Shown: positions 1-64,000 of the stretch, one piece after another | How the letters are laid out: each line of letters starts with the position of its first letter | Numbering within the stretch: position 1 is the stretch's first letter | NCBI RefSeq assembly: GCF_006715085.1 | Contig: NZ_VFMM01000002.1 | Span: forward strand, 186,001-250,000 | DNA from: Kribbella jejuensis | GTDB lineage: Bacteria > Actinomycetota > Actinomycetes > Propionibacteriales > Kribbellaceae | Length of the DNA: 64,000 nucleotides | Reading direction: 5' to 3' | Made by a program: the position numbers and the translations under genes | The notes under the pieces: model-generated | The model's database searches: none | The model's input: the letters and a program-made list of their open reading frames with translations, nothing else | What the model was told of the DNA's origin: nothing

Positions 1-1205
1 CGAACTCGAAGGCAGGCGATGACCAGCCGGTCACCCTCACCTACGCGATCTGGGACCAGGCCCAGGCCGCCGCGATGAAGCAGATCATCAAGGAGTTCCA
101 CGCCCAGCACCCGAAGATCGACGTACAGGTTCAGGTGACGCCCTGGGAGAGCTACTGGACGAAGCTGCAGACCAGTATCACCTCGGGCACCGGGCCGGAC
201 CTGTTCTGGATGACGATGGTGTACGCGAAGTACTACGCCACCGGCGGCGGGACCGCCGCGCTCGACGACCAAATCAAGAAGTCCAAGCTGGACATGAGCG
301 CCTACGTCCCGGCGGTCACCAAGGCGTACACGATCAATGGCAAGGTGTACGGCATTCCGAAGGATGTCAACGGCTTCGGCCTCTGCTACAACAAGTCGCT
401 CTTCGACGCGGCGAAGGTGAAGCGACCGGACGACTCCTGGACCTGGAACGATGTCGTCTCCGCCGCCCAGAAGCTGACCAACAAGCAGAAGGGCGTCTAC
501 GGTTTCGTCGCGCCCGAGGCGGACGAGCTGAGCTGGTACCTGACCGTGCCCCAGGCCGGCGGACAGGTGATCTCGCCCGACGGCACGACCTCTGGGTACG
601 ACCAGGAGGCAACGATCAAGGGCATCCAGTTCTGGACCGACATGATCACGAAGTACCACGTCTCGCCGTCGCTGCAGCAGACCACCGACACCGACCCGCT
701 GGCGATGCTGACGTCCGGCAAGGTCGCGATGCGGTACTGCGGTTCGTGGGAGCCCGAGGAGATCGCCGCCGTACCGTACGGCAAGGCGAACATCGACGTC
801 GCGCCGCTGCCGGCCGGTCCGGACGGGAACCGGAACTACTACAGCAACGGCCTCGCGAACAGCATGTCCGCAAAGACGAAGCACCCTGACCAGGCATGGG
901 AGTTCCTGCAGTTCCTCGGGTCGGACCGCGCCGCCGAGATCCAGGCGAAGACAGGCACAGTCATCCCCGCGTACCAGGGCCACGCGGACGCGTACGCCAA
1001 GGCGATTTCGGAGTTCCACCTGCAGGTCTTCGTGGACCAACTGAAGTACGCGCAACCGTTCCCGGCGTCCACCGACACCGCCGCCTGGCGCGATGCCGCG
1101 ACGAAGCAGTTCGCTGACGCGTGGACCGGCAAGGCTCCAGTTGCCGAGGTGTCCAAGCGCGTCGCCGAAACGATGAACCAGGCGCTCGCGAAGGAAAAGA
1201 AGTGA
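1..1205 (+). CDS. Sugar ABC transporter substrate-binding protein (5' end outside window)
   Basis: Extracytoplasmic solute-binding protein of family 1 (MalE/UgpB type) that delivers a sugar to the permeases encoded next to it. The frame is open from base 3, giving about 400 residues in the window; the first ones (NSKAGDDQPVTLTYAIWDQ) look like the start of the mature domain, so the signal peptide and lipobox lie upstream. Typical family stretches are GTGPDLFWM near residue 60 and GKVYGIPKD near residue 115. The stop overlaps the GTG of the first permease, so the three genes are translationally coupled. No ATPase gene follows. The substrate cannot be told from sequence. Family call is firm. 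Confidence 0.93.
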   Translation, partial: NSKAGDDQPVTLTYAIWDQAQAAAMKQIIKEFHAQHPKIDVQVQVTPWESYWTKLQTSITSGTGPDLFWMTMVYAKYYATGGGTAALDDQIKKSKLDMSAYVPAVTKAYTINGKVYGIPKDVNGFGLCYNKSLFDAAKVKRPDDSWTWNDVVSAAQKLTNKQKGVYGFVAPEADELSWYLTVPQAGGQVISPDGTTSGYDQEATIKGIQFWTDMITKYHVSPSLQQTTDTDPLAMLTSGKVAMRYCGSWEPEEIAAVPYGKANIDVAPLPAGPDGNRNYYSNGLANSMSAKTKHPDQAWEFLQFLGSDRAAEIQAKTGTVIPAYQGHADAYAKAISEFHLQVFVDQLKYAQPFPASTDTAAWRDAATKQFADAWTGKAPVAEVSKRVAETMNQALAKEKK

Positions 1206-2155
1206 CCAGTTCAGGTACGGCGACTGCTCCGGCCGAGCCGGTCGCCGAGGAGATGGTCCGTCGCCGGCGACCGCGGCCGCCGACGCAGGACAGCGGCTGG
1301 TGGGCAGCGCTTCTGCTGCTCCCGGCCGCGGCCGGGCTGGCGATCTTCGAGATCTGGCCGACGTTCCAGACGATCTACTACTCGTTCACGAGTTGGGGCG
1401 CCTTCGGCGGACACGTCTGGTCCGGGCTGGAGAACTACCGGACCCTGATCGCCGACTCCGACGTCTTCCACGCGATCGTCAACACGGCGATCATCAGCGC
1501 GATCTCCATGCTCGCCGTACCGCTGTCGATCGTCGTCGCGGCGTTGATGAGTCTGCCCGGGATGCGCGGCGTCACGATCTACCGGACGCTGTACTTCCTG
1601 CCCGTGGTCACCTTGCCGGCGGCCGTCGCGCTGACCTGGAAGTACTTGTTCAACGGCGACTACGGGCTGATCAACTGGCTGCTCTCGAAGGTCGGCGTCG
1701 ACGGGCCGCACTGGCTGTCGGACCCGGCGACGGCGATCTTCGCGATCAGCATCGTCGGCGTCTGGGGCTCGATCGGCTACAACATGGTGATCTTCCTGTC
1801 GGGCATCCACGGCATCCCGCTCGACTATTACGAGGCGGCGGAGCTGGACGGCGCAGGCCGGGTGTCGCAGTTCTTCCACATCACGGTCCCGCTGCTGACG
1901 CCGTCGATCTTCTTCGTCACGGTGATCACGGTGATCAACTCGCTGCAGGCCTTCGATCTGGTGTACCTGATGGTGGGCCAGACGAGTCCGGCGATCACCA
2001 GGACCGAGACGCTGGTCTACCTCTTCTACCAACGTGGGTTCGCCGAGCACGACGGCGGTTACGCGGCCGCCGTCGGCGTCCTGCTGCTGCTCGCAACGCT
2101 GATCCTGACCGCGGCACAGTTCCGGCTGCAGCGGAGGTGGGTGCACTATGGCTGA
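1202..2155 (+). CDS. Carbohydrate ABC transporter permease (MalF/UgpA type)
   Basis: Inner-membrane permease of 317 residues, binding-protein-dependent family. Start taken as GTG 1202, which overlaps the stop of the binding protein; residues before it in the same frame would run back into that gene. A Pro/Arg-rich cytoplasmic N-terminus is followed by six predicted membrane segments. The cytoplasmic EAA loop is visible as EAAELDGAGRVSQFFHITVP around residue 218; it docks on an ATPase that is not encoded here. It overlaps the next permease by 8 bases and should form a heterodimer with it. Confidence 0.94.
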   Translation: MTSSGTATAPAEPVAEEMVRRRRPRPPTQDSGWWAALLLLPAAAGLAIFEIWPTFQTIYYSFTSWGAFGGHVWSGLENYRTLIADSDVFHAIVNTAIISAISMLAVPLSIVVAALMSLPGMRGVTIYRTLYFLPVVTLPAAVALTWKYLFNGDYGLINWLLSKVGVDGPHWLSDPATAIFAISIVGVWGSIGYNMVIFLSGIHGIPLDYYEAAELDGAGRVSQFFHITVPLLTPSIFFVTVITVINSLQAFDLVYLMVGQTSPAITRTETLVYLFYQRGFAEHDGGYAAAVGVLLLLATLILTAAQFRLQRRWVHYG

Positions 2156-2981
2156 GTCGTCCAAACGGCGCGTCAGGCACCCGATCGCACACCTGGTGCT
2201 GTGCGTCGGCGCGATCTTCATGGTCGGACCGTTCCTGTGGCAGCTCTCGACCTCGTTGCAGACCTTCGGTGAGTCGGTCAGCGTGCCGCCGACGTTCGTC
2301 CCGCACTCGCTGCAGTGGTCGAACCTGTCGACCGTCTTCGGTGCCCTGCCGTTCGGCCGAGAGCTGCTGAATACCACCGCGATGACGATCGCGCGGACCG
2401 TCGGGCAGGTGTTGTTCAGCGCGCTGGCCGGTTTCGCGTTCGCGCGGATGCGGTTCCGCGGCCAGGGCGTGCTGTTCGCGGTCTTCCTGTCGGTGACGAT
2501 GGTTCCGTACCAGGTGTTCCTGCTGCCGCAGTACCAGATCATGCAGCGGCTCGGGCTGCTGAACACGCTGGTGGCGTTGTTCCTGCCCGGCATGTTCAGT
2601 GCCTTCGGCACCTTTCTGCTGCGGCAGTTCTTCCGCCAACTGCCGCTGGAGATCGAGGAGGCGGCGCGGATCGACGGGGCGAACATCGGGCAGATCTTCT
2701 GGCGGATCATGCTGCCGATGGCGGCGCCCGGCATGATCGCGCTCGGCGTGCTCGTCGTGATCTGGTCCTGGAACGACCTGCTCTGGCCGCTGGTGGTGAA
2801 CTCGGAACCGCGGCAAATGCCGGTATCGGCCGGCCTGGCCAGCCTGCAGGGTCAGTACACGACGAACTTCCCGGTGCTGATGGCCGGCTCGCTGGTCGCG
2901 AGCCTGCCGGTGATCGTGGTGTTCGTCGTCTTCCAGCGGCAGTTGATGAGCGGGATCGCGTTCTCCGGCGTCAAGGGCTGA
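2148..2981 (+). CDS. Carbohydrate ABC transporter permease (MalG/UgpE type)
   Basis: Second inner-membrane permease, 277 residues, ATG 2148 inside the end of the preceding gene. Six membrane segments. The EAA loop EEAARIDGANIGQIFWRIML near residue 168 marks the ATPase contact. It is the last gene of the plus-strand locus: its stop lies 11 bases inside the 3' end of the converging DeoR gene (2971). Binding protein plus two permeases without an ATPase is the usual actinomycete arrangement, served by a shared MsiK-type ATPase (established for Streptomyces; inferred here). Confidence 0.94.
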   Translation: MAESSKRRVRHPIAHLVLCVGAIFMVGPFLWQLSTSLQTFGESVSVPPTFVPHSLQWSNLSTVFGALPFGRELLNTTAMTIARTVGQVLFSALAGFAFARMRFRGQGVLFAVFLSVTMVPYQVFLLPQYQIMQRLGLLNTLVALFLPGMFSAFGTFLLRQFFRQLPLEIEEAARIDGANIGQIFWRIMLPMAAPGMIALGVLVVIWSWNDLLWPLVVNSEPRQMPVSAGLASLQGQYTTNFPVLMAGSLVASLPVIVVFVVFQRQLMSGIAFSGVKG

Positions 2982-3788
2982 TCCGGGCCAGGTGCACGGT
3001 CACCCCGAGCGCCTTCAGCCCGGCCAGCTCGGCGGCGTCCGCCGACGCATCGGTCACCAGTACGTCGATGGCCGATGCGTCGGCGACCTTCGCGACGGTC
3101 GCCCGGCCGATCTTCGAGCCGTCGGCGACCACCATCAGCCGGTGCGCGTGCGAGACCATCGCGTGGTTGGTCCGCGCCTCGGTCGGGTCGTGAGTCGTCA
3201 CGCCGTACCCGACGCTCACCCCGTCCGCGCCCAGGATCGCCAGGTGGACGCTGATCCCGTTGAACGCGCTCTCGGCCAGGCTGCCGACGAGCTCGAACGA
3301 GTCGCCCGGATCACACCGCCGGTCATGATCACCTGCAGGTTCGGCCGCGCGGCCACCGCGGCCGCGGTCGTCAGCGCGTTCGTCACGATCGTCAGCCGCC
3401 GGCGCCCGCCGAGCTCGCGGGCCACCTCGGCGGCGGTCGAGCCGCCGCCGATCGCCACCGCCAGCGGCCGGTTGGACGGCAGCAGCGCAGCGGCCGCGAC
3501 ACCGATGGCGTGCTTGATGTGCGGCTGCTTGGTGTCGCGGAGCCGGACCGGAAGTTCAGGGCCGGTCGCGGGCCGGGCGCCACCGTGGGTCCGGCAGATC
3601 AGGCCCTGCTCCTCGAGGTGGATCATGTCGCGGCGCAGTGTCGCCGGCGACACGCGAAGCTCGCGGCACAGACACTCGACCGACATCAGACCGCGTTCAC
3701 TCAACAGGTCGAGGATCTCCACCAGCCGCTGCGAGCGGCGGGGCGACGGGTGCCAGGAGTGCACCGCCGGCGGAGCTGGCGAACTCAT
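2971..3788 (-). pseudogene. DeoR-family regulator interrupted by a frameshift
   Basis: The N-terminal part (ATG 3788, Shine-Dalgarno GAGGTGA 8 bases upstream, as far as about 3300) has the DeoR helix-turn-helix with VECLCRELRVSPATLRRDM and the sugar-phosphate sensor start (AIGGGSTAAEVAREL, IVTNAL, VIMTGGVIR). Right after GGVIR the frame breaks; the upstream frame reads off-family residues and stops at 3216. Shifting frame at about 3300 restores family sequence (DSFELVGSLAESAFNGISV, then GADGVSVGYGVTTHDPTEA) to a stop at 2971. One base appears to be missing, so this is a pseudogene or a sequencing error. Last gene of the minus-strand sugar operon, 11 bases after the kinase stop. GTG 3797 is an alternative start. 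Confidence 0.85.
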
Positions 3789-3798
3789 GGTGATCACC

Positions 3799-4755
3799 TC
3801 ACTGGAGTCGTCTCCTGGCGTCTTGGCTCAGTGGTTCACCGACCAGGGCTGCGGCATAGAGGGCTGCTCCGATCACCGGGGTGTACTGCGGTTCGCGGAG
3901 CTCGTAGGCGGTCGGGAGCCGCGCGGTGAACGCCTTCAGGACCTCGGGTGCCGTCAGCACGCCGCCCGAGTACGACACCGGCACCAGGCCCGCGAAACCG
4001 AGACGCTTGCACGTCGTCTCCACCAACCGGACGAGCTCCGAGGCCGCATCGTCGACGATCTGCAACGCCGCGGTGTCGCCGAGTTGGGCCGCCTGTACGA
4101 CGACCCGCGACAGCGCGGCCACCTCGCGCCGGCTCTGGCGCCACCGGTTCAGTACGACGTCGATCAGGTCGAGATCCGACGCGAGTCCGAGGTGCGCTCG
4201 CAGTACGTCGAGCAACGGGCCGGGCGGCAGCCGTCCGTCGCTCATCTGCGCGAACGCCTGCAGTCCACGCACCCCGATCCAGTAGCCCGAACCTTCGTCA
4301 CCGAACAGCTCACCCCACCCACCGACGCGAACGCCGAGGTCGCCCAGCCGGCCGTACGTCATCGACCCGGTCCCGCTGATCACGTTGATACCGTCGGCAA
4401 GGCCGAGCGAGCCCGCCCAACCGCAGACCATGTCGTTGTCACAGCGGTACCGATCGTGTCCCAGCACGGCGCGCGGGATGGCGTCCAGCACCGGTACGTC
4501 GGCGGCGACCTCGCCGTACGCCGGAAGTCCGAGGAAGGCGAAGGTGATGTCGGCAGGCCGGATTCCTGCCAGCGCCGTGATCTCGTTGATCGCCGCTGTC
4601 AACGCGCGTTCGACCAGCGTGACGCCTTCGTCGGAGGCGGCATCGAGGTAGTAGCAGCTCGGAGCCTTCGTCTCGGCCAGCACCTCACCAGAACTGCCGA
4701 CCAGGCACAACGCCGTACCCGAGCCGCCGCCGTCGACTCCCAGGTAGATGCTCAC
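3799..4755 (-). CDS. BadF/BadG-type sugar kinase (N-acetylhexosamine kinase-like)
   Basis: ASKHA-fold kinase of 318 residues from the BadF/BadG/BcrA ATPase family, whose bacterial members next to GH4 and SIS genes are mostly amino-sugar or hexose kinases. N-terminal phosphate loop YLGVDGGGSGTALCLVG (residues 4-20), second phosphate site NVISGTGSMTYG near 125, and the WGELFGDEGSGYWIG block near 147 that is typical of N-acetylglucosamine kinases. The start overlaps the stop of the SIS gene by 4 bases. Likely step: phosphorylation of a monosaccharide released by the GH4 enzyme, making the substrate for the SIS protein. The exact sugar is not determined. Confidence 0.86.
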   Translation of the reverse strand: MSIYLGVDGGGSGTALCLVGSSGEVLAETKAPSCYYLDAASDEGVTLVERALTAAINEITALAGIRPADITFAFLGLPAYGEVAADVPVLDAIPRAVLGHDRYRCDNDMVCGWAGSLGLADGINVISGTGSMTYGRLGDLGVRVGGWGELFGDEGSGYWIGVRGLQAFAQMSDGRLPPGPLLDVLRAHLGLASDLDLIDVVLNRWRQSRREVAALSRVVVQAAQLGDTAALQIVDDAASELVRLVETTCKRLGFAGLVPVSYSGGVLTAPEVLKAFTARLPTAYELREPQYTPVIGAALYAAALVGEPLSQDARRRLQ

Positions 4756-5852
4756 GGCTGCAGCGGGTGGATGGTCACGCCCTGGACGACGCGGTTCACC
4801 TCGCCGTCGGGGAAGGGATTGTCGGGCGTCCGGCCGAGCGCCACCGAGAAGCGCAGCGCGAGCAGTTGGGCGATCACGACGTACGGCAGGGCGAGCGGCG
4901 CGTCGTTCACGTCGGCCACGCCCTCGACCTGCAGGATGCTGTCCCGGTCGCTCGGTTGGGCGTCGACGACCAGGACGTTGTCCGCGCCGATCGCGGCATC
5001 CAGCTCGGTCGCGATGTCCTGGTCGTACTGCCGGGTGTAGGGATCGTTGGACAGGTAGACGACGGCGAGCGTGCGCTCCTCGAGCACCGCCTTCGGGCCG
5101 TGCCGGAAGCCGAGCGGAGTGTCGTAGTAGCTGACGATCTCCCCGGCGGTCAGCTCGAGGAGTTTCAGCGCCGACTCCCGGGCGAGACCGCCCAACGGAC
5201 CGCTGCCGAGGTAGACGATCCGCTCGTATCCGCGCTCGGCGTACGGCGTCAGCTCATCCGCCCGGGCGAGGACACGTTCGGCCGCGTCGGCGAGCTGGTC
5301 GGCCAGCTGCAGGTCCTGATCGGGGGCCAGCACCAACCAGGCGGTCAGCAGCATCGAGGTGAAGCTGGACGTCATCGCGAACCCGCGGTCATTGGTTGCC
5401 GGAGGCATCAACAGTACGAGCGCGGACGGGTCGCCGGAATGGGTCCGCGCCAGGTGGCCGTCCGCATTGCAGGTGATGACGAGTTGGTGTACCGACCGCA
5501 GGCAGCTTGCCGCGAGCTCGGTGGCGGCGACGCTCTCCGGGCTGTCGCCGGACCGGGCGAACGAGACCAGCAGCGTCGGTACGTCTTCGGCGAAGATCTC
5601 CTGCGGGTTCGACACGATGTCGGTGGTGGCGATCGCCTCGACCCGGCGGCGCAGGCTTCTCGACAGCGCCGGTGCAAGGATCTGGCCGGCGAACGCCGAC
5701 GTACCTGCGCCGGTCAGCACGATCCGCAGGTCCGGCGCGGCCAGGATCGGCTCGAGGAACTCCTTGATCGACGTCGATCTGGACGCCAGCATCGCGGCCG
5801 TTTCGCGCCAGACAGCAGGCTGCTGGCGAACTTCCTGACAGGTGTCGGTCAT
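4752..5852 (-). CDS. SIS-domain sugar isomerase/deaminase, AgaS-like
   Basis: Cytoplasmic protein of 366 residues with two SIS (phosphosugar isomerase) domains, about 30-180 and 200-345. The first holds IVLTGAGTSAFAGQIL and SFARSGDSPESVAA, the second YLGSGPLGGLARESALKLLEL, TPLGFRHGPKA and VVYLSNDP. This layout is that of AgaS/GlmS-C proteins; AgaS members are galactosamine-6-phosphate deaminase/isomerases or tagatose-phosphate isomerases. It overlaps the kinase by 4 bases and the GH4 gene by 4 bases. With no NagA/AgaA deacetylase in the operon, a free amino sugar or unacetylated hexose is a likelier substrate than an N-acetyl sugar (inference). Confidence 0.85.
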   Translation of the reverse strand: MTDTCQEVRQQPAVWRETAAMLASRSTSIKEFLEPILAAPDLRIVLTGAGTSAFAGQILAPALSRSLRRRVEAIATTDIVSNPQEIFAEDVPTLLVSFARSGDSPESVAATELAASCLRSVHQLVITCNADGHLARTHSGDPSALVLLMPPATNDRGFAMTSSFTSMLLTAWLVLAPDQDLQLADQLADAAERVLARADELTPYAERGYERIVYLGSGPLGGLARESALKLLELTAGEIVSYYDTPLGFRHGPKAVLEERTLAVVYLSNDPYTRQYDQDIATELDAAIGADNVLVVDAQPSDRDSILQVEGVADVNDAPLALPYVVIAQLLALRFSVALGRTPDNPFPDGEVNRVVQGVTIHPLQP

Positions 5853-7213
5853 GCCGGTACCTCCGCCGCCGCGAACCGGTCGAGCAGTGGGCCGTGCGCC
5901 TCGATCGCGTCGTCGAGGATGCTGGTGGCAACAGTCAGGCCGTTGACGAGCGGGTCGAGAACCAGTGCCTGCAGGGCGAGCGAGCGATCGCCGGTCAGCG
6001 CCGCCCGGACGGTGATCTCCTGCTGCTGAGCGCGCGCGGACAGGACCGCGGCGATGCCGTCGGGCAGCGGTCCGACGCCGAGGCCGATGATGCCTGCGGC
6101 ACCGACGACGGCGGGTACCTCGACCACGGCCGTGGGCGGGAGGTTCGGGATCTTGCCCTCGTTCGGCAGGTTGACCGCGAGCTCGACGTGGTCCTTGCCG
6201 GTGACGATCGCTTCGGCGATCCCGACCAGCCGCTCGGCTTCCTGGTTGTCGGTCCGGGGGAGTGGCGCCTTGCCGTCGGCCTGGGCGTGCAGTTGCTCCC
6301 AGAGGGCGTCCTTCTGACCGATGTACCGCATGGTGGCGTCGCGGCCACCCTGCAGGCCCCAGGGCAGGTCGGTCTCGTCGGCCGGGCTGCCGTCGGCGGC
6401 CCGCAGATACCCCGCGAAGAACTCGGCGACGTGCCGGTCGCCCGGTGCGGGATAGCGGCCGAAGGTACGCATCAGATCTGCCGAAACCGCAAGGTGGACG
6501 CCTTCCTCACCGGTCGACGGAGCGTCGACGCCACCGGCCCGCTCCTCGACGAGCTTGCGCAGGGCCGGGTACACGTCCTCGGCGCCGTGGCGGAGGTCGA
6601 GCAACCAGCAGAGATGGTTCAGACCGGCGAAGATCGCGCTGAGGTCGCCGTGGTTGTAGCCCAGGTCGGCGGTCAGCTTGGACAGGGTGTGCATGGTGCC
6701 GTGGCACAGGCCGACCGCGTCGAGGCCGGTTTCGGCCGTGATCGCGCGGACGTTGGCGGTGAGCGGGTTGGAGTAGTTGATCAGCTGGGCCTGCGGCGCG
6801 AGGTCGGCCACGTCATCGGCGATCGCCACGAGCTCGGGCACGTGCCGCAGTGCGCGCAGTACGCCGCCTGGTCCGACGCTGTCGCCGACGGTCTGAGCGA
6901 TGCCGTACTTCGCCGGCACCTCGACGTCGGCGCGCCAGCCGGCCGCGGCGCCGACCGCGATCGTGGTCGTCACGAACCGCGCGTGCGGCAGCGCCTCACG
7001 ACGGTCGACGTGCGGGACGAACTCGAGGTCGGCGCCGCGCTCGGCCGCGATCCGGCGTCCGACCTTGGCCATGGTCTCGGCGGCCTCACCGTTGAGGTCG
7101 ACCAGGTGGACCGTCCAGCCGTCGAACGTCCGCGAGGCCGCGAGGTCGGTCATCAGGCCCGGAGTGAAGACCGTGCTGCCGGCGCCGATCAGGACGATGG
7201 AGTTGTCGCTCAC
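5849..7213 (-). CDS. Glycoside hydrolase family 4 enzyme (alpha-galactosidase/6-phospho-glycosidase type)
   Basis: GH4 enzyme of 454 residues; this family cleaves glycosides by an NAD- and Mn-dependent redox mechanism. Start is GTG 7213 behind AAGGGGAG; the same frame stays open much further upstream but that part lies on the permease gene. N-terminal Rossmann motif IVLIGAGSTVFTPGLMTDLA (residues 5-24), substrate-loop NYSNPLT near 147, the metal/catalytic Cys-His of GLCHGTMHTLSKL near 168, and AGLNHLCWLLDL near 197. These blocks resemble MelA-type alpha-galactosidases more than the VGGGSTYTPELVDG phospho-beta-glucosidases. Expected to act on the imported sugar before the kinase and SIS steps. 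Confidence 0.9.
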   Translation of the reverse strand: MSDNSIVLIGAGSTVFTPGLMTDLAASRTFDGWTVHLVDLNGEAAETMAKVGRRIAAERGADLEFVPHVDRREALPHARFVTTTIAVGAAAGWRADVEVPAKYGIAQTVGDSVGPGGVLRALRHVPELVAIADDVADLAPQAQLINYSNPLTANVRAITAETGLDAVGLCHGTMHTLSKLTADLGYNHGDLSAIFAGLNHLCWLLDLRHGAEDVYPALRKLVEERAGGVDAPSTGEEGVHLAVSADLMRTFGRYPAPGDRHVAEFFAGYLRAADGSPADETDLPWGLQGGRDATMRYIGQKDALWEQLHAQADGKAPLPRTDNQEAERLVGIAEAIVTGKDHVELAVNLPNEGKIPNLPPTAVVEVPAVVGAAGIIGLGVGPLPDGIAAVLSARAQQQEITVRAALTGDRSLALQALVLDPLVNGLTVATSILDDAIEAHGPLLDRFAAAEVPA

Positions 7214-7224
7214 GAAGCTCCCCT

Positions 7225-8061
7225 TCACTTGGTACTTCCGGCCAGCAGGCCGTTGACGATGTAGCGGTTGAAGGCCAGCGCCAGCGCGGCCGGGACGATG
7301 ATCGCGAGAATCCCCGCGGCATTCAGCAGCGTGGACGGGACCACGTGCCGGCCTTGCAGCGCGGCGATCACGACGGTCAGCGGCTGGGTGGACAGGTCGC
7401 TGGACAGCACCAGCGGGAACAGGAACTGGCCCCAGGCGAACAGGAACGTGATCAGCGCGGTCGAGATGATGCCCGGCCTGGCCAACGGCAGCAGCAGGTG
7501 CCACAACACCTGGAGCCGGCGGGCGCCGTCGACCAGTCCGGCCTCCTCGATCCCGTCCGGCAGACTGGCGAAGTAGTTGTGCAGGATCCACGTTGCCAAT
7601 GGCAAGAATCCGGAGACGTAGACCAGCACGATGCCGGTGTAGGTGTTCACCAGGCTGAAGTCGCTCATGATCCGGTACAGCGGGATCAGCGTCGTGTACG
7701 CCGGGAACGCCATCGTGGCCAGTACCGCGTAGAACAGCACGTTCCGCCCACGGAACCGCATCCGGGCGAAGGCGTACGCCGCGAGTGTCGCCAGCACCAC
7801 CGTCACGATCGTCGCCGCGCCGCACTCGACGACGATGTTGACCGCCGACCGCCGGATCTGGCTCGGGATGTCGCTGTCGCCGGACAGCAGCGTGCCGTAG
7901 TTCTGCAAGGTGGCGTTGGTCGGCAGGTAGTGCGCGGGCCGCGCGCGGGCGTCGGTTTCGGTCTGCAGGCTGGTCTTGAGCGCCCAGTAGACCGGCCCGA
8001 GGGACCAGATCAGCAGCAGTGCGATCCCGATGCCGCGGACGCCGTTGCGCCGCTTGGTCAC
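7225..8061 (-). CDS. Carbohydrate ABC transporter permease (MalG type)
   Basis: Inner-membrane permease of 278 residues. GTG 8061 shares a GTGA overlap with the stop of the upstream permease, which fixes the start (VTKRRNGVRGIGIALLLIWS); a longer open frame upstream lies on that permease gene. Six membrane segments. The EAA loop is EEAGLVDGARRLQVLWHLLLP, near residue 184, with Gly in the second Ala position. It ends LLAGSTK, 11 bases before the GH4 start. Partner of the 8058-8993 permease. Confidence 0.93.
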   Translation of the reverse strand: MTKRRNGVRGIGIALLLIWSLGPVYWALKTSLQTETDARARPAHYLPTNATLQNYGTLLSGDSDIPSQIRRSAVNIVVECGAATIVTVVLATLAAYAFARMRFRGRNVLFYAVLATMAFPAYTTLIPLYRIMSDFSLVNTYTGIVLVYVSGFLPLATWILHNYFASLPDGIEEAGLVDGARRLQVLWHLLLPLARPGIISTALITFLFAWGQFLFPLVLSSDLSTQPLTVVIAALQGRHVVPSTLLNAAGILAIIVPAALALAFNRYIVNGLLAGSTK

Positions 8062-8993
8062 AGTTCGACCCTCCGGTAGACGAGGCGGACGACCACCAGC
8101 GAGACGAGCAGCGTGACGATGGTGATCAGCAGCGACAGGGCATAACCCTTGCCGAAGTCGAGATCCTGGAAGCTGATGAAGTACGTCTGCATGGTGACCG
8201 ACGATCCGGTGCTCGCGGCCCCGTTCAGTACGTAGGGCTGGTCGAAGACGTTCAGGGTCGCGATCACCGCCTGCACCATGGTGACCGCGATCCCCGGCCG
8301 GGCCAGCGGCAGCGTGATCCGCCGGAACGCGCCCCACGACGTACAGCCGTCGATCTGGGCGGCCTCGTAGAGGTCGCTCGGGATCAGCTGCAGGACCGCC
8401 AGGATCAGCAGCACCGACAGCGGCGCGATCTGCCAGACCTGGACGAGCTCGATCAGCGCGATGGTGAGGAACCGGTTCTGGCCGAGCAGTACGGCGTTGC
8501 CCTCGCCGAGGTGCAGCGACGACAGCACGCTGTTGATCAGGCCCGCGTTCGGGTCGAAGATCCCGCTCCACAGGATGCCCTCGACCACGCCGGGCATCGC
8601 CCACGGCAGGATCAGGATCGCGATCACCAGGCTGCGGCCGCGGAACGGCCGCTGCAGGACGACTGCGGCCCCGATCCCGATCAGCGTGGACAGTGTCACG
8701 CCGATCACGACGTACAGCGCGGTGTTCCCGAGACTACCGACGACGGCATGGTCCCTGGCGAGCCGGACGAAGTTGCCCAGCCCGTCGAACCGGGTGGGTG
8801 GGTCCAGCGGGTCGACCTTGTAGAACGACTGCACGATCGTGAAGACCGCCGGGACCAGGGCCAGGCAGGCGATGAAGATCATCACCGGCGCGACCAGCAG
8901 GTAAGGCAGGAGATCGACGCGGGACCGGCGTACCGGCTTGAGGCCTCGGGCCGGTCCCGTGGTGCTGACCTCGGCCGTGGTGGTCACCGTCAC
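8058..8993 (-). CDS. Carbohydrate ABC transporter permease (MalF type)
   Basis: Inner-membrane permease of 311 residues with GTG 8993, which overlaps the binding-protein stop (8990). The first 25 residues are a Thr/Arg-rich cytoplasmic tail, followed by LPYLLVAPVMIFIACLALVP as first membrane segment. The EAA loop is YEAAQIDGCTSWGAFRRITL near residue 215. It docks, with the 7225-8061 protein, on an ATPase that is not encoded in this operon. Confidence 0.93.
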   Translation of the reverse strand: MTVTTTAEVSTTGPARGLKPVRRSRVDLLPYLLVAPVMIFIACLALVPAVFTIVQSFYKVDPLDPPTRFDGLGNFVRLARDHAVVGSLGNTALYVVIGVTLSTLIGIGAAVVLQRPFRGRSLVIAILILPWAMPGVVEGILWSGIFDPNAGLINSVLSSLHLGEGNAVLLGQNRFLTIALIELVQVWQIAPLSVLLILAVLQLIPSDLYEAAQIDGCTSWGAFRRITLPLARPGIAVTMVQAVIATLNVFDQPYVLNGAASTGSSVTMQTYFISFQDLDFGKGYALSLLITIVTLLVSLVVVRLVYRRVEL

Positions 8994-10309
8994 GACCCGG
9001 ACGCCAGCTGGTCGGCGGTGTCACCGATCGTCTTGATCGCCTGCTCGACCGACATCGAGCCGGTGGCCGCGGCGTGCAGGTTGGTGTAGACCGCGTTCGA
9101 GAACTTCGGGTACCAGGACGGGGCACCGCCGTCGAAGACCGGCTTGGAACCCTGCAGCATCGGCACCAGCTCGGCGCCGCCGATCAGGTTGCCCTTGGCG
9201 GTCATCTGCTTGACCGCTGACAGGTGGGACGGGATCGGGTACGTCGCGAACGTCTTCTCCGGGCCGTTCACGCCGGCGAAGTCGGCCTGCTGCTGGGTCG
9301 CGGTGAACCACTCGATGAACTTCGCGGCGGCGTTCGGGTACTTGGCCTGCTTCGGGATGCCGATCCCGTCGGGGTTGCTGAGGTTCGCGGCCGGACCCGC
9401 GGCGCCCGGGGTGGGGATGTACTTCACCTGGCCGACCACCGAGGACGACTTCTTGATGTTGTACAGCGTGCCGACGTTGCCGGAGTAGTCGGAGAACGTG
9501 CTCGCGACCTGGCCGCGCGCCATCAGGTTCTGCATGCCCTGCGAGTCGGTGACATTGATGTTGCCCGGCGGCACCAGGCCGGTCTTCAGCGCCTTGATCA
9601 TCCAGTCGGCGGCCTTGTAACCGGCCGAGTCCGGACTGGTGAACTGCGGCTTGCCGGACTTGTCGAGCACGGTCCCGCCGAAGGCGCCGGTGGTCTCGTA
9701 CCAGTACGTCGAGAGCCCTTCCGCCGCGGCGAACGGGATGTTCAGCGGGTACTGGGCGATGCCCTTGGCCTTGATCGTTCTCAGCGCGGCGGTGTACTCG
9801 TCGATGGTCTTCGGCGCCGGGTTCACACCGGCCTTGCGGAACATCTCGGTGTTCACCGTGGTGACCATGAAGGACGCGTCGTACGGGAGGCCGACGACGT
9901 GCCCGTCGACCGTGAACGACGCCAGCTGCGGGACGTCGGCCTGCATCGACTTGGTGTCGAGGTAGGAATCCACCGGGTAGAACCAGCCGAGCTTGCCCAG
10001 CTGCCCGACCCGGGACCAGTCGACGTTGGTGGCGTCGGCGAAGTACGTCTTCGCGGTGGCTGCCGCGGAGATCTTGTTCTGCAGGCTGTCCCAGTCGAGG
10101 TTCACCCAGTTGACGGTGATCCCGGTCTGCTTGGTGAAGGCGTCCATCGCCGCCTTCGGCGGGGCGTCCGAGGCGAGCGCGACGGTGATCGTGACGCCGC
10201 TGGTCTGCGTCGATCCGCCGCTGCTCTGCTTGTTTCCCGAACCGCCGCAGCCGGCGACGACGAGGGTCAGGCTCGCGATGCCTGCCAGCAGTTTGGTGCT
10301 CCTCAGCAT
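8990..10309 (-). CDS. Sugar ABC transporter substrate-binding lipoprotein
   Basis: Family 1 solute-binding protein, 439 residues, first gene of the minus-strand sugar operon. ATG 10309 is chosen because it has GGAG 6 bases upstream and starts a clean lipoprotein signal (MLRSTKLLAGIASL, lipobox VVAGC with Cys near residue 21), then a Gly/Ser linker. The mature part has the usual family pattern (VTIVALASD-like start, FTKQTGITVNW, GLPYDASFMV). The substrate is unknown, but the operon (GH4, kinase, AgaS-like) points to an oligosaccharide or glycoside. Its upstream region carries the repeated TGCGCA motif. Confidence 0.93.
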   Translation of the reverse strand: MLRSTKLLAGIASLTLVVAGCGGSGNKQSSGGSTQTSGVTITVALASDAPPKAAMDAFTKQTGITVNWVNLDWDSLQNKISAAATAKTYFADATNVDWSRVGQLGKLGWFYPVDSYLDTKSMQADVPQLASFTVDGHVVGLPYDASFMVTTVNTEMFRKAGVNPAPKTIDEYTAALRTIKAKGIAQYPLNIPFAAAEGLSTYWYETTGAFGGTVLDKSGKPQFTSPDSAGYKAADWMIKALKTGLVPPGNINVTDSQGMQNLMARGQVASTFSDYSGNVGTLYNIKKSSSVVGQVKYIPTPGAAGPAANLSNPDGIGIPKQAKYPNAAAKFIEWFTATQQQADFAGVNGPEKTFATYPIPSHLSAVKQMTAKGNLIGGAELVPMLQGSKPVFDGGAPSWYPKFSNAVYTNLHAAATGSMSVEQAIKTIGDTADQLASGS

Positions 10310-10334
10310 GGGTGGCTCCAAGGGGTTGCGAGGT

Positions 10335-10490
10335 TGCGCAGCTGCGCATTGCTCCATGCGCGAATGTGTGGCGAAGGTAGTTCGAAAGAAAACTAACGGT
10401 CAAGGATTTTGTATACATGCGCAAAAACTTGAGCGAGTGCGCACTTGATGCGCACCTTGTTCCATGCTTGTAGGGTGCGAGCTGTGCGCA
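10335..10490. promoter_or_regulatory. Divergent control region with six TGCGCA motifs
   Basis: The space between the divergent binding-protein gene (ATG 10309, minus) and DeoR gene (GTG 10484, plus) holds TGCGCA at 10335, 10343, 10418, 10438, 10449 and 10485, the last overlapping the DeoR start. The middle pair at 10438 and 10449 is spaced 11 bases, about one helical turn; the pair at 10335 and 10343 is spaced 8. TGCGCA is its own reverse complement. The number of copies in 156 bases suggests a multi-site operator, most simply for the DeoR protein itself. Binding is inference. Confidence 0.5.
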
Positions 10491-11257
10491 AGGCGGAGCG
10501 GTGGAGCGAGATCCTCGATCGAGTCGGCCGGCACGGCACTGTGGACGTTCGCGCCCTGGCCGTGGAGCTCGGCGTCTCGGGTGCCACCATTCGCCGCGAT
10601 CTCCAGACGCTGAGCCGCAACCAGTTGCTCGTCCGCACCCACGGCGGTGCCCTGTCGAGCGAATCCGGTGACGAGAAGCCGACCCGGGTGAAGGCAGCGA
10701 TCCGGCATCTGGAGAAACGCAGCATCGGCCGCGCCGCCGCGGCGCTGGTCGAAGACGGTGCGGTCGTCGGCATGACCGGCGGTACCACGGCGCTCGAGTT
10801 GTCCCGTGCACTGGCCCAGCGTCGCGGGATCACAGTCGTCACGAACGCGATCAACATCGCCTCCGAGCTGGTCGGCCACTCCGGGATCCGCCTCGTTCTG
10901 GTCGGCGGTGTCGCGCGGTCGACGTACGAGCTGGTCGGGCCGGCCGCGGAGGCGATGCTCGCCAACTACCACTTGGACATCGCCTTCATCGGCGTCGACG
11001 GCCTGACACCGGAGGAGGGCTGCACGGCGTACGACGAGATGGAGGCGCAGACCGATCTCGCCTTCCTGCGCCGGGCCGCGCGCAGCGTGGTGATTGCCGA
11101 CAGCTCCAAGATCGGCCGGGTGACCTTCGCCCGGATCAGCCTGCTCTCCGGCGTCTCCGACATCGTCACCGACCGCGGCGCACACCCCGACCAGATCGAA
11201 GCCTTCCGGCGCGCGGGCGTCCGCGTGACGACCGTCGGCTTACCGAGCGATGCCTGA
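10484..11257 (+). CDS. DeoR-family transcriptional regulator
   Basis: Full-length DeoR repressor, 257 residues from GTG 10484. A TAGGGT hexamer ends 7 bases before the GTG, so the mRNA may be leaderless; GTG 10475 and TTG 10445 are less likely alternatives. N-terminal winged helix-turn-helix VDVRALAVELGVSGATIRRD (about residues 22-41), then the sugar-phosphate sensor domain with GMTGGTTALELSRAL, TVVTNAINIASEL, LVGGVARSTYELVGP and VIADSSKIGRVTFA. Divergent from the GH4/kinase/AgaS operon and probably its repressor, released by a phosphosugar. It is the only intact DeoR gene beside that operon, since the copy at its far end is frameshifted. Confidence 0.92.
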   Translation: MRKAERWSEILDRVGRHGTVDVRALAVELGVSGATIRRDLQTLSRNQLLVRTHGGALSSESGDEKPTRVKAAIRHLEKRSIGRAAAALVEDGAVVGMTGGTTALELSRALAQRRGITVVTNAINIASELVGHSGIRLVLVGGVARSTYELVGPAAEAMLANYHLDIAFIGVDGLTPEEGCTAYDEMEAQTDLAFLRRAARSVVIADSSKIGRVTFARISLLSGVSDIVTDRGAHPDQIEAFRRAGVRVTTVGLPSDA

Positions 11258-11394
11258 CTTGCACTGTTGGTGATCGGACCGACACACAACGCTCGACAAG
11301 CGTGTGCTCGGGGGCCGGAAGTCTGAATCGGGGGATTCGCGGTGCATCATGGGAGCAACACCGGCTCCCGCCGGCTTTCACAGAGGAGGGGCCG

Positions 11395-12084
11395 ATGGAC
11401 GGATCTGCCGTCGAGGCAATCACACAGATCGCGCTGGCGCTGCACACGCAGCCGGACACCGATGCCACGGTGCAGGCAGTCGCTGACATTGCCCCGGCCA
11501 TGGTCGGCGCCGACCACGCCGGGGTCATGCTGGTGTACGGCCGGCAGCGTGTGGAGATCGCCGCCACCACCGGACCCATCGCCGACCGCGCCGACCAGCT
11601 GCAGCTGGAACTCGGTGAGGGACCGTGCCTGTCGGCGATCGAGGTCGGTGCGACGTTCCTGATCCCGGACACCCGGTCCGAGCCGCGCTGGCCCCGCTGG
11701 TGTGCCGAAGTCAGCGAACTCGGGATCGGCAGCGTGCTCAGCATCCGATTGGCCACCGACGAATCCAAGGTCGGGGCGCTGAACCTCTACGCCAACACCC
11801 CCAACCGGTTCAGCGATCCCGATGACGTCGTCGTGGGGCAGATCCTCGGCCGGCACGCCTCGATCGCCCTGGACTCCGCCCGGCAGCTGGACACCCTGTA
11901 CCAGGCCGTCGACGGCCGCACGGTCATCGGCCAGGCGCAGGGCATCCTGATGGAACGCTTCGATCTCGACGCCGACCAATCCTTCGCGGTCCTGCGCCGC
12001 TACTCACAACAAACCAACACCAAACTCGGCGAGGTAGCACGAAAACTGGTCGCCACCCGCCAACTCCCCCAGTGGGCCCAGTAA
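11395..12084 (+). CDS. GAF and ANTAR domain-containing antiterminator
   Basis: Cytoplasmic regulator of 229 residues. ATG 11395 follows AGGAGGGG at 5 bases; more upstream codons are in frame but have no such site. Residues about 10-150 form a GAF sensor domain (IEVGATFLIPDTRSEPRWP, VLSIRL). The C-terminal 60 residues are an ANTAR domain (ALDGRTVIGQAQGILMERF type: here AVDGRTVIGQAQGILMERFD) that in this family binds dual-hairpin RNA to prevent termination. Signal and RNA targets are not evident; no sensor kinase is adjacent. Confidence 0.92.
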   Translation: MDGSAVEAITQIALALHTQPDTDATVQAVADIAPAMVGADHAGVMLVYGRQRVEIAATTGPIADRADQLQLELGEGPCLSAIEVGATFLIPDTRSEPRWPRWCAEVSELGIGSVLSIRLATDESKVGALNLYANTPNRFSDPDDVVVGQILGRHASIALDSARQLDTLYQAVDGRTVIGQAQGILMERFDLDADQSFAVLRRYSQQTNTKLGEVARKLVATRQLPQWAQ

Positions 12085-12090
12085 CCGGCA

Positions 12091-12110
12091 CCGGCCATCG
12101 TTCGGGCCGG
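12091..12110. terminator. Candidate bidirectional terminator hairpin
   Basis: CCGGCC at 12091 pairs with GGCCGG at 12105 around an 8-base loop, between the converging ends of the ANTAR gene (12084) and the aldo/keto reductase gene (12113). Short stem and no T-run, so only a weak candidate. Confidence 0.35.
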
Positions 12111-12112
12111 GG

Positions 12113-13156
12113 TCAGCGGTCTGAGGGGTGGCGGCGTTGGGTTATGTCGGTGAGGGAGGGGGGATCGGCGGCCCAGACTGCCTGGTAGAGGTCGGTGCCT
12201 GGGGGCACGATCTCGTCGATGCGGTCGAGGGTCTTGTCGTCGAGGGTCAGGTCGGCGGCCTTGAGGAGGCCGGTCAGCTGGTCCATCGTGCGTGGGCCGG
12301 AGATGACGGAGGTGACGGCGGGGTGGCTGGTCACGAAGGCGAGCGCGAGTTCGGGCAGCGTGACGCCGAGGTCCTCGGCCACCGTGAGCAGCTGCTCGAC
12401 CGCGTCGTACTTGGCGGCGTTGCCGGGTAGCGACGGGTCGAAGCGGGCCGGGAACATGGCGGCCCGGCCGGTGCTGAGGTCGATCGGCTGGTCCTTGCGG
12501 ATCTTGCCGGACAGGAAGCCGAAGGCCAGCGGGCTGTACGTCAGGACGCCCATCCCGAGCCGGTGGCAGACCGGCAGGATGGTGCGCTCGATCCCGCGGG
12601 CGATCATCGAGTACACCGGCTGGTTGGTGCGGAACCGGCCGTAGCCGCGGCGCTCCGACACGTGGTACGCCTCGACGAGTTCCTCGGCCGGGAAGGCCGA
12701 GCATCCGAAGGCGCGGATCTTGCCGGCGGAGACGAGATCGCTCAGCGCCCACAGCGTTTCCTCGAGGTCCGTGGTGTGGTCCGGCCGGTGCACCTGGTAC
12801 AGATCGATCCAGTCGGTGTCCAGCCGCCGCAGGCTGTCCTCGACCGCGCGGGTGATCCAGCGCCGCGAGTTGCCGCGCCGGTTCCGCACGTTGTCGTCGT
12901 CGAGCGGGAAATGGCCTTTGGTCGCGAGGATGACGTCGTCGCGCCGTCCTTTCAGCGCCGCCCCGACGATCTCCTCGGACTCACCGGCGGAGTACATGTC
13001 GGCGGTGTCGACGAAGTTGATCCCGGCGTCCAGGGCGGCGTGGATGATCCGGATGCTGTCCTCGTGATCGGGGTTGCCCGCACTGCCGAACATCATCGTC
13101 CCGAGGCAGTGCGAGCTGACCTCCATCCCGGTCCCACCCAGCGTGCGATAGCGCAT
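12113..13156 (-). CDS. Aldo/keto reductase
   Basis: NADPH-dependent oxidoreductase of 347 residues with a TIM-barrel AKR fold. ATG 13156 has GGAGG about 6 bases upstream. Visible AKR residues: DTADMYSAGESEEIVG (catalytic Asp and Tyr, about 49-64), catalytic Lys in VILATKGHF near 80, and catalytic His in DLYQVHRPD near 124. The C-terminal cofactor motif SGPRTMDQL lies near 288. Substrate unknown; members next to MerR-type promoters usually handle aldehydes or electrophiles. Its promoter (13196-13226) has the MerR architecture. Confidence 0.93.
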   Translation of the reverse strand: MRYRTLGGTGMEVSSHCLGTMMFGSAGNPDHEDSIRIIHAALDAGINFVDTADMYSAGESEEIVGAALKGRRDDVILATKGHFPLDDDNVRNRRGNSRRWITRAVEDSLRRLDTDWIDLYQVHRPDHTTDLEETLWALSDLVSAGKIRAFGCSAFPAEELVEAYHVSERRGYGRFRTNQPVYSMIARGIERTILPVCHRLGMGVLTYSPLAFGFLSGKIRKDQPIDLSTGRAAMFPARFDPSLPGNAAKYDAVEQLLTVAEDLGVTLPELALAFVTSHPAVTSVISGPRTMDQLTGLLKAADLTLDDKTLDRIDEIVPPGTDLYQAVWAADPPSLTDITQRRHPSDR

Positions 13157-13195
13157 GAAGCCTCCTGGTCCAGTCGGTGGTGCATACCGGACCGG

Positions 13196-13226
13196 ACCCT
13201 AGGAGCTAGACCGCTGTCTAGGTCAA
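13196..13226 (-). promoter_or_regulatory. MerR-type promoter with 19-base spacer and dyad
   Basis: On the minus strand TTGACC (13226-13221) and TAGGGT (13201-13196) are separated by exactly 19 bases, 2 longer than optimal. The spacer holds an inverted repeat, CTAGAC and GTCTAG around 4 bases (arms of 9 with one mismatch). This combination is the signature of promoters activated by MerR-family proteins. The expected transcript start is about 30 bases before the aldo/keto reductase ATG at 13156. No merR gene is in the window. Confidence 0.7.
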
Positions 13227-13256
13227 GCCGTACGTCGCCTCTCGGCCTGCTGCCCG

Positions 13257-14135
<879 letters not shown>

Positions 14136-14218
14136 CGTGTGCCTTCCTGTACTCGAGGCCATCGGCTGCTCTGCCGGTGCCCGGTGGAGGGCGATTCAAT
14201 CCCGGGTACCGGGCGTCC

Positions 14219-14575
14219 ATGGAGCGTGAAGAGCTGGAGCGGTTCTACCGGAGCTATCTGCAGCGGTGTAACGAGCGCCGGTTCGACGAGTTGGGTGACT
14301 TCGTCGCTGCGAAGGTCGACGTGAACGGGACGCCGTGCGAGCTGCGGAGCTACTGCGAGGGGGTGCAGAACGTCGTCCAGGAGTACCCGGACTTCCACTG
14401 GGAGCTGCAGCAACTCCTGGTCGACGGCGACTGGCTCAGCGTGCGGTTGGTCGACACCTATACGACGACCGCCGGACGCGCGGCGAGCCTGCAGGAGCTC
14501 GCGATGTACCACGTGAGCGACGGCAAGATCGTCCAGGTCTGGGGCGACCTCGAACACAGCCGCCTCGCGCGGTAG
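14219..14575 (+). CDS. SnoaL-like (NTF2-fold) polyketide cyclase-family protein
   Basis: Small cytoplasmic protein of 118 residues with the NTF2-like cone fold of SnoaL/ester-cyclase proteins: an N-terminal helix (REELERFYRSYLQRCNERRF), VQEYPDFHWELQQLLVDGDW in the middle and the ending AMYHVSDGKIVQVWGDLE. ATG 14219 is the likeliest start although its ribosome site is poor; the in-frame codons back to 14177 are possible. Function of this subgroup is unknown and no polyketide genes are near. It is divergent from the SDR gene. Confidence 0.8.
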   Translation: MEREELERFYRSYLQRCNERRFDELGDFVAAKVDVNGTPCELRSYCEGVQNVVQEYPDFHWELQQLLVDGDWLSVRLVDTYTTTAGRAASLQELAMYHVSDGKIVQVWGDLEHSRLAR

Positions 14576-14590
14576 ACCGGCTCAGTCGGA

Positions 14591-14607
14591 AGTAACTCTC
14601 TGTTACT
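14591..14607. repeat. Short inverted repeat between converging genes
   Basis: AGTAAC and GTTACT flank 5 bases between the ends of the SnoaL-like gene (14575) and the Rieske gene (14635). The stem is AT-rich and has no T-run, so it is a poor terminator; it may be an operator-like dyad or chance. Confidence 0.3.
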
Positions 14608-14634
14608 GAACCAGCGAGTCCGAATCGAAAAGTC

Positions 14635-15480
14635 TCAACGGCGGACCAGGACGCGGTCGCCTTCGATCTTGAGCTGCCAGGCCGGCTCGTCGGCGGTGGC
14701 GGGGCCGCGGACGACGGACCCGTCGTCCAGGCGGAAAGTACTTGAGTGCCATGGGCAACGAATGCAGCCGTCGACGAGCTGGCCCTCGTCGAGTGGACCG
14801 CCCGCATGCGTACAGGTCGCGGACAGGGCATGCAGTTCCCCGTTGTGCCGCACCAGCATGACCGGTACGTCGCCTGCCGTGACTCGCAGCGGCTTGTCGT
14901 CCTGGATCGCGGAAACTGCAGCCACATCGGTCCAGTCCGTCACCGCTGACTGGAAGGCGGTGTGGTCGACGCCGACACCGCGCGTGAACGAAAGGTAGCC
15001 GCCGAGGTAGGCGGCACCGAGGGTGATGCCGAGGCCGGTCGCGCTGAGCGCGACACCCGTGGCCCGGTGCCCTCCGCGCCGGGCGAACCAGGCTGCGACC
15101 TGCAGAACCGTTCCGGTCGAATTCGCCAGCGCGTGCACGATTCCGACGCGTTGTTCACCGCCGTACGTCTCCGACCAGTCGGAGGCTCCCGCGGCCGCGG
15201 CAGGCACAGCGGTCAGTACGCCGATACCCACCAGCCGGCGGGCCGCGTCGTCCGCTCGCCGCCCTGCGGTCAGGTCAAGGGCGGTGGCCATCGTCCAGGC
15301 CCCGATGGGCAGATCGGTGAGTACCGGATGCAGTTGATGGCCGAGCCAGGTGCCGGACAGCACGTTCTTGACGGGGTCGGACGCAGTTAGTCGCCGAACG
15401 AATGCCGCTGTCGGCCGACCGGCCCGATCGATGGGGGTCAGCTCCTCGAGGCGTTGCACGAGTTTGCGTAATCCGGTCAC
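14635..15480 (-). CDS. DUF2231 membrane protein with C-terminal Rieske [2Fe-2S] domain
   Basis: Two-part protein of 281 residues. Residues about 45-165 are a DUF2231 membrane domain with several hydrophobic helices (HPVLTDLPIGAWTMATALDL, then LVGIGVLTAVPAAAAG). Residues about 185-281 are a Rieske domain with both cluster motifs intact, CTHAGG and CPWHSS, that is Cys-X-His...Cys-X2-His. It should be a membrane-bound electron carrier or sensor facing the cytoplasm. It is transcribed alone: a hairpin (15515-15550) separates it from the CsbD gene. Confidence 0.88.
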   Translation of the reverse strand: MTGLRKLVQRLEELTPIDRAGRPTAAFVRRLTASDPVKNVLSGTWLGHQLHPVLTDLPIGAWTMATALDLTAGRRADDAARRLVGIGVLTAVPAAAAGASDWSETYGGEQRVGIVHALANSTGTVLQVAAWFARRGGHRATGVALSATGLGITLGAAYLGGYLSFTRGVGVDHTAFQSAVTDWTDVAAVSAIQDDKPLRVTAGDVPVMLVRHNGELHALSATCTHAGGPLDEGQLVDGCIRCPWHSSTFRLDDGSVVRGPATADEPAWQLKIEGDRVLVRR

Positions 15481-15514
15481 TTCAGGTCCTCCGGTTTAGG
15501 CCGGCTATCGGCCG

Positions 15515-15550
15515 AGCGACCAGCCGCAGGGTGGTGCGCGGCTGGTCGCT
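15515..15550 (-). terminator. Strong hairpin terminator behind the CsbD gene
   Basis: A perfect 13-base-pair stem (AGCGACCAGCCGC at 15515 with its complement at 15538) and a 10-base loop lie 27 bases beyond the CsbD stop and before the DUF2231-Rieske start. No clear T-run follows, as is common in high-GC actinobacteria. Confidence 0.65.
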
Positions 15551-15576
15551 GCCGTCGGTGTCGACGTCGAGTTCGG

Positions 15577-15750
15577 TCAGTCCTTGAAGGCGTCCTTGAC
15601 CTTCTCGCCGGCCTGCTTCAGATCGGCCTTGGTCTTCTCGGCCTGCCCTTCGGCCTGCAGGTCACGGTTGTCCGTCGCGTCGCCGGTCGCTTCCTTGACC
15701 TTGCCCTTGGCGGCTTCGGCGGCGTTCTCCATCTTCTTACCGGTATCCAT
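15577..15750 (-). CDS. CsbD-family stress protein
   Basis: Hydrophilic, charge-rich protein of 57 residues of the CsbD family, which in Bacillus is under SigB. ATG 15750 has AAGGAG 6 bases upstream. The sequence is two short helical blocks, KMENAAEAAKGKVKEATGDA and QAEGQAEKTKADLKQAGEKV, matching the family's natural length of 55-65. Molecular role unknown. It is divergent from the Ser/Thr kinase gene, with 104 bases between. Confidence 0.85.
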   Translation of the reverse strand: MDTGKKMENAAEAAKGKVKEATGDATDNRDLQAEGQAEKTKADLKQAGEKVKDAFKD

Positions 15751-15854
15751 CGGAATCTCCTTCGATTCGCTCGTACCAACCAGGTGCCCATCCGGTGGTC
15801 TTCGAAGCACCCCTTCATCGGGTTGTGGCCGCCAACAGCGGGTACCGGGCGCGG

Positions 15855-17297
15855 ATGCTGATCGCGCAGCGGTACCGGTTGGACGCGTCTCTGGGGCGTG
15901 GTGGCATGGGGCAGGTGCACCGGGCCAGTGACGAGGTCCTCGGGCGCCCGGTGGCGGTGAAGATGTTGCTGCGGCCGAACGACGCTGCTGCGGCCGAGCG
16001 GTTCCAGCGGGAAGCCTGCGCCGCCGCCCGACTGAGCGATCCGCACATCGTCGCCGTGTACGACTTCGGCCAGCACGAGGACAACTCCTACTTGGTGATG
16101 GAGTTGGTCCAAGGCCGCTCGGTGGCCGCCGAACTCGCCATGAACGGCCGACTGTCGTGGGAACGTGCGGTCGCCATCGTCGAACAGGCCGCGGCCGGGC
16201 TCGCCGCCGCGCATGCCCAGGACGTCGTTCATCGCGACATCAAGCCCAGCAACTTGCTGATCGCCGCGGATGGGACCATCAAGGTCGCAGACTTCGGGAT
16301 CGCCCAGTTACTCAGTGCCGAGCCGAGCAGACTCACCGCGACCGGCCAGCTCTTGGGCAGCCCGCACTACCTGTCGCCAGAGCGGGCCCGAGGCCTGCCG
16401 GGCGGCCCGGAAGCCGATGTCTACGCGCTGGGATGTGTGCTGTACGAACTGGTGACCGGGCATCCCCCGTTCACCGGGGATCATCCGGCCGCGATCCTGT
16501 ACCAGCACGTCGACAAACAGCCGATCCCGCCGGGGAAGCTGCGTCCTGAGCTCGCGAGCCCGTTCGAGGGTGTGCTGCTGAAGATGCTGGCAAAGGCCCC
16601 GGAGGATCGGCCGACGGCTGCCGAGCTCACCGCATTGTCCGAATGGCGCGACAGACCCCGCCCGGCACCGCTGCTGCCTGCCGCGCCGCCAGTGTCTGCC
16701 GCGCCGCCAGTGCCTGCCGCGCCGCCAGTGTCTGCCGCGCCGCCAGTGCCTGCCGCGCCGCCAGTGTCTGCCGCGCTGCCAGTGTCTGCCGCCAGGACGC
16801 CGTTGCTGGTCGCGGTCCTTGCGCTGCTGGCTGTCGGCAGCGCTGTCGCCGCCGGAGTCGTACTGCGCAACGTCGACGGCGACCTGCCGACGACCGGGGA
16901 CGTCGGCCCACGGCCCAGCACGAACGTCCATCCGCAGAGAACCGCGGCGACGGTCGGCCCGACGCCGACTCACCAGACCGGCGACGTCACGCGAACGACG
17001 ACAGGCCGAACCAGCTCCTCGACGACCCGCACCGTCAGCCCAGGAACTCCTGCCGCGACACCTTCGGCAAGTACGCCGCAAACACCGCCGGCAACCACCA
17101 GCACACCGACAGCCGCCGCTACCGGGCCCACCTTGTCGAATACTCCGTCGACGCCGCCTCCGTCGTCGACCAGCGCCGCACCGTCGACCACCGCACCGTC
17201 GACGACCGCCCCGTCAGCTACCTCGACATCACCGTCGCTTGCGGATTCGCCCAGCCCGTCGAGCACCCCGCCGGCTTCGAGCACCCCGACCCCGTAG
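15855..17297 (+). CDS. Membrane Ser/Thr protein kinase with Pro/Thr/Ser-rich external tail
   Basis: Receptor-type Hanks kinase of 480 residues from ATG 15855. Kinase domain about 6-265: glycine loop LGRGGMGQVHRA, VAVK lysine, HRDIKPSNLL catalytic loop, DFG, and SPERARG in place of APE. Then a repeat-coded Ala/Pro linker (DNA 16680-16787), one membrane segment (LLVAVLALLAVGSAVAAGVV, near residue 320) and a roughly 150-residue Thr/Ser/Pro tail outside the membrane without PASTA motifs. Such tails are often O-glycosylated or act as wall contacts. In-frame codons extend back to 15795 but lack a ribosome site. Confidence 0.9.
   Translation: MLIAQRYRLDASLGRGGMGQVHRASDEVLGRPVAVKMLLRPNDAAAAERFQREACAAARLSDPHIVAVYDFGQHEDNSYLVMELVQGRSVAAELAMNGRLSWERAVAIVEQAAAGLAAAHAQDVVHRDIKPSNLLIAADGTIKVADFGIAQLLSAEPSRLTATGQLLGSPHYLSPERARGLPGGPEADVYALGCVLYELVTGHPPFTGDHPAAILYQHVDKQPIPPGKLRPELASPFEGVLLKMLAKAPEDRPTAAELTALSEWRDRPRPAPLLPAAPPVSAAPPVPAAPPVSAAPPVPAAPPVSAALPVSAARTPLLVAVLALLAVGSAVAAGVVLRNVDGDLPTTGDVGPRPSTNVHPQRTAATVGPTPTHQTGDVTRTTTGRTSSSTTRTVSPGTPAATPSASTPQTPPATTSTPTAAATGPTLSNTPSTPPPSSTSAAPSTTAPSTTAPSATSTSPSLADSPSPSSTPPASSTPTP
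16680..16787 (+). repeat. Six tandem copies of an 18-base repeat in the kinase gene
   Basis: Unit GCCGCGCCGCCAGTGTCT (coding AAPPVS) is repeated six times with no gaps; units 2 and 4 have CCT at the end (Ser to Pro), unit 6 has one further change. The block codes the linker between the kinase domain and the membrane segment. Being in multiples of 18 it can gain or lose copies without breaking the frame. Confidence 0.9.
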
Positions 17298-17307
17298 CAA
17301 CAGCGTC

Positions 17308-17321
17308 ACCTGTTAACAGGT
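17308..17321. repeat. Perfect palindrome ACCTGTTAACAGGT
   Basis: Fourteen bases, fully self-complementary, 10 bases after the kinase stop and flanked by CAGC and GCTG. It could fold as a short hairpin or be an operator; there is no T-run, so terminator function is doubtful. Confidence 0.4.
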
Positions 17322-17614
17322 CTGCTGCTGTGTTCGTGCCGGCAGCAGGTCAACTCCTCGATCAGGTCGCCGCCGCGGGTGACGCCGAGCGGTCGTGAAT
17401 GTGGAGCGCCGCGAGTACAACCCGGATGCACGCAGTAAACGCCCGCCTCAGGAACGCAGGCGCCGTGCCGGGACCACGGAAGTCGCATGGCCGCGCCGGT
17501 ACCCACGCGTGTGCCCGCCGATACCGGGGCGTCGAAATTGAATTGGTTATTTCAAGTATTCGTTTATTTGAACTGCTACGTAATGCGTGCGAACCGCCGC
17601 TGAAAGTAGGCGTG

Positions 17615-17639
17615 GTTTTGCTGTGATTGGCGTGGGTAC
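17615..17639 (+). promoter_or_regulatory. Stress-sigma-type promoter GTTT-N15-GGGTAC before the gas vesicle operon
   Basis: GTTT at 17615-17618 and GGGTAC at 17634-17639 are 15 bases apart and end 49 bases before the first ATG (17689). This fits the SigB/SigF-type consensus known from actinobacteria (GNNT, about 15 bases, GGGTAC/T). The same layout occurs before the channel gene at 46784. Recognition by a stress sigma factor is inferred. Confidence 0.6.
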
Positions 17640-17688
17640 CGCATTCCTAATCCAATTTCGGAACGGGGCAGGCCGTTAGGAGAAACCA

Positions 17689-17907
17689 ATGGGAATCGGG
17701 ACGTCCGTATTCCTGCTGGCGCTGGGCGGAATTCTGGCGTTCGGGGTGTCGGACCACATCAGCGGTGTCGACCTGACCGTCGTCGGATACGTGCTGATGG
17801 GCGCCGGCGCCATCGGACTCGCTGTCGTCCTCGCGCTGGCAGGCCAGCGGAACAGAACGACACGCACCACCGTCCACGAACGCCGCGACATTCGCGACGA
17901 CCTCTGA
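17689..17907 (+). CDS. DUF6458-like small membrane protein
   Basis: Protein of 72 residues with two membrane helices (TSVFLLALGGILAFGV and LTVVGYVLMGAGAIGLAVVL) and a basic tail (GQRNRTTRTTVHERRDIRDD). ATG 17689 has AGGAGAAA 5 bases upstream. The pattern matches small actinobacterial DUF6458 proteins of unknown role. It is the first gene after the stress-type promoter and probably cotranscribed with the gas vesicle genes (16-base gap to the next). Confidence 0.75.
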   Translation: MGIGTSVFLLALGGILAFGVSDHISGVDLTVVGYVLMGAGAIGLAVVLALAGQRNRTTRTTVHERRDIRDDL

Positions 17908-17923
17908 CACGCCGGGAGTGAGG

Positions 17924-18145
17924 ATGCCTGAAGACGACCGCCATGCGCGCGAACTGCTGCTGGACATGTTGTTCGAAAAGACCGCGAAGTACCGCTTCCC
18001 GTCGATCTCGATGCTGGACATGATCGAGGACCTGCTCGAGCCGGACGAAGTGGACGTCTACGCGCGGCTGCTGTTGCGGCGGATCAGTGAGGAGAACTAC
18101 CCGAGTCTTCCGATCCTGCGCCGGATCGCCGCGCTCACGCAGTGA
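17924..18145 (+). CDS. Small acidic helical protein of unknown function
   Basis: Not recognised. 73 residues from ATG 17924 (GGGAG 5 bases upstream; GTG 17918 is an alternative). Leu-rich amphipathic helices (ARELLLDMLFEKTAKYRFPS, DEVDVYARLLLRRIS) without membrane segment, signal or cysteine. Its place between DUF6458 and the gvpY-like gene, with 74 bases after it, suggests a helper role in the gas vesicle operon, but nothing in the sequence proves this. Confidence 0.65.
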   Translation: MPEDDRHARELLLDMLFEKTAKYRFPSISMLDMIEDLLEPDEVDVYARLLLRRISEENYPSLPILRRIAALTQ

Positions 18146-18219
18146 CCAGCTCGTCGCTGATCGTTGCCCAAGGCCACTTCGAGGAACCGCCGAGAGCGGT
18201 CCCACTGTAGGGAGAACCA

Positions 18220-19329
18220 ATGAACAACACCGCCAAGGTAGCGGCCGCGGTCGCGAGCGGCTACCTGCTCGGCCGCACCAAGAAGCTCAAGCTGGCGATC
18301 ACCGTCGGCGGGCTGCTGGCCGGAAAGCGGATCGCCACCGATCCGCGCGCCATCGTGCAACAGCTCGCGGAGGTGGTCGAGCAGAACCCCGAGCTGTCGA
18401 AGTTGTCCGATCAGGTGCGCGGCAAGCTCGTCACCGCCGGTCGCGAGGCTGCGGTAGCCGCGGCGAGTAGCCGGCTGAACAAGGTGAGCGACTCGATCAG
18501 GGATCGCACCGACCGGATGCTCTCCACCGGTAGCCGGCAGGACAAGGGCGCGGACAGGAGCGCGGACGAGGGCGAGGGCGCGGAAGAGGAACGTCCGCGG
18601 CGGCGCAGGCGTCCGGGCAGCCGTCCGGAGGGCAGTCGTCCCGAGGGCAGCCGGCGGCCGCGCCGGAGCAGTTCTGACGCCGAATCATCGGGCGACAGCA
18701 CCAGCTCGTCCGGCGACAGTGGCCGCAGCTCGTCGCGTGAGGGTGGCCGTAGCTCATCCCGTGAGGGTGGCCGTAGCTCGTCTCGTGAGGGTGGGCGTAG
18801 TTCGTCCGGGGACACCGGTCGTAGTTCGTCTCGCGGCAGCGGCGGCAGCTCGTCCGGTGACGGCGAACGCAGCTCGTCCGGCGGCAGTGGTCGCGGGTCG
18901 TCTGTGAGCAGTGCCCGTGGGTCGTCCGGTGGTGGCTCACGCAGTACGAGCAAGCGGACCTCGGCGCGGGCGGCGAGCAGCAACGGCGGATCTTCGGGAC
19001 GCAGCAGCTCCGGTTCGGGCTCGGGGCGTAACAGTTCTGGTTCGAGCTCGTCGCGGAACGGATCCGGTTCGAGCAGCTCAGGGCGCAGCAGCTCAGGTTC
19101 GAGCAGCGGTTCGGGGTCGAGCGGCAGTTCAGGGTCGAGCAGCAGCTCTGGTTCGGGTACGCGGAAGACCGCCGCCGCGAAGAAGAGCACCGCGCCGGCC
19201 AAGAAGGCTGCCGCGAAGAAGGCCACGGCGAAGAAGAGCAGCGCACCGGCCAAGAAGGCCGCCGCGAAGAAGACGGCGGCGAAGAAGACCGCCGCGAAGA
19301 AGAGCGCGCCGGCGCGGAAGCGTGGGTGA
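18220..19329 (+). CDS. gvpY: GvpY-like protein with Ser/Gly/Arg repeats and Lys/Ala tail
   Basis: 369 residues in three parts. Residues 1-100 form a small helical head (VAAAVASGYLLGRTKKLKLAI, DPRAIVQQLAEVVEQNPELS) like GvpY proteins of actinomycete gas vesicle clusters. Residues about 120-310 are low complexity, with SSSREGGR units coded by 24-base repeats near 18721-18816. The last 55 residues are histone-H1-like (KKAAAKKATAKKSSAPAKKA). Overall strongly basic, against the very acidic product of the next gene. ATG 18220 has GGAG upstream. The gvpY label rests on the head domain and gene order and is tentative; the tail could bind nucleic acid or the acidic partner. Confidence 0.7.
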   Translation: MNNTAKVAAAVASGYLLGRTKKLKLAITVGGLLAGKRIATDPRAIVQQLAEVVEQNPELSKLSDQVRGKLVTAGREAAVAAASSRLNKVSDSIRDRTDRMLSTGSRQDKGADRSADEGEGAEEERPRRRRRPGSRPEGSRPEGSRRPRRSSSDAESSGDSTSSSGDSGRSSSREGGRSSSREGGRSSSREGGRSSSGDTGRSSSRGSGGSSSGDGERSSSGGSGRGSSVSSARGSSGGGSRSTSKRTSARAASSNGGSSGRSSSGSGSGRNSSGSSSSRNGSGSSSSGRSSSGSSSGSGSSGSSGSSSSSGSGTRKTAAAKKSTAPAKKAAAKKATAKKSSAPAKKAAAKKTAAKKTAAKKSAPARKRG

Positions 19330-19335
19330 TCGGTG

Positions 19336-20829
19336 ATGGCCGAACGATCGAACGGCGAGGAACAGAACGGCCTGCGGTCGATCCTCGACGAACTCCCGGT
19401 CGACCGGTTGAAGAGCGAGCTGCAGGAGGCGCTGTCGGTCGCGGCGAAGCGGACCGCTGAAGCGGCCACCGACAAGATCTCCGACCTGACCGACCGGCTG
19501 GTCGAGGGGGCGGCCGGCGGCGGCATCGCGAGCAAAGCCATGGCCGAGGGCGGAAAAGCAGCGGTCACCGGCGGTTCGCCGTTGCTGGGTGCGTTGAAGG
19601 GCGGAGTCATGGGAGCCAAGGACAAAGCGGCAGAGGTGCTCAGCGGCGGATCCGGTGGCAGCGGGGGCGGCAAGAAGAATCCGCTCAAGGCGACGACGAT
19701 CATCGAGTCGGTCGACGTCGGTGTGCCGATCGAGGTCGCGTACAACCAGTGGACCCAGTTCCAGGACTTCTCCGGATTCATGAAGAAGGTCGAGCGGGTC
19801 GAGCAGAAGTCCGACGAGAAGCTCGATTTCAAGGCGAAGATCCTCTGGTCGCACCGGAGCTGGGAGGCGACCATCCTCGAGCAGGTGCCGGAGGACAAGA
19901 TCGTCTGGCGCTCGAAGGGCGAGAAGGGACACGTCGACGGAAGCGTCACGTTCCACCGGCTCGCCGACAACCTCACCCGGGTGATCGTCGTCCTGGAGTA
20001 CTACCCGCAGGGTCTGTTCGAACGGGTCGGCAACATCTGGCGCGCGCAGGGCCGGCGGGCGCGGGTCGAGTTGAAGCACTTCCAGCGGCACGTGATGACC
20101 GACGTGATCCTGCACCCCGACGACGTCGAGGGCTGGCGCGGCGAGATCCATCAGGGCCGGGTCAGTTCCGACGGCCAGGAGTCCGACGAGTCCGACGAGT
20201 ACGACGAGGACGAGGAGTCCGGCGACGAGGACTCCGGCGACGAGGATTCCGGCGAGGACGAGTACGGCGACGACGAGTACGAGGACGAGGGCGAGGGTGA
20301 CGAGGACCTGCCCGAGGACGAGGACGAGTACGACGACGAGGACGAGGGCGAAGAGGACCTGCCCGAGGACGAGGACGAAGAGCCCACCGACGAGGCGGAA
20401 GAGGACGAAGAGCCCGCCGACGAGGCCGAAGAGCCCGTCGATGAGGACGAAGAGCCCTTGGACGACGACGAAGAAGAGCCCGTCGACGAGTACGAGGACG
20501 AAGAAGAGGACGAGGAAGAGCCGGCCGACGAGTACGACGAGGACGACGAGTACGAGGACGACGAGGCCGACGATGACGTCCCCGAGGACGAGGACGAGGA
20601 CGACGAGTACGACGACGAGTACGAGGACGAGGACGAGGGTGAAGAGGACCTGCCCGAGGACGAGGACGAGTACGAGGACGAAGACGAGTACGACGAGGGC
20701 GAAGAGGACGTGCCCGAGGACGAGGACGAATACGAAGACGAAGACGAGTACGAGGAAGAACCCGAGGAAGAACCCGAGGAAGAACCCGAGGAAGAACCCG
20801 AGGAGCGGCCTCGCCGCCGCGCGAGCTGA
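19336..20829 (+). CDS. gvpZ: GvpZ-like SRPBCC protein with about 210-residue acidic tail
   Basis: 497 residues. N-terminal 110 are helical and Gly-rich; residues about 118-265 are an SRPBCC/START-like domain (STIIESVDVGVPIEVAYNQW type: VDVGVPIEVAYNQWTQFQDF, then VERVEQKSDEKLDFKAKILW, VTFHRLADNLTRVIVVLEYY). From about residue 276 to 488 the chain is almost only Asp and Glu, with Tyr, Pro and Leu in repeats such as DLPEDEDEYEDEDEYDE, and it ends ERPRRRAS. SRPBCC proteins occur at this place (gvpZ) in actinomycete clusters; a tail this long is unusual to me. ATG 19336, 6 bases after the previous stop; GTG 19333 possible. Confidence 0.75.
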   Translation: MAERSNGEEQNGLRSILDELPVDRLKSELQEALSVAAKRTAEAATDKISDLTDRLVEGAAGGGIASKAMAEGGKAAVTGGSPLLGALKGGVMGAKDKAAEVLSGGSGGSGGGKKNPLKATTIIESVDVGVPIEVAYNQWTQFQDFSGFMKKVERVEQKSDEKLDFKAKILWSHRSWEATILEQVPEDKIVWRSKGEKGHVDGSVTFHRLADNLTRVIVVLEYYPQGLFERVGNIWRAQGRRARVELKHFQRHVMTDVILHPDDVEGWRGEIHQGRVSSDGQESDESDEYDEDEESGDEDSGDEDSGEDEYGDDEYEDEGEGDEDLPEDEDEYDDEDEGEEDLPEDEDEEPTDEAEEDEEPADEAEEPVDEDEEPLDDDEEEPVDEYEDEEEDEEEPADEYDEDDEYEDDEADDDVPEDEDEDDEYDDEYEDEDEGEEDLPEDEDEYEDEDEYDEGEEDVPEDEDEYEDEDEYEEEPEEEPEEEPEEEPEERPRRRAS

Positions 20830-20853
20830 TCGCGTCGACTGGAAGGAAGAGCC

Positions 20854-21318
20854 ATGACCGTTGCGGCCACCGGCGGCGGACGCCGATCCGGCGGAGGATA
20901 CCTGAGCCGTCCCGCACCGAGCGGACTTGCCGATGTCATCGACAGCATCCTCGACAAGGGCCTTGTGATCGATGCCTACGTCCGGGTCTCGCTGGTGGGC
21001 ATCGAGCTGCTGACCATCGACGCACGGATCGTCGTGGCCAGTGTCGACACCTACCTGCACTTCGCCGAAGCGACGAACCGGCTGGATCTGTACGAGAAGA
21101 GCAAGGACCTGCCCGAGGTGATCTCGGAGATGACCGAGAGCGGTGCGGCAGGCAAGTCGCGGGGCATCCTGACCGGCGCGAAGCAGGCGTTGTTCGGCTC
21201 GGACAACAACGACAACCAGGACCAGGACGAAGAGCCCGAGGAGCAGTACGAGGAACGTCCGCGTCGCCGTCGGCCGGCCAAGAAGGCGGTCGCCCGGCGC
21301 CGGAGGGATGAGGAGTGA
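20854..21318 (+). CDS. gvpA: Gas vesicle structural protein GvpA with charged extension
   Basis: Shell protein of the gas vesicle, 154 residues. Residues 24-80 are the GvpA fold ([40 protein letters not shown]). Cyanobacterial GvpA stops near residue 70; here about 75 residues follow, ending in acidic then basic runs ([20 protein letters not shown]), as in other actinomycete GvpA proteins. ATG 20854 has GGAAGGAAG upstream. It overlaps gvpF by 4 bases. The charged tail could meet the tails of the gvpY/gvpZ products (inference). Confidence 0.92.
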
Positions 21319-22085
21319 CCGTGACCGCACCGGGCGAGGTCAGCCTGGGCTGCTACGTGTACGGGATCACGTCCGCGGATCTGGCCGTACCGGCGGAACT
21401 ACGAGGCGTCGGCGATCAGGCCGTCGACCTGTTCCCGCTCGGGGAACTGGCCGCGGTCGTGAGCCCGGTGGACCCCGACTGGACGCGCGCGGGCCGCGCC
21501 GATCTGTTGGCTCACGGCCGGGTCCTGGACACGATCGCCGAACTGGGGCCGGTGGTCCCGGTCCGGTTCGGGTCGGTGCTCCGGGATCACGACGCCGTGG
21601 CCGGCGAGCTGCTCGAGCCGGGGCAGGAACGCTTCGCGACCATGCTGCAAGAGCTCGCCGGGCGCGCGCAGTTCACGGTCCGTGCCAGGTACGAGGAGCA
21701 GCAGGTCCTGACCGAGATCGTGGCGGAGAACCCCGCGATCGCCCAGCTCCGCAAGCTCACCCGCGACCGGCCGGGCGACTCGTCGTACGGCGAACGCGTC
21801 CGGCTGGGCGAGCTGGTCGCGGCGGCCCTGGAGGCGAAGATCGCGACGGACAGCGACGTGATGCTGGCCGAGCTCGAACCGCACGTGGTCGGGATCAACA
21901 TCCGGGAGAGCGTCGGGATCGACCGGCTGCTCGATGTCGCGGTCCTGGTCGAGGACCAGCATCGCGCCGAGTTCGAGCAGGCGGTCGAGGACCTGGCCGC
22001 GGCGTTCGCCGGCCGGGCCCGGCTGAAGCTGATCGGCCCGACGGCGGCGTACGACTTCGTGTCGGCGGAGGAGTCATGGGCCTGA
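21315..22085 (+). CDS. gvpF: Gas vesicle protein GvpF (GvpF/GvpL family)
   Basis: GvpF/GvpL-family accessory protein, 256 residues, GTG 21315 in a 4-base overlap with gvpA. N-terminal ferredoxin-like half starts [10 protein letters not shown] and carries [11 protein letters not shown] near residue 80; the C-terminal half ends with [14 protein letters not shown], a typical closing motif (LKLTGPWPPYSF in others). GvpF nucleates and binds GvpA at the inner face of the shell in studied systems. Named F by its position right after gvpA. Confidence 0.92.
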
Positions 22086-22312
22086 TGACCAACCTGCTGA
22101 CGCTGCCGCTCGCGCCGCTGCGGGCGACCGTCGCGCTGGCCGAGCAGATCCGGCGCCAGGCGGAGGCCGAGTACTACGACCCCGCCCGGATCCGGCTGCA
22201 GCTCGAACAGATCGACGAGCTCCGCGAGCGTGGCGAGATCGACCCGGATCAGGCCGCGGCCTGGGAGGACGACCTGGTCAGCAGGCTGTACGAGCACCGC
22301 GAGGAGACCTGA
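22076..22312 (+). CDS. gvpG: Gas vesicle protein GvpG
   Basis: GvpG-family protein of 78 residues, ATG 22076 behind GGCGGAGGAG and 10 bases inside gvpF. Family pattern: hydrophobic start LLTLPLAPLRATVALAEQIR, then a charged helix (YYDPARIRLQLEQIDELRER) and the ending AAWEDDLVSRLYEHR. Accessory protein of assembly; with GvpF/L it belongs to the essential minor set in haloarchaea. Confidence 0.92.
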   Translation: MGLMTNLLTLPLAPLRATVALAEQIRRQAEAEYYDPARIRLQLEQIDELRERGEIDPDQAAAWEDDLVSRLYEHREET

Positions 22313-22319
22313 GGAACCG

Positions 22320-22682
22320 ATGGCAACCACGCGCAAGGCAACCCAGGGACAACCCACCAACGGCCGGCCGAAGACCGCCCGGACCGCCCGCAACGGATCG
22401 TCGCAGGCTCCGCGGCGGACGAAGCCGCAGCAGTCGTTGCGGAGCATCGCGATCGCCGCCGCCCGGGAACTCTCGCAGCTGATCGGGCAGCCGCCGGAAG
22501 GAATCGTGGCCGTGGAGAAACGCGACGAGAGCTGGTTCGTCCAGGTCGAGGTGGTCGAATCGCACCGGATTCCTTCGACCACGGACATCCTCGCGGTGTA
22601 CGAGGTGGAGGTCGACGCCGACGGTGCGGTGACCGGGTACTGGCGCAAGGACCGTTATGTCCGCGGGCGAATCCAGGAGTGA
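22320..22682 (+). CDS. gvpO: Gas vesicle protein GvpO
   Basis: GvpO-family protein of 120 residues. ATG 22320 has GAGGA just upstream; the open frame before it lies on gvpG. Residues 1-40 are a Lys/Arg/Thr/Gln-rich disordered leader. The conserved part runs from AAARELSQLIGQPPEGIVAV to LAVYEVEVDADGAVTGYWRK DRYVRG at the C-terminus. GvpO is needed for vesicle formation in haloarchaea. In Streptomyces coelicolor gvpO precedes gvpA, so its place after gvpG is a local rearrangement. Confidence 0.9.
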   Translation: MATTRKATQGQPTNGRPKTARTARNGSSQAPRRTKPQQSLRSIAIAAARELSQLIGQPPEGIVAVEKRDESWFVQVEVVESHRIPSTTDILAVYEVEVDADGAVTGYWRKDRYVRGRIQE

Positions 22683-22686
22683 CGCG

Positions 22687-23019
22687 ATGAGCGAACCGAC
22701 GATTTCCGCCCGCCGTGGCCAGCTGGACCGCTACGGGTCCCTGTCGCCGGCGCCGCGTCCGGAGGGCCTGGCCGACATCCTCGAGCGGGTTCTCGACAAG
22801 GGCATCATCATCGCCGGCGACATCCGGGTGAATCTGCTCGACATCGAACTGCTGACGGTCAAGATCCGGCTGCTGGTGGTCTCGGTCGACAAGGCGATGG
22901 AGATGGGCATCGACTGGTGGCGCCACGATCCGATGCTGTCCACCGAGGCCCAGGGGCTGGCCGAGGAGAACCGCCAACTGCGCGAGCGGGTCGAGGAGCT
23001 GGAGCGCGAACGTGAGTGA
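22687..23019 (+). CDS. gvpJ: GvpA-family protein GvpJ
   Basis: GvpA-like minor shell protein, 110 residues, ATG 22687 with AGGAG 7 bases upstream. Residues 30-85 are the GvpA fold (GLADILERVLDKGIIIAGDI, RVNLLDIELLTVKIRLLVVS), followed by a short coiled coil (AEENRQLRERVEELERERE). GvpJ proteins are thought to cap or initiate the cone tips. The name follows the J-L-S-K order known from Streptomyces. Confidence 0.88.
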   Translation: MSEPTISARRGQLDRYGSLSPAPRPEGLADILERVLDKGIIIAGDIRVNLLDIELLTVKIRLLVVSVDKAMEMGIDWWRHDPMLSTEAQGLAEENRQLRERVEELERERE

Positions 23020-23773
23020 GACCGGAACCTACGTGTACGCCGTGGCGCGCAACCTCGACGGCGAGCTGCTGTCCGGTTTGGAGGGGTTCGGCGACAACCC
23101 CGTCCGCGTGATCGGCCACCGCGAGCTGTCTGCCGTCGTGTGCACCGTCGACCTGGACGAGTTCGGCGAAGCCGCACTGCGCCGCAACCTCGAGGTGCTC
23201 AGCTGGGTGGAGAAGACGGCCCGCCGGCACGACGAGATCGTCCGGCGGGTGGCGGCGATGACGACGGCCCTGGCCCCGTTCCGCCTCGTCACGATCTACC
23301 GTTCGGACGACGCGGCCCGGGACCGGATCGAGGAGTTGTACGACGATCTGGTGGGCGCGCTGGACCGGGTCGAAGGGCGGACCGAGTGGAGCGTGAAGGC
23401 GTTCTGCCGGCCGCAACCGGCGCGCTCGGTACCGGCGGAGCCGATCAACTCCGGGGTCGCCTATCTGGAACGCCGCCGGGCCGAGATCCGTAGCCGGCAA
23501 CAGGACGCCGTCGAACAGGAACTGCTGGCCGACCAGCTGTTCTGGGATCTGGTACCGATCGCGGCCGCGACCCGTCGGCTCGCGGCCCAGGACCAGCGGC
23601 TGAGCGGACGCCGGGACGCCATGGCGCTCAACGCGGCGTTCCTGGTCGACGACGACCGCAGTACGGAATTCCTCGAGCTGGTGGACGTGGTGCGCACCCG
23701 GTACCCGTCGCTCGACCTCGACGTGAACGGGCCATGGCCGCCCTACTCCTTCGCCGTACTGGACAAGTCATGA
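23012..23773 (+). CDS. gvpL: Gas vesicle protein GvpL (GvpF/GvpL family)
   Basis: Second GvpF/L-family protein, 253 residues, GTG 23012 overlapping gvpJ by 8 bases. Starts TYVYAVARNLDGELLSGLEG, with ALAPFRLVTIYRSDDAARDR in the middle and the hallmark ending LDLDVNGPWPPYSFAVLD. Central basic helix AYLERRRAEIRSRQQDAVEQ. An interaction hub for other accessory proteins in studied systems. It overlaps gvpS by 4 bases. Confidence 0.92.
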   Translation: MSETGTYVYAVARNLDGELLSGLEGFGDNPVRVIGHRELSAVVCTVDLDEFGEAALRRNLEVLSWVEKTARRHDEIVRRVAAMTTALAPFRLVTIYRSDDAARDRIEELYDDLVGALDRVEGRTEWSVKAFCRPQPARSVPAEPINSGVAYLERRRAEIRSRQQDAVEQELLADQLFWDLVPIAAATRRLAAQDQRLSGRRDAMALNAAFLVDDDRSTEFLELVDVVRTRYPSLDLDVNGPWPPYSFAVLDKS

Positions 23774-23958
23774 GCGTCGAGACGTACACGACGACGGCCA
23801 CCGAGCCGAGCCTGGTCGATCTGCTCGACCGGCTGCTCGGCAAGGGCGTCGTGATCACCGGCGACGTGGTGATCTCGCTGGCCGAGGTCGACCTCGTCCG
23901 GATCCAGTTGTCGGCCGTGATCGGCTCGGTGCGCAAGGAGATGGGGATGTATGACTGA
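23770..23958 (+). CDS. gvpS: GvpA-family protein GvpS
   Basis: Short GvpA-like protein, 62 residues, ATG 23770 overlapping the gvpL stop (ATGA). Nearly the whole chain is the GvpA fold: SLVDLLDRLLGKGVVITGDV then VISLAEVDLVRIQLSAVIGS. It lacks the extensions of the other two GvpA paralogues. GvpS is found in actinomycete and Bacillus-type clusters; role in the tip or in nucleation is inferred. Confidence 0.88.
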   Translation: MSVETYTTTATEPSLVDLLDRLLGKGVVITGDVVISLAEVDLVRIQLSAVIGSVRKEMGMYD

Positions 23959-24241
23959 GCTGCTACCGCTGACCGACCGGATCGAGGCCAACGCCGGCAA
24001 CGTCGAACGCGAGTTGCTCAAGCTCGTCCTGACGATCGTCGAACTGGTCCGGCAGGTGATGGAACGTCAGGCGATCCGCCGGATGGACGAAGGCGACCTG
24101 AGTACGGGGCAAGTCGAGGAGCTCGGGCTCGGCCTGATGCGCCTCGAGGAGGCCATGACCGCACTGCGCGAGCAGTTCGGCCTGAGCGCGGCCGATCTCA
24201 ACATCGACCTCGGCCCGCTCGGTTCACTCCTGCCTGAATAG
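23951..24241 (+). CDS. gvpK: Gas vesicle protein GvpK
   Basis: GvpK-family protein of 96 residues, ATG 23951 inside the gvpS end. Family pattern: NVERELLKLVLTIVELVRQV (residues 17-36), MERQAIRRMDEGDLSTGQVE and the ending FGLSAADLNIDLGPLGSLLP. Last recognised gvp gene. No gvpN-type AAA ATPase is present in the cluster. Confidence 0.92.
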   Translation: MTELLPLTDRIEANAGNVERELLKLVLTIVELVRQVMERQAIRRMDEGDLSTGQVEELGLGLMRLEEAMTALREQFGLSAADLNIDLGPLGSLLPE

Positions 24242-24249
24242 GTCTGGAC

Positions 24250-24609
24250 GTGGTGATGATGAAGATTCTTCGAGGACTCGGTGCGGCGGTCATCTGGCTG
24301 CTCGCGACGGTCGTGATCATCGTGGCGGCGGTGCTGTGCGTCACGCTCCTGCTGCTACCGCTCGGTCTGCCGCTGATGGCGCTCGGGCTCCGCTTGTACG
24401 GGTACGGCGTACAACTGCTCGTGCCGTCGGGGCATGAGGTGAAACGCGGGATGCGCAAGCGTCTCGGGCTGCGTGCGCACGGAAGCGTCCAGGGCGACGT
24501 GAAGCGGGCCGGCAAGCGCGGGAAGAAGTCGGGACGCAAGTTGAAGAAGCGGGCCGGCAAGACCGCACACCGCGGCCGGAAGCGCTTGGCCGGTGTGTTC
24601 GGAGGTTGA
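24250..24609 (+). CDS. Membrane protein with basic tail, gas vesicle operon
   Basis: Not assigned to a family. 119 residues: a hydrophobic N-terminal half with two membrane segments (AAVIWLLATVVIIVAAVLCV and TLLLLPLGLPLMALGLRLYG) and a Lys/Arg/Gly-rich tail (KRAGKRGKKSGRKLKKRAGK). Start is one of GTG 24250/24253 or ATG 24256/24259. It lies 8 bases after gvpK and 2 before the next gene, so it is surely cotranscribed with the gas vesicle genes. The tail could bind acidic partners or phospholipid (inference). Confidence 0.75.
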   Translation: MVMMKILRGLGAAVIWLLATVVIIVAAVLCVTLLLLPLGLPLMALGLRLYGYGVQLLVPSGHEVKRGMRKRLGLRAHGSVQGDVKRAGKRGKKSGRKLKKRAGKTAHRGRKRLAGVFGG

Positions 24610-24611
24610 CC

Positions 24612-24995
24612 ATGAAGTTGTTGATGAGGCTGATCGTGAACGCCATCGCACTGGCGGTCGCGGCCTGGCTGCTCCGCGGTATCGCGGTGAACGGTTCGAC
24701 GACGACCGTTCGAGTGATCACGTTGGTCGTGGTCGCGACGATCTTCGGGCTGGTCAACGCCGTGATCAAGCCGCTGGCGACGATCCTGTCGCTGCCGTTC
24801 ATTGTCCTGACGCTCGGTCTGCTGATCTTCGTGATCAACGCGCTGATGCTGCTGCTCACCTCCTGGATCAGCGGCGGCCTGAACGTTCCGTTCGTCGTGC
24901 ACGGGTTCGGTACGGCACTGGTCGGCGCGTTGATCATCACGGTCGTCAGCTGGCTGATGAACGTCATCCTGCCGGACAAGCTGGAAACGAACTGA
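24612..24995 (+). CDS. YvlD/DUF360 (phage-holin-superfamily-IV-like) membrane protein
   Basis: Four-helix membrane protein of 127 residues with the family's layout: short N-terminal helix (LIVNAIALAVAAWLLRGIAV), then VVATIFGLVNAVIKPLATIL, LSLPFIVLTLGLLIFVINAL and GTALVGALIITVVSWLMNVI. The NAVIKP motif is typical. ATG 24612 has GGAGG 7 bases upstream. Despite the holin name these are chromosomal stress-linked proteins (YvlD in the Bacillus yvlABCD operon). No lysis gene is near. Confidence 0.85.
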   Translation: MKLLMRLIVNAIALAVAAWLLRGIAVNGSTTTVRVITLVVVATIFGLVNAVIKPLATILSLPFIVLTLGLLIFVINALMLLLTSWISGGLNVPFVVHGFGTALVGALIITVVSWLMNVILPDKLETN

Positions 24996-25005
24996 AGGAG
25001 TCGCC

Positions 25006-25269
25006 ATGGCCAAGAAATCTCTGGGCGGCAAGGTCGAGCGGCAGGTGGGCAAACTCAAGGACGGCCTCAAGGACGCCGCCGAGAAGCTCACCGCCGAAGA
25101 CCCCGAACCACGCACCCAAGGCATGGCCGGCCACATCACCGGCCCCAATTACAAACGAGCGCCGTCCAGGACCAGGGACGAGCTGTACGCCGACGCCAAA
25201 CGCCTGGACATCAAAGGCCGCTCGAAGATGACCAAAGCCCAACTGGAGAAAGCCATCCGGCGCGGGTGA
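25006..25269 (+). CDS. Small basic protein with Rho-N/SAP-like C-terminus
   Basis: 87 residues, ATG 25006 behind AAGGAG. The N-terminal 35 residues are a charged amphipathic helix (KVERQVGKLKDGLKDAAEKL). The C-terminal 35 (TRDELYADAKRLDIKGRSKM, TKAQLEKAIRRG) match the short Rho N-terminal/SAP-like helix-extended-helix pattern, often nucleic-acid binding. Last gene of the gas vesicle transcription unit, 10 bases after the YvlD-like gene. Role unknown. Confidence 0.75.
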   Translation: MAKKSLGGKVERQVGKLKDGLKDAAEKLTAEDPEPRTQGMAGHITGPNYKRAPSRTRDELYADAKRLDIKGRSKMTKAQLEKAIRRG

Positions 25270-25281
25270 ATCGGGCCCGCC

Positions 25282-25287
25282 TATGCT
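25282..25287 (+). promoter_or_regulatory. Probable -10 element of a leaderless chorismate mutase transcript
   Basis: TATGCT ends 7 bases before ATG 25295, the layout of leaderless actinobacterial promoters. The same 20 bases (25275-25294) form a perfect 7-base-pair hairpin with the -10 in its loop, so read-through RNA from the gas vesicle operon could terminate or hide the start here. Confidence 0.5.
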
Positions 25288-25294
25288 GGCGGGC

Positions 25295-25609
25295 ATGAGT
25301 GCGAGTGTGGAAGACGTTCGGGTCGAGCTCGAGCGGCTTCGCGGGAGTATCGACAACATCGATGCGGCGATCGTCTACATCCTGGCTGAGCGGTTCAAGT
25401 ACACCCAGCAGGTCGGGCGGTTGAAGGCCGAGCACGTCCTGCCGCCGGCCGACGCCGAGCGGGAGGCCAGCCAGATCGCGCGGTTGCGGCGGCTGGCCGA
25501 GGACGCGAAGCTCGATCCGGCCTTCGCGGAGAAGTTGCTCGGGTTCATCATCAGCGAGGTCATCCGCCACCACGAGCAGATCGCGGCCGACTCGGTGAAA
25601 CGCGCCTAG
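25295..25609 (+). CDS. Chorismate mutase type II (AroQ class)
   Basis: Converts chorismate to prephenate for Phe and Tyr synthesis. 104 residues, the usual size of free-standing AroQ mutases. Pattern: VELERLRGSIDNIDAAIVYI (Arg and Asp of the first helix), AERFKYTQQVGRLKAEH with catalytic Lys, REASQIARLRRLAEDAKLDP and FIISEVIRHHEQIAADS. ATG 25295 has no ribosome site, in line with a leaderless mRNA. No other aromatic biosynthesis gene is adjacent. Confidence 0.9.
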   Translation: MSASVEDVRVELERLRGSIDNIDAAIVYILAERFKYTQQVGRLKAEHVLPPADAEREASQIARLRRLAEDAKLDPAFAEKLLGFIISEVIRHHEQIAADSVKRA

Positions 25610-25666
25610 CCGGACGGCACACCGCTGCACCGGGCGGGCCGAGTGGACGGTCGGTAGCGTGAGCGG

Positions 25667-26896
25667 GTGACCCGCCCCGGTGATGCATCGTCGATGGAGC
25701 CCGCGACCTACGGAGAAGTCTTCGCCGTAGCCGAGTTCAGGTGGCTCTGGTTCGCCCAGTTGGGGTCGGTGGCCGGCGATCAGTTGGCCCGGGTCGCGCT
25801 CGCCGTACTGGTGTTCGACCGGACCGGCTCGGCCGGGTTGTCGGCGGTCACGTATGCGTTGACATTCCTGCCCGACATCGTCGGCGGGCCGTTGCTGGCC
25901 GGTCTGGCGGACCGGTACCCGCGGCGCCGGCTGATGATCCTGTGCGACATCGGACGGACGTTGCTCGTGGCGGCCATGGCGTTGCCTGGGGCCCCGTTGT
26001 GGGTGTTGTGCGTCCTGTTGGTCGCGGTGCAGTTGCTGGCGTCTCCGTTCCAGTCGGCGCGGGCCGCGCTGCTGCCGTCGATCCTGACCGGCGACAAGTT
26101 CGTCCTGGCGAGTTCGGTCTCGAACATCACCGCGCAAGCGGCGCAGCTCGCCGGGTTCGTCACCGGCGGCACGTTGGTCGCGGCGTTCGGCGCCGGTAAC
26201 GCCTTGCTCGTGGACGCCGCCACCTTCGCGTTGTCCGCGCTGCTTCTCCTGGCCGGCGTCCAGGAACGCCCGTTGCCGGCGGTGAACGAGGCACGTAAGG
26301 GCTGGTGGGCGTCGTTGTCAACCGGTGCGCGGCTCGTCTGGACCGACCGGACGTTGCGGTACCTGGTCGCGCTCGCTTGTGTGGCAGGGTTCTACGTGAG
26401 CATCGAGGGACTCGCAGCGCCGTACGCCGCCTCCGTCGGTGGTGGTCCCGCCGCGGTCGGGATCCTGCTGGCGGCGAATCCCGCGGGGCAGATGGTCGGG
26501 ATGTTGTTGCTGACCCGCGCGGCGCCGCAGCGGCGGCTCACATTGATGGGTCCGTTGGCGGTCGGGTCGTGTGCCCCGCTGATCGGCTGCATCGTGCAGC
26601 CCGGGCTGTGGGTGACCGTGGCGTTGTGGATGTTGTCGGGGCTATGTGCGTCGTACCAGCTGGCCGCGAGCGCGGCGTTCGTGCTGAACGTCCCCGACGC
26701 ACAGCGCGGGCAGGCGTTCGGCCTGGCCCGCACTGCGCTGATCGTGTCGCAGGGGATAGGTGTCCTGGCCGCTGGGGCCGCGGCGGATCGATGGGCGCCG
26801 GCCTCCGTGGTGGCAGCGGCCGGCGTCTTCGGTGTTCTCGTTGCGGCGGGAGCGGCGTACGGATATGCGCACGCGACGCGGCAGCCCGCCGGGTGA
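25667..26896 (+). CDS. MFS transporter (EntS/drug exporter type)
   Basis: Twelve-helix major facilitator protein, 409 residues. GTG 25667 follows a TAGCGT hexamer at 6 bases (leaderless type). The A-motif-like loop between helices 2 and 3 is GPLLAGLADRYPRRRLMILC near residue 75; the chain otherwise resembles EntS-type and macrolide exporters (QLASPFQSARAALLPSILTG type region near 125). Substrate unknown; no siderophore or drug biosynthesis gene lies nearby. Confidence 0.88.
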   Translation: MTRPGDASSMEPATYGEVFAVAEFRWLWFAQLGSVAGDQLARVALAVLVFDRTGSAGLSAVTYALTFLPDIVGGPLLAGLADRYPRRRLMILCDIGRTLLVAAMALPGAPLWVLCVLLVAVQLLASPFQSARAALLPSILTGDKFVLASSVSNITAQAAQLAGFVTGGTLVAAFGAGNALLVDAATFALSALLLLAGVQERPLPAVNEARKGWWASLSTGARLVWTDRTLRYLVALACVAGFYVSIEGLAAPYAASVGGGPAAVGILLAANPAGQMVGMLLLTRAAPQRRLTLMGPLAVGSCAPLIGCIVQPGLWVTVALWMLSGLCASYQLAASAAFVLNVPDAQRGQAFGLARTALIVSQGIGVLAAGAAADRWAPASVVAAAGVFGVLVAAGAAYGYAHATRQPAG

Positions 26897-27031
26897 TCGT
26901 CACCAGTCGTTGTTCTGCATGGAGGGCGGCCTCCTCTCGCGAATCTGAGGCAGTAACAGGGTCGCCGTGACATTGCGTTAATGCGGCAGCTACTCTGTGA
27001 CAAGGACCGACTGTGAGGCGGGGGTCTTGTC

Positions 27032-28342
27032 ATGAGTATCAGGCATCGGCTGGCGCAACGTCGCTTCCGCCGGCGCACCGATGATGGCTGGGCTCCGACT
27101 CGCTGGGCGCTGTGGAAGCAGCCGCGGATCGTTCTCGGCTACGTGCTGGCCGTCGAGTTCCTGACCGCGATCGTGCTGGTGTCCACCTTCGGTCTGGTCT
27201 CGGTGACGGTGAGTGACTGGATCCGGTTCGGCGTCCTGCTGGTCGGATCGGCGATCCATCTGGAGGCCGCGCGGGACATCGAGCGGCTGCGCAAGGTCGG
27301 CGCCGAGGGCATCCCGTACGTGAATCTCAAGGGGATGTGGACGTTCGCCGGCGTCCTGCTGCTGCCGCCGCCGATGGCGGTCGCGCTGATCTTCTGCACC
27401 TACCTGCACTCCTGGCTTCGGGTCCGGCGGGTTCCGCCGTTCCGCTCCGTGTTCACCGCGACGACCCTCGTACTGGCCGGTGCCGCGGCCGCGGTCGTCC
27501 TCGCCGCGATCCGGCCCGGTGTGTACCCGGGCTACCCGTCCGGTCCGCTCGGGCTCGTCGCGGTGGTCGCGGCCGGGCTGGCGTACTGGTTCGTGAACTA
27601 CGCGCTGATCGTCGGCGCGATCATGCTGTCCAACCCCGACGCCCCGGGCCGGAACGCGGTCGGCCGGCTGTCCGATCAGCTCATCGTCGCGGGTTCGCTG
27701 GGCCTCGGTGTCGCTACCGCGGCGTTGCTGCTCAGCCAGCCGTGGGCGGTCGCCGTTCTGCTGCTGACGATTCTCGGCCTGCACCGGGCGCTGCTCGTCG
27801 ACCAGTTCCAGACCGAGTCCCGGACGGATCCGAAGACCGGCCTGGCCAACGCGCGGTTCTGGCACGAGATCGCCCGGCGCGAGTTCGCCGGCGCGGAGCG
27901 GACCCATTCGCCGCTCGGTGTGCTGTACCTCGATCTCGACCACTTCAAGACGATCAACGACACCTACGGCCACCGGGCCGGCGACGAAGCGCTCAAGGCT
28001 GTGGCGGACGAGCTGCGCCACGAGGTGCGCGACGACGACCTGGTCGGACGGCTCGGTGGCGAGGAGTTCGCGATCCTGCTGCCGCAGACGTCCGCGGAGG
28101 ACACCGCCCTGGCCGCGGAACGGATCCGGCGCCGCGTCGCCGCGCTCGCGATCACCATCACCACGAGCAACGGTCCGGTGGTCTGCGACACCATCACGTG
28201 CTCGATCGGCGCCGCGACGTACCCGGACTCCGGCAACACCCTCGACGAGCTGCAAATGGCGGCCGACCTGGCCATGTACCAGGCCAAAGACACCGGCCGA
28301 AACCGCGTCATCTCCGCCCCGACCGGCAAGACCGAGTCCTGA
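27032..28342 (+). CDS. Membrane diguanylate cyclase (GGDEF)
   Basis: Makes cyclic di-GMP from two GTP. 436 residues: about 6 membrane helices in residues 30-265 (MASE-like sensor part), then a GGDEF domain about 270-430 with YLDLDHFKTINDTYGHRAGD (metal-binding Asp, substrate Asn/Asp) and signature GGEEF intact, so it should be active. The inhibitory I-site RDDD stands exactly 5 residues before GGEEF, which implies product feedback. No EAL phosphodiesterase is near. ATG 27032; upstream bases give no strong ribosome site. Confidence 0.93.
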   Translation: MSIRHRLAQRRFRRRTDDGWAPTRWALWKQPRIVLGYVLAVEFLTAIVLVSTFGLVSVTVSDWIRFGVLLVGSAIHLEAARDIERLRKVGAEGIPYVNLKGMWTFAGVLLLPPPMAVALIFCTYLHSWLRVRRVPPFRSVFTATTLVLAGAAAAVVLAAIRPGVYPGYPSGPLGLVAVVAAGLAYWFVNYALIVGAIMLSNPDAPGRNAVGRLSDQLIVAGSLGLGVATAALLLSQPWAVAVLLLTILGLHRALLVDQFQTESRTDPKTGLANARFWHEIARREFAGAERTHSPLGVLYLDLDHFKTINDTYGHRAGDEALKAVADELRHEVRDDDLVGRLGGEEFAILLPQTSAEDTALAAERIRRRVAALAITITTSNGPVVCDTITCSIGAATYPDSGNTLDELQMAADLAMYQAKDTGRNRVISAPTGKTES

Positions 28343-28356
28343 CCAACCTTGGTTGG
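28343..28356. repeat. Inverted repeat between converging ends
   Basis: CCAACC and GGTTGG flank TT directly after the diguanylate cyclase stop and 6 bases before the stop of the converging GreA-like gene. Too short a loop for a good hairpin; possible weak terminator. Confidence 0.25.
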
Positions 28357-28362
28357 GGACAG

Positions 28363-28815
28363 TCAGTCGACTGCGGTGATGTGGTGCTCTGTGGTGTTGA
28401 AGGTGAAGGTGTCGCCGGGGTGTAGGCCCTTGATTGCTTTGTAGAGGGGCGCGTCGGTGGTCATGCCCTCGTAGGTCACGCCGTCGCTCTCGAACGGGGA
28501 GCTGGCTACGCCGACGACGTAGTGGTTGTCGTCGAGTACGACGATGGCGCCCGGTCCGACCTCGTCCGTGGGGCCGAAGTCGAGCTGCTCGGCCAGGGCG
28601 ACGGTGCCGTGTTGCCGCTCCTCGACATGTTCGAACAGGCTACCGAGGTCGGCGGCCTCGTCGGACTGGGACCGCTCGTCGGGCGCGAAGACGGTGTCCT
28701 GATCGAGCCGGGCCGCCGAGTCCTCCCGGTCGACGGCGGCGCCGGTCGCGCGCAGGTGCGCCTCGAGGTGTGCCAGCAGAGCATCCTTCACGCGCAGTTT
28801 CGCGTTGCTGTCCAT
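28363..28815 (-). CDS. GreA/GreB-domain elongation factor-like protein
   Basis: 150 residues, ATG 28815 behind GAGGAGG at 7 bases. The C-terminal 75 residues are the GreA/B FKBP-like domain (VGPGAIVVLDDNHYVVGVAS, YEGMTTDAPLYKAIKGLHPG, DTFTFNTTEHHITAVD). The N-terminal part is charged and helical but does not show a clear GreA coiled-coil tip, so it probably binds RNA polymerase in the secondary channel with a changed activity. Divergent from the large regulator at 28916. Confidence 0.83.
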   Translation of the reverse strand: MDSNAKLRVKDALLAHLEAHLRATGAAVDREDSAARLDQDTVFAPDERSQSDEAADLGSLFEHVEERQHGTVALAEQLDFGPTDEVGPGAIVVLDDNHYVVGVASSPFESDGVTYEGMTTDAPLYKAIKGLHPGDTFTFNTTEHHITAVD

Positions 28816-28915
28816 CGCGGAACCTCCTCGATCGTTGCCCGACCCGTACCAGTGTCGCGCACGCAGTTCGCGACGAGTTCTCGACGTGCGCTGGATCGGG
28901 TTCGAGACTTGGCGC

Positions 28916-31438
28916 ATGGGTGGGGGAATGGTGGCGATGTTGTTCTCGGACATCGAGGGGTCGACGATGCTGCTGCGCCGGCTGGGCGACCGGTATCTCG
29001 AGGCGCTCGAGGCGCACCGGCGGATCCTGCGCTCAGTGTGGACGGCGTACGGCGGTACCGAACTGGGCACCGAGGGCGACAGCTTCTTCGTGGTGTTCCC
29101 GACCGCAGGCGACGCGGTCCGCGCGGCGGTCGACGGGCAACGCGGGCTCGAGACGCACACCTGGCCGGACGCGGAGCGGCTGCGGGTACGGATCGGCATC
29201 CACACCGGTACGCCTGGCGTGCACGACGGCGACTACTGGGGCATGGACGTTCATCTTGCGGCGCGCATCGCGGCGGCCGCGCACGGTGGCCAGATCGTGG
29301 TCTCCGCGGTCACCAGGGAACTCGCGCACGGCATCACGGTCCGCGACCTCGGAACCCATCATCTGAAGGACATTCCGGAACCCGAACGCCTGTACCAAGT
29401 CACTGCCGACGGCCTGCAGACCGACTTCCCGGCACCGCGGACGCTCGGTACGGCGACCAGCCTCCCGGCCCCGGCGACGCCACTCCTCGGCCGCGACCAC
29501 GACGTCGAGCGCATCAGGGCGCTGCTCGCGGATCCGGACGTCCGGCTCGTCACGCTGACCGGACCGGGTGGCGCGGGCAAGACCCGGCTCGCGATCGGCG
29601 CCGCGGCCGAGCTCCCGGCCAGGTTCCCCGGCGGTGTGTACTTCGTACCGCTCGCAGCAGCCACGTCCGGGCAGGTGCTGTGGTCGACGATCGCCGAGGT
29701 CCTGGACATCCCGCCGCGCGAGCGCGGCCGGGTGGTCGCGTACCTCGCCCAACGCACGCTGCTGCTGGTCCTCGACAACCTCGAACAACTCCAGGACGCC
29801 GGCCAGATAGTTGCCGAGATCATCGAAGGCGCCGGACAGGTGAAACTGCTCGTCACGTCCCGGCGCGCACTCGGGCTGCCTGGCGAGTACCGGCATCCGG
29901 TGGTTCCGCTGCAGGCCGGCGATGCTGACTCGGCCGCCGTACAGCTCTTCGTGCAACGTGCTCGAGCGGTGCGGCCCGAGTTCACGCTGACACCGGAGAA
30001 CACGGCCGATGTCGTCGAGCTCTGCCGGCGACTCGACGGGCTGCCACTGGCGATCGAGCTGTGTGCGCCGCGCGTACGCCTGCTGAGCGTCAAGGAGCTG
30101 TCCGCACGGATCGGTCAGGCGCTGGACATCGCATCGACGAGTTCGGCGACGCCGGAACGTCAGCGCACGCTGCGCGCCACGATCGCCTGGTCGGATGCGC
30201 TGCTCACCCCCGAGTACCGGCGTACGTTCCGGCAACTCTCGGTCTTCGCCGGCGGCGCCGGGCTGGCCGCTGTCCAGAAAGTTGTCACCGGCATCGATCC
30301 GCTGGACGCGATCGCCGAGCTGTGCGACGCCAACCTGATCACGCTCGTCGAGGGACCGGACGGCACGCGCATCCGGCTCCTGGAGACCGTGCGGCAGTAC
30401 GCCGCCGAGGGACTCACCGCCAAGCACGAAACCGCCCATGCCGTCTATTACGCCGACCTGGCTGAGGAGCTCGAACGCACGAAGCAGACCTCGCCCGACT
30501 ACCCGATCGAGCGCGCCGAGGCCGACCTGGACAACTTCCGGGCGGCGCTCGCGTGGTCGACCGAGAACGACGTACCGACGGCTCTGCGGCTGTGCTCGGC
30601 GCTCGGCTGGGTCTGGATGCTCGGCGGCTACCTGGCCGAGAGCCGCGCCCGGCACGAGGAGGTCGTGGCTGCCGCCGGTACGACAGCCTCGCCGGAGCTG
30701 GCCGCGTGTCTACGTGGCCTGAGCAACCTGCTGCTGGTCCAGGGCGAGATCGAGCGCGCGCACGAGGTGACGACCCGCAGTCTGCAGCTGGCCCGGGACC
30801 TCGGCGATCCGGCCGGCGTCGCGTTCGGGCTGACCGTTCTCGGTTCGGTACAACGCGCGCAGGGCGACTTGGAGGCGGCTCGGACGACGCTGACCGACGC
30901 GGTGGGCCGGCTGCGTGCTCTCGACGAGCCGTGGCGGCTGGCCCGGGTGCTCGGCCATCTCGGCGGGATCGAGGAGGAGCTCGGGAACTTCGGGCCCGCG
31001 GAGGAGCTGTTGCGCGAGGCACTCACCCGAACCGAGGAACTCGGGGACGTGCACGAGATCGCCGCTCAGGGACAGAACCTGGCCTACCTGCTGATCCTCG
31101 CCGGGCGGCTCTCCGAAGCCGCTGACCTGGTCCTCGAGCTGCGGCCGACCGTGCTGGCGCTCGGCAGCCCGGGCCTCACGATGGCGTTCTCGAACACCGC
31201 GATGAATCTGTTGCTCCGTCGCGGCGATCCGGTCGGCGCGGCGCGCTTGTTCGGTGCGGAGGAGGCAATGGGCGAGCGCCTGCAGATCCCCAATCCGTAC
31301 CTGGCCGAGGAGCTCGCCGAGGCGCTCGAGCTGGTCGGCGACACGCTGTCCCGCGCCGATTGGGAGGGGTATCGCCAGGCGGGGCGGGCGGAGCGGGTCG
31401 AGGATCTGCTGGACCGGTTGACGTTTCCGGCCGGTTGA
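28916..31438 (+). CDS. Class III cyclase/NB-ARC-type ATPase/TPR regulator
   Basis: 840 residues. Residues 5-170 are a class III nucleotide cyclase domain (MLFSDIEGST with metal Asp12, TEGDSFFVVF with Asp55, YWGMDVHLAARIAAAAHGGQ). Residues about 185-470 are an AfsR/NB-ARC-like ATPase: GRDHDVERI, Walker A GPGGAGKTRL, Walker B LLLVLDNLEQL, TSRRALGLPGE, LPLAIELCAPRVRLLS. The rest is TPR-like helical repeats. There is no C-terminal LuxR domain, so output is by cAMP or protein contact. ATG 28916 is chosen; ATG 28928 or GTG 28931 are possible. Confidence 0.88.
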   Translation: MGGGMVAMLFSDIEGSTMLLRRLGDRYLEALEAHRRILRSVWTAYGGTELGTEGDSFFVVFPTAGDAVRAAVDGQRGLETHTWPDAERLRVRIGIHTGTPGVHDGDYWGMDVHLAARIAAAAHGGQIVVSAVTRELAHGITVRDLGTHHLKDIPEPERLYQVTADGLQTDFPAPRTLGTATSLPAPATPLLGRDHDVERIRALLADPDVRLVTLTGPGGAGKTRLAIGAAAELPARFPGGVYFVPLAAATSGQVLWSTIAEVLDIPPRERGRVVAYLAQRTLLLVLDNLEQLQDAGQIVAEIIEGAGQVKLLVTSRRALGLPGEYRHPVVPLQAGDADSAAVQLFVQRARAVRPEFTLTPENTADVVELCRRLDGLPLAIELCAPRVRLLSVKELSARIGQALDIASTSSATPERQRTLRATIAWSDALLTPEYRRTFRQLSVFAGGAGLAAVQKVVTGIDPLDAIAELCDANLITLVEGPDGTRIRLLETVRQYAAEGLTAKHETAHAVYYADLAEELERTKQTSPDYPIERAEADLDNFRAALAWSTENDVPTALRLCSALGWVWMLGGYLAESRARHEEVVAAAGTTASPELAACLRGLSNLLLVQGEIERAHEVTTRSLQLARDLGDPAGVAFGLTVLGSVQRAQGDLEAARTTLTDAVGRLRALDEPWRLARVLGHLGGIEEELGNFGPAEELLREALTRTEELGDVHEIAAQGQNLAYLLILAGRLSEAADLVLELRPTVLALGSPGLTMAFSNTAMNLLLRRGDPVGAARLFGAEEAMGERLQIPNPYLAEELAEALELVGDTLSRADWEGYRQAGRAERVEDLLDRLTFPAG

Positions 31439-31510
31439 CCACCGAGAGTACGGAACTACATACTGCTTCCACCGCCGTCGGCGGGCTGCTGTGGGGGCAG
31501 CTGGGGACTC

Positions 31511-32389
31511 ATGGGGAAACGAGGGGGGCACGCTGTGCATGCCTTGAAGTTGTTTCGTGCTGCGCTGATCACGGGGATTCTCGGTACGTCGCTGGCGGTT
31601 CCGGCGACCGCTATGGCCGAGGACCCGCCGCCGACCAGCTCCGTCGACGTCAGTTCGACGACATTGAACCCGGGGGACACCTTCACCGTCACCGAGACGG
31701 TGTACAACAAGATCGCGATCCCGATCGAGGGCGGCAAGGCGGCCCTGTACGCCCAGGGCGCCAACCTGACCGACTGGGTCGACCTGGTCAGTTGCACGGG
31801 GGCAACGATCTGCTATCCGTTCAACGGCCAGCACTTCCGCGGTGACGTCGGCGACGTACCGCCGGGCGAGAGCCGGACCGTGGTGTTCACGTTCCGCGTG
31901 AAGGACGACCCGGCGGCCGGTCCGTTCGTACTGGTGGACCAGTTCATCGGCGACAACTACTCGTTCGATGCCTACACCGGGCCGACGATCACGATCACGC
32001 CGCGAGCGGCCGATGTCGCGGTGTCGCTGACCGCGTCGGCGCGGAGCCTGCTCACGACGCGGATCACGTACACGATCACCGTCAAGAACAACGGACCGGG
32101 CGACGCGACCGGGATCCGGGTGGTCGGCACCTATCCGGCCGGCCTGGTCTGGGCGGGCTCGACCTGTACCCGCGTGGGTACGACGAGATCCGTCAACTGC
32201 GACATCGCCTCGCTGGCGGCCGGCGCGAGTACGACGCGCACGCTCTCGGCGGACACCACGCTGCTCACGGTCGGATCGTTGACCGCGACGGCGCAGCGGA
32301 CGGCGAGCTCGCCGGACGATCCGGTGGCGGCGAACGACAAGGCCAGCCGCACCTGCAACGCGCTGACCGGGTTGATCGTGCACTGCTGA
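31511..32389 (+). CDS. Secreted DUF11-repeat protein
   Basis: Exported protein of 292 residues with Sec signal peptide (LFRAALITGILGTSLAVPAT, cleavage after AMA). The mature part is two Ig-like beta domains; the second (residues 165-270) is a DUF11 repeat: ADVAVSLTASARSLLTTRIT, YTITVKNNGPGDATGIRVVG, then the Cys pair near 222/235. No wall anchor motif. Cell-surface or extracellular, function unknown. Start ATG 31511; GTG 31535 is an alternative. Confidence 0.82.
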   Translation: MGKRGGHAVHALKLFRAALITGILGTSLAVPATAMAEDPPPTSSVDVSSTTLNPGDTFTVTETVYNKIAIPIEGGKAALYAQGANLTDWVDLVSCTGATICYPFNGQHFRGDVGDVPPGESRTVVFTFRVKDDPAAGPFVLVDQFIGDNYSFDAYTGPTITITPRAADVAVSLTASARSLLTTRITYTITVKNNGPGDATGIRVVGTYPAGLVWAGSTCTRVGTTRSVNCDIASLAAGASTTRTLSADTTLLTVGSLTATAQRTASSPDDPVAANDKASRTCNALTGLIVHC

Positions 32390-32410
32390 CGTACTGAGGT
32401 TTCGCTGACG

Positions 32411-32450
32411 GCCGGCGGCCGCGGGTTCTCGAGTCCCCGCGGCCGCCGGC
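32411..32450 (+). terminator. Strong intrinsic-type hairpin
   Basis: A perfect 15-base-pair stem, GCCGGCGGCCGCGGG at 32411 with its complement at 32436, and a 10-base loop, 21 bases after the DUF11 gene stop. It is followed by TTCTGTTGTG, a modest T-rich tail. Confidence 0.8.
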
Positions 32451-32499
32451 TTCTGTTGTGTGTCTTGCGTCGAGGGGTGGCAGAGGTTTACGGTCCGGG

Positions 32500-32510
32500 T
32501 TAACGTTTAA
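32500..32510. promoter_or_regulatory. LacI-type operator candidate TTAACGTTTAA
   Basis: A near-palindrome with a central CG, as in LacI/GalR-family operators, lies 41 bases before the binding-protein ATG (32551). The LacI gene of the same locus (36021) is the natural candidate. It is also one of the few AT-rich stretches here. Inference from one site. Confidence 0.45.
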
Positions 32511-32550
32511 GTGAGTGTTAGTGAGCACTTCTTCGAAACTTGGAGCAACT

Positions 32551-34173
32551 ATGATCAGTCGGCGGCGGTTTCTGCAGGTGAGCGGGGCGGCCCTCGGCGC
32601 CTCGACGCTGGCAGCCTGCGGGGACGGTGGAGCAGCAGGAGGCGGTGCGAAGGCGTCGAGCGAGCTCAAGCTACCGACGTACAAACCGTTCGAAGGGCTG
32701 CACCCGGACCTGCCCGGGGCCGCGTCCGGCCTCGAGCCCGGCTTCCTGAGGTTCCCGGCGGACGCGGTGGCGAGCGTCAAGGCGCCGCCGCTGAAGAACG
32801 CGGTGACCGCGCTCACCGAAACGTTCGCGACCCCGCCGCCGCCGATGGGCAGCAACCCGATGTGGCAGGCACTCAACCAGGCGCTCGGCGCCGAGCTCAA
32901 GCTCACCATCGGCACCGACCCGGGCTATCCGGAGAAGTTCGCCACGCTGCTGGCCAGCGATTCGCTGCCGGACCTGATGTGGCTGCCGCCGAACCAGGGC
33001 ATCCCGAACATCGGCCCGATGCTCGAGGCGAAGTTCCAGGACCTGACCAAGTACCTGTCCGCCGACGCCGTGCTGGAGTACCCGAACCTGGCCGCGCTGA
33101 AGCCGGCCTCCTGGCGGACGGCTGTTGTCAACGGCAAGATCTGGGGTGCGCCGATCCCGTCCACACCGTTCGGCCAGGTGATGATGGGCAATCCGAAGAC
33201 CTGGGCGAAGGTCGGCGGTCTGCAGTGCAGCACGGCGGACGAGTTCTTTGCCAAGTGCAAGGAGCTGACCAACGGTACGAACTATGCGCTCGAGCCGGCC
33301 ATCATCAACATGCTGCACATGTTCGGCGAGTGGTTCGGTGCCCCGAACTCCTGGCGGGTGAACCAGGACCGGTCGCTGACGCACCTGTACGAGACCGACA
33401 ACTACAAGGCCGCCGTCGAGTACGCCGCCAAGCTCTGGGCCGCGAAGGTCTTCTACCCCGACCTCAACCTCGCCGACGCGACGCCGAAGACCGTGAACGG
33501 GCAGATCGCCGCGCAGGTCGTGGTCGGTCCGCGAGCGACCGCGGACTTCCGCAATCTCGACCCGACGCTGTTCGTGGACACGATGATCCCGTTCGGCCAC
33601 GACGGCAAGGCGAAACCCACCTACGACATGGGCTACGGCACGGTCGGGTTCACGCCGTTCAAGAAGACCGGCGAGGGCCGGATCCGCGAGCTGCTCGCGC
33701 TGATGGACTACCTGTCGGCGCCGTTCGGCACCAAGGAGTACCTGGTGAAGAACTTCGGCGTCGAGGGCCAGCAGTACCAGCTGGACGCGCAGGGGAACCC
33801 GGTGCTCACCAAGGCCGGCAACCAGCAGGCGCCGGGCCTGGTCAGTGCGCTGCAGATCATGAACTCGCCGGAGAGCGTGATCTTCAACCCGGCGTACCCT
33901 TCCGACACCCAGAAGATCTACGCGACCGAGCAGAAGCTGCTGAAGTACGCGATGCGGAACCCGACCGCCGGCACGTACTCCGACACGTCGAGCAAGGTCG
34001 GCCCGAAGCTGACCGCGGCGTTCCGGGACACCATCGTCGACATCGTCACCGGCCGGCACAAGATGGACGCGTACGACGCGGCGCTGAAGCGCTGGAAGTC
34101 CGGCGGCGGTGACAAGATGCGGGACGAGTTCGCGGCCGTACTGCCGGCGAGCGTTCCGGTCACCGGCTCGTGA
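32551..34173 (+). CDS. Sugar ABC transporter substrate-binding lipoprotein with Tat-like signal
   Basis: Large binding protein, 540 residues, of the LipO/YtcQ type that works with LplB/YtcP permeases. ATG 32551 has GGAG 6 bases upstream. Signal: twin-arginine-like SRRRFLQVSG followed by lipobox LAAC (Cys23), so Tat export then lipid anchoring is likely. The mature chain has KLTIGTDPGYPEKFATLLAS, LPDLMWLPP and NGKIWGAPIPS. Substrate unknown; homologues bind pectin- or mannan-derived oligosaccharides. It shares the TGA/GTGATG junction with the next gene. Confidence 0.92.
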   Translation: MISRRRFLQVSGAALGASTLAACGDGGAAGGGAKASSELKLPTYKPFEGLHPDLPGAASGLEPGFLRFPADAVASVKAPPLKNAVTALTETFATPPPPMGSNPMWQALNQALGAELKLTIGTDPGYPEKFATLLASDSLPDLMWLPPNQGIPNIGPMLEAKFQDLTKYLSADAVLEYPNLAALKPASWRTAVVNGKIWGAPIPSTPFGQVMMGNPKTWAKVGGLQCSTADEFFAKCKELTNGTNYALEPAIINMLHMFGEWFGAPNSWRVNQDRSLTHLYETDNYKAAVEYAAKLWAAKVFYPDLNLADATPKTVNGQIAAQVVVGPRATADFRNLDPTLFVDTMIPFGHDGKAKPTYDMGYGTVGFTPFKKTGEGRIRELLALMDYLSAPFGTKEYLVKNFGVEGQQYQLDAQGNPVLTKAGNQQAPGLVSALQIMNSPESVIFNPAYPSDTQKIYATEQKLLKYAMRNPTAGTYSDTSSKVGPKLTAAFRDTIVDIVTGRHKMDAYDAALKRWKSGGGDKMRDEFAAVLPASVPVTGS

Positions 34174-35132
34174 TGCTGAAGCCGAGCGCCCCGAAGCGGC
34201 AGGCCAGGAACGGCCTGCCGCTGAAGGCGAAGTGGGCCCGGGACTGGCAGATGGTGCTGCTGATGATCCCCGGTGTGCTGTTCCTGCTGGTGTTCTTCTA
34301 CCTGCCGGTGATCGGCAACGTGGTCGCGTTCCAGGACTTCCAGCCGTACCTCGGGATCATGCACAGCGAGTGGAACGGCCTGCAGAACTTCGTCAATCTC
34401 TACGACAACCCGGACTTCTGGGACGCGCTGCGGAACACGCTGCTGCTGGCCGGCGTCCAGCTGCTGCTGTTCTTCCCGGTGCCGATCGGGCTGGCGCTGA
34501 TCGTCGACTCGCTGGTCAGCAACCGTTTCCGGAAATGGTTCCAGACGATTGCCTACCTGCCGCACTTCCTGTCCTGGGTGCTGGTCGTGACGCTGTTCCA
34601 GCAGTCGCTGGGCGGGGCCGGCTTCGTCAACAACCTGCTCCGGCACGCGGGCCTGGACCCGATCCCGTTCATGACGAATCCGGACACGTTTCCGCTGCTG
34701 GTCGTCGCGCAGCTGATCTGGAAGGACGCCGGCTGGGCGATGATCATCTTCCTGGCCGCGCTGACGACTGTGGACGTGTCGCTCTACGAAGCGGCCGCCG
34801 CGGACGGCGCCGGCCGCTGGCGGCGGATGTGGCACATCACGCTGCCGTCGCTGCGCACCGTCATCGTGCTGCTGCTGATCCTGCGGATCGGCGACATCCT
34901 CAGCGTCGGGTTCGAGCAGTTCATCCTGCAACGCGACTCGGTCGGCCCGGGCGCTGCCGAAGTACTGGACACGTTCACGTACTACGCGGGTGTGGTCGGT
35001 GGTGACTGGAGCAGCGGCGCCGCGGCCGGGTTGGCCAAGGGCGTGGTCGGAGCCCTGCTGCTGTGGGGCGCGAACTCGCTCGCGCACCGGTTGGGCGAAC
35101 CGGGCATCTTCCAGAAACGAGGCGTTTCATGA
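34173..35132 (+). CDS. Carbohydrate ABC transporter permease (LplB type)
   Basis: Inner-membrane permease of 319 residues from ATG 34173, overlapping the binding-protein stop by one base (GTG 34170 possible). Basic N-terminus, then WQMVLLMIPGVLFLLVFFYL as first helix; six helices in all. EAA loop YEAAAADGAGRRWRRMW-type region at YEAAAADGAGRWRRMWHITL near residue 207. Coupled to the next permease by ATGA overlap. Confidence 0.93.
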   Translation: MLKPSAPKRQARNGLPLKAKWARDWQMVLLMIPGVLFLLVFFYLPVIGNVVAFQDFQPYLGIMHSEWNGLQNFVNLYDNPDFWDALRNTLLLAGVQLLLFFPVPIGLALIVDSLVSNRFRKWFQTIAYLPHFLSWVLVVTLFQQSLGGAGFVNNLLRHAGLDPIPFMTNPDTFPLLVVAQLIWKDAGWAMIIFLAALTTVDVSLYEAAAADGAGRWRRMWHITLPSLRTVIVLLLILRIGDILSVGFEQFILQRDSVGPGAAEVLDTFTYYAGVVGGDWSSGAAAGLAKGVVGALLLWGANSLAHRLGEPGIFQKRGVS

Positions 35133-36004
35133 GGCCGGTGTGGAAGGAGAGCCCGTCTCCTGGCTACCAGGCGATCAAGGCGGTGATCCTCGGCGGCTTC
35201 GCGCTGGTGATCGTGATCCCGATCCTGGTCGTGATCTCGACGTCGCTGGCCAGCGACAAGGACATCATCAACGCCGGCGGATACGTGCTGTGGCCCTCGC
35301 ATCCGACGTTCAAGGCATACCAGACGCTGTTCTCCGGTGGGCTGATGGGCCGGGCGATCCTGGTCAGCGTGTTCGTCACCGTGGTCGGTACGGCGATCGC
35401 ACTGGCGGTGACGATCGCGCTCGCGTACGCCACCTCGCGGCCGGTGCTGTTCGGCCGGCCGGTGTTGCTGATGGTGCTGTTCACGTTGCTGTTCGCGCCC
35501 GGCATCATCCCCATGTTCCTGGTGGTGAAGCAGCTCGGGCTGCTCGACAGCCTGTGGTCGCTGATCCTGCCGGGCGCGCTCGGTGCGTTCAACTTCGTTG
35601 TCCTGCGCACCTTTTTCATGAACGTGCCGGGCGAACTGCTGGAGAGCGCGCGGATCGACGGCGCCAGCGACTTCACGATCCTGCGCCGGATCATCATGCC
35701 GCTGTCGAAGGCGGTGATCGCGGTCGTCGGGCTGTTCTACGCGGTCGGGTTCTGGAACGCGTTCTTCAATGCGTTGCTCTACCTGAACGACACGTCGAAG
35801 TGGCCGGTGCAGGTGATCCTGCGGACGTACGTGCTGCAGGGCAAGTCGCTGTCCGCGGATCAGCTCGGCGTACACCCGCCGCCGCAACCGCAGTCCCTGC
35901 AGATGGCCGTCGTGGTCGTCGCGCTGGTACCGATCGCGATGGTCTACCCGTTCCTCCAGCGCCACTTCACCAAGGGCGTCATCACCGGCGCAGTCAAGGG
36001 CTAG
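35129..36004 (+). CDS. Carbohydrate ABC transporter permease (YtcP type)
   Basis: Inner-membrane permease, 291 residues, ATG 35129 in an ATGA overlap with the LplB-type gene; the longer open frame upstream lies on that gene. Six helices; EAA-loop region LLESARIDGASDFTILRRII near residue 170, with Ser-Ala in place of Ala-Ala. Ends KGVITGAVKG, the normal family ending. No ATPase gene follows; the next gene is the LacI regulator. Confidence 0.93.
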   Translation: MRPVWKESPSPGYQAIKAVILGGFALVIVIPILVVISTSLASDKDIINAGGYVLWPSHPTFKAYQTLFSGGLMGRAILVSVFVTVVGTAIALAVTIALAYATSRPVLFGRPVLLMVLFTLLFAPGIIPMFLVVKQLGLLDSLWSLILPGALGAFNFVVLRTFFMNVPGELLESARIDGASDFTILRRIIMPLSKAVIAVVGLFYAVGFWNAFFNALLYLNDTSKWPVQVILRTYVLQGKSLSADQLGVHPPPQPQSLQMAVVVVALVPIAMVYPFLQRHFTKGVITGAVKG

Positions 36005-36020
36005 GGCATAAGCTCGCTCT

Positions 36021-37013
36021 ATGTCCTCACCTTTGGCGGAGCGGCCGACGCTGCGGATGGTGGCGAAGGAGGCGGGTGTCTCGGTCGCGACCGTGTCGTA
36101 CGTGCTGTCCGGGCGGCACCGCAGCCACACGATCAAGGACTCGACCGCGGACCGGGTCCGCGAGGCCGCGTCCCGCCTGGGTTACCGGCGCAACGACGCG
36201 GCCCGCGCGATCCGGACCGGCAAGTCGGACTTGGTCCTGCTCTCGCTGAGCGTGCTCGCGGACCCGTGGTCGCAGGCGGTCGCGGCCACCGTCAGTTCGG
36301 CGGTGAGCCCGCTCGGCAAGACCGCGCTGATCGTCGCCGACGGCGACTGGCGGACGGTACTGACGAACCGGACGCCGGACGTGATCTTCATCGACAGCAT
36401 CAAGCCGGATCCTTCGCACGCCGAGGAGCTCGCCGCCTTCGCCGCGCAGGGTGTGCAGATCGTCGTGTTCAGCGAAACCCTGGAGCCGCAAGGCTTCGAC
36501 GTGATCCGCTCCGGTGCAGAACCGCGCTGTCACCTCGCGGTCGAGCACCTGCTCGAACACCACGACCGGGTCGGCGCACTGACCTCGCGGACGACGGGGT
36601 TCGCGCGCTTCGACGCGTACGTCAACACGCTGCGCGCGGCCGGCAAGCCGATCGACAGCAACCAGATCGAGGTCTTCGAGCAGCACCCCGAGGGCGCGTA
36701 CCGGGCCGCGATGGCGTTGCTGTCCAAGCCGGATCGGCCGACCGCGCTCTACTGTACGACCGACTTCGCCGCGATCGCCGCGGTCCGGGCGGCGCACCGG
36801 CTGCGGATCGACGTACCGCGGGACCTGGCCATCGTCGGCGTCGGCAACACGCCCGAGGGCGAGACGCTGGACCCGTCGCTGTCCACCGTCGGCCCGGTCG
36901 GCTTCAACGAGGCACTCGCGAACATCATCGTCGGACGCTTGACCGATCGAGAGGGTGCGCCTGGTGAAGTGTTCGACTTCCCCTGGCAACTGATCGTCCG
37001 GGAATCTTCTTGA
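36021..37013 (+). CDS. LacI-family transcriptional regulator
   Basis: 330 residues. N-terminal helix-turn-helix TLRMVAKEAGVSVATVSYVL (about 10-29) and hinge helix near AARAIRTGKS, then a periplasmic-binding-protein-like sensor domain (LIVADGDW, VIFIDSIKPD, VAIVGVGNTPEG-type effector region near 270). ATG 36021 follows TAAGCT at 6 bases, so the transcript may be leaderless. Encoded directly behind the third ABC locus and its likely repressor. Confidence 0.93.
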   Translation: MSSPLAERPTLRMVAKEAGVSVATVSYVLSGRHRSHTIKDSTADRVREAASRLGYRRNDAARAIRTGKSDLVLLSLSVLADPWSQAVAATVSSAVSPLGKTALIVADGDWRTVLTNRTPDVIFIDSIKPDPSHAEELAAFAAQGVQIVVFSETLEPQGFDVIRSGAEPRCHLAVEHLLEHHDRVGALTSRTTGFARFDAYVNTLRAAGKPIDSNQIEVFEQHPEGAYRAAMALLSKPDRPTALYCTTDFAAIAAVRAAHRLRIDVPRDLAIVGVGNTPEGETLDPSLSTVGPVGFNEALANIIVGRLTDREGAPGEVFDFPWQLIVRESS

Positions 37014-37771
37014 GCGAACCGAAGCTCGTACCGCCGGGTCAAGGCTGGACCGTCGTCGACGTCGGCGAGTCCGATACGACGGTCTACTGCCGAGGAAACG
37101 TCTACGCCAAGTGTTGCGCCGCGCCCGGCGTAGCCGAACTGTCTGCCGAACGCGACCGGATCAGCTGGCTGTCCGGCACCGGGGTGCCTGGGGCAACAGT
37201 CATGGATTGGTCGGAGTCGGACGAAGGCGCGTGCTTGCTGACGTCTGCGGTGCCGGGGGTCCGTGGTGATCTCCTACCCAGCAGCTCGCACGAGCGGGCG
37301 ATGTGGAGTCTGGGGCGGGTGTTGCGGGAGCTGCATTCGCTGGAGGGCTGTCCGTTCGAGCGGCCGTTGGCGGAGGTGATTGCTACCGCGGCGGACGTCG
37401 TACGGCGGGGTGCTGTCAATTCGCAGTTCCTGACCGACGAGTGGCGCAGGGTTCCGCCGGAGGAGTTGCTGGCGGAGGTCGTTGCTGAGAGCGCCTACGT
37501 GGAGAAGGTGCTGGAACCGGTCGTCTGTCACGGGGACGCCTGCCTGCCGAACATCTTCTTCGATCCGGACACGCTGGAGGTGACCGGGCTGATCGACCTC
37601 GGGCGGCTCGGGATCGCCGACCGGTACGCCGACCTCGCGCTCACCACGATCCAGCTGCACGACGAGTGGTCCGCGGACCCGGCGCCGTTCCTCCAGGCAT
37701 ACGGCGTACCCGATCCGGACCCGCGCCGCCTACACTTCTTCCGCCTTCTCGACCCACTGACCTGGGGCTGA
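37010..37771 (+). CDS. Aminoglycoside phosphotransferase (APH)-family kinase
   Basis: APH/choline-kinase-fold protein, 253 residues. The only start that keeps the N-terminus is TTG 37010, in a TTGA overlap with the LacI stop. Catalytic loop VCHGDACLPNIFFDPDTLEV (near 166) and the metal-binding IDLGRLGIADRYADLAL, where Asp-Leu-Gly replaces the more common Asp-X-Gly/Asp-Trp-Glu, both as in APH(3') enzymes. Substrate unknown: it could phosphorylate a sugar or small molecule, or give antibiotic resistance. Confidence 0.82.
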   Translation: MSEPKLVPPGQGWTVVDVGESDTTVYCRGNVYAKCCAAPGVAELSAERDRISWLSGTGVPGATVMDWSESDEGACLLTSAVPGVRGDLLPSSSHERAMWSLGRVLRELHSLEGCPFERPLAEVIATAADVVRRGAVNSQFLTDEWRRVPPEELLAEVVAESAYVEKVLEPVVCHGDACLPNIFFDPDTLEVTGLIDLGRLGIADRYADLALTTIQLHDEWSADPAPFLQAYGVPDPDPRRLHFFRLLDPLTWG

Positions 37772-37773
37772 CC

Positions 37774-38301
37774 ATGACCGAAGTCGACATCGTCGCGTTC
37801 GTCGTATCCCGTGAGCACGCGTTCGACGGCCGCCCCGGCGACGGTCCGCGCCCGGACCCGGCGCCGGTCGACCGTGCGGAGATCGAGGTCCGCGCCGGCC
37901 TCGGCATCGTCGGCGACCGGTACTACGGCCAGACCATCCACAAGAACGCCGCCGTCACCTTCATCGACGAGGCGTCCCTCGACGAGGTGGTCCGCGTACT
38001 CGGCCTGCCCGGCCCGCTCGACCCACACCTGACCCGTCGCAACATCACCCTCCGCGGCTTCCCGATCGACGAACTCGCCGCCCGCCGGACCCCCGACGGC
38101 ACCCGCCACCCGGGCCGCCGCTTCACTCTCGACGGCATCACCTTCCAGGCCAACCGCCCCGCCAACCCGTGCGCCTGGATGGACGAGGTCCTCGCGCCCG
38201 GCGCCATGAAGGCCCTCCGCAAGCGCGGTGGCATCCGCGCCACCCCGCTCACCTCAGGCACCCTCCGCCTCGGCCCAGCGACCCTCACCGTCCTCGACTG
38301 A
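37774..38301 (+). CDS. MOSC-domain protein
   Basis: MOSC (molybdenum cofactor sulfurase C-terminal) domain protein of 175 residues, 2 bases after the APH stop. Family features: GLGIVGDRYYGQ near 48, DPHLTRRNITLRGFPIDEL, and the conserved Cys in ANRPANPCAWMDEV, the likely persulfide carrier. Usually acts in sulfur transfer to Mo enzymes or detoxifies N-hydroxylated bases (YiiM/YcbX). Its last 17 bases overlap the converging FAD gene. Confidence 0.82.
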   Translation: MTEVDIVAFVVSREHAFDGRPGDGPRPDPAPVDRAEIEVRAGLGIVGDRYYGQTIHKNAAVTFIDEASLDEVVRVLGLPGPLDPHLTRRNITLRGFPIDELAARRTPDGTRHPGRRFTLDGITFQANRPANPCAWMDEVLAPGAMKALRKRGGIRATPLTSGTLRLGPATLTVLD

Positions 38302-39457
38302 CCGGAACCTCGGACCCGAGCTCCCGGATCAACGTCGTCGGCTTCCCCGCGATCGAACGACGCAGTCCCGGCATCCGCAGTACTTTCAGCAACATCCGCC
38401 GCGCAACCAACTCCCAGCGGCTCCTCGGCAAGAACCACCGCGCGGTCGACCGCGCAACCTTCTGCTTCTCCTCGACCACCGGCCGCCAAATGCGTTCGTA
38501 CTCGGCCATGCCGGCCTCGACCGACGACGCCGCAACCAACTTCTCCGCCAGCAAGAAGGCACCGGCAATCCCCAGCGACGCGCCTTGCCCGGCCAGCAAC
38601 GACACCGCGCCGCACGCGTCACCGACGAGCACGACCCGTCCCGAACTCCATCGCGGCATCACCACCTGCGCGACCTGGTCGTAGTAGATCCGCTCCGGCT
38701 CCGGACACAACGCCAACGCCCGCGGCACCACCCACCCCAGCCCCGAGTACGCCGACCTGATCGCGGCTCGGGTGTCCGCCGGTACGTCGGGATCCGCCGT
38801 CCGGTGCACCGCGAACGACGCCACCCGCCCGTCCCGCAACGCGTAGAACCCGAACTGGCTGCCCCGCGTGTCGGTCAGGCAGAACCGCCCGCCGATCTCG
38901 TCGTGAATCTCCGGCGCGTCGAAGCTGTACGCCGCCGTGTGGAACCCGAGGAACCTGACGTACGACGAACCGAACACCTCCCGGCGTACGGCGGAATGGA
39001 TGCCGTCGGCACCTATCAGGGCATCCCCGTCCAGCGACGACCCGTCCGCGAGCTCCACCCGAACGCCGTCGGCGCGCGACGTGACGCCGGTGAGCGTCGC
39101 GCCGTACCGCAGCTCCACTGTGCTGGGCAGGTGATCGCGCAGTACCTTCTCAAGGTCCGGCCGCATCACGCTGAGCAGGTCGCCCTCGGCGAACTGCTTG
39201 ATGTCGATCCCCGCCTGCCGGCGGCCGCGTTCGTCGACGAGGACCGCCTCGTCGACGTGGTACGCGACCTCCTGCAGCGCGGGCAGCAGGCCCATCGCGG
39301 CCATCGCGTCGTACCCCGGACCGAAGAAGTCGATCATGTAGCCCTGCGGGCGCGGGCCGGGGCTCCGCTCGAGCACAGTGACGTCCTGGCCGAGCGTCGA
39401 GAGGCGGTTTGCCAGCGCCAGTCCGGCGATCCCGGCTCCGCAGATGATTGCATGCAT
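38285..39457 (-). CDS. FAD-dependent monooxygenase (PHBH/TetX type)
   Basis: Flavin monooxygenase of 390 residues, class A. FAD motif AIICGAGIAGLALANRLSTL (3-22) with GxGxxG, ERSPGPRPQGYMIDFFGPG, second motif DALIGADGIHSAVRREVF (DG motif, near 145) and the pyrophosphate motif RVVLVGDACGAVSLLAGQGA near 275. Oxygenates an aromatic or polyketide-like substrate with NAD(P)H; TetX-type tetracycline degradation is one option. The start follows the TetR stop directly, so the two form an operon. Confidence 0.9.
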   Translation of the reverse strand: MHAIICGAGIAGLALANRLSTLGQDVTVLERSPGPRPQGYMIDFFGPGYDAMAAMGLLPALQEVAYHVDEAVLVDERGRRQAGIDIKQFAEGDLLSVMRPDLEKVLRDHLPSTVELRYGATLTGVTSRADGVRVELADGSSLDGDALIGADGIHSAVRREVFGSSYVRFLGFHTAAYSFDAPEIHDEIGGRFCLTDTRGSQFGFYALRDGRVASFAVHRTADPDVPADTRAAIRSAYSGLGWVVPRALALCPEPERIYYDQVAQVVMPRWSSGRVVLVGDACGAVSLLAGQGASLGIAGAFLLAEKLVAASSVEAGMAEYERIWRPVVEEKQKVARSTARWFLPRSRWELVARRMLLKVLRMPGLRRSIAGKPTTLIRELGSEVPVSRGR

Positions 39458-40009
39458 TCAACTCACCAGCCTTTGCAGAACAGCCTTTAGCGCCGGGGGT
39501 TCCGGCCCGAGGGTGCGGTGGAGGAGCAGGCCGTCGATGGCGGCGGCGAGGACGGCGGCGGTTCCGGCCGGCTCCGGTACCTGGTGGATCGTCAGCCAGT
39601 CGGCGACCCGGGTCCGGAAGTCGGTGAGGATCGCGGCGATCTGCGTACGCAGGCGTTCGTCGCGGGTCGCGGCCAGGTACGTCTCGGTGAAGAGCAGCGA
39701 CATCGGGTCGGTTCCGTCGTACTGCTCGACCGAGGCCAGCATGGCCTCGATCCCGGCGGCCGGCGTGGTCGCGGCCATGAACAGCTCGTCGGTTGCCGCC
39801 AGCACCTGGCGCATGGCGGCGATCGCGGCGGCGGTCAGTACGTCCTGGACCGACGAGAAGTGGTAGTGCACGACGCTCGGCGTGACCCCGGCGCGGTCGG
39901 CGAGGATGCGGGTGCTGACGGCGGACCAGCCGCGTTCGGGGATCAGTTCGGCCGCCGCGGCCAGCAGCCGCAGCCGGACCTCCTGACCTTGCTTTGCCGT
40001 CGGCGCCAT
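39458..40009 (-). CDS. TetR-family transcriptional regulator
   Basis: 183 residues, ATG 40009 with GGAGGA 7 bases upstream; the frame is open to 40078 but those codons overlap the probable operator. Helix-turn-helix STRILADRAGVTPSVVHYHF (about 31-50), then a helical ligand domain. First gene of the operon with the FAD monooxygenase; probably represses both through the dyads at 40028-40055 and is relieved by the monooxygenase substrate. Confidence 0.92.
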   Translation of the reverse strand: MAPTAKQGQEVRLRLLAAAAELIPERGWSAVSTRILADRAGVTPSVVHYHFSSVQDVLTAAAIAAMRQVLAATDELFMAATTPAAGIEAMLASVEQYDGTDPMSLLFTETYLAATRDERLRTQIAAILTDFRTRVADWLTIHQVPEPAGTAAVLAAAIDGLLLHRTLGPEPPALKAVLQRLVS

Positions 40010-40027
40010 CTCGAAATCCTCCAGGGC

Positions 40028-40055
40028 GATCGTCCTGTACGATCGTCCTGATCGT
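40028..40055. promoter_or_regulatory. Two overlapping dyads before the tetR gene
   Basis: GATCGT-N5-ACGATC (40028-40044) and ACGATC-N5-GATCGT (40039-40055) share the middle ACGATC, so two perfect 17-base inverted repeats are offset by 11 bases, one helical turn. Such an arrangement fits cooperative binding of two TetR dimers. The block ends 18 bases before the TetR ATG (40009). Confidence 0.7.
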
Positions 40056-40111
40056 AGCGATGAGAACAGCCCGGGCACAAGGCCCGGGCTGGACGGGACT
40101 ACCTCACGGAC

Positions 40112-40534
40112 CTACTTACGGCCGAACTTCCACCATTTCGGCTTGTTCATCTTGATCTCGTCCGGCTCCATCGGCGGCGGCACCGGCGGGCGCGACTCCT
40201 CGGTCAGGAAGTTGCCGGACTCGGTGTCGTACGGCGTGACGCCGAGCTTGCGGCTGATCTCCATCACGATCGGGATCGACCGCGGACCGTCGTTCAGGTA
40301 GAAGGTGATGTCGTGGACCTCGACACCCTTGCCGATCGTCATCTCGACGTCGAAGTCCGCGCTCCGCAGCGCCAACCACGACGGCTTGCTGGTGTCGACG
40401 TCCGGCACCACCTCCCGCACCGCCGCCACCACCTCGGTCGCGGTCCCGACCGAGGGCGGCTCGTAGTCGACCGGCACGTCGTCGAGGCGTCGAATGCCTC
40501 CTGGCCCTCGCATCGCATACACAGCCCAGCTCAT
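40112..40534 (-). CDS. Conserved-type hypothetical protein
   Basis: Not recognised by family name. 140 residues, no signal or membrane segment. Mixed alpha/beta look: GIRRLDDVPVDYEPPSVGTA, FDVEMTIGKGVEVHDITFYL, then IVMEISRKLGVTPYDTESGN and a Pro-rich, basic ending (RPPVPPPMEPDEI, PKWWKFGRK). Possibly an immunity- or ligand-binding-type small domain, but this is a guess. 23 bases separate it from the small gene upstream (40555). Confidence 0.7.
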   Translation of the reverse strand: MSWAVYAMRGPGGIRRLDDVPVDYEPPSVGTATEVVAAVREVVPDVDTSKPSWLALRSADFDVEMTIGKGVEVHDITFYLNDGPRSIPIVMEISRKLGVTPYDTESGNFLTEESRPPVPPPMEPDEIKMNKPKWWKFGRK

Positions 40535-40554
40535 ACCCCCAGCATGCCAGGCGG

Positions 40555-40770
40555 TCAGCGTTTACGCGCCGCGAGGATCGCAAACGTCAGGTACTGGCCC
40601 TTGTCGGCTTCGAGCATCCCGATCGATCCGGACCGCCGCTCGTCCCGGTACCCGGCGACCGCACGTGACCACCGCAGCCAGTCCGCCCACCCGTTCTCCT
40701 GGAGCCGGGCCGCAGTGACATCGACCAACTCGGTGGTCGCCCACCGGAACTGAGGTCCGTCATCCGGCAC
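40555..40770 (-). CDS. Small hypothetical protein
   Basis: 71 residues from GTG 40770, not recognised. Trp- and Arg-rich, soluble (QFRWATTELVDVTAARLQEN, WADWLRWSRAVAGYRDERRS, ending FAILAARKR). No ribosome site is visible. Probably cotranscribed with 40112-40534. Divergent from the methyltransferase gene. Confidence 0.55.
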   Translation of the reverse strand: MPDDGPQFRWATTELVDVTAARLQENGWADWLRWSRAVAGYRDERRSGSIGMLEADKGQYLTFAILAARKR

Positions 40771-40828
40771 AGGGTAGCGGTGGGTAAACGGGATGTGCTT
40801 GGGATTTCTGGCGGGGCAGAGTGGGGGA

Positions 40829-41620
40829 ATGGTTGAACTTGATCCGGTGATCCGGTCGTTCTATCGGGATCGGTACGTCGAGGACGAGCGGCTGGTGGTG
40901 CGCGGGCACGGGCGGCTGGAGTTCGTGCGGACGCAGGAGTTGCTGCGGCGGTGGTTGCCGCCGGCGTCCGTCGTACTGGACGTCGGTGGTGCGACCGGCG
41001 TCCACGCGCGGTGGCTGGCGGTGGACGGGCATCAGGTGACGTTGGTGGATCCGGTGCCGGAGCACGTCTCGGCGGCCGCCGCCGTCGGGGGTTTCGCGGC
41101 TGAGGTCGGTGATGCACGGGCACTGCGGCAGGCGGATGCGAGTGTGGACGTGACGCTGCTGCTCGGTCCGCTGTATCACCTCGTGGACGCCGCGGACCGC
41201 GCGCAGGCGCTGGCGGAGGCCGTACGGGTGACGCGGCCCGGTGGCTTGGTCGTCGCGGCGGCGATCAACCGGTACGGCGGGTTACTCGAAGCCGGCAGCA
41301 ACGGGACGCTGACCGACGAGAATCTCCACGTGTTCACCGAGGCGTTCGCGTCCGGCGCGATCGACGGGTCGTACGGGTTCACAGTCGCGTACTTCCACCA
41401 CGCCGACGAACTGGCCGGCGAACTCGCGGCCGCCGGCCTCGCTGAGGTCGACGTACTCGGGGTGGAAGGTCCGGCCGCGAACATCCTTCAGAACGCCGCT
41501 CCGGAGCAGGTCGACGACCTGCTCCCGTCCGCGGTGCTGTTCGCGCGGCTGGTCGAGTCCGACCCGAACCTCCGCGCCGCCAGCCCACATTTCCTCGCCC
41601 ACGGGCGGGTAGCCGGCTGA
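40829..41620 (+). CDS. Class I SAM-dependent methyltransferase
   Basis: 263 residues from ATG 40829; the frame is open to ATG 40793 but that leader is unlike the family. SAM-binding motif I VVLDVGGATGVHARWLAVDG (near 49), acidic loop VTLVDPVPEHV, motif IV DVTLLLGPLYHLVD near 112, and ARVTRPGGLVVAAAINRYG-type post-I region. The C-terminal 100 residues cover the substrate site. Substrate unknown. Confidence 0.87.
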   Translation: MVELDPVIRSFYRDRYVEDERLVVRGHGRLEFVRTQELLRRWLPPASVVLDVGGATGVHARWLAVDGHQVTLVDPVPEHVSAAAAVGGFAAEVGDARALRQADASVDVTLLLGPLYHLVDAADRAQALAEAVRVTRPGGLVVAAAINRYGGLLEAGSNGTLTDENLHVFTEAFASGAIDGSYGFTVAYFHHADELAGELAAAGLAEVDVLGVEGPAANILQNAAPEQVDDLLPSAVLFARLVESDPNLRAASPHFLAHGRVAG

Positions 41621-41783
41621 CCGCGTTCCGTGACGGCGGTCGCGAAACGATGTCAAAAGCTGCAATCCGGTTCTCCGGATGGCGGTCCAGGCCGTAATAT
41701 CAGCCGGCGGCCGGCACTGGGGGTGTTCCGGCCATTCTGATGGGGACCGGCACTCGTCCGGTACTGGGGAGAAGCGGAAAAGT

Positions 41784-42998
41784 ATGGCGGACAAGCCGGT
41801 ACCCAAGCCTGGTCACTTCCTGCCCGGCGGCGACGGCCACCAGAGCACGGCAGAAACCGGCACCACGGATTCGGAAAGCCGCGGAACCGTCCCGGTGGCT
41901 CCGTTGGCGGCACCCACGCCACGGCTCGGCGGCGACCGGGAGCCGGTCCAGCCGCAGCTCTCCGGCAGCCGGCTCGACTCCCGCCGGACGACGCTGTCCG
42001 GCACCCGGTTCGGCCCGCCGGCCGCGGATGACCGAGCGGCCGCGGCGTACCGCGAGGTGTTCCACCCCGAGCCGATCCCGTTCATGCCGAAGAAGCGCTC
42101 CAAGGGCCTGGTCGCGCTGATCGTCGTCGCGGTCCTGCTCGTCGTCGGTGGCGGGGTCACGTTCGTGCTCAAGGTGCTGCCGAAGTTCGACGACTACGTC
42201 GCGAACCCGATGGGTACGCCGTCGGTGAAGTCCAGCGACGGACCGGCGACCACTGATCCGGCCGCGAAGGGCACGCCGGACGCCGACATCGTCGGAAAGA
42301 ACGCGATCTACACCGCCGGCAAGCTGGCGGTGGCGAAGTGCCAGGAGCCGGCGTTCCGCCCGACCTCCGAGGAAAACGTGCGCTCGTACTACCAGGCGCT
42401 GACCGCATGTATGGACAAAGCCTGGGAGCCGATCGTCACCAAGGCCGGGTTCACGTTCCGCTCGCCGCGGCTGATCGTGTTCGACGACGGCGAGGAGACC
42501 GCCTGCGGCGTACAGCAGGACCTCGCGCTGTACTGCCAGGACGACCAGGGCGGCAGCGTCACGATGCCGTGGCAGAAGATCGTCGAGAACTACCCGAAGC
42601 ACAAGGCGGAGACCCGCGCGGAGATGGCGCAGACCTTCAGCTTCGTGTACGGCGTACATGTCCAGAACCTGACCGGGATGGCCGAGGCCGCCGACAACCT
42701 CGCCGACACCGCCGCGAACAAGGCCGCCGAGCTCGAGGTGCACCGCCGGGCCGCGCTGCAGGCGTCCTGCTTCGGCGCGGCGTTCTTCGGCGCCGCGAAG
42801 GCGAGCTTCCCGCTCCGCGGCGAACTGCTGACGCAGTGGAACGACCTGGTCAAGCGCAGCGGCGACGAGAACTCCAAGGACAAGACCCGCGACCACGGCT
42901 CCGCCAAGAGCGTCGCACTGTGGATGAACCAGGGCTTCGCGACGACCAACCCCGGGGCCTGCAACACTTTCGTCGCAGCATCCGCGAAGGTCAGCTGA
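41784..42998 (+). CDS. Membrane-anchored zinc-peptidase paralogue without catalytic residues (pseudopeptidase)
   Basis: 404 residues, first of four tandem paralogues. About 110 residues of disordered cytoplasmic leader, one membrane helix (GLVALIVVAVLLVVGGGVTF), then the neutral zinc metallopeptidase-like domain outside. Where the paralogues read AHEYGHHVQ this one reads SFVYGVHVQ (residues 286-294): both metal His and the catalytic Glu are gone. The later ligand Glu of RRKELQAS is also lost (HRRAALQAS). Cysteines and the CNTF ending are kept. So it is very likely an inactive, but folded, partner or decoy. ATG 41784, GGGAGAAG upstream. Confidence 0.83.
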   Translation: MADKPVPKPGHFLPGGDGHQSTAETGTTDSESRGTVPVAPLAAPTPRLGGDREPVQPQLSGSRLDSRRTTLSGTRFGPPAADDRAAAAYREVFHPEPIPFMPKKRSKGLVALIVVAVLLVVGGGVTFVLKVLPKFDDYVANPMGTPSVKSSDGPATTDPAAKGTPDADIVGKNAIYTAGKLAVAKCQEPAFRPTSEENVRSYYQALTACMDKAWEPIVTKAGFTFRSPRLIVFDDGEETACGVQQDLALYCQDDQGGSVTMPWQKIVENYPKHKAETRAEMAQTFSFVYGVHVQNLTGMAEAADNLADTAANKAAELEVHRRAALQASCFGAAFFGAAKASFPLRGELLTQWNDLVKRSGDENSKDKTRDHGSAKSVALWMNQGFATTNPGACNTFVAASAKVS

Positions 42999-43016
42999 GC
43001 CAGATGGGAACGATCG

Positions 43017-44288
43017 ATGCCTGACTCCGACGAGGGCGTGCCGAAGCCGGGCCATTTCAGCACCGGCGAGCCGGCGCCAGGTAGCCGTCCGCTGACCCTG
43101 CGCTCCGCCCAGCCCGCCGGCCTCGGCAAGGCTCGCTCGGTCGCGTTCGACGAGTCGTCCGTGCGCCGCAAGGCCCGTCCGCTGCCGACCGAACCTGGCA
43201 CCGAGAGCGAGTACAGCGGTCCGCCCGCCGCACCGCTGACAGCCCCGCCCCCGACCCTCCTGACCGGCACCCGCCGCCCCGGCGGCCCCCGCCCGTCCGG
43301 CTGGCACTCGAACCCGTCCCGGGCCGGCGCCCAGTTCACCTCCGAACTGCCACCGCTGAAACCACCCCGCCAGTTCTCCCGCCCGATCATCGCGGGCCTG
43401 TCCGTTCTGGTGGTCATCATGCTGACCGCAGCCGGCATCGGCGGCTTCAAACTGGTCAACTCCTACGGCGTCCAACGCCCCCTCTCCCAACCATCGGTCA
43501 AGAAGTCCGAGGCCCCCCTCCCGCTACCCCCCGACCCGACCGTCACGGTGACGGCTACCCCGACCCCGGATGTGCAGCGCCTGCGCCAGAACGAGATCTA
43601 CACAGCCGGCCCGGTGGTGGCCGTCAGCTGCAAGGAGCCGGCTATCAAGCCGAACTCCCAGTCGGCGATCCTGCGGTACTACAAGGCACTGCTGCCCTGC
43701 CTGGACAAGGCGTGGGCGCCGGTGATCAAGCGAGCCGGCTATACCTTCCGCTCGCCGAAGGTGGTGCTGCAGACGAACCAGCCCGGCGCCAACACCGGGT
43801 GCACCGGCGAGGAGGACGTCGCCTACTACTGCGGTGTCGACGAGAGCATCAACATCAGCTGGAAGAACGACCTCAAGTACTACAAGAGCGATCCGCTCGC
43901 GGCGCGGGTGTGGATGATCGACACGATGGCCCACGAGTACGGCCACCACGTCCAGGAGATGACCGAGATGCTCACGGCTGCCTGGTCGCGCGAAGGCTGG
44001 GCGAAGACCAAGGCCGAGGAACTCGACTGGACCCGCCGCAAGGAACTGCAGGCGACCTGCTTCGGGGCTGCGTTCCTGGGTGCCAACAAGAAGTCCCTCG
44101 GCCTGTCCGGCAACAAGCTGAAGATCTGGCAGTGGGAAGCCCAGCACACCGGCGACGAGTACAACCCGAAGAAGATCCGCGACCACGGCTCCCGCAAGAA
44201 CAACTGGGCCTGGTCCGCCCCCGCCTTCACCAGCGCCAACCCCAGCTCCTGCAACACCTTCAAAGCCCCCGCCGCCAAGGTCAGCTGA
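43017..44288 (+). CDS. Membrane-anchored neutral zinc metallopeptidase
   Basis: 423 residues, second of the four paralogues. Cytoplasmic Pro-rich leader that shares the opening PKPGHF with the first paralogue, membrane helix PIIAGLSVLVVIMLTAAGIG (near 123), then the external peptidase domain with HEYGH at residues 306-310 and RRKELQATCFGAAFLGA about 38 residues later (Glu as probable third zinc ligand). Conserved Cys and the ending CNTFKAPAAKVS. Should cleave peptides at the cell surface. Its stop shares one base with the next start. Confidence 0.88.
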   Translation: MPDSDEGVPKPGHFSTGEPAPGSRPLTLRSAQPAGLGKARSVAFDESSVRRKARPLPTEPGTESEYSGPPAAPLTAPPPTLLTGTRRPGGPRPSGWHSNPSRAGAQFTSELPPLKPPRQFSRPIIAGLSVLVVIMLTAAGIGGFKLVNSYGVQRPLSQPSVKKSEAPLPLPPDPTVTVTATPTPDVQRLRQNEIYTAGPVVAVSCKEPAIKPNSQSAILRYYKALLPCLDKAWAPVIKRAGYTFRSPKVVLQTNQPGANTGCTGEEDVAYYCGVDESINISWKNDLKYYKSDPLAARVWMIDTMAHEYGHHVQEMTEMLTAAWSREGWAKTKAEELDWTRRKELQATCFGAAFLGANKKSLGLSGNKLKIWQWEAQHTGDEYNPKKIRDHGSRKNNWAWSAPAFTSANPSSCNTFKAPAAKVS

Positions 44289-45193
44289 TGCGCCGTTGGG
44301 GGGCGGTGGGGTTGCTCGTCGTGCTGGCTACGACGGCTTGCGGCGCTACGACGCCGGTTGCGGTGGGCACGCCGTCTGTGTCGACAGCCCCGACACCGAC
44401 ACCCACCCCGATCCGGACACCGACCCCGACGCCGGTGAAGGTGACGACGCCGTCGGATCCGATCACGTACGGCATGACCGAAGGCGTCGTACGCAACAAG
44501 CTCTACACGGCCGGCAAGGTGTCCGTGATGCGATGTGCGTTGCCACGGCCTGAACTGACGACGAAGACCGGTCTGCTGGCGTACGGCAAGGTGCTGGTGG
44601 CGTGCATGAGCAAGGCGTGGGCACCGCTGGTGCAGAAGTCCGACGCGGTCCTCGCCGACGTCGAACTGATCGCATACAGCGCGCGGCACCCGAAGGCGAC
44701 GCCGGAGTGCACGGATCCGCCCGCGTATGCGGACGCGTTCTACTACTTCGGCGGGTTCACAGGGAAGATCTGCTTCGACGCCGACACCTTCCTCGGCTCG
44801 CGGGACCAGGAGTTCAACCTCGTCGACTTCGAGCAGTTGATCGCGCACGAGTACGGGCACCACGTGCAGTACTCGGTCGGGATCCTGACGCTGTACGACG
44901 AGCTCATGCGCGGGAAGTCTCCGGCCGGGCAGTACGAGGTGATGCGACGCAAGGAGTTGCAGGCGAGCTGCCTCGGCGCCGCGTTCCTCGGCGCGAACAG
45001 GCGACTCTTCGGGCTGTCCGGTGAGCGGCTCAGCGACTGGCGGTACGTCGTCAACCACGTGGGCGACGAGTACAGCAAGGTCCGTGACCACGGCTCCCGC
45101 AAGAACCACGCCTACTGGACGACGCACGCCTTCACTGCAGCAGATCCCAAGGCCTGCAACACGTTCACCGCGCCTGCCGGGAAGGTGGCCTGA
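44288..45193 (+). CDS. Neutral zinc metallopeptidase lipoprotein
   Basis: 301 residues, third paralogue. ATG 44288 shares its A with the previous TGA; longer in-frame sequence upstream lies on that gene. Lipoprotein signal MRRWGAVGLLVVLATTAC (Cys18), then a Thr/Pro linker (TPTPTPIRTPTPTPV) and the peptidase domain: HEYGH at 187-191, RRKELQASCLGAAFLGA, ending CNTFTAPAGKVA. Anchored by lipid where the first two use a membrane helix. Confidence 0.88.
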   Translation: MRRWGAVGLLVVLATTACGATTPVAVGTPSVSTAPTPTPTPIRTPTPTPVKVTTPSDPITYGMTEGVVRNKLYTAGKVSVMRCALPRPELTTKTGLLAYGKVLVACMSKAWAPLVQKSDAVLADVELIAYSARHPKATPECTDPPAYADAFYYFGGFTGKICFDADTFLGSRDQEFNLVDFEQLIAHEYGHHVQYSVGILTLYDELMRGKSPAGQYEVMRRKELQASCLGAAFLGANRRLFGLSGERLSDWRYVVNHVGDEYSKVRDHGSRKNHAYWTTHAFTAADPKACNTFTAPAGKVA

Positions 45194-45196
45194 GGC

Positions 45197-46084
45197 GTGC
45201 GTGCGGGGGCACTGGTTGTTGGGCTGGTGCTGGTTGTTGGTGGGTGTTCACCGGTGGCTGTAGCGCCGCCGGTCGATACGCCGACCAGTGTGCCGACTCG
45301 GGTGCGGCCTACCCCGACACATACACCTACGCCGGCTCCGGCGAAGGTGACTGCTTCCATGTCGTTGGAGGAGACCTATCTGCTGCACAACAAGGTCTAC
45401 TCGGCTGGGCGGGTGGCGGCGGTTTCGTGTCGGTTGCCGGATAGTGGGTTGGTGTCGCGGAAGGACGTGCGGCTGTACGCGAACGCAGTGCTGGACTGTC
45501 TGCAGCGGGCCTGGAAGCCCGTCGTGGAGCGGGCGGACGTCGTATACCAGCCGACGAAGGTGTATGTCGTCGACGACGGTGACCGGACCGCGTGTGGGCC
45601 GTTCAACGAGGATGATGCGGACGCGTTCTACTGCGACGGGAACACCGGCATCTACCTCGGATGGAAGGATCACGTCGCGGACGAGGACTACCCGAAGGTG
45701 TGGGCGCAGACCTATCTGCAGTTCGTGATGGCGCACGAGTTCGGGCACCACGTGCAGCAGTTGGTCGGCATCTCGACGTACTACGACGACCGCTGGGACC
45801 GCACCAAGGGTTCGGCCCAGCTCGAGCAGACCCGCCGCCTCGAACTACAGGCAACCTGCTTCGCCGCAGCCTTCCTCGGCGCGAACCAGGACACCCTGAA
45901 CCTGCACGGCGCACGTCTCGCGGCCTACCATGACGCGGCGTACGTCGGCGACGAGGACGACCCGTCCGCCCCCCACGACCACGGCTCCAGCAAAAGCAGC
46001 ACCTACTGGTCCGACGCAGCCTTCACCACCAAGTCCCCCGCATCCTGCAACACCTGGTCCGCCCCACCCAAACGAGTCGCCTGA
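45197..46084 (+). CDS. Neutral zinc metallopeptidase lipoprotein
   Basis: 295 residues, fourth paralogue, GTG 45197 three bases after the previous gene. Lipoprotein signal with lipobox VVGGC (Cys17), Pro/Thr linker (RPTPTHTPTPAPAK), and HEFGH at 180-184 with RRLELQATCFAAAFLGA after it. Ends CNTWSAPPKRVA. All four genes have the same Cys pattern and C-terminus, so they come from repeated duplication. Confidence 0.88.
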   Translation: MRAGALVVGLVLVVGGCSPVAVAPPVDTPTSVPTRVRPTPTHTPTPAPAKVTASMSLEETYLLHNKVYSAGRVAAVSCRLPDSGLVSRKDVRLYANAVLDCLQRAWKPVVERADVVYQPTKVYVVDDGDRTACGPFNEDDADAFYCDGNTGIYLGWKDHVADEDYPKVWAQTYLQFVMAHEFGHHVQQLVGISTYYDDRWDRTKGSAQLEQTRRLELQATCFAAAFLGANQDTLNLHGARLAAYHDAAYVGDEDDPSAPHDHGSSKSSTYWSDAAFTTKSPASCNTWSAPPKRVA

Positions 46085-46088
46085 CGCG

Positions 46089-46544
46089 TTACCGGAGTTT
46101 GAGTTTGAAGCCTTCGTGGGTGTTTTCGAAGCCTAGGTTGGTGTAGAAGCGGTGGGCGTCGGTGCGGGACTTGTCCGAGGTGAGTTGGACGAGGGTGCAG
46201 CCGCGGTTGCGGGATTCCTCGACGGCCCATCGGATCAGGGTGGTGCCGAGGCCGGAGCCGCGGGCGGGGGCGGCGACCCGGACGGCCTCGATCAGGCCGC
46301 GGGTGGAGCCGCGGCGGGACAGGCCGGGGATGATCGTCAGCTGCAGCGTACCGATCACCTCGTCGTTGCGTTCGGCAACCACCAGCAGCTGGTTGGGGTC
46401 GGCGTCGATCTGCTCGAAGGCGGCCAGGTACGGCGTCAGGTCGTCGGTGGACTCACGGGTCGCGCCGAGCTGGTCGTCGGCGATCATCGCGACGATCGGG
46501 CGGACGTCGGCGGCGGTGGCGCGGCGGATGACGAGATCGTTCAT
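46089..46544 (-). CDS. GNAT-family N-acetyltransferase
   Basis: 151 residues, single GNAT domain. Starts LVIRRATAADVRPIVAMIAD; acetyl-CoA binding motif A is APARGSGLGTTLIRWAVEES (R/Q-X2-G-X-G/A form, near 90-109); ends with HRFYTNLGFENTHEGFKL, the usual motif B close. Acceptor unknown. It converges with the peptidase array, 4 bases between stops. Confidence 0.9.
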   Translation of the reverse strand: MNDLVIRRATAADVRPIVAMIADDQLGATRESTDDLTPYLAAFEQIDADPNQLLVVAERNDEVIGTLQLTIIPGLSRRGSTRGLIEAVRVAAPARGSGLGTTLIRWAVEESRNRGCTLVQLTSDKSRTDAHRFYTNLGFENTHEGFKLKLR

Positions 46545-46661
46545 CTGCCCAGGATCGCAAACCCCTGAAGCGGTTCAGCTCGCGGGGGTAAGGAGCGAAG
46601 TACGGCTTGAGTGATTGCCTTACGCAAACACTTTTCGTTGTACGCCTCGCCGTACGCCGTT

Positions 46662-46686
46662 GTTTGCCTCAGGCATCAAGGGGTAC
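46662..46686 (+). promoter_or_regulatory. Stress-sigma-type promoter GTTT-N15-GGGTAC
   Basis: GTTT at 46662-46665 and GGGTAC at 46681-46686 are 15 bases apart, exactly the layout found before the gas vesicle operon. It lies 97 bases before ATG 46784, leaving a leader of about 90 bases in which I recognise no riboswitch. Confidence 0.55.
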
Positions 46687-46783
46687 GAGTGATACTGGAC
46701 ACCACTGCATCCGCCCGTGCCGGGGTTGGGGCAGTCACGTGCGCCGACAGCGGATGCGGGCCAAGTCCTGGAAAGGTTATCCG

Positions 46784-47617
46784 ATGTCAGCGTTAGCTAT
46801 CGATTTCACCCAGCCGTTCGAGAACGCGTTCAGCAAACTGCTGTCGTTCATCCCGAACCTGCTCGGTGGCCTGGTCATCCTGGTGATCGGGTACTTCGTC
46901 GCGAAGGTGCTCGGCAAACTCGTCGGCAAGCTGCTCGGCCGGGTCGGCTTCGACCACTGGATGGACCGGGCCGGCGTCTCCGGGGTACTGCAACGGTCGG
47001 GCACGGGGCTGACCGCGTCGGCGGTACTCGGCAAGGTCGTGTTCTGGTTCGTGTTCCTGATCAGCTTCACGATGTTCGCCTCCGCACTCGGCGTGCCGGA
47101 GATCTCGAACTTCATGAGCGACATGCTCGGCTACATCCCGCGGATCTTCGCCGCGATCGTGATCGTCTGCCTGGCGGCGCTGTTCGCGAACTTCCTGGCG
47201 GCGATCATCCGCGGTGCCACCGGCAACGAGACGCTGGCCAAGGTGGCGCGGTACGCCGTTCTCGTGTACGCCGCGTTCGCCGCGCTGACCCAGCTCGGTG
47301 TGGCGGTCCAGCTGACCGGTAACACCCTGCTGATCGTCCTCGGGGGCGCTGCACTCGCCGTCGGCCTCGCTTTCGGCCTCGGGGGCCGCGAGATGGCCGG
47401 CCGCGCACTGGCCAACCTGTTCGACAAGGACAAGATGGTCAAGTCCAGCGACCACAACGGCACCATGGACGGCACGACGGCCGCCTACCCGACCCAGGGC
47501 AACTACCAGGGCAACTACCAGCAGCCCACCCAACCCGAACAACACCACGCCGCCCACAGCGCCGGCACCTGGTCCAACGGCACAGGCCAAAACGGCAACT
47601 GGCCACAAGGTCAGTAA
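46784..47617 (+). CDS. Mechanosensitive-channel-like membrane protein (conserved TM helix family, CmpX-like)
   Basis: 277 residues, ATG 46784 with GAAAGG 7 bases upstream. Several membrane helices: LLGGLVILVIGYFVAKVLGK, VVFWFVFLISFTMFASALGV, IPRIFAAIVIVCLAALFANF, then LIVLGGAALAVGLAFGLGGR, whose Gly/Ala spacing resembles the pore helix of MscS and the small conserved TM-helix repeat. The last 50 residues are Gln/Asn/His-rich and disordered. Probably helps in osmotic or envelope stress; the promoter supports that. Confidence 0.85.
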   Translation: MSALAIDFTQPFENAFSKLLSFIPNLLGGLVILVIGYFVAKVLGKLVGKLLGRVGFDHWMDRAGVSGVLQRSGTGLTASAVLGKVVFWFVFLISFTMFASALGVPEISNFMSDMLGYIPRIFAAIVIVCLAALFANFLAAIIRGATGNETLAKVARYAVLVYAAFAALTQLGVAVQLTGNTLLIVLGGAALAVGLAFGLGGREMAGRALANLFDKDKMVKSSDHNGTMDGTTAAYPTQGNYQGNYQQPTQPEQHHAAHSAGTWSNGTGQNGNWPQGQ

Positions 47618-47629
47618 TCACTCGGAATC

Positions 47630-47663
47630 GACGGGCGGCAAACCAACCGGTTTGCTGCCCGTC
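47630..47663 (+). terminator. Hairpin terminator after the channel gene
   Basis: A 15-base-pair stem with one mismatch (GACGGGCGGCAAACC at 47630, partner at 47649) and a 4-base loop, 13 bases after the stop, followed by CCTTGTC. Strong fold, weak T-run. Confidence 0.75.
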
Positions 47664-47712
47664 CCTTGTCGCAGTCGATTGAGCCGGGCAACCAACTATC
47701 CTGACCGCGTGA

Positions 47713-48297
47713 GTGAGCTCGTCCTGGCACGACGGTCCGACGCGAATGCCTAGAACCGTGTTCCTCTGCGGTCCGGCCGGCTCCGGCAAGACAACCGTTC
47801 TCCGATTGAGCCACGATCAAAAGCTTGCTGTCTGGGGCCGGACCGCCGCGATCGATACCGACCAGCTGTTCTTCATGGTCGATCCGTTGTGGGACCTCCC
47901 GTACGACGATGCGCGCACCGCGCTCGTGCTCCGCCAGTCCGTCCAGCTCGCGGATTCGTTCTTCGGGGCGGGCTACGAAAATGTGCTGATCGCCGGAAAC
48001 GCCATCCACGACGCCTTCGACCTCAATCCGGTGATCCCGCACCTCCTGCGCCTCGGCCGGGTCTTCCACCTCACCCTGGATCCCTCCGAGCAAGCCGTCC
48101 TCCGGCGGACCGCCGCCGACCCAGATCGCTCACCGAGCCGCCTGATGACCGACCTCCACCACCTGCGCGCCAAGCGTTCACCGTGGTCAGCCACCATCGA
48201 CAACTCGGACCTCACACCACTCGAAACGCTCCGAACGATCGCTCACCTGACCGAGTCAGGCGCGGGCGAGATCCACGGGCTGTTACCGGACCGCTAG
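47713..48297 (+). CDS. P-loop NTPase/kinase-like protein
   Basis: 194 residues from GTG 47713; TATCCT at 47697 could be its -10. ATG 47746 is an alternative that would start 4 residues before the core. Walker A VFLCGPAGSGKTTVLRLSHD at the N-terminus, DTDQLFFMVDPLWDLPYDDA with the likely substrate Asp, LIAGNAIHDAFDLNPVIPHL, and RRTAADPDRSPSRL as a lid-like Arg region. Resembles adenylate-kinase-fold small-molecule kinases; substrate unknown. Confidence 0.78.
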   Translation: MSSSWHDGPTRMPRTVFLCGPAGSGKTTVLRLSHDQKLAVWGRTAAIDTDQLFFMVDPLWDLPYDDARTALVLRQSVQLADSFFGAGYENVLIAGNAIHDAFDLNPVIPHLLRLGRVFHLTLDPSEQAVLRRTAADPDRSPSRLMTDLHHLRAKRSPWSATIDNSDLTPLETLRTIAHLTESGAGEIHGLLPDR

Positions 48298-48455
48298 GCA
48301 ATCAGTGGATGCGGCTACGTGAGTCAGATCCACGGACCGATCGCCAGGCGCGCGGGGCGCGAGTGAGCGCGCGGTGCGGGCGGGCGTGGCGCGGTCGCCT
48401 GTGGTGCGGGGCATAGGGAGTGGGTGGGTGTAGTGCCAGGAGGCGTGGCGACGGT

Positions 48456-48478
48456 GGGGGGATGTAGGTGGTCCCCCC
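48456..48478 (-). terminator. Candidate hairpin behind the 48488-49018 gene
   Basis: GGGGGG (48456) and CCCCCC (48473) enclose 11 bases, 10 bases past the gene's stop on the minus strand. Plausible G/C stem but no T-run. Confidence 0.35.
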
Positions 48479-48487
48479 GGGGCCCTT

Positions 48488-49018
48488 TCAGTCCTGTTGG
48501 GTGTCGGGGCCGGCTTTGCGGACTTCTTCTACCTTTGTCATGGCGGTGCGGAGGTCGGCCAGCCAGGTTTCGCTGTGTTGGGCGACGAGTTTGACGCACC
48601 AACTGAGGGCGTCGCTGCGGGAGCGGGCCACGCCGGCGTCGACGAGGGTGTCGAGGACCTGGCGTTCGGGCTGGCGGAGGCGGGTCATCACGGGGGCGGA
48701 CAGCGAGGTGAAGACGGTCCGGGTGTCGCCGCAGCGGACTCCCCAGGCGACCTTGCGGCGGGCGGCGTGTTCGAGTTCGCGGGCGATCTCGATCCGGCGT
48801 TCGCGGGTGTCCTCCCGGAACTGCTTGATCCGGCCCTCTTCGGCGGCGGAGCGCTCGGCGGCGCTGACGTCGTTGCTCTGCTCGGGTGCGGGGATCCGGC
48901 CGACGATCAGGATCTCGTCCCGGTCGATCGACAGCTCGGTCTCACCCTCGAACCAGTCGCCGGGCAACCGTCCGGTCAGCCAGCCCCGCACCTTCTCGTG
49001 CTCGGTCTGTGTACTCAT
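48488..49018 (-). CDS. Ribbon-helix-helix-like regulatory protein of unknown role
   Basis: 176 residues. N-terminal part DWFEGETELSIDRDEILIVG (near 20-39), then a charged helix (RIKQFREDTRERRIEIAREL), and near the C-terminus VLDTLVDAGVARSRSDALSW, which looks like an RHH/Arc-type DNA-binding segment. ATG 49018 has no ribosome site; a perfect 16-base palindrome begins on it. No toxin-like gene is adjacent, so it is not an evident antitoxin. Autoregulation is likely (inference). Confidence 0.65.
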   Translation of the reverse strand: MSTQTEHEKVRGWLTGRLPGDWFEGETELSIDRDEILIVGRIPAPEQSNDVSAAERSAAEEGRIKQFREDTRERRIEIARELEHAARRKVAWGVRCGDTRTVFTSLSAPVMTRLRQPERQVLDTLVDAGVARSRSDALSWCVKLVAQHSETWLADLRTAMTKVEEVRKAGPDTQQD

Positions 49019-49033
49019 GTAATCATGATTACA
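49018..49033. promoter_or_regulatory. Perfect 16-base palindrome TGTAATCATGATTACA at a start codon
   Basis: Fully self-complementary, it begins on the first base of the ATG at 49018 and covers the upstream region where a -10 or ribosome site would be. Being AT-rich within a GC-rich genome, it combines promoter and operator properties and suggests repression by the gene's own product. Confidence 0.6.
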
Positions 49034-49057
49034 CCCAAGCACCTCGAGCTCAAGTGA

Positions 49058-49756
49058 TCAGTGGTACTGCACGGTGTACGCCGCATGCGCGTCGCCCTGC
49101 GACAGGCCGACGTTGGACACGCCGATCACCAGCGTGTGTCGCGTGACATCGTTCCGATAGGTCACGTACGTCGTACCGGCAGCACCCTCGACGCGAATCC
49201 GCGTCCAGTGCGTACCACCCACAGCAGCCACGCGGTGCAGACTCCGAACCGCGGCCGGCGTCGCGTAGTACGCGGTCCACTTGGTGTCGCCGCGGCCCCA
49301 GGCGCGGACCAGGTTGTCCGACCACTGCACCGCGTTCCACGCCTTCGGCTCGTTGCTGAACCTGGCGGTGTACGCCGCATGCCAGCCGCTGCCCGCGCGC
49401 AGACCGACGTTCTGTACGCCGATCGTCAGGTTCCCGCCGCGTGCGTCGTCGTGGTACGTCACGTAGATCGTCCCGGCAGCGCCCTCGGTGGAGACGCGCC
49501 GCCAGTGGATCCCGCCCGGCGACGCCTGCCCGAACAGCGTGCGCGAGGTCGCCGTCGAGGCATAGCAGTTGGCGGTCGTCGCATTGCCGCTGCCCCACGC
49601 GCGGACGAGCCGGTCGGCGTACGTCGCCGCCGAAAGGCCGGCCACCGAGCCGGAGCAAGTAGTACCGGCGTTGGCCGGCGTGGCGCCGGCGACGAGCGGT
49701 GCGGTCACCGCAAGTGCCGCCGTCGCGCCAAGACCCATGATCCTTCGAATCATCAT
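49058..49756 (-). CDS. Secreted protein with two internal repeats
   Basis: 232 residues with a Sec signal peptide (MGLGATAALAVTAPLVAGAT, cleavage after ANA near 30). The mature part is two copies of an about 90-residue unit: YADRLVRAWGSGNATTANCY ... IYVTYHDDARGGNLTIGVQN and WSDNLVRAWGRGDTKWTAYY ... TYVTYRNDVTRHTLVIGVSN. Both end with AAYT. No anchor, no known catalytic motif; not recognised. Likely NTF2-like or beta-rich extracellular modules (guess). Confidence 0.75.
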   Translation of the reverse strand: MMIRRIMGLGATAALAVTAPLVAGATPANAGTTCSGSVAGLSAATYADRLVRAWGSGNATTANCYASTATSRTLFGQASPGGIHWRRVSTEGAAGTIYVTYHDDARGGNLTIGVQNVGLRAGSGWHAAYTARFSNEPKAWNAVQWSDNLVRAWGRGDTKWTAYYATPAAVRSLHRVAAVGGTHWTRIRVEGAAGTTYVTYRNDVTRHTLVIGVSNVGLSQGDAHAAYTVQYH

Positions 49757-49846
49757 CGACCTCCCGAGTGGATGTGGTCCTACAAGTGGGACGCCACGTC
49801 CTGCTCGGGAGTTTGCCGCCGACGCCGCTGCAACACGTCTGCAATA

Positions 49847-50392
49847 TCAAGCGGCAGGCTGCGGGGCGAACGCTGCACGCAACCGTTCCTGCGCCGCCGT
49901 TCCGGCCGCGGTGCGATCAAGGCCGAGCAACGCAGCACCAACCACCGGCGGTACGTCGACCACGCGCGGCACCGCCTGCGGAGCGACCTCGGCGAGCAAC
50001 CGGGACACTCGATCGAGCAGTACGGAGTGCCCCGCCGTCAGCACCCCGCCGCCGAGTACGACGGTGACGCACTCACCGAGTAGGTCGAGCCGCCGCAATG
50101 CGCTGGACGCCATCGCGACGATCTCCTCGGCCTGCTGCTGAACGATGCCCAAGGCAACGGAATCGCCCGCCGCCGCGACCTCGAACAGCACCGGACCGGC
50201 CTCGAGCTGCCGCTCGCTCGGCAGCTCACCGAAGTGGAACGCCTGGATCACCGCTTTCAAACCCGACTTGCCGTAGTGCGCCGCAAGCGCGGTGACCAGC
50301 TGCGAGACCGGCAACGTGTCACGCGACCGCGCGAATCCGTCGACCAGCTCAGGAGTGTAGGTAGACCCACCATCGACGACGGTGGGTTTCAT
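49847..50392 (-). CDS. Fusion remnant: GH4 N-terminus joined to sugar-kinase C-terminus
   Basis: 181 residues. Residues 1-29 (VVDGGSTYTPELVDGFARSR, DTLPV) are the start of a GH4 6-phospho-beta-glucosidase, even to the Gly-rich motif, whose first Gly has become Asp. From about residue 30 the chain is the C-terminal half of a BadF-type N-acetylglucosamine kinase (LKAVIQAFHFGELPSERQLE, VVLGGGVLTAGHS, VVDVPPVVGAALLGLDR). GH4 active site and kinase phosphate loop are both missing, so neither activity can remain. Best explained by an in-frame deletion between neighbouring genes. It follows the ROK gene by 9 bases. Confidence 0.8.
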   Translation of the reverse strand: MKPTVVDGGSTYTPELVDGFARSRDTLPVSQLVTALAAHYGKSGLKAVIQAFHFGELPSERQLEAGPVLFEVAAAGDSVALGIVQQQAEEIVAMASSALRRLDLLGECVTVVLGGGVLTAGHSVLLDRVSRLLAEVAPQAVPRVVDVPPVVGAALLGLDRTAAGTAAQERLRAAFAPQPAA

Positions 50393-50401
50393 GCGTGGCT
50401 C

Positions 50402-51589
50402 CTAGGTGATCGGGGGACCCGCGGTGTCGAAGACCTCGTCGCGGGTGGTGCTCAGTGCGGACTGCAGTGCCCCGGAGAGCACGGGGTCGGTGCTGATCGC
50501 GGTCATCAACAGCTGCGGCCGCGGTACGGTCAGATCGGCGAGCTCGTCCTGCACCAGCTCGCGCAGGCGTTCGCCGCCCGCGGTGATGACGCCGCCGGCC
50601 AGCACGATCAGCTCCGGGTCGACGACCGCGACGATCGCGGCCAGACCGACTGCGAGCCGGTGCGCGAACTCGTTCAGGACGGCGTCGCCGACGCCCTCGG
50701 TCTGGAGCGCGACCGCGATCGCGGCTTCCGGCGTGCGGGCCTTCAGGCCGTGTTCCCGGGCCAGCTCCAGGACCGGTTCGCCACCGGCCAGCTCCTGGAA
50801 ACCGCCGGCGTTGTTGCGGCCGACGTTGCGAACCAGCGGCGTACCGGGCAACGGCAGGAACGCGACCTCCCCGGCGCCGCCGGTCGCGCCGCGGTGCAGG
50901 CGGCCGTTGATGACGATCGCTGCGCCGATGCCTTCGTCGCCCCAGAGCAGCACGAAGTTGTCATGCTGCTGGGCGTGGCCGACGCGCTGCTCGGCGATGG
51001 CGGCCAGGTTGACGTCGTTCTCCACCTCGAGCGGTACGGCGATCGCCGCGGCCAGCTCCTCGAGCAGGTGCGGGGCGTGCCAGCCTGGCAGGTGGGTCGC
51101 GTACCGCAGCCGCCCGGTCGTCGGGTCGAAACCACCCGGCGTACCGATCGAGACGCGGCGCAGGCGGTCACGGCTCAGGCCCGCCTCGCCGGCCGCGCCC
51201 TCGATCGCCTTCACTACCCGGTCGACCGTGCCCTTGGCGCTCCGGCCCGGGGTGGCAAGCTCGTACCGGCCGACGACCTTCCCGGTCAGGTCCGCGACCG
51301 CGGCCCGGATCCGCGCCGGGTTGACGTCGAGCCCAGCGACGTACGCGATCTCGCCGTTGATCTCGTACAGCTGCGCGTTCGGCCCCGGCCGGCCGGCGCT
51401 GGTCCCGCTCGGGCGGACCAGGTGGGCCGCCTCCAGCCGTGCGAGTAGCTGCGACGCGGTCGGCTTGGACAGGCCGGTCAGGTTGCCGAGCGTGGTCCGG
51501 GAGAGCGGGCCCTGGCTGAGCAGCAGATTCAGGGCGGCGCGGTCGTTCATCGCGCGCAGCAGGCGCGGCGTTCCGGGTGTCGTTGCCAT
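50402..51589 (-). CDS. ROK-family transcriptional regulator (NagC/XylR type)
   Basis: 395 residues. N-terminal winged helix (RAALNLLLSQGPLSRTTLGN, LTGLSKPTASQLLARLEAAH; about 13-60), then a ROK sensor domain with VAGLDVNPARIRAAVADLTG and GDEGIGAAIVINGRLHRGAT. The ROK zinc motif Cys-X-Cys-Gly-X2-Gly-Cys is absent and there is no sign of kinase activity, so it is a sensor only. Probably the old regulator of the GH4/kinase genes of which the 49847 fusion remains; operator at 51652. Confidence 0.92.
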   Translation of the reverse strand: MATTPGTPRLLRAMNDRAALNLLLSQGPLSRTTLGNLTGLSKPTASQLLARLEAAHLVRPSGTSAGRPGPNAQLYEINGEIAYVAGLDVNPARIRAAVADLTGKVVGRYELATPGRSAKGTVDRVVKAIEGAAGEAGLSRDRLRRVSIGTPGGFDPTTGRLRYATHLPGWHAPHLLEELAAAIAVPLEVENDVNLAAIAEQRVGHAQQHDNFVLLWGDEGIGAAIVINGRLHRGATGGAGEVAFLPLPGTPLVRNVGRNNAGGFQELAGGEPVLELAREHGLKARTPEAAIAVALQTEGVGDAVLNEFAHRLAVGLAAIVAVVDPELIVLAGGVITAGGERLRELVQDELADLTVPRPQLLMTAISTDPVLSGALQSALSTTRDEVFDTAGPPIT

Positions 51590-51651
51590 GAGCCAACCCT
51601 GCCTCCCTTCGCCGCCGTCGGGAACTCGCCGCGCTGAGCCTGAGGACTGTT

Positions 51652-51666
51652 AGGAAAGTTTCCTAT
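51652..51666. promoter_or_regulatory. ROK-type operator TAGGAAA-G-TTTCCTA
   Basis: A perfect 15-base inverted repeat, flanked by T and TTA, 62 bases before the ROK start codon (51589). The A/T-rich core with an odd centre is the shape of actinobacterial ROK-repressor sites. No other gene reads away from it nearby, so it should serve autoregulation, now with only the fusion gene downstream. Confidence 0.65.
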
Positions 51667-51737
51667 TAGCGCGAGACGGTACGGCGGAGCTGCGCCGCTG
51701 TCAATCGCGGCGCTGGGAGGTCAGGGTCGACCGGCGG

Positions 51738-52712
51738 TTACCTGGGCTGTGCCTGGTCGGCGAGGAGAGCGAACGACACAAGCCAGTGCGTCGACATGAA
51801 ATCCCCGTCCGTCACCGTAGGCAGCACTGCTTCCACCTGACGATCAGCAGCGGCCCGCAGTACGTCGGCAACGTAAGGAAGTGCCGGTGCGATCGACCGC
51901 AGCTGCCACGCCCGCGACAACGCCAACCCGTCCAGGTGCGCCAACTGCCCATCAGTGGAATCAACAGTCGCCGGCACATCGAGCAGGTGCTGGTGCGCGT
52001 CTGCGCCAAGCCCCGGCAGAAACGCCGCCAGCCAGTCGCCGAACTCGCTGGACGGCAGCACCCGTCGCATCAGCTCCGCCTCGGTCAGCGCCGGCGACAA
52101 GAAGTCGGTGCCGGACGGTTCGAAGCGCGTGTCGTACGCGTTGTCCGCGCCGTACCACTCCAGTGCTCGCAACCGGATCGCCTCGACCACGTCCGGCCGG
52201 CCGAGCTCGCCGTACGCCTCGTGCAACAACGCCAGTGCGAAAGCGGAGTTGAGATGTACGCCGTGCCGCACCGGGTAGACCTGCTTCGGCAGCCACGCGA
52301 GAACGAGCTCCGCGATCACGTCCCCGAGCGGCGTGAGCGCATCGGCCCACCGCGTTCCGCGGGTCGCCGCGACGAGCATGGCCGCCCACGCCCACCCGTA
52401 CGGGCGTTCGTACGACGGCCGCTCCCGCAGGTACGCCGCCTCGACAGCGATCGCCTCCGGCGTCAGCCGCCGATCCAGCAGCTCGATCGGACGCTGCCCG
52501 GCCTCTTCCGGCGCCAGTGTCACCAGGCGGACCAGGGACCACTGCATGTGCACGCTGGAATGCCAGTCGTACGACCCGTGGAACGCCGGGTGCAGACGGT
52601 CCGGCGTGACGTCCACGTCGTCCGGACCGGTCGACGCGTGCTGGGTGGCGTAGGGGTAGGTGGTGTCGAGTACCTGACAGGCGATGTCGGCCCAGGCTGC
52701 GGCGTACTTCAT
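51738..52712 (-). CDS. DUF2891-family protein
   Basis: Cytoplasmic protein of 324 residues, ATG 52712 with AAGGAG upstream. All-alpha toroid look, with HPAFHGSYDWHSSVHMQWSL near 42, GWAWAAMLVAATRGTRWADA, LPKQVYPVRHGVHLNSAFAL near 150 and FDFLSPALTEAELMRRVLP-type stretch near 215. DUF2891 genes accompany DUF969/DUF979 transporters; role unknown, perhaps an epimerase- or isomerase-like enzyme. Third gene of this operon, 11 bases after DUF979. Confidence 0.87.
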   Translation of the reverse strand: MKYAAAWADIACQVLDTTYPYATQHASTGPDDVDVTPDRLHPAFHGSYDWHSSVHMQWSLVRLVTLAPEEAGQRPIELLDRRLTPEAIAVEAAYLRERPSYERPYGWAWAAMLVAATRGTRWADALTPLGDVIAELVLAWLPKQVYPVRHGVHLNSAFALALLHEAYGELGRPDVVEAIRLRALEWYGADNAYDTRFEPSGTDFLSPALTEAELMRRVLPSSEFGDWLAAFLPGLGADAHQHLLDVPATVDSTDGQLAHLDGLALSRAWQLRSIAPALPYVADVLRAAADRQVEAVLPTVTDGDFMSTHWLVSFALLADQAQPR

Positions 52713-52723
52713 CACGGCTCCTT

Positions 52724-53695
52724 CTAGAACGCGAAGACGTACATCAGGACGATGTTGCAGGCCAGCAAGGGGATCGCGGTCGGGATCTGCGCCTTGATCG
52801 GGCCGTACTGGTCCTTCATCTCCAGCAGCGCCGCCGGGACCAGGTTGAAGTTGGCGGCCATCGGCGTACACAGCGTGCCGCAGAAGCCGGCCAGCATGCC
52901 GATCGCGAACACGACCGCGGGCGTGCCGTGGAACTGCTGCACCAGCAGCGGCCACCCGACCGCGGCCGTCATCACCGGGAACGCCGCGAACGCGTTGCCC
53001 ATGATGATCGTGAAGATCGCCATACCGATGCAGTACAAGGCGACCGCGGCGATCAGCGAGCCCTTGGGGATCAGGTGATTGGTGACGTGACCGACCGCCT
53101 TGCCGACGCCGGACGCAGTGAACAGCAGGCCGAGCGTGGCCAGCATCTGCGGCAGGATCGCGGCCCAGCCGATGTGTTCGAGCAGCCGGCGCCCCTCGTG
53201 CAGTGGCGCGGCCAGGGATTTCGGCCGGAACAGCACCATGCCGACGATCAGCGCCAGGATCGACGCGACGCCGAGTCCGATGATCGTGGCCGAACCGGTC
53301 TCGAGCAGCGGTTTGCCGTTGCCCAGCTCGACCTTCGCCAGCCAGGCCCCGAAGATCGCCGCGACGACCGGAATCACCAACGCGGGCAGGAAGAGCTTGT
53401 TGCCGAACTTGTTCGCGAAGTGCTCGCGCTCGGCCGGAGTCGTCGTCCGTTCCTGACCTCGCGTCGGAAAGCCGAAGCCGGCCAGGACCGCGATCACGAT
53501 CACCGCGATGCCGAGCACCCAGGCCGGAGCCTGCTTGTGCACGACGAACGTCCCGTAGCCGAAGGACAATCCGAGGAGTCCCCAGAAGGCCGCACTGCCG
53601 AGCCGCTTGGGGTTGCCACGGTCGTTGACGACCTGCAGCGCGATCAGCACGAACAGCAGCCCGCAGAGCCAGTAGAACCACTCGACCTTGATCAT
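52724..53695 (-). CDS. DUF979 membrane transporter subunit (probable 5-oxoproline transporter)
   Basis: 323 residues with about nine membrane helices (WFYWLCGLLFVLIALQVVND, WVLGIAVIVIAVLAGFGFPT, IIGLGVASILALIVGMVLFR, LPQMLATLGLLFTASGVGKA and others). ATG 53695 overlaps the DUF969 stop by 4 bases. The DUF969/DUF979 pair is annotated in other genomes as a two-part 5-oxoproline uptake system beside pxp genes; no pxpA/B/C gene is in this window, so the substrate stays inferred. Confidence 0.88.
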   Translation of the reverse strand: MIKVEWFYWLCGLLFVLIALQVVNDRGNPKRLGSAAFWGLLGLSFGYGTFVVHKQAPAWVLGIAVIVIAVLAGFGFPTRGQERTTTPAEREHFANKFGNKLFLPALVIPVVAAIFGAWLAKVELGNGKPLLETGSATIIGLGVASILALIVGMVLFRPKSLAAPLHEGRRLLEHIGWAAILPQMLATLGLLFTASGVGKAVGHVTNHLIPKGSLIAAVALYCIGMAIFTIIMGNAFAAFPVMTAAVGWPLLVQQFHGTPAVVFAIGMLAGFCGTLCTPMAANFNLVPAALLEMKDQYGPIKAQIPTAIPLLACNIVLMYVFAF

Positions 53696-54393
53696 CGGAC
53701 GGCCTCCTGGGCCTCGAGGTCCGCCTCGGCCGCCAGTTTGTCTAGGGTGCGGTCGAGCAGCCACAGCCGGGTGCCGTGGATGAGCAGTGCGCAGATCCCG
53801 GTCGGGATCGCCCAGACCGCGATGTCGATCGCCTCGAGCTTCAGCCCGTACGTGGTGTCGACGAAGCCGGTGATCAGCAGGATCGAACCGATCGCGACGA
53901 AGATGTCCTCACCGAAGAAGACCCCGACCGTGTCGGCGCTGGCCGCGAAGCCCTTGATCTTCTCCTGCATCTTTTCCGGAAGCTTGCCGTACTTGCGCTC
54001 CGCGGCACCGGCGGCCATCGGGTGGATCAGTGGCCGGACGGCCTGCGCGTACCCGCCGATGCTGGTCAGGCCGACGGCGGCAGTGCCCTGCCGGATCACC
54101 ATGTACAGCGCGAGCAGGCGGCCGGTGGTCAGCACCTTGAGTTTGCTGATCAGCTTGCGGGCCTGGTGCTGCAGGCCGTAGCGCTCGATCAGCCCGATGA
54201 CGGGCAGCGTGACGATGAAGACGGTGACGGACCGGCTGCCGGCGAAGCCGTCGCCGAACGCGTCCAGGATCTTGACCGGAGACAGGCCGCCGATCAGGCC
54301 GGCGACGATCCCGGCCGCGGTGACGACCAGCATCGAATTGATCCGGAGCGCGAACCCGACGACCACCACGGCGATGGCGAGCAGAACCCACAT
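53692..54393 (-). CDS. DUF969 membrane transporter subunit (probable 5-oxoproline transporter)
   Basis: 233 residues, about six membrane helices (VLLAIAVVVVGFALRINSML, LVVTAAGIVAGLIGGLSPVK, VTVFIVTLPVIGLIERYGLQ, FFGEDIFVAIGSILLITGFV). First gene of the three-gene operon; ATG 54393 follows AGGAACC. It starts about 45 bases downstream of an inverted repeat (54438-54472) that could be the operator. Confidence 0.88.
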   Translation of the reverse strand: MWVLLAIAVVVVGFALRINSMLVVTAAGIVAGLIGGLSPVKILDAFGDGFAGSRSVTVFIVTLPVIGLIERYGLQHQARKLISKLKVLTTGRLLALYMVIRQGTAAVGLTSIGGYAQAVRPLIHPMAAGAAERKYGKLPEKMQEKIKGFAASADTVGVFFGEDIFVAIGSILLITGFVDTTYGLKLEAIDIAVWAIPTGICALLIHGTRLWLLDRTLDKLAAEADLEAQEAVR

Positions 54394-54437
54394 GGTTCCT
54401 CCCGGGGGAACAGGGCGATTCCGCTCACCATAGGAGA

Positions 54438-54472
54438 TTGTTGAACGATCCTGCAATGGATCATTCGAACAA
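54438..54472. promoter_or_regulatory. Long inverted repeat before the DUF969/979/2891 operon
   Basis: GAACGATCC and GGATCATTC (one mismatch) surround TGCAAT, and the outer parts TTGTT and AACAA also pair with one base offset. The dyad of about 35 bases overlaps the last codons of the PIN gene (stop 54461). Its position 45 bases before ATG 54393 fits a GntR- or IclR-type operator of the transporter operon; the regulator is not in the window. Confidence 0.5.
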
Positions 54473-54859
54473 ATTCTCCACCGGCTGCACCGGGACGAGG
54501 CCGTCGGCCAGCGCCGCCAGCCGCGGATCGACCGTGACCAGGGCATCCGCCTGCAGCTGCGTGACCGCGAGGTACTCCGCGTCCCGGAGCGTGTCCCAGT
54601 CCTGATCACGGGCGATCTTCCACGCGGTCCAGCGCGACACCCGGTCGCCGAGCGCACGGATCTTCACCTCGGTCATCCGGGTGTGCAGCTGCCGCGCATC
54701 CTTCTCGGTCCGCTTCCCCCGCCGTACGTCGTGCAACAGCAGCTCGAGCCCCTCCGACCTGATCGCCGCAGGGGCAACCAGCTGATGGTGCGCCGCCACC
54801 GCCAGCTCCCGCTCGACCAGGTGCAACAGAGTGGGTGCATCAATCACATAGCGCGTCAT
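54461..54859 (-). CDS. PIN-domain protein (VapC-like ribonuclease)
   Basis: 132 residues, one PIN domain. Acidic residues that bind Mg: Asp in YVIDAPTLLHLVE (near 7), Glu in RSEGLELLLHDV (near 36), Asp in DTLRDAEYLAVTQLQADALV (near 93) and Asp in TVDPRLAALA (near 110), so likely active. Usual partner genes (VapB) are missing; it instead overlaps the FAD oxidoreductase stop by 4 bases and is coupled to it. Either an orphan toxin-type RNase or a housekeeping nuclease. Confidence 0.85.
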   Translation of the reverse strand: MTRYVIDAPTLLHLVERELAVAAHHQLVAPAAIRSEGLELLLHDVRRGKRTEKDARQLHTRMTEVKIRALGDRVSRWTAWKIARDQDWDTLRDAEYLAVTQLQADALVTVDPRLAALADGLVPVQPVENLFE

Positions 54860-56247
54860 GCCCGCAGCGTAGGCAGCGGCGGCACGGGATGGTTGGCGCG
54901 AACGAGATCGTGCGGGTCGTACGCCGTCTTGACCGCCTGCAGCCGTTCGTACGCCGACGCTCCGAACAGCGCCGTACCGGCCTTGCGGCGCTCGGCGAAG
55001 TTCAGGTAGGCGCCGCCTGTCGACCAGGGAGCCATCGCGTGCTGTACGGCGTCGACGTCTGCCCGTACGGCGCTCGCCGCCCGGGCATCCGGCGTGATGC
55101 CGACGGCGAACAGCGCGAACGCCGCGTCGAGGGAGTCGACCGCTCCACCCTCGGACCGCTCGGGTGCGAGCGCGCCGCCGAGCTGCCGGAGTTCGACCGA
55201 CAGCAACGCGTCGGCCGCGCCGGCCGCCTGGACGAACGACTCGATCGCCTGCGGTGAGAGCTCGCCGAGCAGCATGCCGTCGCCGTACCCGGGGGTCGGC
55301 CCGGGCGGATCCATGTGCAGCGCGGCGAGCTCGGGCATCGGAGCCCTGCGGAAGGTGTCCATCGCGGGGCCCAGAGCACGCAGCGGCGCGAGCAGTTCGT
55401 CGGCTTCCGGGTCCGTCAGCTGGCAGGCCGCTTCGATCACGGCGAAAGACTGTCCCCGCAGGTGTGGCGGCAGGTCCGGCAGCGGCGGGAAGCGCAGCAG
55501 GCGACCGACGGACGTCACGGTGTCCGGTACCGAAGACAGCCAGGTCCGCCAGGTCTGGAGGACGGCCCACGCGCGGTCGATCGGGAAGAACAGCACTCCG
55601 GCGACGACGTCGGTGATCGGGTAGAGGCGGAACTCGAGGGCTGTCACGATCGCGAAACTCCCACCGCCACCGCGCAACGCCCAGAACAGTTCCGGGTGCC
55701 GGTCGGGCCCGATCCGCAGCAGCTCGCCGGCGGCTGTCACGGCCTCGATCGCGACGACGCTGTTCGCGGCGAGTCCGTGTGATCGGCCGAGCCAGGACAG
55801 GCCGCCGCCGAGGGTGTAACCGACGACGCCGACGTCCGGCGCCGATCCGGCTAGCGCGGCCAGACCGTGCTCGGCCGCCGCGGGCGTCACATCCATCCAG
55901 AGCGCGCCGGCCTCGACCCGCGCCACCCGCGTCTGCGGGTCGATCTGGACGGCACGCATCGGCGACGTCTTCAGCAGGATCGTGCCGTCGAGCGGGCCCA
56001 GCGGGGCCGCGTTGTGACCGGTCGACTGCGGTGCGACCCGAAGGCCGAGCCGGCGCGCGACGGCGACGACGCACTGGACGTCGCGGACGGAGCGGGCCAG
56101 CACGACGGCGGCCGGTCGCTGGTCGACGCTCAGGTGCCACGCCTGCCGGGCCGCGTCCCAGGACGCCTCGCCCGGCCGGACAAGGGTGCCGTCGAGGTCG
56201 GTGGCGAGCCGATCGAGTGCGTCGGCGTGCGTCACGGTGGTGGTCAT
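54856..56247 (-). CDS. FAD-binding oxidoreductase (BBE/PCMH type)
   Basis: 463 residues, vanillyl-alcohol-oxidase fold. Residues about 45-215 are the FAD domain: VAPQSTGHNAAPLGPLDGTI with a His in the place used for covalent FAD, and VGVVGYTLGGGLSWLGRSHG. The Cys of bicovalent members is missing (SAPDVG). C-terminal substrate part ends with YLNFAERR, the Tyr-X-Asn motif of the BBE group. Oxidises an alcohol, sugar or alkaloid-type substrate. ATG 56247, GGAGC upstream. Confidence 0.9.
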   Translation of the reverse strand: MTTTVTHADALDRLATDLDGTLVRPGEASWDAARQAWHLSVDQRPAAVVLARSVRDVQCVVAVARRLGLRVAPQSTGHNAAPLGPLDGTILLKTSPMRAVQIDPQTRVARVEAGALWMDVTPAAAEHGLAALAGSAPDVGVVGYTLGGGLSWLGRSHGLAANSVVAIEAVTAAGELLRIGPDRHPELFWALRGGGGSFAIVTALEFRLYPITDVVAGVLFFPIDRAWAVLQTWRTWLSSVPDTVTSVGRLLRFPPLPDLPPHLRGQSFAVIEAACQLTDPEADELLAPLRALGPAMDTFRRAPMPELAALHMDPPGPTPGYGDGMLLGELSPQAIESFVQAAGAADALLSVELRQLGGALAPERSEGGAVDSLDAAFALFAVGITPDARAASAVRADVDAVQHAMAPWSTGGAYLNFAERRKAGTALFGASAYERLQAVKTAYDPHDLVRANHPVPPLPTLRA

Positions 56248-56352
56248 CTCGGTGCTCCGTTCTGGATCTGACTGGTTCTGAGTGGTACGCCGATCAGCCT
56301 GCGGCGCGGACGACGCCGGTCCCATCCCGCCACCGGCGGGTTTCCGGTCGTG

Positions 56353-56380
56353 GGCACCCCCTACAGATGTGGGGTTGCCG
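56353..56380. promoter_or_regulatory. Dyad CCCCTACA-GA-TGTGGGG before the LuxR gene
   Basis: An inverted repeat with one extra base in the left arm, inside the 179-base space between the divergent FAD oxidoreductase (start 56247) and LuxR (start 56427) genes. It would suit control of both genes by the LuxR protein; only one site is seen. Confidence 0.4.
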
Positions 56381-56426
56381 GAGGCCTCGGTCCGCCCGCA
56401 CACTGCAAGTGCCGAGTGGGGGGACC

Positions 56427-57542
56427 ATGGAGACGATCGAGCGGCGCGTGAGTGGGTTGATGGCGGCCTGCGCTCGCGCGGACACGCCGGAGTTGCTGTT
56501 CGAGCAGGTGTCGCAGCGGTTGCGGACGATCGTGCCGTTCGACGGCGCGGGCTGGTTCGCGACCGATCCGTCGACCGTGCTCGCGACCCTCCCGGTCCGG
56601 ATCGAGAACATCGAGCCCGGAGACTGCGAGACCTTCTGGGAGCGGGAGTGCCGCGTCGAGGACGCGCTGCTGTTCCGCGACCTGGCCCGTTCCGAGTCCG
56701 GCGTCGGTACGTTGTACGCCGCGACCGACGACCACCCGCTGCGCAGTGCGCGGTACCGCGAATTCCTTGCACCGCAGGGATACGGCGACGAGCTCCGTGG
56801 AGTGTGCCGCCTCGGTGAGAACGTCTGGGGCGTGCTCGACCTCTATCGCGAGCGGTCCAGAACGCCGTTCTCGCGGGCCGACCTGGAAGTTCTGCGCGCG
56901 GTGGCTCCCGCCATGGCGCTGGCGTTGCGGACGTTCGTCAGTAGGGCGCAGGTGCCGGCCGGCTCCGCCGCCGGGACCGGACCCGGGACGGCGCTGTACG
57001 ACGCCAACGGGTCATTGCTGTCCCTGGACGAGCAGGCCGAACGCCTGCTCACCGAGGCCGCCGGACCCGACTGGGCGTCGCTGCCGTACAGCATGACGCC
57101 GGTGCGCGCAGTCGTGGCGCGGGCGATGGCCATCCAGGCCGGTACCGATCGCGGTCCGGCCACGGCCCGGATCCGCGCTGCCTCGGGGCGCTGGCTGGCG
57201 CTGCACGCGTCGTACCTGCGCGGCGCCGACGGTGGCGCCGGTCCGGTCGCGCTGACCATCGAGCCGGCGAAGTCGGCGCAGCTCGCGCCGATCATCGTCG
57301 AGGCGTACGCGCTGACGCCACGGGAGCAGGAGATCACCCGCGCGGTCGCTCGTGGACTGTCCAACCCGGAGATCGCCGCCGAGCTGTTCCTGTCGCCGCA
57401 CACCGTCCGCGACCACCTCAAGGCGATCTTCGCGAAGGTCGGTGTCGGCAGCCGCGGCGAGTTGGTGGCGAAGCTGTTCGCCGAGCACTACGGCCCGAGT
57501 CTGCACAGCGCCTCGGCACCGGTCCAGCACGTGTCCTTCTAG
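56427..57542 (+). CDS. LuxR-family transcriptional regulator
   Basis: 371 residues, ATG 56427 behind GGGGGGA. Residues about 20-165 form a GAF-like sensor ([40 protein letters not shown]). The C-terminal 70 are the LuxR helix-turn-helix: [20 protein letters not shown] then [20 protein letters not shown]. Shares a 179-base control region with the FAD oxidoreductase, which it may regulate. Confidence 0.9.
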
Positions 57543-58216
57543 GGGAGGCGCCAGTCGACCGGAGTGGCGCCCTGCTCGACCAGGAGGGCGTTGACGCGGC
57601 TGAAGGGACGGGAGCCGAAGAAGCCGCGGTCGGCGGACATCGGGCTCGGGTGGGCGCTTTCGACGTACGGCGTGTCGCCCAGCATCGGCTTGAGGGTCTG
57701 GGCGTCGCGGCCCCACAAGATTGCGACCAGTGGGCCGCCGCGGTTCACCAGAGCGCGGATGGCCTGCTCGGTGACGGATTCCCAGCCCTTGCCGCGGTGT
57801 GCGCCGGATTTGCCGGGCTGCACGGTGAGCACTCTGTTCAGCATGAGCACACCCTGGTCGGCCCACGGCGTCAGGTCGCCGTTCGACGGTGCCGGTACGC
57901 CGACGTCAGCCATCAGCTCGCGGTAGATGTTCTGCAGGCTGCGCGGGATCGGCCGTACGTCGGGAGCCACCGAGAAGCTGAGCCCCACAGGGTGGCCGGG
58001 CGTCGGGTACGGGTCCTGGCCGACCACGAGCACCTTCACCTCCGCCAGCGGCCGATGGAACGCACGCAGTACGTTCTCGCCGGCCGGAAGGTAGGCGCGG
58101 CCCGCGGCAATCTCTCCGCGCAGGAATTCACCCATCCGCGCCACAGTGTCCTCGACCGGAGCCAACGCCTCGGCCCAGTCCGGCGCCACCAGATCCGCCA
58201 ACGTCTTAGGACTCAC
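57539..58216 (-). CDS. ung: Uracil-DNA glycosylase, family 1
   Basis: Removes uracil from DNA as first step of base excision repair. 225 residues, normal for Ung. Motif [19 protein letters not shown] (catalytic Asp, near 66), NIYREL, uracil-specific Asn in [11 protein letters not shown], motif [21 protein letters not shown] (catalytic His, near 188). GTG 58216 start. Converges with the LuxR gene (4-base overlap of stops). Confidence 0.96.
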
Positions 58217-58322
58217 CCGCCACAGTCTTGCAGTCCCGCGGTTCCTGCTGCACCCCGGGTTGTCGTCCGTTGTTCGCGTGTCGCTCGGACGCCGGTCTTG
58301 CTACGGACGGTACAAAGGTCGC

Positions 58323-58352
58323 GGCCCCGCAAAGGTATGAGCTTGCGGGGCC
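58323..58352 (-). terminator. Hairpin terminator behind the DUF1990 gene
   Basis: Perfect 10-base-pair stem (GGCCCCGCAA and TTGCGGGGCC) around a 10-base loop, 15 bases beyond the DUF1990 stop on the minus strand and before the promoter region of ung. Confidence 0.7.
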
Positions 58353-58367
58353 CTTGCTATCTGGCTG

Positions 58368-58913
58368 TTATGTGGCGAGGCGGCGGAGGGCGGCCAGGTA
58401 GCGTCTGGCCGCATAGTGCTGGGCCCTGCGGGTGACCGGACCGCCGAGACGTGCGTACCAGCTGGCGCCGCGACTGTAGGCGCGGATAGTGGCGTGGACG
58501 TCGTCACCTTCGCGGGTGACGAGGAACGACTCCTCGCCGCACTCGGGGTGGCCCTCCAGCGTGCCGTAGGCGAAACCGATCTGGTCAGGCTCGTCGACGG
58601 TCCAGACGACGCGGCAGGGGATCGGCACGCCCCGTCGGCTCTGCAGTCGCCTGCTGAGGATCCCTAGGTTCAGCAACCCGAGCGTGTCGGTACCGACCCG
58701 CGGCGGCGTATCCGTGGCAGTTGTCCCGAACCCAGCGACCCGATGCATTCGCCAGGTCAGCAACGCGTCGGCAGCCCGCTGGAACACCTCGTCGCCGGCT
58801 CCGATCCGCTCGGTGCACTCGAGCCGGTGCAGCCCCACAGGCGTCTCGTCGTACCGAGTACAGCCCACCTCGTCGTAGGTGAGCTGCAACCGCGCCAGGT
58901 CGTCGAGTTTCAA
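58368..58913 (-). CDS. DUF1990-family protein
   Basis: 181 residues, DUF1990 (an SRPBCC-like fold). TTG 58913 is the likely start, in a TTGA overlap with the LCP gene stop. Family stretches: LTYDEVGCTRYDETPVGLHR (near 12), ADALLTWRMHRVAGFGTTAT, CRVVWTVDEPDQIGFAYGTL and GHPECGEESFLVTREGDDVH near 128. Function unknown; the family often occurs as single genes in actinobacteria and plants. Confidence 0.85.
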   Translation of the reverse strand: MKLDDLARLQLTYDEVGCTRYDETPVGLHRLECTERIGAGDEVFQRAADALLTWRMHRVAGFGTTATDTPPRVGTDTLGLLNLGILSRRLQSRRGVPIPCRVVWTVDEPDQIGFAYGTLEGHPECGEESFLVTREGDDVHATIRAYSRGASWYARLGGPVTRRAQHYAARRYLAALRRLAT

Positions 58914-59935
58914 CTGCTCTTCAGACCGCTCGTGTTGTCGTTCTTGATGGCGTCGAAGAGGGCCTTGGCCTTGGTGGTGTCCCACTTGACCGCGTCACCG
59001 CGGTTGCAGCACAGGTGGTAGTTGTCGTTGCTGACCGGGACCGTCAGCGTCACGCCGCCACTGCCGGAGATGGCCCGCATGCCGCGGGCGAACCGGACGA
59101 AGTCGAGCAGGCTCATGTCCTTGTCCACCGTGAGCGCGTCGACGCCCTTGGTCGCCACGTTGTAGTAGCGGATCGGGTTCAGGAACGTCGACGGCGAGCT
59201 GGCCTTCTTCGCGATCGCGCCGACCATCTGCCGTTGCCGCTCGACCCGGCCGAAGTCGTTCTGGCCGTCGGCGTGCCGGGAGCGGACGTAACCGAGCGCC
59301 TTCACGCCGTCGAGCCGCTGGCAGCCGGCCGGCAGGTTGATGTGCGCCTTGTCGTCGTTCATTGCCTTCGGCAAGCACATGGTGATGCCGCCGATGCTGT
59401 CGATGACCGAGGCGAACCCGCCGAAGCCGACCTCGACGTAGTGGTCGATGTGCAGCCCGGTGACGTTCTCGATGGTCTGGATCAGCAGCGCCGGGCTCTT
59501 GTTGAACGCAGCGTTGATCTTCTGCTTGCCGGACACGCCCGGAATGTTGACCGCACTGTCCCGCGGGATGCTGACCAGCACGGTCGGCCCGGACTTCGGG
59601 ACGTGCATCAGCATGATCGAGTCGGTCCGCGCCGGTCCGGCGTCGCCGCCGGTGTGCAGCCGGGCGCGCTCGGCCCGGGACAGGTCCTCGCGGGCGTCCG
59701 ATCCGACCATCAGGTACGTCGTCCCCGAGGTCTTGGCCGGCCGGTCGCCGGTGGGCATCGCGTCGATCTTGTCGATCCGGCTCCACGCGTACAGCGGGAC
59801 CGCGACCAGCGTGAGCACGAACAGCAGGACGATCAGTCCGACGGTCCGGAGGAACCAGTTGCGGCGCTTGGCTGGGCGGCGCGGCGACCGGTTCGCGTAT
59901 CGCGGGTCGATGGGCTGCGTTTCACTCATACCCAT
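58910..59935 (-). CDS. LytR-CpsA-Psr (LCP) family cell-wall glycopolymer ligase
   Basis: Transfers lipid-linked glycopolymers such as arabinogalactan or teichoic acid to peptidoglycan. 341 residues; basic cytoplasmic tail, membrane helix VGLIVLLFVLTLVAVPLYAW (residues 32-51) and external LCP domain: TYLMVGSDAR, ARTDSIMLMHVPKSG, LVSIPRDSAVNIPG (Arg-Asp pair), KINAAF, YVEVGFGGFASVIDSIGGIT and YVRSRHADGQNDFGRVERQR. ATG 59935 or 59929. Cys pair in HLCCNRGD near the C-terminus is unusual. Confidence 0.93.
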   Translation of the reverse strand: MGMSETQPIDPRYANRSPRRPAKRRNWFLRTVGLIVLLFVLTLVAVPLYAWSRIDKIDAMPTGDRPAKTSGTTYLMVGSDAREDLSRAERARLHTGGDAGPARTDSIMLMHVPKSGPTVLVSIPRDSAVNIPGVSGKQKINAAFNKSPALLIQTIENVTGLHIDHYVEVGFGGFASVIDSIGGITMCLPKAMNDDKAHINLPAGCQRLDGVKALGYVRSRHADGQNDFGRVERQRQMVGAIAKKASSPSTFLNPIRYYNVATKGVDALTVDKDMSLLDFVRFARGMRAISGSGGVTLTVPVSNDNYHLCCNRGDAVKWDTTKAKALFDAIKNDNTSGLKSS

Positions 59936-60111
59936 GACCGTATCGGTGTCCGGCCTCCGGACACGTCACCCCACTGAACGGTTTTACCGGTCGGAAAGTC
60001 GATCGCGCCTCCTCCGAAGGGAGGAAATCGGGCGCCGGAGCGAACCAGAGTCCAAGAATCGGATCACTGGCGTCCATTCCGTACGGCGCCGGCAGCCGCT
60101 GGAATGGACAC

Positions 60112-60897
60112 GTGCTGACGTCTAACGGATACGTACTGGATGAGCGCCGGCTGGGGGAGCTTGCGCCCGTACCTGATGCGGAGCGTGCTGACCGGGACGT
60201 ACTGCGGGCGCGCCTGCAGCGGGACGGGTACCTGTACCTGACCGGCCTGCTGGACCCCGTGGTGGTGCTGGCGTTCCGCGAGTATTACTTCGGGCTCACG
60301 GGTGCCGCTGCGGACAGAGCGACGTACCGGAAGGTCTTGTTCGAACAGATCGTGCCCGGGCCGGAGTACGCCGCCTTCTGTGCGCAGCCGGCGCTCAAGG
60401 GGTGGTTCGAGTGGTTCCTGGACGGGGAACCGTTCCTGCACCGCCGCAAGATCATCCGGCAGACCGCTCCGGGCGAGAACGGCATCGGTACGGCGACGCA
60501 GGCGCACTACGACCTGGTGTACCTGCGCGGCGGCAGCGACCAGGTGCTGTCCGCCTGGATCCCGCTGGGCGACTGCCCGATCAGTCGCGGTGGATTGACG
60601 TATCTGGAGGGCAGCCACCACCGCGTGCTCGTCGAAGAGGCTGCCGGCCGGCTCAAGCGGCCCGCAGCCTCCATCACGGCCGACCTTCCCGCGCTGGCCA
60701 TCGAGTACGACGCCAACTGGCTCGTCACGGACTACCGGGCCGGAGACGTCGTCGTCCACACCGCGCACACCGTTCACGCCGCACTGGACAACGTCTCCGA
60801 GGACATGCGGCTCTCGACCGACATCCGCTACCAGCGCGCCGACGACGCCATCGACACCCGCTGGCAGCACCACTGGCACGACCGCGACGGATTGTGA
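60112..60897 (+). CDS. Phytanoyl-CoA dioxygenase-family Fe(II)/2-oxoglutarate oxygenase
   Basis: 261 residues, double-stranded beta-helix oxygenase. Iron ligands: His-X-Asp in ATQAHYDLVYLRGG (near 132) and the distal His in VVVHTAHTVHAALDN (near 224); Arg in DMRLSTDIRYQR for 2-oxoglutarate. N-terminal DGYLYLTGLLDPVVVLAFRE. Hydroxylates an unknown small substrate. GTG 60112. Its stop is 2 bases from the stop of the small secreted peptide gene on the other strand. Confidence 0.88.
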   Translation: MLTSNGYVLDERRLGELAPVPDAERADRDVLRARLQRDGYLYLTGLLDPVVVLAFREYYFGLTGAAADRATYRKVLFEQIVPGPEYAAFCAQPALKGWFEWFLDGEPFLHRRKIIRQTAPGENGIGTATQAHYDLVYLRGGSDQVLSAWIPLGDCPISRGGLTYLEGSHHRVLVEEAAGRLKRPAASITADLPALAIEYDANWLVTDYRAGDVVVHTAHTVHAALDNVSEDMRLSTDIRYQRADDAIDTRWQHHWHDRDGL

Positions 60898-60899
60898 GC

Positions 60900-61064
60900 C
60901 TAGGGCTTCAGGAAGCGGATCGGGTCGCAGTGTTCGTGGTCGACCGAGTGTTTGACCATTGCCGGAGCTGGTGAGGGTGTGCTGCCGGCGGCCGCCGAGG
61001 TGGTGACCAGGCCGAGCAGCAGCACGGGCAGGCCGAGGATGGCGATGACGCGACGAATGTTCAT
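60900..61064 (-). CDS. Small secreted peptide (54 residues)
   Basis: Too short for usual gene-finding cut-offs but well formed: ATG 61064 preceded by GGAGGACTC, a Sec signal (RRVIAILGLPVLLLGLVTTS, cleavage after AAA near 26) and a 28-residue mature part rich in Pro and His with one Cys (KHSVDHEHCDPIRFLKP). The His/Asp/Cys cluster could bind a metal. Stop TAG next to the dioxygenase stop. No family recognised. Confidence 0.65.
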   Translation of the reverse strand: MNIRRVIAILGLPVLLLGLVTTSAAAGSTPSPAPAMVKHSVDHEHCDPIRFLKP

Positions 61065-61183
61065 GAGTCCTCCACTGAGTTCACCGTAGATCCGCGAACG
61101 GCCCTGTGGATATCCCCGGACCCGGCGAACCCGAACCGGGTATGTTCGCTGGCAGCAACTCGACTTGGGACAAGGGGCCAGGG

Positions 61184-63127
61184 ATGACAGCAGGAAGCGA
61201 CGAAGCGCAGGCGGTGCGCCCGCAGGACGATCTGTACCGGTTCGTGAACGGTGCGTGGCTCGCGGAGCACGAGATCCCCGCGGACAAGGCGATCCACGGT
61301 GCGTTCCACGCGCTCTGGGACACCGCCGAGCAGGACGTGCGTGCGATCGTCGAGAAGACCGTCGCCGCGGGGCACGCCGAGGGCAGTGAGCCGCGGAAGA
61401 TCGCCGACCTCTACACCAGCTTCCTGGACACCGAGACGATCGAGCGGCTGGGCGCGGAGCCGATCGCCGAGCAGCTCGCGCTGGTGCAGGGCGTGACGGA
61501 CGCGGCCGGACTGGTCTCGGTGCTCGGGCAGCTCGAGCTGCAGGGTGTCCCGGGCGTGTTCCACTACTGGGTCGACGCCGACGCCAAGCAGTCCGACCAG
61601 AACATCGTCCACCTGACCCAGGGCGGCCTCAGCCTCCCCGACGAGTCGTACTACCGCGAGGACAACTTCGCCGAGATCCGCACGGCGTACGTCGCACACG
61701 TGGCCAAGATGCTCGAACTCGCCGGCCTCGCGGACCCGGCCGGCGCGGCCGATCGGATCCTCGAGCTGGAGACCCGGATCGCCGGCGCGCACTGGGACCG
61801 GGTGAAGGAGCGCGACGTCCAGCTCACGTACAACAAGCTCGACCGGGCCGGGCTGGACAAGCTGATGCCGGACTTCGACTGGTCGAGCTGGCTGGCCGGT
61901 GCCGGCGTACCGGAGAGCGCGTTCGAGCAGGTCGTGGTCCGCGAGCCGGACTTCCTGACCGCGGCGGCCGCCGCCTTGCAGGAGGTCGACGTCGACCGGT
62001 GGAAGGAGTGGTTGAGCTGGCGGATCGTGCACAGCGCCGCACCGCTGCTGAGCCAGGCCTTCGTCGACGAGAACTTCGCCTTCTACGGCAAGAAGCTGAC
62101 CGGTGCGCCCGAGCTGCGCGAGCGCTGGAAGCGCGGCGTCGCCGCGGTCGAGTCGGCGCTCGGCGAGGCGCTCGGCCGTCTGTACGTCGCGGAGCACTTC
62201 CCGCCGGACGCCAAGGCCCGGATGGTCGAGCTCGTGCAAAACCTGGTCGCGGCCTACCGGCAGCGGATCGAGGCGTTGGACTGGATGGGTCCGGAGACCC
62301 GGCAGCGGGCGCTGGACAAGCTCGGCACGTTCGTGCCCAAGATCGGGTACCCGGACGAGTGGAAGGACTACTCCGCGCTTGAGATCGACCCGGCCGACCT
62401 GTTCGGCAACGTCCGTCGCTCGGTCGCGGTGGAGACCGCGCGCGACCTCGACAAGCTCGGCAAGCCCGTCGACCGGAACGAGTGGCGGATGACGCCGCAG
62501 ACCGTGAACGCGTACTACAACCCGCGGATGAACGAGATCGTCTTCCCGGCCGGCATCCTGCAGCCGCCGTTCTTCGGTCTGGACGCCGACGACGCCACCA
62601 ACTACGGCGCGATCGGCGCGGTGATCGGCCACGAGATCGGTCACGGCTTCGACGACCAGGGCTCGCGCTACGACGCCGACGGCAACCTGAACGACTGGTG
62701 GACCGACGAGGACCGCGCCGCCTTCGAACAGCGCACCGACAAGCTCGTCGCGCAGTACGACGCCCTCGAGCCGGCCGAGGTCCCCGGCCAGAAGGTGAAC
62801 GGCAAACTCACCCTCGGCGAGAACATCGGCGACCTGGGCGGCCTGTCGATCGCCTATGTCGCCTACCAGCTGTCCCTGGACGGCACCGAGTCCGAGGAAG
62901 AGCTGCAGGCCGGCGCGGAACGCTTCTTCGCTGCCTGGGCGCACGCCTGGGCGACCAAGACCCGCCCCGAAGAAGCCGCCCGCCGGCTCACCATCGACCC
63001 GCACTCACCGCCGGAGTTCCGTTGCAACGCCGTGGTGAAGAACATCGACGCGTTCCACACCACTTACAAGACAACGGAATCCGACGGCATGTGGCTCGCT
63101 CCCGAGGACCGGGTGCGAATCTGGTAG
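61184..63127 (+). CDS. M13-family metalloendopeptidase (neprilysin/PepO type)
   Basis: Zinc peptidase of 647 residues, the normal length for M13. No signal peptide or membrane anchor, so cytoplasmic. N-terminal RPQDDLYRFVNGAWLAEHEI. Active site HEIGHGFDDQG at about 483-493 (zinc His, catalytic Glu), third ligand Glu in ENIGDLGG at 546, substrate motif NAYYNP near 442, and the C-terminal RCNAVVKNIDAFHTTYK. ATG 61184 chosen; codons in frame back to 61106 lack family sequence. Cleaves short peptides. Confidence 0.95.
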   Translation: MTAGSDEAQAVRPQDDLYRFVNGAWLAEHEIPADKAIHGAFHALWDTAEQDVRAIVEKTVAAGHAEGSEPRKIADLYTSFLDTETIERLGAEPIAEQLALVQGVTDAAGLVSVLGQLELQGVPGVFHYWVDADAKQSDQNIVHLTQGGLSLPDESYYREDNFAEIRTAYVAHVAKMLELAGLADPAGAADRILELETRIAGAHWDRVKERDVQLTYNKLDRAGLDKLMPDFDWSSWLAGAGVPESAFEQVVVREPDFLTAAAAALQEVDVDRWKEWLSWRIVHSAAPLLSQAFVDENFAFYGKKLTGAPELRERWKRGVAAVESALGEALGRLYVAEHFPPDAKARMVELVQNLVAAYRQRIEALDWMGPETRQRALDKLGTFVPKIGYPDEWKDYSALEIDPADLFGNVRRSVAVETARDLDKLGKPVDRNEWRMTPQTVNAYYNPRMNEIVFPAGILQPPFFGLDADDATNYGAIGAVIGHEIGHGFDDQGSRYDADGNLNDWWTDEDRAAFEQRTDKLVAQYDALEPAEVPGQKVNGKLTLGENIGDLGGLSIAYVAYQLSLDGTESEEELQAGAERFFAAWAHAWATKTRPEEAARRLTIDPHSPPEFRCNAVVKNIDAFHTTYKTTESDGMWLAPEDRVRIW

Positions 63128-63209
63128 CGGCCGTCAAGGACCGGCAGCGGCCGGCAGCGGCCGTCGGGACGAGCAGGGCCGCGGCGGCCGAGCGGGTCCC
63201 CGGCGGCCG

Positions 63210-64000
63210 TCAGGGGTTGACCGGGGCGACAGACTCGCGCACGACGACCGGGCAGGGTAGCCAGGTCGGGTGGGTCGAGCGGTACCAGGTCTTGCTGCTG
63301 CTCTGGATCAACCGGGTCAAGGTGGCCACCGCCCAGGCGCCCATCTCGTAGTGCGGCAGGGCGACGGTCGTGAGCGCCGGATGGACGCTGCCCGCGATCG
63401 GCGCCTGGTCGTCGAACCCGACGATCGACAGGTCGTCGGGGACCCGCAGCCCGAGCTCCTGCGCGGCCCGGTAGGCGCCCATCGCCATCCGGTCGTTGTA
63501 GCAGAAGATCGCGGTCGGCCGGTCGGCCCGATCCAGCAACTCCAGACTGGCCGAGTAGCCGCCGATCGCCTCCGAGACCCCGGAGGCGATCAGCCGGTCG
63601 TCCTGCGGGAGGCCCGCCGCCGCGAGGCCGCGCAGGTAGCCGGCCAGCCGGCCCTGGGTGGCCGGCACGTCGATGCTCGAGTTCGCGAAGGCGATCCGCC
63701 GATGCCCGGAGTCGACCAGCAGCGCGACGAGATCGACCGCACCGCTGGCCTCGTCGGGCAGGACAGCCGGTACGACGCCCTGCTTGTCCAGGGCTCCTAT
63801 CAACACCGCCGGTACCGCGCGCAGTTCGCGCGGCACCGACACCTCGTGGTGGAACACCGTGGCGTAGATGATCCCGTCGACCTGACGCTCGATCAGCGCC
63901 CGGGCGTCGGCGCGGCGGGCGTCCGCGCCGGCGTCCAGGTGCGAGTTGATGATCGCGAGCGTGAGGTTGTGCCGGCTCGCCTCCTCCTGCGCGCCGAGGA
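63210..64000 (-). CDS. LacI-family transcriptional regulator (5' end outside window)
   Basis: About 263 C-terminal residues of a LacI repressor; the frame stays open to the window edge, so the helix-turn-helix lies beyond 64000. Sensor-domain features: GAQEEASRHNLTLAIINSHL, ERQVDGIIYATVFHH, LVDSGHRRIAFANS, AIFCYNDRMAMGAYRAAQEL, LSIVGFDDQAPIAGSVHPAL (a typical dimer/effector segment) and LTTVALPHYEMGAWAV. Likely controls a sugar locus to its other side. It converges with the M13 gene; the 80 bases between have CGGCCGTC repeats. Confidence 0.92.
   Translation of the reverse strand, partial: LGAQEEASRHNLTLAIINSHLDAGADARRADARALIERQVDGIIYATVFHHEVSVPRELRAVPAVLIGALDKQGVVPAVLPDEASGAVDLVALLVDSGHRRIAFANSSIDVPATQGRLAGYLRGLAAAGLPQDDRLIASGVSEAIGGYSASLELLDRADRPTAIFCYNDRMAMGAYRAAQELGLRVPDDLSIVGFDDQAPIAGSVHPALTTVALPHYEMGAWAVATLTRLIQSSSKTWYRSTHPTWLPCPVVVRESVAPVNP

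Follow-up and report, generated by a model that had tools for sequence, protein, structure and literature searches.

Four paralogous genes of the PF04228 peptidase family lie head to tail at positions 41784-46084 of the window (the whole stretch of 64,000 nucleotides that was analysed, corresponding to positions 186001-250000 of contig C2 in the 7.5 Mb Kribbella genome G000), and the first of them, G1, encodes a protein without the zinc site that the other three keep. This raises the question of whether G1 is a duplicate on its way out or an inactive peptidase that selection has kept and, if it has been kept, what such a protein might do beside its live neighbors. The features referred to throughout are as follows:

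41784..42998, + strand: G1, pseudopeptidase with the PF04228 fold; 404 aa, with cytoplasmic tail, one TM helix (about residues 107-130) and ectodomain
41802..41819, + strand: PKPGHF cytoplasmic tag of G1 (PKPGHFLPGG in most species)
42642..42659, + strand: former HEYGHH site of G1, now FVYGVH (residues 287-292)
42753..42755, + strand: codon of Ala324 in G1, formerly the third zinc ligand (Glu of RRxELQA)
43017..44288, + strand: G2, live PF04228 paralogue; 423 aa, one TM helix, HEYGHH and RRKELQA
43041..43058, + strand: PKPGHF cytoplasmic tag of G2 (exact match in the genome)
44288..45193, + strand: G3, predicted lipoprotein and live PF04228 paralogue; 301 aa, HEYGHH and RRKELQA
45197..46084, + strand: G4, predicted lipoprotein and live PF04228 paralogue; 295 aa, GTG start, HEFGHH and RRLELQA

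The array and its family

The position, order and tight spacing of the four genes, as described in the initial annotation, agree with the open reading frame boundaries: 18 bases separate G1 from G2, G2 and G3 overlap by one base (TGATG) and three bases lie between G3 and G4 (gaps of 18, -1 and 3). The division into two helix-held and two lipid-held proteins also holds, as G1 and G2 present one TM helix each (19-residue mean hydropathy of 2.8 and 2.5, respectively), and as the N-termini of G3 and G4, read from the sequence, are lipobox-like (LATTAC and LVVGGC). Downstream of the array, a divergent GNAT gene (46089-46544, minus strand) is followed by a gene resembling mechanosensitive channels with a conserved TM helix (window positions 46607-47617). 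These flanking genes, together with a methyltransferase gene, gave no lead on function.

All four proteins score above the curated PF04228 cut-off of 23.2 bits (48, 46.1, 39.9 and 64 bits for G1, G2, G3 and G4, respectively). They thus share the Pfam domain of YpfJ/KPN_02809 (PF04228; NF050010), and G2-G4 keep its HExGHH motif and later Glu, whereas G1 has no zinc site. None of the array proteins has YpfJ equivalog status, with NF050010 scores of 40-75 bits, far below 250. The genome encodes a separate, canonical YpfJ at C3:932563 (255 bits), one of its 12 PF04228 members. Four further live PF04228 paralogues, encoded by long reading frames, form a second group at G000:C2:95000-114000 (L088).

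As previously claimed, three of the genes retain the HEYGH or HEFGH motif and the later Glu, with G2, G3 and G4 all presenting HE(Y/F)GHH and the later motif RR(K/K/L)ELQA(T/S/T)C, and the first gene has lost all four residues. In G1, the HExxH motif is absent (FVYGV) and the later motif reads RRAALQASC. The claim that the membrane anchor, cysteine pattern and CNTF end were nonetheless kept was also found to be correct: G1 contains the TM helix, the CNTF end and all six cysteines (186, 209, 241, 251, 329 and 393), which are invariant across its orthologues.

Loss of the zinc site across the genus

Our genus sample comprised 38 Kribbella genomes, including that of the array itself. A G1 orthologue is found in 35 of these (48-81% identity over most of the length), and all named relatives of G1 belong to Kribbella. 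An alignment over the whole or nearly the whole sequence was possible for 34 of these orthologues, referred to here as readable. The 35th, in G005, is split by a frameshift (draft assembly; L083:5773-7094), with the downstream part being dead in the same way; the data fit either a recent mutation or a sequencing error.

In each of the 34 readable orthologues, HExxH is absent, F/Y-x-Y-G/A/S-x-H replaces HEYGHH and RRx(A/S)LQA replaces RRxELQA. The first His is exchanged for Phe or Tyr, the Glu for Val, Met, Ala or Leu, the second His for Val, Ala, Leu or Ile, and the third-ligand Glu for Ala or Ser; no change is seen in the neighboring Tyr, the His at the sixth position or the Gln. The loss is genus-wide and not specific to this strain, the latter being a finding that would have spoken against the retention of a pseudoenzyme. 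As a reference for the remainder of the protein, we considered the 25 columns in which conservation reaches at least 98% among 76 live paralogues. G1 keeps 20 of these and has lost five, namely those at H287, E288, H291, E324 and I259 (G1 numbering). A random pick of five from 25 would take in all four catalytic/zinc positions with p ~4e-4, although it should be noted that the columns changed in one ancestral lineage.

As G1 has none of the four zinc/catalytic residues left, and as a change of the first His nearly abolishes activity in this family, proteolysis by G1 is very unlikely. Indeed, KPN_02809 with His171 changed to Ser shows almost no activity and contains only ~0.4 mol zinc per mol (PMC3269727). 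One could still suppose that G1 is able to catalyze another reaction or to bind a metal through its retained H292, R321 and R322, as these residues, along with Q294 and Q326, are conserved in its orthologues. The same residues are, however, conserved in the live paralogues and so look structural, while all four zinc/catalytic positions are now hydrophobic or small and the nearly inactive, zinc-poor KPN_02809 variant argues in the same direction. We thus consider such chemistry highly improbable.

Under the GY+F3X4 codon model, omega is 0.137 for G1 and 0.094 for G2. For G1, lnL is -14935.99 vs -15989.93 at omega = 1, such that omega = 1 loses 1,054 log-likelihood units. Pairwise NG86 estimates of omega (~0.5 for both genes) were dropped, as these are probably inflated by the strong third-position GC bias. 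As G1 is dead in all readable orthologues and as omega = 1 is rejected, G1 is an old pseudoenzyme under purifying selection, and relaxed selection, which the initial annotation had proposed to look for by dN/dS in relatives, is not what the relatives show.

That G1 is instead a decaying duplicate on its way out is therefore strongly disfavored. Some observations do lean towards decay: omega is somewhat higher in G1 than in G2, G1 is frameshifted in G005, no G1 was found in two of the 38 genomes (G008 and G031), and in G030 (L086:2335-2733) only a relic is left, consisting of the cytoplasmic tail, the TM helix and a short C-terminal piece, with most of the ectodomain deleted. Against this stand the 34 readable orthologues, which contain no internal stop or frameshift across 48-81% identity, the low omega and the invariance of cysteines and fold residues. 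The argument from retention against simple decay, made earlier from a single sequence, thus extends to the genus, where the dead gene has been kept under purifying selection. As for frameshifts in relatives, the expectation of intact frames was confirmed for these 34, yet one frameshift and one relic among 38 genomes indicate that G1 is not indispensable everywhere.

With the catalytic columns left out of the tree, G1 forms a single clade with a support of 100, and the same tree calls for at least three changes from live to dead, one each in the G1 ancestor, in gene 2 of G035 and in the fourth gene of G004. In G1, all four zinc-site residues (His, Glu, His, Glu) were lost once, in the ancestor, and replaced by hydrophobic or small residues. 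Gene 2 of G035 (L067:3684-5153), which lies beside a G1 that is dead and a third gene that is live, has independently lost the full zinc site in an open frame (GMYGYHVQ and RRRGLQSDC). The third independent loss, in the fourth gene of G004 (L072:3236-4180; GLYGYHVQ and KRYQIQARC), led to a strikingly similar outcome. Outside the genus, the best-matching relative, found in G053 (43% identity), is live (HEYGH), and sampling of other genera in the order gave no G1-level match. Together, these sequence comparisons point to an origin of G1 within Kribbella.

The conserved part of the array

The initial annotation suggested a hetero-complex of all four proteins and proposed a search for the same four-gene array in relatives. 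G2 is present in 38 of 38 Kribbella genomes and contains HEY(G/A/S)HH in all except G035. A first motif search had given gene 2 as dead in nine genomes; this was rejected once the alignment showed that eight of these present HEYAHH or HEYSHH, i.e., an intact HExxH, leaving only G035. Wherever the two genes are found on one contig, G1 is immediately followed by G2, and this order is never reversed (in G001, both lie near contig ends). G1 without G2 was found in none of the 38 genomes, while three genomes (G008, G030 and G031) contain G2 but no intact G1. Behind the pair, zero to three further paralogues are found, some of them lipoproteins and some with a membrane helix, which are not one-to-one orthologues between species. 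G3 and G4 belong to this variable set. As the downstream paralogues vary and turn over, while the G1-G2 order is fixed, the conserved unit is the pair and not the four genes, and the four-protein complex is not supported as proposed.

A dead and a live paralogue encoded together, as in active/pseudo pairs, is what G1 and G2 present. The distances among G1 and among G2 sequences are correlated (Spearman 0.84), although shared ancestry alone would give the same. In both proteins, the cytoplasmic tail also contains the PKPGHF tag close to its start; the 7.5 Mb genome has exactly two exact matches to this tag, in G1 and in G2, and its DNA pattern is missing from all 73 genomes that were sampled from other genera of the order. 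The tag is near-invariant in G1 orthologues and degenerate in G2 of many species. A third match coding for GHFLPGG (C2:562342) was taken as chance, being antisense to a listed open reading frame.

What G1 may do beside G2

The AlphaFold2 ectodomain models of G1 and G2 are confident (pLDDT of 91.3 and 91.8, respectively; pTM of 0.85 each) and present the same order of secondary structure elements. As the alignment for the G1 model included live paralogues, the model shows compatibility with the fold and should not be taken to prove that G1 folds. Neither a PDB sequence search with G2 nor a fold search with both models at E 0.001 returned a solved relative. Compared with G2, G1 shows stronger conservation of the sheet and loop region 217-253 (the top window; p 0.014 by column permutation), and positions such as G257, F342, P343 and L348 are among those invariant specifically in G1. 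The conservation of this region, the fold, the anchor and the tail would fit a protein that binds.

What G1 would bind, and for whom, can be considered in several ways. G1 could be a stand-alone surface receptor, the old cleft of which would bind a peptide or envelope ligand and signal through the helix and PKPGHF tail, with no G2 complex. Its own conserved tail and helix, the G1-specific invariant positions and the more conserved sheet and loop region are in line with such a role, which we regard as a possibility of limited weight, as every G1 found is accompanied by a G2 and the tail is common to both proteins. Alternatively, G1 could act as a decoy or inhibitor, titrating substrate or capping the G2 cleft and so lowering proteolysis. 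Here, G1 does have the same fold and compartment as G2, and it has been proposed that inactive zincins serve as decoys or accessory proteins (survey of HExxH peptidases, PMC3650047). Still, G1 contains no recognizable inhibitory element, and since its gene lies in the same compact array, upstream of that of its target, the two proteins would be produced at the same time, making this role unlikely.

The reading that we favor, at roughly even chances, is that G1 is an old, selected pseudopeptidase that most likely works with the live G2, encoded next to it, as a partner that does not itself cut, in the manner of TldD/TldE. We infer the partnership from synteny, the shared tail and the shared compartment. 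The two proteins would be neighbors in the membrane, with both ectodomains facing outwards; the shared tail would perhaps dock both on one cytoplasmic factor; and, in the way that TldE acts for TldD, G1 would either bind the substrate or give the G2 cleft its shape, leaving the cutting to G2. The downstream lipoprotein peptidases would then be fast-evolving additional enzymes rather than fixed subunits. It should be considered that the two genes could lie next to each other simply because they arose by tandem duplication, that G2 does not strictly need G1, given the three genomes in which it lacks an intact one, and that gene 2 of G035 is itself without a zinc site while its gene 3 is live. 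More speculatively, and with a probability that we would put well below even, the two may form a Kribbella-specific, membrane-anchored live/dead pair in which the dead subunit selects substrates and both dock through PKPGHF onto an inner factor, coupling surface proteolysis to the cytoplasm.

TldD/TldE serves as a working model for the pair, as it likewise combines a live zinc peptidase with a paralogue lacking the catalytic center and is active only with both subunits (PMC5810440). It differs, however, in its HExxxH motif and unrelated fold, and in that the heterodimer is proven for TldD/TldE while being inferred for G1-G2. The iRhom pseudoproteases (PMC6451368) are, like G1, membrane-anchored, conserved and dead relatives of proteases, and regulate an active protease; unlike G1, they present a multi-pass rhomboid fold, are found in animals and have a partner from another protease family. 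In inactive zincins (ADAMs and the CLCA family), HExxH is likewise replaced non-randomly, sometimes by hydrophobic residues, although these belong to other families, and PF04228 is not discussed in the pertinent section of the HExxH peptidase survey (PMC3650047). The survey describes the roles of inactive zincins as not well understood.

PF04228 is widespread, yet we found little literature on the family, and a genus-wide pseudopeptidase with a live twin is, as far as our searches reach, new for it. A paralogue that became inactive once, long ago, and has stayed under purifying selection beside its live twin offers a compact two-gene system in which to probe the role of such proteins, with built-in controls in the natural losses of G1 (G030, G008 and G031) and in the two independent losses of the zinc site (gene 2 of G035 and the fourth gene of G004).
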